Virus record (IMG/VR): IMGVR_UViG_3300037427_002936
Location: 1 to 28,366 of that record
Length of the DNA: 28,366 nucleotides
Origin: a virus
Strand: one strand, 5' to 3'
The translations under genes were made by a program, and so were the position numbers. The notes under the pieces were generated by a model. The model saw only the letters and a list, made by a program, of their open reading frames with translations. It was not told the DNA's origin and ran no database searches. Positions 1-28,366 of the stretch are shown one piece after another (position 1 is the stretch's first letter; each line of letters opens with the position of its first letter).

Positions 1-1327
1 CGACCGCAGCTGCCGCCACACCGGCCACTTGCAATGCTGTACCGGCGACCTTTTTTAATTTACCTAAACCACTATTCGGATCCGGTTCCGGAGTTTTACC
101 GGTTGGTGGAACCACGTCATCCGGAGATTGTTTGTCTTGAATTTGAGAAAAGTCTTTTGTAACAGTCACTTTACTAGGGTGTTCATGCATATTTGCATAT
201 AAGGAGTTTTGTGACTCCGGAATTATTTCTTGTAGTGTTAAATTTAATTGATATGCGTCTGGTATCACAGTCTGAGCCATAAAGAGTTCCATCTGTGTAT
301 CTCCGGAATCATTTTCTGTAATAATAGGAATGGGTAACGTCATTCGTCTGGTAGGACCAACGAAATCTACACTTAAATTCTGTATATATGACCACCTAGA
401 ATACCATAAACCTTTGATTCTAGCTTCGTATATCCGGGGAGGATCGATTAAATCTCGAGTAATCCGGTTTGGTGTGTTTTGATATACGAGCATAAATATC
501 AACTGCCAGTTTGATATAACATCTTGAAAATTATTTGATGTATTGAGTAACGGAATGGAGACTGAGTATGCCTTCTGATCACGGCTTCCATAATCATACA
601 TCTTCGGATTATCTATATATGTTCCTGGTTCTAATATATTAACTGAAGTCGCGGCATTCGCGATCCACGTTGAATAATCATCTAGTGCTTGATGTAACAT
701 TGGCTGAGGAGTCGAACCCTTGCCATCTATAAACTGATTTGACCTGGCGGTTGCTTTAGATGAAAGATATGGTAATTTATACTTAAAATGCGTCGGATCA
801 GTTACATATAGATTATTAATACTAGACATAACACTACCGTCTCCGTTTGCTACTAAAAAGTCTTTCGCAGCGATGATTCTCTTCCCAGCATCTCCGGATT
901 CTTCCACCCAGGTACTTACCGCCGAGCTAGCATTATTAACACCTCCTAAGACTGTTCCAATTATACCATCCTTCTCGTTACCTCTGAGACGTTTTGCAAA
1001 TCGGCCGACTTTTTCGTGAGCGACTGCTAAATTATTGGCGATTTTATTAACCATAGGATTAACTCTTATTTTATGCTCAGTCATAATAAGCTGAGGTACA
1101 TCTAGTCGAGCTTCACGAGGGCTACGAGTCCATGGAAAATCATTTACAACATCCACTATTTGTGTTTCTAGTGGGGTTTCTGCAGAGACCTTTTTACCGG
1201 CTTGGCCTGCAGGATATAGAGTCGGTGCAGCGCAATATCCGGACATGTGAACATCATCAGGATTATCCTGAACCAAGGGGGTTTTTCTTTCCTCTGGCTT
1301 GAATGCCCATAAATGTTTATACTTCAT
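1..1327 (-). CDS. Putative tail/baseplate structural protein, C-terminus missing at left edge
   Basis: The reading frame starts with ATG at 1327 and stays open for 442 codons to the left edge, so the C-terminus lies outside the window. The start is supported by an exact TATAAATA box at 1333-1340, five bases upstream. I recognise no named family. The protein is soluble. Around residues 330-385 it has a beta-rich stretch ending in a PDAYQLNLTLQEI segment, a pattern seen in tail tube and baseplate-junction proteins. This is followed by a Pro/Gly/Asp-rich linker (PDDVVPPTGKTPEPDPNSG) and an alanine-rich end. It is the last visible gene of the tail block, directly after the tape-measure-like gene, which fits a baseplate or tail-tip role. 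That role is inferred from position and composition only. Confidence 0.6.
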   Translation of the reverse strand, partial: MKYKHLWAFKPEERKTPLVQDNPDDVHMSGYCAAPTLYPAGQAGKKVSAETPLETQIVDVVNDFPWTRSPREARLDVPQLIMTEHKIRVNPMVNKIANNLAVAHEKVGRFAKRLRGNEKDGIIGTVLGGVNNASSAVSTWVEESGDAGKRIIAAKDFLVANGDGSVMSSINNLYVTDPTHFKYKLPYLSSKATARSNQFIDGKGSTPQPMLHQALDDYSTWIANAATSVNILEPGTYIDNPKMYDYGSRDQKAYSVSIPLLNTSNNFQDVISNWQLIFMLVYQNTPNRITRDLIDPPRIYEARIKGLWYSRWSYIQNLSVDFVGPTRRMTLPIPIITENDSGDTQMELFMAQTVIPDAYQLNLTLQEIIPESQNSLYANMHEHPSKVTVTKDFSQIQDKQSPDDVVPPTGKTPEPDPNSGLGKLKKVAGTALQVAGVAAAAV

Positions 1328-1332
1328 GTAAT

Positions 1333-1340
1333 TATTTATA
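1333..1340 (-). promoter_or_regulatory. T4-type late promoter box TATAAATA
   Basis: Exact TATAAATA on the minus strand, with five bases between the box and the ATG at 1327. In T4 the box spans about -13 to -6, which would place the transcription start on the A of this ATG. There is no Shine-Dalgarno sequence between them. Confidence 0.65.
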
Positions 1341-1355
1341 CACCTAGGCTAGTTT

Positions 1356-3410
1356 CTACCGATGCCTCCCAGGTAGGCCGGACATATCTCGTGCGGATCT
1401 GATTGAACCACCACTACTCATGTTAACATTGGTGCTGGTATTCGAGTTCATTATTGTAGCAGCTTCTTTATTGAGCAGCTCTTTAGTTGCTTCTAGTGTC
1501 GCGGTATGTATTTTGGCTAGTTCTTGCTGCTGTCTGATACTAGTTTTTTGTAGTTCGTTAGTTTGTTTAATTTCTTCTAACATATCACGCGATAATTTAT
1601 CTCTCTGTTTCGATGAAGATTGATTCTCTGCTTCGGTCCGGGAAGTGGCTCTATTTTGATTTTCAAAAAATTCAGCTCCTAAAGTAGAGACTGTTTCTTT
1701 TGTGGATACAAATTCCCCAGCTTTGAGAAGTGCTGGTACATCATCCCGGACTCCTGAACCGCCTTTGACGAGACCGCCTTCAGCCATTTTTATTGGCTCT
1801 GGAGGTGCCATTTGCCCAGAATAGTTGGCGTTCCCGGATGAGTCAATCAACCCGGACTCTTTAAATTTACTTAAATACGTCGACGTCATCTTGTCACTAA
1901 AAGACATATTTTCTTTATCACCTGGGCCCAGGCTCTGCTTATCGTAAGATTTCCCACTCGCGCGGTCCTCAATAACAGATTGTATGCGGTCATAATCCTG
2001 TGACGACCAATCTGTCCCGTGCTCATCTCTTAAATTTCGTAAATCGTTAGTGGTCATCTGCCGAAGATCATGATCAGACTTATTCAAAACCTTAGATCGC
2101 TTAGGTCCTTTATCATCACCTTCCTTGGTTCTTTTCGCTGATTCTAAAGATTCAGTCTCGGAAGAAGATTCCGGTTGGTTCTTTATTATTGCTCCGGAGT
2201 CAAGCATCTTGAGTACAGCATCCGGCATCACAGCACGGAGAGGTTTTTGTACCCACCATGGCATCTTCTTCCATCCTTTCGCTAGTTTTTGAATTGCCCA
2301 CTCTTTCATCATCTTAGTCATAGATATGCCTTTAGATGGTTTACCTTCTTTCGCGGCTTCGAAATCTTCGTCTGTAAACCCAAGTAATGCACTAGCACCT
2401 TGATGCAGCATTGGTCCAATAAACGGTATTAGTGATGAAAAGGCGCCGAACATTTTCCATATACCTTTACCGATCTCTCCACCTTTAAATGCGTCCTTGG
2501 CTTCACTAGCATACATGAACGTTCCTATTATAGGTATATTATGTGCATACGGTTTTATAAAATCCCAGATTGGGGCGCACATCTCTTTAATAATATTCAA
2601 TTTCCCCGGTTTTTTGCCGCTCTCATCCGGTTGGTTTTTATAATCCAACCAAGCATTAAACATATCTACACCGAATGACAATACTTGTGTAAATCCAAAG
2701 GGAAGTAAGTTTAGAACACCGCTAACAATATCTAGAACCCCTCCTAGATAATCCTCATTTGCGAAAGCTTTCGCTGCGAATCCAAAACTAACTAAACCAC
2801 CAACTATTGGAATACGTCTTAAAAATTTTGCTAAGAATTTCCCCATCGACCCTAGCATCTTCTTAAATGTGTTTCCTATTAATTTGAGGCCTCCCATAGT
2901 TCCCCATTTACCAAACGATTCGAGTAAACCTTTCCACGGGCCACCAAAACCAGAGAATGCAGCAACCAAAGCTGCTAATCCAGAAATGAGCAACATTGCT
3001 CCAGGGCCTAATAATTTACTCAGCCAGCTTTTACCATCAGCATCCTTTTTACCTTTCTTCTTATCCCCACTTAACATATCTAGCTTATCAAACAGTTTTG
3101 GAAAAGAATCCTTGAGAAAACCTAAGGGGTCTTTCTCATCCTTATCTTTTACTTTTCTAGGGCCTTTTTCTTTTTTCCGATCGGCGGCTTCGTCTTTTCT
3201 ATTTTTATTCAGCGCAGATTGAAGCCATTTCGGAAACATCGATAGCTTATCATCAATATTCTGAGCAGTTTCCTCCTCTTTCTCGGACGGGCCACCCATC
3301 CGCTTCATTTGGTCATCTACTGGAGCGCTGCGCTGCTCTTGGTTATCTTTTCTGATTTCCCTGAGCTCATTGACAATTTCTTGTAATTTATGTTGGTTTT
3401 CCTCGTCCAT
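1356..3410 (-). CDS. Putative tail tape measure protein
   Basis: 684 residues. Residues 1-125 are highly charged and helical (Lys/Glu/Asp-rich). Residues about 130-350 hold several Gly-rich hydrophobic segments (for example GPGAMLLISGLAALVAA). Near residues 541-575 lies a segment MAEGGLVKGGSGVRDDVPAL followed by LKAGEFV; similar G-G-x-V-x-G-x-G-x-x-D-x-x-P-A-L-L-x-x-G-E-F-V motifs occur near the C-terminus of many phage tape measure proteins. The final 110 residues are Gln/Glu-rich coiled coil. It lies downstream of sheath, tube and two small gp26-like genes, the usual place of a tape measure gene. T4 gp29 is 590 residues, so the length is comparable. Low-complexity helical proteins are easily misassigned, so the call is probable rather than certain. 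Confidence 0.6.
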   Translation of the reverse strand: MDEENQHKLQEIVNELREIRKDNQEQRSAPVDDQMKRMGGPSEKEEETAQNIDDKLSMFPKWLQSALNKNRKDEAADRKKEKGPRKVKDKDEKDPLGFLKDSFPKLFDKLDMLSGDKKKGKKDADGKSWLSKLLGPGAMLLISGLAALVAAFSGFGGPWKGLLESFGKWGTMGGLKLIGNTFKKMLGSMGKFLAKFLRRIPIVGGLVSFGFAAKAFANEDYLGGVLDIVSGVLNLLPFGFTQVLSFGVDMFNAWLDYKNQPDESGKKPGKLNIIKEMCAPIWDFIKPYAHNIPIIGTFMYASEAKDAFKGGEIGKGIWKMFGAFSSLIPFIGPMLHQGASALLGFTDEDFEAAKEGKPSKGISMTKMMKEWAIQKLAKGWKKMPWWVQKPLRAVMPDAVLKMLDSGAIIKNQPESSSETESLESAKRTKEGDDKGPKRSKVLNKSDHDLRQMTTNDLRNLRDEHGTDWSSQDYDRIQSVIEDRASGKSYDKQSLGPGDKENMSFSDKMTSTYLSKFKESGLIDSSGNANYSGQMAPPEPIKMAEGGLVKGGSGVRDDVPALLKAGEFVSTKETVSTLGAEFFENQNRATSRTEAENQSSSKQRDKLSRDMLEEIKQTNELQKTSIRQQQELAKIHTATLEATKELLNKEAATIMNSNTSTNVNMSSGGSIRSARDMSGLPGRHR

Positions 3411-3426
3411 GTATAAAAATACTTAT

Positions 3427-4197
3427 TCATGGGCTGTTAAAGAAGGTCGCATCGATAGGGAGTTCTAGTTCTTTCTCATCTATTACAACTGTGTTGTATT
3501 TCTGCTCAAATTCCCGGATTGATTCAATAAACTTTACAATATCATTACTAACAGATAGAGGTAGCGATTCAATAACGGAAATGGATTCCGGAGCGGATAG
3601 AGTTTTTAAATCAATCATTCGGTCACCAACAGTGATCGATCCTAAGAATTTCGCGAGTTCGAAAACATATAATTTTCCTATAGTTTCGGTTAAATCATCT
3701 GCTGTAAATTCTAAGGATTTCTTTGTATCATCAGTAAATTTGCTGTCGGTATTTAGGTCCGGTACTCGAATATGTGCAGATATATTTTCATGTGTAATAT
3801 CTCTTGCCAATAAATCCGGGGTAACAGCATGCTGCTTAAACGTCTCATAGTGGTCCTGTAAATTAATATCATAACCTATTGAATCGTCTTTAGGATCTTC
3901 AATCCGTATATCTGAACCTAGACACTGTAACCGGAAGCCTGTTAAAATACTGACCTTATCGATAATTAAATATTCTAGATCCTCTACTGAGTTCTCTGCA
4001 ATAATATCATTTGTTATTTTATTAAATGCAGCATTGGATGTAGACGCATCTAGTGAACCTTTAATAATATTTTTTTGTTGCTTGACTGTTAATGGTAAGA
4101 ACTGCACTTCTCGCTGATGTGTAGGTATAAAAACCGGGAATGCTTTGGAAACATTTAGCGCTTCTAGATCTTGAAGTATAGATTTATAGTCTGACAT
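3427..4197 (-). CDS. gp26-like baseplate hub / tail assembly protein (second copy)
   Basis: 256 residues. The N-terminus reads as a short beta strand plus LPLTVKQQK (residues 34-42), which resembles the 'F-x-PLT-x-x-x-x-K' start of T4 gp26-type baseplate proteins. A central segment around residues 85-105 (IIDKVSILTGFRLQCLGSDI) matches the helix followed by 'LG/CxGxxI' that the family uses. It shares this architecture with the neighbouring 310-residue gene, so the two look like diverged paralogues. The pair sits between tube and tape measure genes, where many phages encode tail assembly chaperones. It ends 16 bases before the tape measure start. Family call moderate; chaperone role inferred. 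Confidence 0.55.
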   Translation of the reverse strand: MSDYKSILQDLEALNVSKAFPVFIPTHQREVQFLPLTVKQQKNIIKGSLDASTSNAAFNKITNDIIAENSVEDLEYLIIDKVSILTGFRLQCLGSDIRIEDPKDDSIGYDINLQDHYETFKQHAVTPDLLARDITHENISAHIRVPDLNTDSKFTDDTKKSLEFTADDLTETIGKLYVFELAKFLGSITVGDRMIDLKTLSAPESISVIESLPLSVSNDIVKFIESIREFEQKYNTVVIDEKELELPIDATFFNSP

Positions 4198-4202
4198 GTA
4201 CT

Positions 4203-4210
4203 TATTTAAA
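4203..4210 (-). promoter_or_regulatory. Late-promoter variant TTTAAATA
   Basis: TTTAAATA, one base away from TATAAATA, with five bases (AGTAC) before the ATG at 4197. This is the same spacing as the exact boxes upstream of other virion genes in the window. It lies in the 20-base gap after the preceding stop codon. Confidence 0.4.
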
Positions 4211-4217
4211 CCGGATG

Positions 4218-5150
4218 TTATAGATTATCCACTGCACCACTAAATCTATCAGGAAGAGTCGGTCCGGTATTTCGACTATCAGCTTCTTTTTGTTGTCGTT
4301 CTTGTTCCGCTAGTTCTTTACGACGGGTAGTCAGAAAAATACCAGCTTCAGCAGGTGTAAGAGATTCGATATATTCTGGTGAGAGATGTACGTTTGAGCT
4401 TAATGAATATAGCATTTCGTAATAACCTATCAACCGATCACTGAACACCATTCGAATAAAATTAAACATGCTATTATTATACAGACCGAGTCTATGTTCC
4501 TGTGATGCTGAGCCGTCATAATGCGGGCTTTTTTCGACTAAAATGACTGACTCATTAAATTTCTCTTGTAAATTGTTCGAATATTTAACAATATAATTAA
4601 AAACCTCCCCGGGAAGACAATTTATTATATCTCTCCTTTCATCATACGCTAAGTCACCTAAATTATGATCGGTGCCTTGTATACATATATTGTTAATACA
4701 GTATGTCATTGTATCGACTAGGTCATCGTCATCTGTGTATAGATTTTCTGGAATACCTACGTCTAGAGAGATATCATCATTTAATTTAAGACTGCTTCCG
4801 GTGGATTCGCCAATATCGGTGAAGTTTTGCAATATATTGTTCAATTCAATGGATGTTTTGTATTTTTTCTTCGTCTTAGGACATGTAAATTGTAAATCAA
4901 TCGCCGGGCCTATACAAACAATCCGGAGTGTTAGCAGAATACAAAAAACATCAATTTTATTAAGACCATCCGGGCGAGTTTCACCTAATTTCTCAATTAT
5001 ATTATAAAAATACTGCCCTAATCGCTCTTCATCATTAGATTCAATATATTTTAGTATGTTTTTATATACTTTATTCGTCAATTGTCGAAAAGGAACATGT
5101 TTTCGCAAACTAGGAATATATACACTAATTAAAAAATCATCAACCTCCAT
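4218..5150 (-). CDS. gp26-like baseplate hub / tail assembly protein (first copy)
   Basis: 310 residues. The N-terminus (residues 8-30: beta strand, then HVPFRQLTNKVYKNILKYI) and the segment at residues 68-105 (helix CILLTLRIVCIGP, then beta QFTCPKTKKKYKTSIELNNI) match the layout of T4 gp26-type baseplate proteins. In that family a hydrophobic helix is followed by 'G-x-x-I' and a strand with CP and 'I-x-L'. The C-terminal 35 residues are charged (RRKELAEQERQQKEADSR), as if exposed. The next gene downstream is a shorter relative. Location between tube-like genes and tape measure supports a role in tail or baseplate assembly. The exact function (hub component or assembly chaperone) cannot be settled from sequence. 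Confidence 0.6.
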   Translation of the reverse strand: MEVDDFLISVYIPSLRKHVPFRQLTNKVYKNILKYIESNDEERLGQYFYNIIEKLGETRPDGLNKIDVFCILLTLRIVCIGPAIDLQFTCPKTKKKYKTSIELNNILQNFTDIGESTGSSLKLNDDISLDVGIPENLYTDDDDLVDTMTYCINNICIQGTDHNLGDLAYDERRDIINCLPGEVFNYIVKYSNNLQEKFNESVILVEKSPHYDGSASQEHRLGLYNNSMFNFIRMVFSDRLIGYYEMLYSLSSNVHLSPEYIESLTPAEAGIFLTTRRKELAEQERQQKEADSRNTGPTLPDRFSGAVDNL

Positions 5151-5159
5151 TACATGTAT

Positions 5160-5167
5160 TACTTATA
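5160..5167 (-). promoter_or_regulatory. Late-type box TATAAGTA
   Basis: TATAAGTA on the minus strand, nine bases upstream of the ATG at 5150. It differs at one base from the T4 late box. Spacing is longer than at the other sites. An ATG directly followed by TAA lies between box and gene, so the short leader would contain a minimal start-stop. Confidence 0.45.
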
Positions 5168-5189
5168 TTGAGATTTATAGAAATAAAGG

Positions 5190-6170
5190 CTAGGCGGTGT
5201 TCTTGGCCCCGCGTCTTGCTGCTGCAATTGAGTCGCTAGCGGAAGCCTGCTTCTTGTTACCGAGTACCCCTAGCTGTGTAGCACCGTTCATGATATTAAG
5301 TAATTGACCAGTACCAAAACCTTTAATAATCTCTTCAATAGGTATAAACGGCATGCCTTCAACCGAATAATCTGAAAACCTCCACTGTACATCGTATCTC
5401 TTTACTTCATTACCGTCATACGGTAGATTATTATCATTAATCTGCATGGGTACACAATCATAAAACCTCCATGTTTTTCTAGGGACAGTAGATCTTTTTT
5501 GATATGTCTTTGCTAACTGTATAACAGTTATATTGGTCTTGACATTCTGTGGATCGAGAATTCCTTCTGCATCATTATCCGAAGGCCGGGCTACTAAACC
5601 TAAGTGAGATCCTAATATTATCCACGGTCGTATGACAAAGTCAGCGAATGAAGTATTTGTCTCTAAAAATTCCATAGTTAAGGGTGAAAATGGCGCTCGG
5701 TCTCCACCTTTAAGGCCTCCAACGAATCCACGTTTAGCTCCACCTTCCGGTTGGACATAATCTAGTCCGGACATTTGTTCTCCGGGGATATTCAGACCTT
5801 GAGCAAATATACAACCGGCGATTTTCTGATTCGCATAACTGGTCGTCGTTGTAACGTTTTTCTTTATATTCCATCCCTTCTTCTCCCCGTCTCTCCCGGG
5901 TTCTAATTGCTGTAATAAGTCAGAGTAAAGGGCAGTAGGGAAACGTTCTATCATAACTAGCCATTGAAACTGTAATGGTATGCTACCGCTCCATGTCTCT
6001 AGCAATCGAAGGAAATGATCACGGTAATTAATTAACGGCCATAGAGGTACATTTGTACCGAATAATTCAACACCAGCAGATCCCGGGGTCTCTAAAACTG
6101 ATCCTACCGGGCTGTTTTTAACCAGCTGTGCGCTAGTTTTTAATAAATCTCCTACTCCTCCAAGTCCCAT
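5190..6170 (-). CDS. Tail tube-like / baseplate-tube junction protein
   Basis: 326 residues. The core from about residue 110 to 275 is beta-rich, with segments typical of tail tube-fold proteins: a strand around FSPLTMEFLETNTSFADFVI, then RPWIILGSH, then a C-terminal half with KTWRFYDCVPMQI and a final strand YDVQWRFSDYSVEG. T4 has two longer tube-fold proteins, gp48 and gp54, that connect baseplate and tube, and this protein could play that part. It follows the tube gene at a 29-base gap and precedes the gp26-like pair. The first 40 residues are Gly/Val/Leu-rich and may form an amphipathic helix. The tube-fold call is by pattern; no specific gp48/gp54 assignment is claimed. Confidence 0.5.
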   Translation of the reverse strand: MGLGGVGDLLKTSAQLVKNSPVGSVLETPGSAGVELFGTNVPLWPLINYRDHFLRLLETWSGSIPLQFQWLVMIERFPTALYSDLLQQLEPGRDGEKKGWNIKKNVTTTTSYANQKIAGCIFAQGLNIPGEQMSGLDYVQPEGGAKRGFVGGLKGGDRAPFSPLTMEFLETNTSFADFVIRPWIILGSHLGLVARPSDNDAEGILDPQNVKTNITVIQLAKTYQKRSTVPRKTWRFYDCVPMQINDNNLPYDGNEVKRYDVQWRFSDYSVEGMPFIPIEEIIKGFGTGQLLNIMNGATQLGVLGNKKQASASDSIAAARRGAKNTA

Positions 6171-6176
6171 ATAAAA

Positions 6177-6184
6177 TACTTATA
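6177..6184 (-). promoter_or_regulatory. Late-type box TATAAGTA
   Basis: TATAAGTA on the minus strand with six bases (TTTTAT) before the ATG at 6170, in the 29-base gap after the tube gene. It differs by one base from the T4 late box and has the same spacing as the exact boxes in the window. Confidence 0.5.
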
Positions 6185-6199
6185 CAGGTGGCTTTCTTT

Positions 6200-6748
6200 T
6201 TATCGTTCTGGTGCTAATCTCCGCCAGAAGTGATATGCGAGATTTACTGTAAACGATGTTGTAGCACCGCTTCCTTCAATAGAATATGATATATCTCCAA
6301 CAGATGTTGGATATGCACCTACTAATTGATAATGCGCAACGGCATCCAACTGAGAGTTAAGCTGTAGTAGATCTACTACCGACGTTGCTCTAGGGACAAA
6401 ATAGTTACCAGTTGACGTTGCGTCGTCAAATATATCAAAACTCCAGTTCTCAAATATTTGTCTAATTTTACTTGCATTGTCGCAGTGAAAATCTAGTGTG
6501 TATTCACCAGGATATGATGCAGCGCCAGGTACCTTAAACGCTAGACCCATGTATGTTACATCGGCATTATTAACTGTCCTAGCTGGGATAGTTCCACCTT
6601 TTGCATATACAAGATCATCTTCAGTGATCTCCTGATTACTACCTAATCCAGGATTGATGTTTAATACTCTGAATTGAAAGTCTCGCGAGAAGTCTTTTTC
6701 TTGCGCTACTCTGTAAAAATCTGATATTGTCTGTCTTACGTCTGGCAT
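6200..6748 (-). CDS. gp19: Tail tube protein (gp19-like)
   Basis: 182 residues against 163 in T4 gp19. It forms the inner tube through which DNA passes, inside the sheath. The N-terminus has an RDFQFRV strand, and the middle carries the long loop and strand (IPARTVNNADVTYMGLAFKV). The end has the family's LVGAYPTSVGDISYSIEG, then a strand TSFTVNLAYHFWRR; T4 gp19 ends similarly with 'LWPTNVGELQLDW ... FEVTLALDYWE'. It follows the sheath gene by 14 bases, the conserved sheath-tube order. An ACTAAGTA sequence five bases upstream of the ATG (6754-6761) is a weak relative of the late box. Confidence 0.85.
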   Translation of the reverse strand: MPDVRQTISDFYRVAQEKDFSRDFQFRVLNINPGLGSNQEITEDDLVYAKGGTIPARTVNNADVTYMGLAFKVPGAASYPGEYTLDFHCDNASKIRQIFENWSFDIFDDATSTGNYFVPRATSVVDLLQLNSQLDAVAHYQLVGAYPTSVGDISYSIEGSGATTSFTVNLAYHFWRRLAPER

Positions 6749-6753
6749 ATAAT

Positions 6754-6761
6754 TACTTAGT
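6754..6761 (-). promoter_or_regulatory. Possible late-promoter variant ACTAAGTA
   Basis: ACTAAGTA, five bases upstream of the tube gene ATG (6748), overlapping the short sheath-tube gap. It differs from TATAAGTA at two positions. It is listed because position and spacing match the better boxes. Confidence 0.25.
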
Positions 6762-6762
6762 C

Positions 6763-9138
6763 TTAGGCTACTAATTCGCTAAAATCTTGGCCGGTTCTTG
6801 TTGCGTAGAAGTTCACTAATATGAATTCAGCGGATCTAACAGGTTTAATATAGATATCAACTACCATTTCATTCTGGTCTATAACATCAGGCGGATTGTT
6901 CCTCTCGTCGCAGACGATTAGATAATCATACATTCCCTCTGTATTTTTCGCTCTTTCAAATATAGGTGTCAGAACGTTAACGACTTGTGTTCGTGTAAAT
7001 AAAGTATTCGGCTCAAATACGAAATATTTAACAGTTGCTCTAACTGCTTTCTCAAGATATAGAAACAACCTCCGGACATTGATTCGATCGAAGGCTGAAG
7101 GCTTACGTTGCATTGTCTTTTGCCCAAATACTACAAACCCATCGTTAGGGAAATTAGATATAGGGTTGAGATTGATCTTGTATAGCTGATCTCTATGCTT
7201 CTGACGAGGATATAACGCAATATCCAGTGCATTTGTAAGTAATCCTCTAGTAAAACCAGCTGGTGCATACCAAGGGTAAAAATTCGAGTCAGTTAAAGCC
7301 ATTAATTTGGCAGCGAATCCGCTAAATGGAACCCATATTCCTCGATTCATAACTCGGTCATAAACCTGTAACCAATTAGCATATGCACATGCATAGCTGG
7401 AATTGGTACTAGCAAATAAATGACGGAGCGGCCAGTACACATGTAGTGAGAAATTTTTCTTTTCTGTTGGGTCATCACTATCAACATTGCGTTGATCAAG
7501 TACTTTAGTACTGCGTCCTTGAACGAATATATTTCGCAATCCATCTGCAATATAAAGCATATCTTTTCGTTTATGCTGAGCGAAAGTTACAAACGCGCCA
7601 TTAACAGCTCGGTAATCTAGCACATATTTTGGAGGTGTTAAGTCTTGCTTGCTTGAGTATATCTCGTCGATATTTAGAATTGTTTCATCATCCCATCCTT
7701 TCTGGTTCCCGGCATCGGTTGAAGCAAAGATTGTTCCTAGGCCGCCTTCACATACAATATCTAGCGGGAACAACTCATGGTTGTCTACTAACTCAAAGAC
7801 TCTTTCCAATTTCGCAGGAATAGCGCCGGCTTGAGTAGATGATACATCACTTCTCCTATAATCACCGGAAGGATACAAGTTATCAGCCGGTTTCACTACA
7901 CCAGCTCCACTCCCGGTTTCTAGATCATGTCGGAATGCTGAAAGTGCGCTAGCTTCTGAACCATCAACAAATACATCATCATTGACAACTCCTCCGGTTC
8001 CTACCGTTGGTTTCGCGGACATCATTCTAACAGTACGTTGAGGCTTCGCGGTTACAGTATCAAACCAATCACCTTTTGTTTTAGAAATGTTAGCATTAAT
8101 GAATATCCGCATATTTGTAGATAAAGCTGATGTATCTTCAATGAAATATGATATTGCAGGACCACCATCTTGTGAATGAGTCGTACGGAAGCTGTTTAAT
8201 GAGCCAATATGGGCTTCTGACATCAAGAAATCTAATTTAGTTGTGTCTGGATCCATTACAGATGGTCTGACCTTAAACAACCCGAACGTCAAGGTATCGC
8301 TAAATTCCGAGGTACTAATATCAAACGGTGAAATGTTTTCTAATATCTCTGAAGGTGTTCCATCTTCTTTACCGACTCCGATAGCAATAGAGCTCAGAGA
8401 GAAAGACAACCGATCAACCGGGACCTTCATATAATCATATGTCATATCACCCTTAGCTGGACTATTAACAGAATACATATTCATGACTCCGTCATAGTCG
8501 GTAGCTGGGTTTAAATTAGTGTTGTCAACAATACCGAGATAATATCCTTCCATCTTCTGTGTAATTGTTGATTTTCGAGTCTGGACTACAATCATTCCGG
8601 CTTTACCCCATTCTGCTGGGGCACCGGTTCCGGCGGCTGAATTACCAGCGAAGGTAGTAACACCATCTGTTGTATCAGACCAGTTTACGTGACCTTGCTG
8701 TAAATCTAAATATTGTTGATCAGATAGAGAAATTTGTGTTGGCTGACCAAAGTAATATGCGTCTGCACCGGACAGGCTAGCACCGGCTCGATAAGTTGCA
8801 TCACCAGGCTCTTTCGCGAATACCGGGAAGAACAAGGCACTATAACCACCTACTATATCTCCACCGCCTGCTCCGTATGGTAACCTACTTACTATTAGGT
8901 TGGCCGGGCTGTCCAGCACTGCTTTTACTGTGTGGTAGAAATACCGCTCCATCGCATTTGTAGGAGCTCCGTAGATTTGTTCGAACTCGCTTACGCTAGC
9001 TAGTCCGATTATTTCATCTGTTGGGCCTTTCGTCGCGAACCCTGTTACAAGTACGTTTGTACCTACAGGAAGATTCGGCCTCAATGATAAATCGATTTCT
9101 TTTATTTCTACTCCGGGACTTTGAATTGTACGTGCCAT
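6763..9138 (-). CDS. gp18: Tail sheath protein (gp18-like)
   Basis: 791 residues; T4 gp18 has 659. It polymerises around the tube and contracts during infection. The N-terminus has the family start: SPGVEIKEIDLS, then a strand (NVLVTGFATKGP) and SVSEFEQIYGAP. The C-terminal domain (about residues 560-790) has the conserved features KRKDMLYIADGLRN, WVPFSGFAAKL, GFTRGLLTNALDIALYP, FVVFGQKTMQ and RINVRRLFLYLEKAVR, which form the contractile core and interlocking arms. The extra length is in the middle, exposed part (about residues 200-500). It has its own late box, and unlike most genes here it also has a Shine-Dalgarno-like AAAGG six bases before the ATG. Confidence 0.95.
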   Translation of the reverse strand: MARTIQSPGVEIKEIDLSLRPNLPVGTNVLVTGFATKGPTDEIIGLASVSEFEQIYGAPTNAMERYFYHTVKAVLDSPANLIVSRLPYGAGGGDIVGGYSALFFPVFAKEPGDATYRAGASLSGADAYYFGQPTQISLSDQQYLDLQQGHVNWSDTTDGVTTFAGNSAAGTGAPAEWGKAGMIVVQTRKSTITQKMEGYYLGIVDNTNLNPATDYDGVMNMYSVNSPAKGDMTYDYMKVPVDRLSFSLSSIAIGVGKEDGTPSEILENISPFDISTSEFSDTLTFGLFKVRPSVMDPDTTKLDFLMSEAHIGSLNSFRTTHSQDGGPAISYFIEDTSALSTNMRIFINANISKTKGDWFDTVTAKPQRTVRMMSAKPTVGTGGVVNDDVFVDGSEASALSAFRHDLETGSGAGVVKPADNLYPSGDYRRSDVSSTQAGAIPAKLERVFELVDNHELFPLDIVCEGGLGTIFASTDAGNQKGWDDETILNIDEIYSSKQDLTPPKYVLDYRAVNGAFVTFAQHKRKDMLYIADGLRNIFVQGRSTKVLDQRNVDSDDPTEKKNFSLHVYWPLRHLFASTNSSYACAYANWLQVYDRVMNRGIWVPFSGFAAKLMALTDSNFYPWYAPAGFTRGLLTNALDIALYPRQKHRDQLYKINLNPISNFPNDGFVVFGQKTMQRKPSAFDRINVRRLFLYLEKAVRATVKYFVFEPNTLFTRTQVVNVLTPIFERAKNTEGMYDYLIVCDERNNPPDVIDQNEMVVDIYIKPVRSAEFILVNFYATRTGQDFSELVA

Positions 9139-9151
9139 AATTACCTTTGTC

Positions 9152-9159
9152 TATTTATA
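9152..9159 (-). promoter_or_regulatory. Late promoter box TATAAATA upstream of the sheath gene
   Basis: Exact TATAAATA on the minus strand with 13 bases before the ATG at 9138. Those bases include AAAGG followed by TAATT and the ATG. The predicted leader is about 8 bases and carries a Shine-Dalgarno core, unlike most other late boxes here. Confidence 0.6.
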
Positions 9160-9191
9160 TTTATGCATGCAAGGAGAGATTTATTTGAATA

Positions 9192-9767
9192 TCATAAAAG
9201 TTTAGAAGCTAGCTGGCTAAAACTAAATTCAAATGTAGACTCTATTTGTTCTGGGTCTTGATAATTGTAAGTGATTTCGCCCAGGCCCACTGGAACAACA
9301 CCTATATAATCAAACTGAATTTTTCTGTTTTCATATTCATCTAGACCGTACATTGTAAAGTTCGTCGCATATTCGCTGAATACTGGAGCACCAACCGGTT
9401 GTTTCTCTTTATAAAAGATAGCCTCACGATTATTATTCATTAAGTTTATCCATTTGTATATAACCCAGTAATTATTAAATTCATTATCAATAACAAAATT
9501 CATTGTGACGTTTCCGTACTCCGGGCGGTGGTGTCCAGAGAACTTAAAGACTTGCCCAGAATAGTTCTTTTCAATCGCATTTACACCTACTTTCGGTACA
9601 AGGGTACCATATACACTAAATTGAAGAGAGTCGCGTACTATCTTGGCATTGTCCCGTACGGCGTTTTCATGAGTGTCGACTTCTCTCAAAGCTTTAGGTA
9701 AAGTAAATACAAGAATAAATTTATCTTTACGAGCTTTATTTGTAACTGATTGTCTGATCTTCGCCAT
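9192..9767 (-). CDS. Second tail tube-like protein
   Basis: 191 residues. It is beta-rich with a tube-fold pattern: residues about 48-85 hold SLQFSVYGTLVPKVGVNAIE and the strand YSGQVFKFSG; then PEYGNVTMNFVIDNEFNNYW and a helix VIYKWINLM. It ends with NFTMYGLDEYENRKIQFDY, IGVVPVGLGEITYNY and a final strand FEFSFSQLA. The last part parallels 'GAYPTSVGDISY ... TFxVxLAY' in the gp19-like protein of this window. It is encoded between the large terminase and the sheath, where T4 has no gene. It could be a second tube protein, a tube initiator or a tail terminator; sequence alone does not decide. Confidence 0.6.
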   Translation of the reverse strand: MAKIRQSVTNKARKDKFILVFTLPKALREVDTHENAVRDNAKIVRDSLQFSVYGTLVPKVGVNAIEKNYSGQVFKFSGHHRPEYGNVTMNFVIDNEFNNYWVIYKWINLMNNNREAIFYKEKQPVGAPVFSEYATNFTMYGLDEYENRKIQFDYIGVVPVGLGEITYNYQDPEQIESTFEFSFSQLASKLL

Positions 9768-9772
9768 ACTAG

Positions 9773-9780
9773 TATTTATA
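9773..9780 (-). promoter_or_regulatory. Late promoter box TATAAATA overlapping the terminase stop codon
   Basis: Exact TATAAATA on the minus strand. The terminase stop TAA (9778-9776) lies inside it. Five bases (CTAGT) separate it from the ATG at 9767, so transcription would start on the ATG. Confidence 0.65.
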
Positions 9781-11488
9781 GTAATTCATATCCATGCTCT
9801 AGAAGGTCATCAACATCCCCTGGATATGACTGCTTATTACCCTGTGTCATAATAAACGGAACCGGGAGACCACCTTCTTCGCCTAGAAGTTCGTTATTAT
9901 ATAATGATAGAGGGTTAACAAACTGTCGAATATTATATTCATGTTGATTAAGTTGCTTAGGACGGTTGTTGTCGTCTAGACTGATTATCTCGAAATATTT
10001 TTCAGTAATAGCATTTTCTAAAATCATTAAAGCCCACACGAGCGCCATTACACGGTCATCAAAAGAGTTTGACCCTTTTTGTGCTGCCCATGTACCATTA
10101 GGGTACCGGACGAATATCTTCAATTCATCAACAGTATTCTGATCTCGTAACGTCAGGCTACAGAGTTCCGTCAACCAGTACCTCATATTAGTTACACCTT
10201 TATATTTTGTATTTGTATGAGCGATCACCCCGGGTCGGTCATACTTTATTCGGTCGCTTGGATTCGGAGAGAAGTTGACTATGTTCTCATAACCGTGAAT
10301 GTTCTTTAAATTGTCAACTACCTGAGCACCGCAATTGTTTCTTTCAATCAGCGCAGGAGGTGATCCCCAGTGTGTTAATATTTCGTATAACTTGCCGGTA
10401 AAGTTATGCGGATTAATCTCTTTATTATAATAGATTGCGACCTGTTCGATATTTGATAAGTCTGTTATATCTAGAATCTGTACAACGGTTGCCGCTTCTC
10501 CTACTCCTTCACTTATATCAACTCCGACCGTGTACATCCGATTAGGATCTGGTTGCGACCACATATGGTAACACCCATCATCGAAAATATATTTCGGCGC
10601 CTCGGTCGTAATATTAGCCTTTTGAAGCACATCCTCACTCAAAACAGTTTCCCCGGACTCGATGAATTTATTTCCGAACTCCTGATCAAAGGCGGTTGAA
10701 CTTCCTAGTGAACGGATGGTATCATATTTCCATTCCTCGTCTCTTCCTGGTATTTCCCACCAGTCAATACGAGATGCCTTCCAATTATTAGTACCGCGAT
10801 TAGCATTTTCATATAAATCATAGAATAGATTACCGGTTCCGTTAGGTGTACTAGCTATGAAGATTTTAGACTTCTTGGAAGAAGAAATAATAGGGTAAAC
10901 AGATTTCCAGAAATCCTCGACTAGGTGATTGTCAATAAACGCAAGCTCATCCAATATCAATACATTACAACTATCACCACGACCGGCGTCGGATGAGGTG
11001 GTTGATATACCAATACTAGAGCCGTTAGATAATACCATTGACGTCTTTCCGTACTCCTCCACCCCGGGTTTTAGCCAGTTTTCTAGCTCTTCATAAGCTA
11101 GGCGGACTCTCTTAAAGATATTGATAGCAGTTTGCTCTTTATTCGCGACAATTAATATTCTCTGATCATCCTGAAAGCATGCGATCCACAGCGCATATAT
11201 TGTCATCATCGTCGTCTTACCTACCTGTCTACTCGCTAATGTAATATTAAATCGATTATCTCTAAGAGCTCTTAGAACTCTCTTCTGACATTTATATAGC
11301 TTAATTTTACCTCTACCTCTGTCTAGATTGACAACAGTATAGTAATTCTCCGCAAAATATAGTAGATTCTTACTACACTTCTTTATACCGGCCACCATTT
11401 TTGGGGTCCATTCGAACTTCGCTCCGGATCTTGGTAGTTTTTTATTCCCTAAATAATAATCTCGTTCATTAACCTTATTTGTACTCAT
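9776..11488 (-). CDS. terL: Terminase large subunit (gp17-like)
   Basis: 570 residues; T4 gp17 has 610. It is the ATP-driven DNA packaging motor and headful nuclease docked on the portal. Walker A is SRQVGKTT (residues 86-93), Walker B is VLILDEL (176-182) and the coupling motif is STP (213-215). The nuclease domain begins about residue 318 with GVDISEG (first metal-binding Asp 324), continues with an IERNN segment and ends with the conserved DDRVMALVWAL helix. The ATG at 11488 diverges from the plus-strand gene that starts at 11530. The nearest late box on this strand is 24 bases upstream, leaving a normal-length leader. Confidence 0.95.
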   Translation of the reverse strand: MSTNKVNERDYYLGNKKLPRSGAKFEWTPKMVAGIKKCSKNLLYFAENYYTVVNLDRGRGKIKLYKCQKRVLRALRDNRFNITLASRQVGKTTMMTIYALWIACFQDDQRILIVANKEQTAINIFKRVRLAYEELENWLKPGVEEYGKTSMVLSNGSSIGISTTSSDAGRGDSCNVLILDELAFIDNHLVEDFWKSVYPIISSSKKSKIFIASTPNGTGNLFYDLYENANRGTNNWKASRIDWWEIPGRDEEWKYDTIRSLGSSTAFDQEFGNKFIESGETVLSEDVLQKANITTEAPKYIFDDGCYHMWSQPDPNRMYTVGVDISEGVGEAATVVQILDITDLSNIEQVAIYYNKEINPHNFTGKLYEILTHWGSPPALIERNNCGAQVVDNLKNIHGYENIVNFSPNPSDRIKYDRPGVIAHTNTKYKGVTNMRYWLTELCSLTLRDQNTVDELKIFVRYPNGTWAAQKGSNSFDDRVMALVWALMILENAITEKYFEIISLDDNNRPKQLNQHEYNIRQFVNPLSLYNNELLGEEGGLPVPFIMTQGNKQSYPGDVDDLLEHGYELL

Positions 11489-11512
11489 CTAAATATTGTT
11501 TTTTTGTATCGC

Positions 11513-11524
11513 TATTTATAAATA
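11513..11524. promoter_or_regulatory. Palindromic bidirectional late promoter
   Basis: TATTTATAAATA is a perfect 12-base palindrome and carries TATAAATA on both strands (plus 11517-11524; minus 11520-11513). The plus box has five bases before the GTG at 11530; the minus box is 24 bases before the terminase ATG at 11488. One element could therefore fire divergently. Confidence 0.65.
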
Positions 11525-11529
11525 CTTAT

Positions 11530-12342
11530 GTGAAAGATGCTAATAACATATATGAAGAAGCGGTAAAGACCGGTAACGTAGAAAAGCAAGGAGCTTTAGG
11601 TGACGGGAAAGATGCCGATAAAATCATCCCCGGGTCCGGTCCTTCTGTTGAGGGATTAACGGATCCTGTTGAAGGTGCTACCGGTGATGAGGACGAAACT
11701 ACTCAGTACCTTGCGAAGATTTCTCAAAGATTGCAGAAAAAACCTAGAAAAGCCGGGAAATCCCTCAAGGAGGGTATAAATATTTGTGATATGAAAAATA
11801 ACGGCAGCAACATTTTTGATAAACTTTACTCAGTAATCATGGAGGATGAAGAACTTCCGGATGAATTTGATCTTGGAGGTGACGATGAAGGCGATGAAGG
11901 CCTTGGTGATGACCTCGGAGATGACCTGGGTGGTGATGAAGTTTCATTCTCTTTACCTCGTGACGTAGCAGAGCAGCTTAGCGATGCACTTGCAGTAGCA
12001 TTAGGAGGAGGTGATGACGAACTCGAAGATGCCGGGGATGATATCGAAGACTTCGAAGATGAAGGCGACGACATGGATGAGCTCGACGAAATGAGCTTCC
12101 GCGAAGGAGTAACATTGGGAACAGTAAAAACGGAAGGTAATCCCACAGCCCTTAAAGACGGTGCTCCTGGATTGACCGGAAAGAGTAACAAGGTTGGTGG
12201 AAAAGCCAGTAAGACCAAGTCCGGAAAGGCTAATACAGGGAAGGTCACCACAGACGGTAATCCAAAAGCGTTAGCTGATGGAGTTGCTCGTCAGCAAAAA
12301 GGTGGAAAGACCGGAGCCAAAGAACAGCATATAGGCGACTGA
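11530..12342 (+). CDS. Acidic repeat-containing protein with capsid-targeting-like leader
   Basis: 270 residues from the GTG at 11530. I prefer this start to the ATG at 11479: it lies five bases after an exact late box, avoids overlap with the terminase, and gives a leader (KDANNIYEEA) like those of other virion-type genes here. Family not recognised. Residues about 105-190 are extremely acidic (GDDEGDEGLGDDLGDDLGG and similar), and residues 212-262 are basic and Gly/Lys-rich. Two copies of a V-x-T-x-GNP-x-AL-x-DG repeat lie near 198-211 and 238-251. Possible prohead-protease sites (L/I-x-E) occur at residues 7-9, 79-81, 103-105 and 185-187. The acidic composition resembles T4 prohead core proteins such as gp67, so a scaffold or packaged-protein role is plausible but inferred. 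An internal start at 11791 is listed separately. Confidence 0.65.
   Translation: MKDANNIYEEAVKTGNVEKQGALGDGKDADKIIPGSGPSVEGLTDPVEGATGDEDETTQYLAKISQRLQKKPRKAGKSLKEGINICDMKNNGSNIFDKLYSVIMEDEELPDEFDLGGDDEGDEGLGDDLGDDLGGDEVSFSLPRDVAEQLSDALAVALGGGDDELEDAGDDIEDFEDEGDDMDELDEMSFREGVTLGTVKTEGNPTALKDGAPGLTGKSNKVGGKASKTKSGKANTGKVTTDGNPKALADGVARQQKGGKTGAKEQHIGD
11775..11782 (+). promoter_or_regulatory. Internal late promoter box TATAAATA
   Basis: Exact TATAAATA inside the open frame of the acidic protein gene, eight bases before an in-frame ATG (11791). AAGGAGG lies just upstream of the box. Confidence 0.45.
11791..12342 (+). CDS. Possible nested in-frame gene (short form of the acidic protein)
   Basis: 183 residues from the ATG at 11791, in the same frame as the 270-residue protein. 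Its N-terminus, MKNNGSNIFDKLYSVIMED, is itself a capsid-targeting-like leader ending in I-M-E. It follows an exact late box at the usual short distance. Two explanations fit: the main product starts here and the upstream 87 codons are a separate or recent extension, or both forms are made. It would contain the whole acidic region and both GNP repeats. Confidence 0.4.
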   Translation: MKNNGSNIFDKLYSVIMEDEELPDEFDLGGDDEGDEGLGDDLGDDLGGDEVSFSLPRDVAEQLSDALAVALGGGDDELEDAGDDIEDFEDEGDDMDELDEMSFREGVTLGTVKTEGNPTALKDGAPGLTGKSNKVGGKASKTKSGKANTGKVTTDGNPKALADGVARQQKGGKTGAKEQHIGD

Positions 12343-12364
12343 TCCAAGTCACAATGACTTTAAT

Positions 12365-12397
12365 AAAAAACGCGACGGGTAACCGCCGCGTTTTTTT
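12365..12397 (+). terminator. Intrinsic terminator after the acidic protein gene
   Basis: Ten-base stem AAAAAACGCG / CGCGTTTTTT, extended by CGG/CCG past an A-C mismatch, closed by a GTAA (GNRA) tetraloop and followed by seven T (12391-12397). The A/T flanks make it potentially bidirectional. Its last T is the first base of the next late box. Confidence 0.85.
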
Positions 12398-12404
12398 ATA
12401 AATA
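12397..12404 (+). promoter_or_regulatory. Late promoter box TATAAATA, fused to the terminator
   Basis: Exact TATAAATA beginning on the final T of the terminator tract, with six bases (TATATA) before the ATG at 12411. It drives the 125-residue gene and the coupled gp14 gene. Confidence 0.65.
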
Positions 12405-12410
12405 TATATA

Positions 12411-12788
12411 ATGAGGTTCAAAGAAAGATTTTTATCGCTCCTAAGCGAAGACCTGAAACCGTATCAAAAGAATGGATTCCGGGGTGAGATGAGACATAAG
12501 CAACAATGGGTCCCTGATTCTCATAAAACGGACCCTTCGTTAAATAGTAAAATTGAATCTCTTAGAAATAAAGAAAGTGGCGGAGCGCCGGTGCCTTGCG
12601 ATATGACTGATTTAATGTACATACTGAACAACTATATTTTCCAAGGTGAACAAGCACCTGTAGATAGTACAAATGTAATTGAATTGGCTCAAAAGCACTT
12701 ATCCGGGCGGAGCGGAAAAGAGCTCGGTACTACAGGTATTCTTGTATATCTGGACCCTACAACCAACATATACAAGCTTAAGAAGTAA
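12411..12788 (+). CDS. Unknown virion-type protein with capsid-targeting-like leader
   Basis: 125 residues, family not recognised. The N-terminus MRFKERFLSLLSED is an amphipathic helix ending in L-S-E, as in T4 capsid-targeting leaders with a gp21-type cleavage site. The rest is soluble and mixed, with a basic segment at 17-32, a central part containing a single cysteine (CDMTDLMYILNNYIF) and a beta-like end (GILVYLDPTTNIYKLKK). Its stop codon overlaps the gp14 start (TAATG), so the two are translationally coupled. That link to a neck protein suggests a head or head-tail connector context. Confidence 0.6.
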   Translation: MRFKERFLSLLSEDLKPYQKNGFRGEMRHKQQWVPDSHKTDPSLNSKIESLRNKESGGAPVPCDMTDLMYILNNYIFQGEQAPVDSTNVIELAQKHLSGRSGKELGTTGILVYLDPTTNIYKLKK

Positions 12789-13543
12789 TGACAGATCTCA
12801 ACGATATATTTGTATTTAATAACCATCCGAATGGTGTCAGATGGTTAGATAAAGATATGAATACCAACGAGAGACAGGTTGTTAACTCGTGGTGGAACGA
12901 ACAGATACACCAATATGGCACTGAAATCGACTATTATTCGAGCGGGTATAATCTCACCGAACATGATTTTGTGTACGGAGAGGACCCTACATCGAAATAT
13001 AAAGACCCTATTCGAATGATTATGTGTTTAAACTTAAATGAGAATGCTATTGTAATGCAAAAATTTGGATTAGTGGCAGAGGATGAAGTCACCGGATTTA
13101 TGTCGATCGATTCATTTCATCAAGCTATGTCCGGAGATGATAAAGAACCGAAATCCGGAGATGTTTTTAATTTAATCGAATATGGTTCTAGAGATCGCCC
13201 GGGCGGGAGAGAGGGAAAGTGGTTCGAAATAACAGAACGCTTAGAGCAGGACGTTTCACAGATCAACCCAATAATAGGTCATTATATATGGCTGATAAAG
13301 GCTAAGAGATTTGAGTACAGTTATGAACCTGGATTATCCGGGGAAAGAGTACAAGATCAAGTATATGATGATGCTTTCTCCGGGGTATTAACTGGAGGGA
13401 CTCAAGAAGTGAGCGACGAGAAAGGCTATTTAGATGATATTCAAGATAAATCTAAACAGGTATTCGACTACGATAAGTATGAACAGAGCAATACAGACGT
13501 ATATGGCGGATACAGTCCTAACGAAGGAGATCGACCTAAATAA
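12788..13543 (+). CDS. gp14: Neck protein gp14 (head-tail connector)
   Basis: 251 residues; T4 gp14 has 256. In T4, gp13 and gp14 cap the filled head and provide the tail docking site. Matching features: a DFVYGEDPTSKYKDP segment (residues 60-74), where T4 has 'DLIFGEDLKNKF'; QKFGLVAEDEVTGFMSIDSF (91-110), where T4 has 'SKFGMQVQDEVTLSINPGRF'; then EPKSGDVFNL, WFEITERLEQ and a KAKRFEYSYEP segment, in the same order as T4. The C-terminal 60 residues are acidic and divergent. The start overlaps the previous stop as TAATG. The gene ends exactly against the stop of the convergent minus-strand gene, with no base between. Confidence 0.85.
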   Translation: MTDLNDIFVFNNHPNGVRWLDKDMNTNERQVVNSWWNEQIHQYGTEIDYYSSGYNLTEHDFVYGEDPTSKYKDPIRMIMCLNLNENAIVMQKFGLVAEDEVTGFMSIDSFHQAMSGDDKEPKSGDVFNLIEYGSRDRPGGREGKWFEITERLEQDVSQINPIIGHYIWLIKAKRFEYSYEPGLSGERVQDQVYDDAFSGVLTGGTQEVSDEKGYLDDIQDKSKQVFDYDKYEQSNTDVYGGYSPNEGDRPK

Positions 13544-13834
13544 CTAGGACGACATATCGTCAATAACCTTCTTATTATCATCTCCACTAGTTATATCGAA
13601 TAAGATCGATTCAAACTTCTCATCGACATATTTTTGTAACGCGATAGGTTTAACCCATACCTTGTCATTAGGAGCCCGGGAACCTAGTTGCTTCAGCTTC
13701 TTGTCAACCACTTCAACGGCATCAATTAATGCGCACCATCGCGATAATTCATAAACAGACATTTCATGTTCTTGTTCTGCTCCTGGACGTGATAATTTAA
13801 CCTTCTGGTTCTTGTACTTTTCTATATCTATCAT
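13544..13834 (-). CDS. Small protein of unknown function
   Basis: 96 residues, charged, no membrane segment, no recognised domain. It contains a basic/acidic N-terminus, a central helix (ELSRWCALIDAVEVVDKKLKQL) and a C-terminal acidic end. It overlaps the upstream 162-residue gene by 38 bases, so the two are probably translated from one message. Its stop abuts the stop of gp14 on the other strand. Confidence 0.55.
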   Translation of the reverse strand: MIDIEKYKNQKVKLSRPGAEQEHEMSVYELSRWCALIDAVEVVDKKLKQLGSRAPNDKVWVKPIALQKYVDEKFESILFDITSGDDNKKVIDDMSS

Positions 13835-14285
13835 AATATTTTTTAAGTGATTGAATGTTATAACCTGTAGTATAACTTAAAAGTTCTGTTTCTGCAACTT
13901 TTATATCAATACACCCGAGAATATCATAGAAATGTAACATAGAGTCGAAGTACGTCTTTATTATAAAGGCTTGTTCTGGGGACAAATCTTTATTTTTCTT
14001 AATAATATGGTCACGTATAATATGGTTAAATGATTTAAGGTATTCAACTAAATTAAATTTTGGTTTAGAGTTCTTCGACATTCCTTTAATAAAATCGATA
14101 TCCTCGCCAAAGACATGCTCGATGTCCTTTAATATATCGCCTAATGTCAGCGGTACTGTTGAACCTGGTTGGTTGATTGAACTAGCGGGAGCTGCTCCGT
14201 TTGTATCTAGGCTTAGATCCTCTTTATGCTCGTTCAATTGGTTCACTGTTTCTAATTTTTTGTATTGCCTCTTCGCGATCCGCAA
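13797..14285 (-). CDS. Unknown soluble protein
   Basis: Up to 162 residues, mainly helical. A low-complexity Ala/Ser/Pro linker (about residues 31-45) separates a basic N-terminus from a helical domain (about 46-160) rich in Asp, Lys and aromatic residues (HVFGEDIDFIKGMSKNSKP; KTYFDSMLHFYDILG). The ATG at 14285 overlaps the upstream zinc-ribbon gene by 62 bases. In-frame GTG (14246) and TTG codons further in would reduce the overlap, so the start is uncertain. Function not recognised. Confidence 0.5.
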   Translation of the reverse strand: MRIAKRQYKKLETVNQLNEHKEDLSLDTNGAAPASSINQPGSTVPLTLGDILKDIEHVFGEDIDFIKGMSKNSKPKFNLVEYLKSFNHIIRDHIIKKNKDLSPEQAFIIKTYFDSMLHFYDILGCIDIKVAETELLSYTTGYNIQSLKKYYDRYRKVQEPEG

Positions 14286-14682
14286 TGTACGCTTGGACAG
14301 CTAAAGGATTTGCTTCTAATGGATTCGTCACTTGAGCAGTTGTTATATTAATATATACAGAATTGATCTTCCCGCAAGTATTACATGCAAATTTATTGTC
14401 AACGTCAAACCGGATTGGGGCTAGATTGTCTTCACCACAATAAGCACAGGGAACAACTGTTCCTTGTTTGGAGAATTCTTTAATTCGTTCATTTTCAAGC
14501 TCTTTGTTTTTCAAAGCGGCGCGAGATTGAAGAATAGTATTAAAAATATAAAAGAATATGTACTGACCTACCAAGGCAAAAACACCGGCTTTGATTGGAT
14601 CATATCCTACTGTCCATGCTAGAGTACTAATAATACCAGCAACACAGAATGTCAGAAATATAGACTTAAGTATTAACCACAT
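14224..14682 (-). CDS. Membrane-anchored zinc-ribbon protein
   Basis: 152 residues. Two membrane helices are visible at about residues 7-27 and 31-53. A charged helix follows, then a zinc ribbon with C79-x2-C82 and C100-x2-C103. The C-terminal 45 residues are soluble. The protein probably sits in the host inner membrane with the ribbon in the cytoplasm. Family not recognised. It has its own sigma70-like promoter (TTGATT-17-TATAAT), so it is likely expressed early, unlike the neighbouring virion-type genes. It may alter a host membrane process; that is speculation. Confidence 0.7.
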   Translation of the reverse strand: MWLILKSIFLTFCVAGIISTLAWTVGYDPIKAGVFALVGQYIFFYIFNTILQSRAALKNKELENERIKEFSKQGTVVPCAYCGEDNLAPIRFDVDNKFACNTCGKINSVYINITTAQVTNPLEANPLAVQAYIADREEAIQKIRNSEPIERA

Positions 14683-14687
14683 ACTAT

Positions 14688-14716
14688 ATTATAGTATAAA
14701 TCTACCGTAAAATCAA
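14688..14716 (-). promoter_or_regulatory. Sigma70-like promoter of the zinc-ribbon gene
   Basis: Minus strand: -35 TTGATT (14716-14711), 17-base spacer, -10 TATAAT (14693-14688). Five bases follow before the ATG at 14682, so the start site is predicted on or next to the ATG. The -35 directly follows the TAG stop of the upstream gene. Confidence 0.7.
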
Positions 14717-15112
14717 CTAGTCAATAGTTAGACCATCTAAGTCTGATTGTAATGAGAGAATGATCTTTTGAGCTTTTTGGAGCTTTTTATATACATTAGC
14801 CGCAGCTTTTAAAGCAGGTTTATTATCTTTTACAATAGGGTTTTTCGCAACTTCAAGCATTCCGGACTTGGCGTCTTGTAGCTTAACGTAGCTGTCTGAG
14901 ATCGCTTCTAGTACACCTGAATCTGCTGGATAGGGCTGTAGTGTAGGTGCTTTACCTTCTTCACCATCTGCTTTTTGTTTCTTGTAGTGGTCAAACAGAT
15001 CCATGAACGTAACCTTCTGAGGCTTGAGGCTCATACCGGTGCCTCCTACACCCATTGCATTGTTGCTTCCTAAAGTTGTATCTTCTAAAAGTGTATCAAA
15101 TTCTTCTTTCAT
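14717..15112 (-). CDS. Unknown virion-type protein with capsid-targeting-like leader
   Basis: 131 residues from the ATG at 15112. An upstream in-frame ATG at 15136 exists, but a late box (15120-15127) lies between the two, so the inner start is favoured. The N-terminus from 15112, MKEEFDTLLEDTT, ends its helix in L-L-E, matching the leader seen in six other genes here. A Gly/Met-rich stretch follows (about 14-28). The C-terminal half is Lys/Ala-rich coiled coil (KPALKAAANVYKKLQKAQKI). Family not recognised. It is divergent from the 15147 gene. Confidence 0.6.
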   Translation of the reverse strand: MKEEFDTLLEDTTLGSNNAMGVGGTGMSLKPQKVTFMDLFDHYKKQKADGEEGKAPTLQPYPADSGVLEAISDSYVKLQDAKSGMLEVAKNPIVKDNKPALKAAANVYKKLQKAQKIILSLQSDLDGLTID

Positions 15113-15119
15113 TCGTAAA

Positions 15120-15127
15120 TATTTATA
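15120..15127 (-). promoter_or_regulatory. Late promoter box TATAAATA
   Basis: Exact TATAAATA on the minus strand with seven bases before the ATG at 15112. It lies within the frame of the longer ORF starting at 15136, which argues for the downstream start. Confidence 0.6.
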
Positions 15128-15146
15128 CTTAATCAATTAAATAATT

Positions 15147-15614
15147 ATGTCAATGAACACATTCGCTAAAAAATTCAGTATTCTATTAGAGCAAACACCG
15201 GATCCAGCCATCGAGGCTGAAGATCCAAGCGCAGAAGCGCTTCCTGTTGATCCAGGAGGAGATGAAGGTAATCCATTAGGTCTAGATCAAGGAACGCCGG
15301 CTGATTCCTTCGACGATGTACCGGACAATCCGGCGGTGGCGTTAAGACAGCAGCAGTACGGACAAACCATGGATACGCTCAGAGGTTGGGTTGATCAAGT
15401 CGAAGGATGGGTAGATCAACTTAACGGTCTAGACAGTAACAGTATTAATGCTCAACTAAATAAAGCAGACTGTGACAGTATTATGGCAGACGTTCAACGA
15501 AGTGAATCAAAAAAGATCTCGCGATTAGCTCAAGATCTTTCAAGTCTGTCAGAATCGCTTAAACAATATCTCTTATCTGCCGAACAAAAAGCAAATTCTA
15601 GGGAAACAATTTAA
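15147..15614 (+). CDS. Acidic virion-type protein with capsid-targeting-like leader
   Basis: 155 residues, family not recognised. The N-terminus MSMNTFAKKFSILLEQ is an amphipathic helix ending in L-L-E. Residues 17-65 are Pro/Asp/Gly/Glu-rich and disordered. Residues about 68-150 are helical with a repeated W-V-D-Q motif (RGWVDQVEGWVDQL) and a Ser/Leu-rich coiled coil. Its stop overlaps the start of the next gene (TAATG), so both are made together. A scaffold or packaged internal-protein role is inferred from the leader and acidic linker. Confidence 0.6.
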   Translation: MSMNTFAKKFSILLEQTPDPAIEAEDPSAEALPVDPGGDEGNPLGLDQGTPADSFDDVPDNPAVALRQQQYGQTMDTLRGWVDQVEGWVDQLNGLDSNSINAQLNKADCDSIMADVQRSESKKISRLAQDLSSLSESLKQYLLSAEQKANSRETI

Positions 15615-16612
15615 TGAAAAAACAAGATTATCAATTACTAGAGGAGGCTTACAGTGCCACTCAACCAGACCCTGGTTTAATCCTAGAATATCAGTTACAG
15701 GAGACAATTGATATTATCCGCGAAGGTATGTGGGACAGACTTAAGTCAGATGCCAGCGGGGCCATGGCCGGTGGTTTACGTAAAGGCGTTGGTACCGTAG
15801 GTAGAGCACTCACCGGAGGCCTAGGAGGTAAATGGAATCCCTTTAACAAGATGGTAGCAAAAGGCCGGCAAGCCGGACAGGAAGCAAGAGCGGCTTCTCT
15901 CGGTGGATCACATGCTAAGAAAATGACCGGGATAATGACGAAAATTAGTACTGATTTTGAGAAGGCTATTGATAGTTATATGAATGATATGCAAAAGCAG
16001 GGTATAATTCAACAAGGACAAGCTGCAAAACTAACCGGGGAGCTGAAAAATGAATTTCAGACAGCAATTCAAAACACTCAAACTAAGATTGACGGGCTCA
16101 CGACGCAATCAAAAGGATATACAGCAACTGATGCCGCTACTGGGAAAACGGTAGGTGGTTCTGATGTACAAACTGTCGGAGGACAAGCGCATGATTCAAC
16201 TGATACACCATATAAAGATCTAGGTACATCGGCCGTTAAGGCAGCCGGTGATGGATTGGACGCCGCACTTGCTGCTCCCGGGAAAGCACTCAACAAGGTC
16301 ACTCAAACCGCAGCAGACGCAACCAACTCTGTCTTCGGGAACACTACGACTGGGAAGGATAATATTCTAAAGAGAGCCAAAGATAAGTGGAACCAGGCTA
16401 GAAATGCACCGGTTCCTGAAGGTAGCGATGAGCCTTACGAAGAAGATGAAGAGCCTTACGAAGAGGCTGAAGAGGAGGAAAAGGAAGAAAACGAAGAAGT
16501 TGTTGAAGACAACCGGAATCCATTAGAGATTGAGCTTCCTTACACTACATTAAATGAGTCAAACACTCAGGATTATATAATGGATCGCGGATGGCGGTCA
16601 CGACAGTCCTAA
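15614..16612 (+). CDS. Large virion-type protein with capsid-targeting-like leader
   Basis: 332 residues, family not recognised. The N-terminus MKKQDYQLLEEAYSATQ is nearly the same as the leaders of the genes at 26919 and 27350 (E-A-Y-x-A/S). Further L/I-x-E sites fall within the next 25 residues (LILE, LQE, IRE), so the propeptide could be trimmed in steps. Residues 45-110 are Gly/Ala/Lys-rich and basic, 110-160 helical and 160-260 Ala/Thr/Gly-rich. Residues 272-298 are a Glu-rich block with a repeated EPYEE. The C-terminus is GWRSRQS. The charge layout would suit a DNA-associated or ejected internal protein. The 3' end overlaps the convergent primase gene by 15 bases. Confidence 0.6.
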   Translation: MKKQDYQLLEEAYSATQPDPGLILEYQLQETIDIIREGMWDRLKSDASGAMAGGLRKGVGTVGRALTGGLGGKWNPFNKMVAKGRQAGQEARAASLGGSHAKKMTGIMTKISTDFEKAIDSYMNDMQKQGIIQQGQAAKLTGELKNEFQTAIQNTQTKIDGLTTQSKGYTATDAATGKTVGGSDVQTVGGQAHDSTDTPYKDLGTSAVKAAGDGLDAALAAPGKALNKVTQTAADATNSVFGNTTTGKDNILKRAKDKWNQARNAPVPEGSDEPYEEDEEPYEEAEEEEKEENEEVVEDNRNPLEIELPYTTLNESNTQDYIMDRGWRSRQS

Positions 16613-17623
16613 TCTTAGCTTCGCTTTTAGTCCAGAATACGTATTCTTAAGGATAAACTCCGGAGCGATCTCATTTAGATTATACTTCACACATAAATCG
16701 TTCAAGTCTTTAAACGTTTGACCTATATCCTTAGGCCAAATAAAAACATCGTTACCTAATTCAATTAACCGGCGGGTTTTTCGCATACTAGCTGTATCAG
16801 CCCACTGTGAATCGAGTACCCATATCTTTTTGAAAATAGAATATCGGCGGATTTGATCAAGCTGTTTCCCGGAGAATGTATTATCGCTATTCTCTTGTAT
16901 ACCGGCCACTGCCACGGAATTTTTTAGAAAGAATGAATCGATAGGACCTTCTAATATAAATATATCATCTTTATCCGGGTCGATATTATTAATATTGAAC
17001 AAAGTCTTGTCGCTATTTACCTTGGATAGATATTTCGGGCGATCAACCATGTCCTTTTCGTATATAGCTCTAGATTGATAATGAACAATCTTATTATGTT
17101 CGTCAAAGAACGGTATAACTAAGCGATTCTTATGTATATAGTCTGTTAGGCTAATGTACAGTGCTTTAGGTCTATTAACCGCTTTAACTAACCTTCTCCC
17201 TTGAGCAAACCGTATAGCCTCCTGTACTATAGGTTGATTTTTCCAGAAAATATCCTCCTGTTCTGATAATATGTTGATTGAATCAACCGGTAGAGACTCG
17301 TTATTTACCCGAGTCGGGAGTTCTTCATCTTTTCCGTTGGATATATCAACTAAATGGAAGTCTTTTGATTCACTGACGATTTCATCGTATGTCAATTGTG
17401 ATACTTCTTGTATCCACTTAAGAGGCTTGCTATACCAACCGCAATTATGACAGCATATACTGTTATCCCGGATCAAATAATACAGTCTTTTCTTCCTGCC
17501 CCAGCTTTTCCCCTCTCTACATATTGGACAGGATGCTTCATATACATTCGCTAGCTTTTTATGCTTAGGAAAACCAGCGTATTGATAGAATTTCTGAATT
17601 ACATATTCAGTCGGTAGGTTCAC
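16598..17623 (-). CDS. gp61: DNA primase (gp61-like)
   Basis: 341 residues; T4 gp61 has 342. It makes RNA primers for lagging-strand synthesis and works with the gp41-type helicase. The zinc-binding domain is C32-x2-C35 with C58-x2-C61. The TOPRIM fold has the invariant Glu in IFILEGPIDS (E225) and a second acidic motif VLDSQ (D271). The start is GTG at 17623, six bases after the -10 of a sigma70-like promoter; no Shine-Dalgarno is present. The 3' end overlaps the convergent virion gene by 15 bases. Confidence 0.9.
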   Translation of the reverse strand: MNLPTEYVIQKFYQYAGFPKHKKLANVYEASCPICREGKSWGRKKRLYYLIRDNSICCHNCGWYSKPLKWIQEVSQLTYDEIVSESKDFHLVDISNGKDEELPTRVNNESLPVDSINILSEQEDIFWKNQPIVQEAIRFAQGRRLVKAVNRPKALYISLTDYIHKNRLVIPFFDEHNKIVHYQSRAIYEKDMVDRPKYLSKVNSDKTLFNINNIDPDKDDIFILEGPIDSFFLKNSVAVAGIQENSDNTFSGKQLDQIRRYSIFKKIWVLDSQWADTASMRKTRRLIELGNDVFIWPKDIGQTFKDLNDLCVKYNLNEIAPEFILKNTYSGLKAKLRLGLS

Positions 17624-17629
17624 ATACTA

Positions 17630-17658
17630 ATTATACAGTATATGTCTACTGAAATCAA
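17630..17658 (-). promoter_or_regulatory. Sigma70-like promoter of the primase gene
   Basis: Minus strand: -35 TTGATT (17658-17653), 17-base spacer, -10 TATAAT (17635-17630). Six bases separate the -10 from the GTG at 17623. The TGA stop of the upstream 62-residue gene lies inside the -35. Confidence 0.7.
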
Positions 17659-17843
17659 GACTTAGGTGGCGATTCCTTATCTTTAACGCTAATTAAGCCC
17701 TTTTTAATAAACTGACCGGAGTCAGGACAATACCAGTGCGCTTCTTCATATATTTTACCGGCTCGCTCCGTAGTAATGATTTTTGGTCTCGAGGGAGACC
17801 CGGTGATTGGAGATGCGATTACTGTTGGTCTAACTTGGTTCAT
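17655..17843 (-). CDS. Small conserved-looking protein with late-type promoter
   Basis: 62 residues, compact, no membrane segment. It has a Pro/Ser-rich basic N-terminus (PITGSPSRPKI) and a C-terminal part with AHWYCPDSGQFIKKGLISV, a Trp/Tyr/Cys-centred module. Family not named with confidence. It is preceded by a TATAAGTA box at the usual five-base spacing, although it lies within the replication block. A late box here suggests a virion or late role distinct from its neighbours. Confidence 0.6.
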   Translation of the reverse strand: MNQVRPTVIASPITGSPSRPKIITTERAGKIYEEAHWYCPDSGQFIKKGLISVKDKESPPKS

Positions 17844-17848
17844 ATTAA

Positions 17849-17856
17849 TACTTATA
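17849..17856 (-). promoter_or_regulatory. Late-type box TATAAGTA overlapping the exonuclease stop codon
   Basis: TATAAGTA on the minus strand with five bases (TTAAT) before the ATG at 17843. The exonuclease stop TAA (17854-17852) lies inside the box. Confidence 0.5.
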
Positions 17857-18751
17857 GAGACTGTAACAATTTCTCAACAATGTTATTCATTGCATTCGAA
17901 GGAGCAAATACAGATCTCCACACACTTATGTTACTGACGACCTGCTTCATGTTCATATTTTCGCACAGTTTTTCAAATTTCTTCATATCTGGTTGAAGTT
18001 CAGCAGACTCCTTTAATTGTTTGCGATATAGAGGAACTTCATCGGCGTATGAATTATATCCTTCCCGGAGGTTCATTAATTTAACGTTTTTGTGATAAAT
18101 TTCCTGATAATCGTCAGATAGTGTATCAATACCAGCATGAAGGATTTTCTTAGCTGTCTTATCCCCTACTTTCGGTAAGCCCGGGATGTTATCTGACTTA
18201 TCACCGATCAGAGCTTTATATGATAAAAACTTCTCTGGAGTGACTCCCATGAGAGATTTAAAATTATCACTCGTTATATGAATATCTTTAATAGGACTAT
18301 ATACACTTACTGTTTTTTGGACTAGTTGGAGGAAATCTTGATCAACACTAACAATTACGCTATTACCGGGGAGATTTTCACTCAACCATGACATCGTATC
18401 ATCACCTTCCATTATACCAGGGAACATATTCTTTATACCTAATAGCTTTACAACACCGTGCACAGATTCTTCAATATTATATACCTTCTTATTCCGCTCG
18501 TGATCTCTTGTACCTTTATAATCTACTCCAGCTGCTTCTTTTCGAAAGTTTTTGATACCCGGTACTAGTTTTTTGTCCCATACTAGGTATATATCCTCTG
18601 GCTCGAACATACTTGCATACTTTTTTAGACTATTTAAAAAGAGATATACTACGTTCGCACTCGTTCCTCTTGATTCACATATCCAGTGCACTCTATGCAG
18701 CAGATTATTCGCGTCAATTATAAGATTTCTTGTTTGTTTTTTGTTTTTCAT
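17852..18751 (-). CDS. rnh: 5'-3' exonuclease / RNase H (flap endonuclease family)
   Basis: 299 residues; T4 RNase H has 305. It removes RNA primers and 5' flaps on the lagging strand. Visible acidic residues of the FEN active site: D13 in LIIDANNLLH, D59 in YLVWDKK, the EGDD motif (115-118) and VDQD (136-139). The helix-three-turn-helix DNA-binding element is GDKSDNIPGLPKVGDKTA (183-200). In T4 this gene lies close to gene 32, and here too it is in the gp32-clamp cluster. The start overlaps the upstream 92-residue gene by 38 bases, with AAGG upstream of the ATG. Confidence 0.9.
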   Translation of the reverse strand: MKNKKQTRNLIIDANNLLHRVHWICESRGTSANVVYLFLNSLKKYASMFEPEDIYLVWDKKLVPGIKNFRKEAAGVDYKGTRDHERNKKVYNIEESVHGVVKLLGIKNMFPGIMEGDDTMSWLSENLPGNSVIVSVDQDFLQLVQKTVSVYSPIKDIHITSDNFKSLMGVTPEKFLSYKALIGDKSDNIPGLPKVGDKTAKKILHAGIDTLSDDYQEIYHKNVKLMNLREGYNSYADEVPLYRKQLKESAELQPDMKKFEKLCENMNMKQVVSNISVWRSVFAPSNAMNNIVEKLLQSL

Positions 18752-18992
18752 ACTGTGCCTTGCATACTTCTAATACATTTATAGGAAGGATCTCTTGAAA
18801 CTGCAACACCTTTCCCTCAACACCATTAGAAAACTTTTCTACAGGTACATTTCTAACATTCATTTCTGGTAATGAAAGAAAATTATATGCATCATCTGTC
18901 TTTTCAATAAAAACAAAGAATTCTCCTAGGAATTTCCCACCGGTGACAGCGTATATTGAGCCGTATGAGGGTATAACAGTTGTTTTCTTCAA
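18714..18992 (-). CDS. Small protein of unknown function
   Basis: 92 residues from a TTG at 18992; there is no ATG before residue 41, so the start is less certain. It contains a small beta-rich domain (PSYGSIYAVTGGKFLGEFFV, then a strand with FIEKTDDAYNFLSLPEM), likely a compact barrel, followed by a helical C-terminus rich in Lys. It starts 6 bases after the previous gene's stop and overlaps the exonuclease start by 38 bases, so it is part of that operon. No family recognised. Confidence 0.5.
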   Translation of the reverse strand: MKKTTVIPSYGSIYAVTGGKFLGEFFVFIEKTDDAYNFLSLPEMNVRNVPVEKFSNGVEGKVLQFQEILPINVLEVCKAQYEKQKTNKKSYN

Positions 18993-18997
18993 GTATG

Positions 18998-19417
18998 TTA
19001 ATAAATTTCCGGACCCATTCCTCCAGCTTTATTATGATTGTTCATAATAAACCGGTGAACTGCTGTTCCTAGGGCATCCGATTGTTGTTGATTAGTCGCG
19101 GATATCAGTTGAACGGCTTCTCCTTGATAATCATAACCTAAAATAATAAAATTATCCAAATATTCATCTATTACGTTTGATAAAAACATCAAATCGCGCT
19201 TTGAGCTGGAAACACGTACTGCTTGATACTCTAAATGAGCTTCTAAGGCATCCTGTATTAATCGCTCGCTAGCTTTTTTTAATGATGGTTTAGATTTCTT
19301 CGCTCTAGGTTTTCTCTTCTTAGGAGCTGGTTTTTTATCCGCGGTGTTGTCAATATCTTCAATTTTCTTTTTAACTGGCTTTTTTTCGTCCTTGCGGTCT
19401 TTTTCTTCACTCATCAT
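18998..19417 (-). CDS. Unknown protein with basic N-terminus in the gp33-like position
   Basis: 139 residues. The first 55 are strongly basic and disordered (KKRKPRAKKSKPSLKKASER). Residues 56-139 form a small globular domain with DLMFLSNVIDEYLDNFIILG, YDYQGEAVQLISA and a final helix DALGTAVHRFIMNN. T4 encodes the late-transcription coactivator gp33 between gene 32 and rnh, and this gene is also between gp32 and rnh; a DNA- or polymerase-associated role is therefore worth testing. I do not see enough to name it. The ATG at 19417 follows a TTAAATAAGTA sequence that overlaps the previous stop. Confidence 0.55.
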   Translation of the reverse strand: MMSEEKDRKDEKKPVKKKIEDIDNTADKKPAPKKRKPRAKKSKPSLKKASERLIQDALEAHLEYQAVRVSSSKRDLMFLSNVIDEYLDNFIILGYDYQGEAVQLISATNQQQSDALGTAVHRFIMNNHNKAGGMGPEIY

Positions 19418-19427
19418 AATTACTTAT

Positions 19428-19757
19428 TTAACCTCTCACAAATAATTCACTCTTATTATCAACGCCTTGCCGTAGTAAATGCTTGATAAGAACTTCAATA
19501 CTCTCAGTTTGCAGTGTTACAGATGTCTTATATATTGACTTATTACCGTTATTAAACTCAAATGCTGGTATCGAGTTCAGACCATCATAATTCATAATAC
19601 ATGTGATAAAAACTGACTCTTCTCCAGGGTTAATAAGAACCGTCCATTTCCTCGCGTCGTTGTCATTGTATTTATTGAACATCTTCCAGACAATAAATCC
19701 ATTGTCTTTCATTCGCTTGCAAAAATAACCTAGAGTTGATATTTTGTTCTTTGTCAT
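19428..19757 (-). CDS. Conserved-looking hypothetical protein downstream of the clamp
   Basis: 109 residues, single compact alpha/beta domain: an N-terminal helix (LGYFCKRMKDNGFIVWKMF), then strands RKWTVLINPG, SVFITCIMNY and FEFNNG, then a C-terminal helix (ESIEVLIKHLLRQGV). Family not identified. Its start overlaps the clamp stop (TGATG), so it is translationally coupled to the clamp and may act at the fork or in transcription. The function is inferred from position only. Confidence 0.6.
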   Translation of the reverse strand: MTKNKISTLGYFCKRMKDNGFIVWKMFNKYNDNDARKWTVLINPGEESVFITCIMNYDGLNSIPAFEFNNGNKSIYKTSVTLQTESIEVLIKHLLRQGVDNKSELFVRG

Positions 19758-20497
19758 CAGCTAACATATGCTGAAGATATAAAATTAAGCTTCACATCTT
19801 CATTAATTACATCGAAAATAAACACTTTCATATCTGTATTTACACTCACATTTAAATTTTTAAACCTCAAGCTACATATTATTCGTATAGTCTCAAAGTT
19901 TAAAGGTAAAGCCTCGCTAAGAGCCGTGCCTTTAAATTCGTCGGAAATCTTTTGTGTGTATACATCGACATTGTGTCGGTCGAGGTCGGTTAACTTACCG
20001 TAAACGGCTCCGGAATTGGTGTAAAAATATATTTTATCTGTTTCTGTGGTGAATGTACTACCCTTGAGAACAGAAATAACGTTATTGTATGGTAATACAA
20101 ACTCAGAGTCGAACTCTAGTTTCTTTATTTTATCAATACTGATAGAGGGAGATGAAATAATTCCATCCTCAAGTAAGTGAAATTTAAACCCCATATCTGT
20201 AGATTTATAGTTAATGCTATTATCGTCTAAATCTAATACGATATCTGAATCGTTTATACAAGAGAGAACCTTTACTAGTTTGTTAATATCCGGTATATTA
20301 AGTTTAATTGATCCTTCAGCGGTTGTTTCATTTTTCTGATTATATACAGCGTATAATATAAGAGTACCGTCACTACTGGATGTCAATGAATATATACTGT
20401 CATTAGTTATCTTTAAGACCACACTTTCATTGAGCTTACTCAATGGTGTTAAGAAGTCTTTAACGAATTTTTCTCTGTCGTTAATCTGTATCTTCAC
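19757..20497 (-). CDS. gp45: Sliding clamp (gp45-like)
   Basis: 246 residues; T4 gp45 has 228. It is a PCNA-like ring that tethers the polymerase and, in T4, activates late transcription. Two similar beta-alpha domains are visible. The second contains a linker and strand set typical of gp45: KFHLLEDGIISSPSISIDKI, then FVLPYNNVISVLKGSTF, YFYTNSGAVYGKLTD and a C-terminal strand set ending in MKVFIFDV. It starts with GTG (20497) and overlaps the end of the proline-rich gene by 17 bases. The presence of the clamp fits use of TATAAATA late promoters, which in T4 need clamp-bound RNA polymerase with gp55 and gp33. Confidence 0.85.
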   Translation of the reverse strand: MKIQINDREKFVKDFLTPLSKLNESVVLKITNDSIYSLTSSSDGTLILYAVYNQKNETTAEGSIKLNIPDINKLVKVLSCINDSDIVLDLDDNSINYKSTDMGFKFHLLEDGIISSPSISIDKIKKLEFDSEFVLPYNNVISVLKGSTFTTETDKIYFYTNSGAVYGKLTDLDRHNVDVYTQKISDEFKGTALSEALPLNFETIRIICSLRFKNLNVSVNTDMKVFIFDVINEDVKLNFISSAYVS

Positions 20498-21056
20498 TTT
20501 GCGCAGATTTAGATGTTTTAATTACCACTTCAGATGTATCTTCAAGGAGCTGATCTATAATCTTATTATGTAATTCTGTTATTGAATCTAGACGGTCGGT
20601 TATCTTGTTAAAATGTATGTGTAGTTTATCTTCTAGATCGTTTATTCTTTGAATAAGCCCTTTCGAAATTTCATTTAAATGACCTTCATCTATAATAGGT
20701 GGTGCTATATGCACCGGAGGAGCTGTGGGCGGTGCCTTCGGTTCTGGTGCCTGTACAGGTTCTGGTGGTGATGGTATAACTTCTGGTGCAGGAGCTTCAG
20801 ATCCGGGAGGATGTGCGACGGGCGGAGGTGGAGGATTTTGATTGGTTGCAGCTATACTCCTAACAACTCGGGGATCCAATCGCTGGGCTCGGCCGTTGCT
20901 ATCACCGATTGTATGATGATCTACAGTTGTTAATTCAGAGCCTACTGTATTGAATAACTGAGCAACTGCTAAGGTGTCGTTCGATCTCGCGTTTTCATGA
21001 TCCCGGTTCGCATAAGGATTGTCCTTCACCGGGGCGGGCTGGTTTTTAGTCGTCAT
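20481..21056 (-). CDS. Proline-rich, coiled-coil protein between gp32 and the clamp
   Basis: 191 residues, no recognised family. Residues 1-70 are polar. Residues 74-122 are extremely Pro-rich, starting with PPPPP at 75-79 and continuing with APEP/PSPP-type repeats. Residues 123-175 form a strong amphipathic coiled coil (heptad-spaced Ile/Leu in LIQRINDLEDKLHIHF and SITELHNKIIDQLLED). This is the layout of an extended linker plus oligomerisation domain. It overlaps gp32 (11 bases) and the clamp (17 bases), so its amount is tied to both. It might bridge gp32 and clamp functions; that is inferred from coupling only. Confidence 0.55.
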   Translation of the reverse strand: MTTKNQPAPVKDNPYANRDHENARSNDTLAVAQLFNTVGSELTTVDHHTIGDSNGRAQRLDPRVVRSIAATNQNPPPPPVAHPPGSEAPAPEVIPSPPEPVQAPEPKAPPTAPPVHIAPPIIDEGHLNEISKGLIQRINDLEDKLHIHFNKITDRLDSITELHNKIIDQLLEDTSEVVIKTSKSAQSEDTD

Positions 21057-21942
21057 CTAAGCCTTGGAGGAGTTCCTTAATCTTATCATCATCCAACGGT
21101 GAATCATCTTCATCCTCATTCGGAGAAGCTGTCTTCTCTTCTGATTTGGAGAAGTCCATCGGAACTTCTTCCTCGAGATCTGAATCTGTAGTACTGCTAC
21201 TAGTCACCGGTGCAGCCGCCGGGGTTTCATCGACCGCGCCGCTATTGCAATAATAATGCTCATTGAGCAACGATACTAGATCGTCGTAAGGCTTCACCGG
21301 GAGAACAGTGGTTAAATCTTGAGTCGATTCATAGATATCCTTAATCTTATCAACTTCAAGCCCGGTAGGTCCAGGAGTGAGAAACCTACTAGAAACGTAG
21401 GTCGGGTACTCACCTTGACTGTCAACCTTAACTCGGAAACTGCAACCATTCTCAGTCAGGTCAAAGATCTTCGCGCCAAATTCCTTAGCATCTTCTCCTT
21501 CGATCGCCGCCATGATAATCTTATGTAGTTGTTTGCCGAACCGGAGGACCTTTACCTTTCCGTTATTATCGGAATCGGTTGGGTCATTAACTACATAGAC
21601 GTTAACCAACCATTTCTCACTCCGGTAAATCGCTTTTGCGCGTTCTTTCTCAGCGACTGAACCGAACCGGGAATCCTTATAACGAGCTTCACCGATCGGG
21701 TCTCTCTCACCAATAGTCATCGGACTAACAGCCGAAGTATATTGCCCGGTCGCGAAGGACTCCCAACCGTACACATAATAATGATGAAAAGTTTTTGATG
21801 GATCCGATGTATTAGGTAATAACCTAACCTCGTAAGAATTTCCCGCGGTTGTCCTAAGAATGTCTGCTGCTCCGCGAGGCGCTGCTTCTTTATTTAACGC
21901 ATCTTTAATTGCGTCGAACATTGATGGTGTAAATGTACTCAT
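21046..21942 (-). CDS. gp32: Single-stranded DNA binding protein (gp32-like), without zinc ligands
   Basis: 298 residues; T4 gp32 has 301. It coats single-stranded DNA in replication, recombination and repair. The N-terminus is basic and helical, as used for cooperative binding. The OB-fold core is recognisable from WLVNVYVVNDPTDSDNNGKV and KVLRFGKQLHKIIMAAIE (T4: '[30 protein letters not shown]'). The C-terminus is Ser/Asp/Glu-rich, ending in DDDKIKELLQGLDDD, the typical acidic protein-interaction tail. T4 gp32 binds zinc with His and three Cys in the core; here that region has no cysteine, so the zinc site is lost. It has its own sigma70-like promoter. Confidence 0.9.
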   Translation of the reverse strand: MSTFTPSMFDAIKDALNKEAAPRGAADILRTTAGNSYEVRLLPNTSDPSKTFHHYYVYGWESFATGQYTSAVSPMTIGERDPIGEARYKDSRFGSVAEKERAKAIYRSEKWLVNVYVVNDPTDSDNNGKVKVLRFGKQLHKIIMAAIEGEDAKEFGAKIFDLTENGCSFRVKVDSQGEYPTYVSSRFLTPGPTGLEVDKIKDIYESTQDLTTVLPVKPYDDLVSLLNEHYYCNSGAVDETPAAAPVTSSSTTDSDLEEEVPMDFSKSEEKTASPNEDEDDSPLDDDKIKELLQGLDDD

Positions 21943-21948
21943 GCTTTA

Positions 21949-21977
21949 ATTATAAGCTCTAGATTTGTAAAAGTCAA
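21949..21977 (-). promoter_or_regulatory. Sigma70-like promoter of gp32
   Basis: Minus strand: -35 TTGACT (21977-21972), 17-base spacer, -10 TATAAT (21954-21949). Six bases separate the -10 from the ATG at 21942, so the start is predicted on the ATG. The -35 immediately follows the upstream TAG stop. Confidence 0.75.
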
Positions 21978-22295
21978 CTATTTTTCTAGTCTATCCAAAA
22001 TATTTCCTTGCTCGAGATAGTTCTTGATATATTTGGATTTATGAAGAGAAGGCTCGTATTGGAGGAACTTCTTCAAAGCGCCGTAGTCGGTCTGGATATC
22101 ACATAACATTTTAAATACTTCCCGGTTCTCTTTACTCTTTAACAAGCACAAAAATATATTCGCTAAATTGAGCTTTTTATTATTAATGAGACATATAAAG
22201 GAACAGAAACAGAGAAAATAATGTGAATATTCTGATGTATATAGTTGTTTAACCGGATCACCGGCGTTGAGTGCCTGTATTACTGTATTTGTCAT
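21978..22295 (-). CDS. Small Cys- and Lys-rich unknown protein
   Basis: 105 residues. A hydrophobic, Cys-rich stretch (SHYFLCFCSFICLINN, about 24-39) is too polar at the edges to be a certain membrane helix. The rest is helical and basic (KFLQYEPSLHKSKYIKNYL). Family not recognised. It overlaps the DHH gene by four bases (ATGA). T4 has gene 59 (helicase loader) next to gene 32, but this protein is half that size, so I do not assign it. Confidence 0.5.
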   Translation of the reverse strand: MTNTVIQALNAGDPVKQLYTSEYSHYFLCFCSFICLINNKKLNLANIFLCLLKSKENREVFKMLCDIQTDYGALKKFLQYEPSLHKSKYIKNYLEQGNILDRLEK

Positions 22296-23218
22296 TTTAC
22301 TGGTTTAAATGGTTTGCCGAATGGCTTAAAAATCCTAGAAAAAGTCGCGAACCGGTCATCTAAGATTCCGCCGGCGGCGTCTGCATGTCCTCCGCCTTGC
22401 TCAAATAGCTTTTCTGCAAAATTGGATAGATCTAAGTCGCATGACTTATCCTTACGGACGCTTACTTTTTGACTGTTTGAGTTGACAACCAATCCAACGT
22501 CTGCTTTGTAATTTTTAATGATAAACTCTGCAATATCATTGATGCATTCACTCGCGAAGGTGCTAACGAACTTGTATTCTTTCTTATTAATTGTTACATC
22601 TGCTAGGTAAACATGAACATCCTTCTTTATATTGTTGAGTTTATTTTTATAGAATGAAATTGCACTTTGTTGTATTTCCTTAAATCCTCTAAACCCTTTA
22701 CCGAAGTCTTGCAAAAATTTCATCAACCGGTCTCCTTGATAATTCCAGAATACGATATTTAGATGATAGGATTCTGGATATTTCAATTCATAGCAATCAT
22801 AATCATCAATCATTGCTACGAGCATCTTTTCTTCCGGGGTGAGTTTATCTTTCGCTTCGGGGAAATATTTATACAATAACTTGGTGCAGCTCGTATATTC
22901 TTCGATATGAATTTTTGCGTGCTTGTACTTGTGCTTATTATTAACGTGACACTTGTGGTGATCAATAATTGTCACGTTTTCACGATCTAAATATTTTAAA
23001 GTTTCTTCATCTTGAGCTGAATCTAAGTCGAAAACAAAAATCTCATCGTATTCCTCTATATTATGGTTTAAAGACCAAGTCTTTACGGCTTTAGGTAAAT
23101 CATTAACACGGGTTGTAACATATGGTGTGTTCATCCCAGTCATCCATCTATACATTAAATAACTCCCAGAACCATCTAGATCCGCATCTGTAAATACAAA
23201 ATTTTTCTTTTCACTCAT
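22292..23218 (-). CDS. DHH-DHHA1 family phosphoesterase
   Basis: 308 residues. Metal-binding motifs of the DHH superfamily are visible: DADLDG (11-16), FDLDS (64-68), IDHH (85-88) and IDDYD (137-141). A C-terminal DHHA1 domain has GGGHADAAGG (275-284). Relatives include RecJ, NrnA-type oligoribonucleases and c-di-AMP phosphodiesterases. T4 does not have this enzyme. It could recycle short oligonucleotides for DNA synthesis or degrade cyclic-nucleotide signals used in host defence. Sequence alone does not separate these. It lies between the helicase and gp32 in the replication operon. Confidence 0.85.
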   Translation of the reverse strand: MSEKKNFVFTDADLDGSGSYLMYRWMTGMNTPYVTTRVNDLPKAVKTWSLNHNIEEYDEIFVFDLDSAQDEETLKYLDRENVTIIDHHKCHVNNKHKYKHAKIHIEEYTSCTKLLYKYFPEAKDKLTPEEKMLVAMIDDYDCYELKYPESYHLNIVFWNYQGDRLMKFLQDFGKGFRGFKEIQQSAISFYKNKLNNIKKDVHVYLADVTINKKEYKFVSTFASECINDIAEFIIKNYKADVGLVVNSNSQKVSVRKDKSCDLDLSNFAEKLFEQGGGHADAAGGILDDRFATFSRIFKPFGKPFKPVK

Positions 23219-23253
23219 TCGCTTTCATGTATTTAGATCGTAAAGAAAAAAAC

Positions 23254-24597
23254 TCAACCGGCTATGTCATCTGCTAACATGGATAATGTACTTGTCGCGG
23301 CATTTAAATCACAATCCCCTGTTAGTATATCATCCTCTGATAAGCTCAATGTATTGTAATCGACTCTCATCGACGTACTACCGAAATTTGGACCGAACCG
23401 GTTCTTCATAACACCTAATTTTATTAAGCCGAGTTCCGCGTCTTCTTCCTCTTGCCATAGACTGAAGATTGCATCTGCTGTGGCTGCTAGACCTATACTC
23501 TCACTAATCGTATCTAGACCTGGGTTTACTTCATCATAACCGGAGCGATTTAACTGTGTTGCGGTTATGATCGGACAGTTAAAAACGTAGCTCAGTGCGC
23601 GGAGTTGTTCGGTATTGTCTTTAATTCTCTCATATGAGTTTCCGCTAAACGTTGATCTCAGTAGATTGACATAATCAACGACTATCATGTCTAGTTTTAC
23701 GCCCTGGTCTATAATCTTCTTAATAAATGCCTTCAAATGGTTGCATGTGATAGTACTAGGAGGGAATTCTTTGATTAGCAAACGACTATTAGAATTATTT
23801 TGCTTATATACATTTAACTGGTCTTTGAGTTCGTCAGTTCTCATATGAAGCTCGTTCATAGGAATCTTTGTCACGTCGCTGCTTACTCTTCTCGCGTAAA
23901 TCATCTCCGGCATTTCTAGCGATACCAATAATACCGTTTTATCTTGTTCACAGACGTTAACCGCGATGTTCGCAAGGAAGATGGATTTACCGATATTAGT
24001 TTCGCCGGCGAAGATATATATCGATTTTCCTTTCTCCAAGAATCCGCCTCCTAACTTATTATCTAACCATTCCCATTTAGATGGAATAGTTGCTTCAGAC
24101 GTTGTTAGATCGCGTATCTGACGGTCGATGTCTTCGAAGTAATCTAGACCCATATCAGTCGATAAATTGACGTTACATGCATCTTCAAATTTTCGTAATA
24201 TTTCTGATGTATCTATATCAGAACCGCTACATTCATCTGCAACACTCAATAAAGTATGATACACACCTCTCTCCTTTAAAAATTGTTCCGTATTCTCTGT
24301 AAGTTCATCTCTGTTGAGCTTTTGATCTATATTATCAAATTTTTGAACGACGTTTTTAAAGCTGTCTTTTAAGTCCTGTGTCGTTAAATATGCCTTTATC
24401 TCAGTAACCGTAGGTACAGTCGATCGCTCTGTATAATAATCACATATAAGCTTTACAATATTTCCAATATCCTTATCATTAAAGTACGTTGGCTTAATAT
24501 AGTCAATTACAGAAGCCAGATAAGCTTCATCTGTAAGAATACCAAAAGCTATTATAGCTTCATAGTAGTCCCAGTCAATCTTTTTAGTCTGTTCCAT
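23254..24597 (-). CDS. gp41: Replicative DNA helicase (gp41-like, DnaB family)
   Basis: 447 residues; T4 gp41 has 475. It is a hexameric 5'-3' helicase that works with the primase. The N-terminal helical domain (1-150) is followed by a RecA-like motor. Walker A is GETNIGKS (198-205), followed by SLEMPE (226-231), Walker B MIVVDY (304-309) and the sensor segment TATQLNRSG (345-353). The start overlaps the glycosyltransferase-like gene by 14 bases, so the two are coupled. Confidence 0.95.
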   Translation of the reverse strand: MEQTKKIDWDYYEAIIAFGILTDEAYLASVIDYIKPTYFNDKDIGNIVKLICDYYTERSTVPTVTEIKAYLTTQDLKDSFKNVVQKFDNIDQKLNRDELTENTEQFLKERGVYHTLLSVADECSGSDIDTSEILRKFEDACNVNLSTDMGLDYFEDIDRQIRDLTTSEATIPSKWEWLDNKLGGGFLEKGKSIYIFAGETNIGKSIFLANIAVNVCEQDKTVLLVSLEMPEMIYARRVSSDVTKIPMNELHMRTDELKDQLNVYKQNNSNSRLLIKEFPPSTITCNHLKAFIKKIIDQGVKLDMIVVDYVNLLRSTFSGNSYERIKDNTEQLRALSYVFNCPIITATQLNRSGYDEVNPGLDTISESIGLAATADAIFSLWQEEEDAELGLIKLGVMKNRFGPNFGSTSMRVDYNTLSLSEDDILTGDCDLNAATSTLSMLADDIAG

Positions 24598-25288
24598 ACA
24601 ATTCTAAGAATTTCTTTTGAGACTCTTGAAATGATTCGTCCCAGTAATCTTGTAATCCGGGCGATGAATGGACAACCCATATCGGATATACACCTAGTTT
24701 GAGCTTCTTGGTATTAGCATCAATACATGACGCAATATCATAGTGATGGAATGTGAAACTCTCATTAAATTTCCAATCTACATCTATTGCTCTCTGTAGA
24801 TTAACTGCTAAGAAGAGCCCGTCCAGTACCAAACATCGTTCCGGTGACGGGCCAAAACAATTCGCTGAAACGCGGGCCGAATCCGGGAGGTTATCTGCAG
24901 GATGAACTACCGTACCAAATTTTGAACTAGACATTAAATGCCATAACGCTGGCTTCTTAATTGATATATCCCGGCCACCAGCGAGACCAACAATATCGAA
25001 TCCGTATCCTCCTTCATCTCGCATTGCATATCCAATTTTACTAAAACATGCAGAGTCATCTATATAAACATCATCATGAATAAACAAAACAACGTCATGT
25101 TTTGCCAGTGTTTCTTTATTTAGATGCTTATTATACAGCTCAGGTAGACCGGTCTTATTATCTTCATACATTTCTAGCTTATAAGACTTCTTAGCTAAAT
25201 CAGTCTGCGTTAATGAACTATAAAGCCGGGTATCCTCTTTCTTCCCTTTGGTTGCGCTTACTATTAATACAGGTTTTGGTTTCTTCAT
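24584..25288 (-). CDS. Glycosyltransferase-like protein (GT-A fold)
   Basis: 234 residues. It begins with a strand and loop (VLIVSATKGK) and has a metal-binding-type motif VLFIHDDVYID (67-77, DxD-like). A later part has LDGLFLAVNLQRAIDVDW, then FHHYDIASCIDA, as in small GT-2-like glycosyltransferases. It probably transfers a sugar from a nucleotide-sugar to an acceptor that is not identifiable from sequence: phage DNA, a virion protein or a cell-surface polymer. It is coupled to the helicase gene (14-base overlap) and shares the operon with queC and gat, which makes DNA a reasonable candidate acceptor but does not prove it. Confidence 0.7.
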   Translation of the reverse strand: MKKPKPVLIVSATKGKKEDTRLYSSLTQTDLAKKSYKLEMYEDNKTGLPELYNKHLNKETLAKHDVVLFIHDDVYIDDSACFSKIGYAMRDEGGYGFDIVGLAGGRDISIKKPALWHLMSSSKFGTVVHPADNLPDSARVSANCFGPSPERCLVLDGLFLAVNLQRAIDVDWKFNESFTFHHYDIASCIDANTKKLKLGVYPIWVVHSSPGLQDYWDESFQESQKKFLELYGTD

Positions 25289-25306
25289 TTTAAAGTCTTT
25301 GCTCGT

Positions 25307-25504
25307 TTACTTATCAAGAGTATTTTTTGTGCAACGTCTATCATATATTCCTAACCAGCATATAAATGCTACAAGCAGACTGAAAAAGGCTCCAGAGGAA
25401 CCTCCTAGGGCTTGAAGAAAAGCTAGGATTATATTCAAAAAGCATAAGCATATACATAGACGTCCTCGATTGGTTAATTTATTCCATAATAATGTCATCT
25501 TCAT
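25307..25504 (-). CDS. Small two-helix membrane protein
   Basis: 65 residues with two hydrophobic segments (about 16-34 and 38-54), separated by a short Gly/Ser turn, and a basic C-terminus. It is Cys-rich (five cysteines). It sits between gat and the glycosyltransferase-like gene with short gaps. No family recognised; small membrane proteins in phages are often inhibitors or anchors, but that is not established here. Confidence 0.5.
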   Translation of the reverse strand: MKMTLLWNKLTNRGRLCICLCFLNIILAFLQALGGSSGAFFSLLVAFICWLGIYDRRCTKNTLDK

Positions 25505-25514
25505 ATAACTGCAA

Positions 25515-26171
25515 CTACATAAAAAATTGAGTTGATGGTTGAAATTTTCCGGAAATAGCGAGGCCTTCGGGAGAGAGACAATATATATTACCTTCCACTA
25601 GGGAGGTTTTAGCTCTATTTGTCTTTACTGATGTAAAGATCTGCATATCATCATCCGTATATAACGTACATCCATTTCTAATAACGTAGGTTTGAGAACT
25701 ATATTTACTGTATATCCAGCAGCTGAAAATACCTTTCAGCTTGTTACATACTTCCTCAATCGCTATAATATCATCTCCTACATAAAGATAGTCTAACAGT
25801 TTCGGTATCACTTCACTATCAACTACAACATCTTCATTAAAATACTCTTGAGATAATTCGTTATGATTCTCCAAGACTCCGTTATGAGCGACTACGAAAT
25901 TACCACAATTGAACGGATGGGATGTAATTGGTTTAAATTTTCTCTGTGCTGACGTAGGTGCTTGTGTGTGTCCTAGGTATGTATTGTATTGTAATGTATC
26001 CTTCCATGCATACTCTCCAGTCAAATTAAATTCCCCGGATCCTTTTCTTACATACGTTTCTCCATTCTTCTTAATATAATAGAATCCATGTGCGAAATTG
26101 CCACGTTCTTTATTTCGAGAATATAATATCTCAAAATCGTGAAAATTAGTAGAGCCAAATATTCCGCACAT
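25515..26171 (-). CDS. gat: Class II glutamine amidotransferase domain protein (Gat)
   Basis: 218 residues, a single Ntn-type GATase domain. The nucleophile is Cys2 in MCGIFG, exposed once Met is removed. Other active-site motifs: GHTQAPTSAQR (67-77), VVAHNG (93-98) with the oxyanion Asn97-Gly98, and VDSE (117-120). It hydrolyses glutamine to ammonia and hands it to an acceptor domain. No synthase domain is fused here. It follows queC with a TAATG overlap and a good GAGG ribosome site. In some archaea, and reportedly in phage 9g, a Gat domain fused to QueC makes an amidated 7-deazaguanine (archaeosine-type). Here the two are separate but coupled, suggesting the same job. Confidence 0.8.
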   Translation of the reverse strand: MCGIFGSTNFHDFEILYSRNKERGNFAHGFYYIKKNGETYVRKGSGEFNLTGEYAWKDTLQYNTYLGHTQAPTSAQRKFKPITSHPFNCGNFVVAHNGVLENHNELSQEYFNEDVVVDSEVIPKLLDYLYVGDDIIAIEEVCNKLKGIFSCWIYSKYSSQTYVIRNGCTLYTDDDMQIFTSVKTNRAKTSLVEGNIYCLSPEGLAISGKFQPSTQFFM

Positions 26172-26878
26172 TACAGCACCTCACATTCGGCAGATATCCA
26201 CGGTATATCCTTACGACTATATGGTATAGGATCAACATATCCGGCGTCGAGAAAGCCTTTAATCCTGGAACTACAAGCCGGGCAGAAGCCACATGCCTCC
26301 TCTTTTCCCTCGTAACATGTCCATGTATCTTTAAAATCGACGTTCAGTTCTACACCTAATTCAACAATCTCTTTCTTGGACTTATCAATTAAAGGAGCTT
26401 CAATCGCTACACAATCTCTTCGATTTAATTTATTTACATTATTAATTGCTTCTAAGAACTCCACACTACCGTCCCAATACCCGGCTTGGCTATCCACTAG
26501 AGCAGAGCCATGGAACACTGTACTGGCACCGATCGACTCCGCATATGCAGTACATATTGATAACATCATCATGTTTCTATTAGGTACATAATTAACTGTT
26601 TGCGGGTCTCCTAGGATATCTTTTGTTTTCGCGACCTCTATATCGTTATTAGTAAGAGCACTGGTTGTGACAATATCCTTGAAGAAAGATAAGTCGAGAA
26701 TCTTATATGAATCTGTTATATCTTTAGTTTGCTTTTGAGCACATAGTAGTTCCTGTAACAGGTGCTTTTGACCGTAATTAAAGCTTACAGCATGGACAGA
26801 AAATCCTTTAGATTTCGCTAAATGTAATATGACGGTAGAGTCTAATCCTCCACTTATTGGTACAACACACTTCTCCAT
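26171..26878 (-). CDS. queC: QueC, 7-cyano-7-deazaguanine (preQ0) synthase
   Basis: 235 residues. It converts 7-carboxy-7-deazaguanine to preQ0 using ATP and ammonia. The ATP pyrophosphatase P-loop is SGGLDST (9-15). FNYGQ (33-37), YVPNRNM (97-103) and GSALVDSQAGYWDG are family signatures, and zinc ligands are C188, C196, C199 and C202. It is the first gene of a long operon that also has gat, a glycosyltransferase-like protein, helicase and DHH phosphoesterase. It has its own sigma70-like promoter. FolE, QueD, QueE and the DNA-inserting enzyme DpdA are not in the window. Confidence 0.95.
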   Translation of the reverse strand: MEKCVVPISGGLDSTVILHLAKSKGFSVHAVSFNYGQKHLLQELLCAQKQTKDITDSYKILDLSFFKDIVTTSALTNNDIEVAKTKDILGDPQTVNYVPNRNMMMLSICTAYAESIGASTVFHGSALVDSQAGYWDGSVEFLEAINNVNKLNRRDCVAIEAPLIDKSKKEIVELGVELNVDFKDTWTCYEGKEEACGFCPACSSRIKGFLDAGYVDPIPYSRKDIPWISAECEVL

Positions 26879-26886
26879 ATCTATAT

Positions 26887-26915
26887 ATTATAGCTTATAC
26901 GATTAAGTAATTCAA
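26887..26915 (-). promoter_or_regulatory. Sigma70-like promoter of the queC operon
   Basis: Minus strand: -35 TTGAAT (26915-26910), 17-base spacer, -10 TATAAT (26892-26887). Eight bases separate the -10 from the ATG at 26878. It lies in the 40-base divergent gap with the 26919 gene, whose own start-region elements overlap it. Confidence 0.7.
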
Positions 26916-26918
26916 GAG

Positions 26919-27353
26919 ATGAATGATAAAGATTCAAAATTAATTTATGAGGCATATGGATCAGCGTATGATCATGGAATGGACCTGAAAACCGGAGGAT
27001 TTTTCGGAGACGGGACAGAAGAAGAGGTCCTAGAGATCACTTCTGCCGACGGTCTAGTGAAAGTCCTAGCGGACGAATTTGATATATACATAGCGGAGGA
27101 TGAGATTGATGAATTTTTGCGAGGGTGGAGAGATCAGGGCAGGATAGAGCAGTACGATGAGGACGGTATAATGAATCCTCAGAATCTAGCTAGAGCGAAA
27201 CAGTCAGCAGACGCGGCCAGACAGGACGGAGACATTGAAGGTGAAATGACTGCAGAGGAGGTCTTTGAGTTCTTGAAAAGGAAGCTTGACAAAGAACCAA
27301 ACAAATTAAAACGGGTTTGGCGTACTATAAAGCATAAATATTTAAAACTATGA
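26919..27353 (+). CDS. Virion-type protein with capsid-targeting-like leader
   Basis: 144 residues, family not recognised. The N-terminus MNDKDSKLIYEAYGSAYDHG carries an I-Y-E / A junction like a gp21-type cleavage site. The leader closely matches those at 15614 and 27350. The body is acidic with helices (ADEFDIYIAEDEIDEFLRG) and a C-terminal basic segment (RVWRTIKHKYLKL). It overlaps the next gene by four bases (ATGA), so the two are made together. AAGAG lies directly before the ATG, and a TTAAGTA sequence nine bases upstream is a poor late box. It probably encodes a packaged internal protein, by inference. Confidence 0.65.
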   Translation: MNDKDSKLIYEAYGSAYDHGMDLKTGGFFGDGTEEEVLEITSADGLVKVLADEFDIYIAEDEIDEFLRGWRDQGRIEQYDEDGIMNPQNLARAKQSADAARQDGDIEGEMTAEEVFEFLKRKLDKEPNKLKRVWRTIKHKYLKL

Positions 27354-28018
27354 AGGATAAAGACACATACATGCTGATGGAAGCCTATAGTGCTAGCCGT
27401 ACAAATGGAAAGCTTCTTGAAGAAGGATTACAGGAATTTATTAAAAATAAGATCGAAGGAGCTCTAGCTGGTTTCAAGCAATGGCTAGAAGGAGAAGGTC
27501 AACAAATACTTAAACAGAAAGGAATTCTTCAAGAAGACTTCACATTACAAGAGAGTGCAGGAGATATAGTCAAGATTCTAGGCGTTGGAGGAATAGCCGC
27601 GGCACTCGCTATTTATCTCGGTATGAATCCAGAAGTTGTTCAAACAGCCCTGGAGTTCTTTCCGGATTTGATGGATAATATCTCTAATATGTTTGGTGGT
27701 GCAGAAGCCGGAGTGGAAGGTGCAACTGGAGCAGAAGGAACACCTGAATTACAAGAACCTACTAGACCGACTGCTGCAGACACTCAACAAATGCAGCAAA
27801 GTATGAACAATACCACTGTTGATTCACATGCACCACCGGAAATGGTTGATCAATGGAACCAAATGAATCCAACGGATGCACAGAATGCTAGGGATACTTA
27901 CGAAACATACAATGATGGAGAAGGCGGAATCTTTCGACATGAACCTCCAACCTTTGGAAAACCAGAGACTGGATGGCAACCACCGGCTGGTTGGGTAGAT
28001 CCTAGAATTGGAAAGTAA
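27350..28018 (+). CDS. Virion-type protein with capsid-targeting-like leader and hydrophobic segment
   Basis: 222 residues, family not recognised. The N-terminus MKDKDTYMLMEAYSASR matches the leader type (L-M-E / A). Several more L/I-x-E sites follow (LEE, LQE, LQE, LQE) within 60 residues. A hydrophobic helix follows at about 74-94 (VKILGVGGIAAALAIYLG), possibly membrane-active. The C-terminal half is Pro/Gln/Asn/Gly-rich. A packaged, ejected protein that meets the host membrane would fit, but this is inference. It is coupled to the 26919 gene and ends directly against the convergent UvsX-like gene. Confidence 0.65.
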   Translation: MKDKDTYMLMEAYSASRTNGKLLEEGLQEFIKNKIEGALAGFKQWLEGEGQQILKQKGILQEDFTLQESAGDIVKILGVGGIAAALAIYLGMNPEVVQTALEFFPDLMDNISNMFGGAEAGVEGATGAEGTPELQEPTRPTAADTQQMQQSMNNTTVDSHAPPEMVDQWNQMNPTDAQNARDTYETYNDGEGGIFRHEPPTFGKPETGWQPPAGWVDPRIGK

Positions 28019-28366
28019 TTACTCTGACTCAGTCAAGTCTTCCTCAATTGCACTATCATCACTGTATGTGTATTCGGCCTTGAGCTTAGCTTCTAAGGCC
28101 GGTAATATCTTCTTCCATACAGCTTCGTCACTCTTCCAATTCTTGTAGTAGCCTATTTTCTTACCGTCTAACTGATATGTACTACCGGTTTGTTCAACAA
28201 TTCCATGATTTACAGCCATCTCCTTCAATCCGGAGAATAAGTCTAGACCTTTCTTGAAGTTTAGATACATTTCACATTCCAGGAATGGAGGAACGAAGCG
28301 ATTCTTTACAGTTAGTGCCCGTAGTGTTGTACCGCTATACTTATTGGCTTCCGGAAGCATTACATC
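28019..28366 (-). CDS. uvsX: UvsX-like recombinase, C-terminal part (start off the right edge)
   Basis: The frame is open to base 28366, so the N-terminus (with the Walker motifs) lies outside the window; the ATG at 28360 is internal. The visible 115 residues run from near LPEANKYSGTTLRALTVK through KNRFVPPFLECEMYLNF, KKGLDLFSGLKEMAVNHGIV and a GxxYxLDGKKIGYYKNW segment to a helical, acidic tail. This order (KNRFV, then an aromatic-rich strand, G-[IL]-D-x-[FY]-SGL, then G-x-x-Y) resembles the C-terminal part of RecA/UvsX recombinases. The acidic tail is also typical. In T4, uvsX lies near gene 41, and here it lies about 3.4 kb upstream of the gp41 gene. No nucleotide-binding motif is visible, so the call rests on pattern and synteny. 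Confidence 0.65.
   Translation of the reverse strand, partial: DVMLPEANKYSGTTLRALTVKNRFVPPFLECEMYLNFKKGLDLFSGLKEMAVNHGIVEQTGSTYQLDGKKIGYYKNWKSDEAVWKKILPALEAKLKAEYTYSDDSAIEEDLTESE

Follow-up and report, generated by a model that had tools for sequence, protein, structure and literature searches.

The adjacent genes queC and gat (positions 25515-26878, minus strand) of a virus record of 28,366 bases (the window, meaning the whole stretch of DNA analyzed here) probably encode the step of a phage 7-deazaguanine pathway in which preQ0 is made; Gat would feed ammonia to QueC, and the resulting preQ0 would be carried on to a preQ1-type base that is placed in the phage DNA and protects it. The evidence comes from the two proteins and their conserved coupling, from pathway genes on related contigs, and from phages with the same gene pair whose DNA composition has been published.

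Organization of the queC-gat Locus

The gene content of the window (a helicase, a gp32-like single-strand DNA-binding protein, and others) marks it as a fragment of a T4-like myovirus. Within it, queC (26171-26878, minus strand) encodes a 7-cyano-7-deazaguanine (preQ0) synthase of 235 amino acids, and gat (25515-26171, minus strand) encodes a stand-alone class II (Ntn) glutamine amidotransferase-type protein of 218 amino acids. Both are intact reading frames, and the stop codon of queC overlaps the start codon of gat by one base in the string TAATG (26169-26173, minus strand), just as a first-pass annotation of the sequence had described. The pair also heads a replication-gene run, as that annotation stated: on the minus strand, queC and gat are followed by a 65-amino acid ORF (25307-25504; a small ORF occupies the same place in some relatives), a putative glycosyltransferase-like gene (24584-25288; PF13712, with the order kept in relatives), a DnaB-type replicative helicase (23254-24597; PF03796, 5e-28; phrog_19, 4e-76), a DHH protein, and the gp32-like single-strand DNA-binding protein (SSB; 21046-21942; PF08804, 4.5e-16). 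A sigma70-like promoter of its own had been ascribed to this run. The string itself, TTGAAT-N17-TATAAT, is present upstream of queC in the 40-bp divergent gap (26915-26887, minus strand), but a scan of the region found 5 strings of this kind against 6.6 expected from shuffles, which is not above chance, and the promoter is therefore unproven.

Elsewhere in the window, three plus-strand genes (15614-16612, 26919-27353, and 27350-28018) encode proteins with a common N-terminal motif like KDxxLxxEAYSA; judged by sequence only, this motif is reminiscent of the capsid-targeting leader of T4-like internal proteins.

The QueC and Gat Proteins

By its motifs and profile matches, QueC is a canonical preQ0 synthase, with predicted CDG to preQ0 activity, which bears out the original naming of the gene. 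It matches PF06508 (Pfam, E = 4e-57) and, over its full length, TIGR00364, for which the score of 175.6 bits exceeds the equivalog cut-off of 150.3. The protein carries the motifs SGGLDS (residues 9-14), YGQKH (35-39), and VPNRN (98-102), as well as four zinc cysteines (CYEGKEEACGFCPAC; 188-202), and its PDB matches are the QueC structures 2pg3 and 3bl5. It deviates in that the YPDC motif reads YWDG (with the aromatic residue retained), the zinc spacing is 7 residues instead of 8, and the Glu following YxQxH is displaced by one. The nitrogen donor of QueC is ammonia (PMC13329287).

Gat matches GATase_6 (E = 2e-10) and GATase_7, and the best fold matches of its AlphaFold2 model (mean pLDDT 91.7) are the glutaminase domains of GlmS and PurF. 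It has the features of a class II enzyme, namely an Ntn fold, an N-terminal Cys, an Asn-Gly oxyanion hole, and an Asp. Among the residues singled out in the first-pass annotation, Cys2, Asn97, Gly98, and Asp118 are invariant across 35 aligned relatives, while Glu120 varies. Gat resembles the GlmS and PurF glutaminase domains in its Ntn fold, Cys nucleophile, Asn-Gly, and Asp, but it differs from them in standing alone, without a synthase domain, and in having Gln in place of an Arg. This Gln (Q70) is invariant in 35 of 35 split Gats. Of 83 comparison sequences, by contrast, 82 have Arg at the equivalent place, the fused Gats of phages 9g, Quinobequin-P09, and PhiXhv-16 among them. We take this Arg to be the residue that binds the glutamine carboxylate; in the alignment, it is absent from the Gat of the window and from all 35 split Gats. 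The substitution could mean that Gat uses another amide, and not free glutamine. An APT motif after this key position is common to fused and split Gats.

In a scan of genome contigs, the cellular relatives of the split Gat were mostly generic GlmS/PurF-type amidotransferases. The exception with respect to Q70 was one Flavobacterium-MAG contig, which encodes a Gat together with ORFs that, by sequence, resemble QueF, DpdA2, QueE, QueD, and QueC, and which is probably of phage origin.

The coupling of a class II glutaminase to a PP-loop synthetase is a familiar design, as in asparagine synthetase B. The likeliest candidate function of Gat is the supply of ammonia to QueC, a direction of flow that we infer. 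To our knowledge, the cellular source of the ammonia used by QueC is an open question.

Split queC-gat Pairs in Related Phages

A search of IMG/VR yielded 80 loci, which were sorted by custom HMMs into two groups. Group I comprises the kin of the window (about 50 loci, in the order QueC-Gat-glycosyltransferase-helicase-SSB), and throughout this group the same HMMs show the glycosyltransferase-like gene kept beside gat. In group II, QueE, FolE, and often DpdA2 or QueF adjoin queC-gat. The gene queC precedes gat on a single strand in all 66 of the 66 non-identical loci with both genes, and 18 of these 66 have the 1-bp overlap seen in the window; the order and overlap are conserved far beyond chance.

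The split pair was also located (by tblastn and record annotation) in Vibrio phages 1.081.O, 6E351A, KVP40, and nt-1, and in Pseudomonas phage pf16; in the KVP40 record, the gene after queC is annotated with a class II amidotransferase (PF00310) match. As in the window, these phages have queC and then gat, a stand-alone Gat with Q70, and a canonical QueC, and the four Vibrio phages share the 1-bp overlap. The difference lies in the surroundings: the pair is found inside a folE-dpdA2-queF cluster in 1.081.O, pf16, 6E351A, and KVP40, and inside a folE-dpdA2 cluster in nt-1 (with no QueF found within the genome stretches of nt-1 inspected), whereas among the kin of the window it stands at the head of the glycosyltransferase-helicase-SSB run, with the remaining pathway genes elsewhere in the genome, up to tens of kb off. 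A separate gat is a recurrent phage arrangement and not a curiosity. Some phages have QueC without Gat, and Gat is therefore not strictly needed.

The pair had originally been described as a split version of the fusion in phage 9g. The fused Gat-QueC (G+ synthase; 9g, Quinobequin-P09, and Crenarchaeota) does have in common with the split pair a class II Gat domain, a QueC domain, and the APT motif. However, the Gat-first fusion that defines the Gat-QueC archaeosine synthase is absent from the window, where the genes are separate and in reversed order, with QueC first; in addition, the split Gats have Q in place of R, QueF is present in the kin, and phages that have QueF and DpdA2 commonly carry the split pair. 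The description as a split 9g fusion is accordingly not supported.

No counterpart of the glycosyltransferase-like gene beside gat turned up among 50,697 records of isolate phages. This putative enzyme might possibly glycosylate the base. In a separate case, the locus L303:5173-8407 (Xanthomonas phage PhiXhv-16) contains a Gat-QueC fusion that is annotated as an aminotransferase, and then deacetylase and glycoside transferase genes, a neighborhood that again hints at sugar chemistry adjoining Gat-QueC.

Pathway Genes and a Compact TGT-Fold Protein

Neither the 28-kb window nor contig L002, which overlaps it (an estimated ∼33 kb combined), encodes FolE, QueD, QueE, QueF, or a DpdA, and no contig of the window phage's own with DpdA or QueF was among the matches listed for sample 3300031766. 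The longer group I contigs do carry FolE, QueD, and QueE, and all three are present on G027, whose Gat falls in the same clade as that of the window. More distant kin, namely group I contigs G001, G004, G006, and G024, encode a canonical QueF in which the ESKSMKLY motif is intact; we take this motif to mark the NADPH side of the nitrile reductase. The best match of this QueF is TIGR03138 (QueF), with a score below the cut-off of that model. In profile searches for which the positive control worked, DpdA2 and the ordinary tRNA-guanine transglycosylase (TGT; PF01702) were absent from the longer group I contigs.

These DpdA2 and PF01702 searches had missed a compact protein of ∼260 amino acids, encoded near folE or queF in the group II loci without DpdA2. 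The best fold matches of its model (pLDDT 93.4) are tRNA-guanine transglycosylases, and its invariant motifs (LDNS, PD, QG, and SxDxSN) presumably correspond to the TGT active-site motifs that they resemble. We propose this protein as a candidate enzyme for inserting the base into DNA, an activity predicted from its fold. It is like DpdA/DpdA2 and bacterial TGT in its TGT fold and in the aspartates of matching motifs; it differs from them in its length of ∼260 amino acids, in matching neither PF01702 nor the DpdA2 profile, and in occurring on related contigs rather than in the window. A profile built for it (A6) matched group I contigs G001, G004, G024, and G006 (the last partial, at the contig end), 2-3 kb from QueF, and the earlier argument from a group without DpdA to a nucleotide route was dropped. 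The gene is found together with a split Gat on single contigs (G047, G049, G050, and G053), and most of 80 further loci that carry it have QueF nearby. The first-pass annotation had named the lack of any DpdA-like gene as its refuting condition; the presence of such a gene on these related contigs favors DNA modification.

In a tree of Gat proteins, the Gat of the window and L086 form a pair (100/94), and both fall within a clade of 7 rows (100/99) to which L091, the Gat of contig G027, also belongs. Gats from contigs with the compact TGT-fold gene branch at several places around this clade, and DpdA-linked Gats are interleaved with others, in a tree where several deep forks are weak. From this placement, it is plausible that the phage of the window also has a compact TGT-fold gene, and we infer its distant pathway genes from those of its relatives.

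In Flavobacterium phage immuto, a homologue of the compact protein carries the label "DNA guanine transglycosylase"; those of Campylobacter CP220-like phages (positions 54675-55436 of FN667788.1, Campylobacter phage CP220, and its relatives) are labeled "hypothetical". A 2019 survey placed the Campylobacter phages reported to contain dADG among phages without DpdA, and the CP220 protein may be the inserting enzyme of these phages.

Several other genes accompany the pathway in relatives. Many contigs have a formyltransferase-domain gene next to those for the compact DpdA and QueF (e.g., L216:6231-6803, minus strand; L142:7529-8059, plus strand; L156:7287-7790, plus strand), hinting at a formylated preQ1 base. 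A kinase-like gene (AAA_28/deoxynucleoside-kinase-like) is close to queE (L193:5155-5913, plus strand; L203:3148-3894, minus strand). In one subclade, a GMP reductase-like gene (∼318 amino acids) lies between queC and gat (L192:2880-3836, minus strand, and the same place in L194, L197, L118, L208, L211, and L212). GMP reductase releases ammonia and lowers GMP, and either effect could be relevant to queC-gat.

Proposed Pathway and Probable Identity of the Base

In the pathway that we propose, QueC would convert 7-carboxy-7-deazaguanine, with ATP, to preQ0 as the last preQ0-forming step, while Gat, as a separate subunit or partner, would split glutamine or another amide and pass the ammonia to QueC. 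A phage QueF, most likely acting in the window's phage group, would then reduce preQ0 to preQ1, which would perhaps be formylated, and the compact TGT-fold (DpdA-like) enzyme would exchange guanine in the phage DNA for the modified base, shielding this DNA from restriction. Because the kin carry FolE, QueD, QueE, QueF, and a TGT-fold protein (the last two, QueF and the TGT-fold protein, in part of them) along with QueC and Gat, we judge a 7-deazaguanine in the DNA of this phage to be likely, and the general claim of a preQ0-derived base made in the first-pass annotation is supported by these pathway genes.

Which base this would be is indicated by phages with the same split pair. In virion DNA of 6E351A, 15% of dG is present as a 295-Da species, read by its authors as dPreQ1 (PMC12028318), and nt-1 virion DNA contains, per 10^6 nucleotides, 232 dPreQ0, 72 dADG, and 44 dG+ (PMC6884629). 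Because nt-1 also has ArcS (PMC6884629), its mixture is no clean test. As the split-pair phages give dPreQ1 (6E351A) or mainly dPreQ0 (nt-1), a split Gat alone does not mean dG+, and the end product is most likely a preQ1-type base rather than one of the archaeosine type.

The more specific prediction made at the outset, in which QueC and Gat behave as the fused Gat-QueC of 9g, preQ0 is amidated, and the phage DNA carries dG+, is thus not sustained, and we regard it as unlikely. The fused enzyme of 9g makes dG+ with DpdA (PMC6884629), the APT motif is common to fused and split Gats, traces of dG+ occur in the split-pair phage nt-1, and the phage of the window may lack QueF, which is absent from these 28 kb. 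Nevertheless, the main base of the split-pair phages with measured DNA is not dG+: in nt-1, dPreQ0 is fivefold above dG+, for which ArcS could account, and 6E351A has dPreQ1 with the same pair. The QueF of the kin retains its reductase motif, and the split Gats have Q where fused and cellular ones have R.

It is improbable that the two genes are instead auxiliary metabolic genes that boost preQ0 for queuosine in host tRNA while the phage DNA remains unmodified. This option has been raised for phages without DpdA (PMC6884629), and it would agree with a window that lacks DpdA and with a canonical QueC, which should yield free preQ0; however, QueF occurs in the kin, as does a TGT-fold protein that is shorter than the canonical TGT and has no PF01702 match, the pair sits in a replication-gene run, and the relatives with measured DNA are modified.

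More doubtful still is a nucleotide route, mentioned as a dGTP route for Campylobacter phages (PMC6884629), in which the polymerase would use a 7-deaza-dGTP and dG pools would be cut by GMP reductase, with a kinase encoded beside queE. Such a route would fit the GMP reductase-like gene that separates queC from gat in a subclade of relatives, and the kinase-like gene after queE, but GMP reductase is not encoded in the window, and a TGT-fold enzyme in the kin and in Campylobacter CP220-like phages lessens the need for it. Finally, QueC folds have been reused for protein conjugation in defense systems (QatC/Cap9; PMC13329287), but such a role in place of base synthesis is very improbable here, given that QueC passes TIGR00364 with the QatC model not among its matches, that the pairs of relatives sit in preQ0 clusters, and that no CD-NTase, QatA, QatB, or QatD was seen near the pair, where the surrounding genes are for replication and structure.

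Implications for Phage DNA Modification

The preQ1-type prediction that replaces dG+ is open to simple LC-MS. Likewise, dozens of phage lineages conserve an amidase partner as a separate protein, so that the ammonia source of QueC becomes directly testable, and the compact TGT-fold protein, "hypothetical" in Campylobacter CP220-like phages, is now tied to 7-deazaguanine pathways. A broader picture, which we offer only tentatively and at low confidence, is that a large group of mostly marine, uncultured T4-like phages has a hypermodified DNA guanine of the preQ1 type (formylated or glycosylated), made with a two-subunit QueC-Gat in which R-to-Q marks a change of substrate, and inserted by their own compact DpdA; in one subclade, a GMP reductase would have joined the queC-gat operon, and the base would be the substrate of the glycosyltransferase encoded next to gat.
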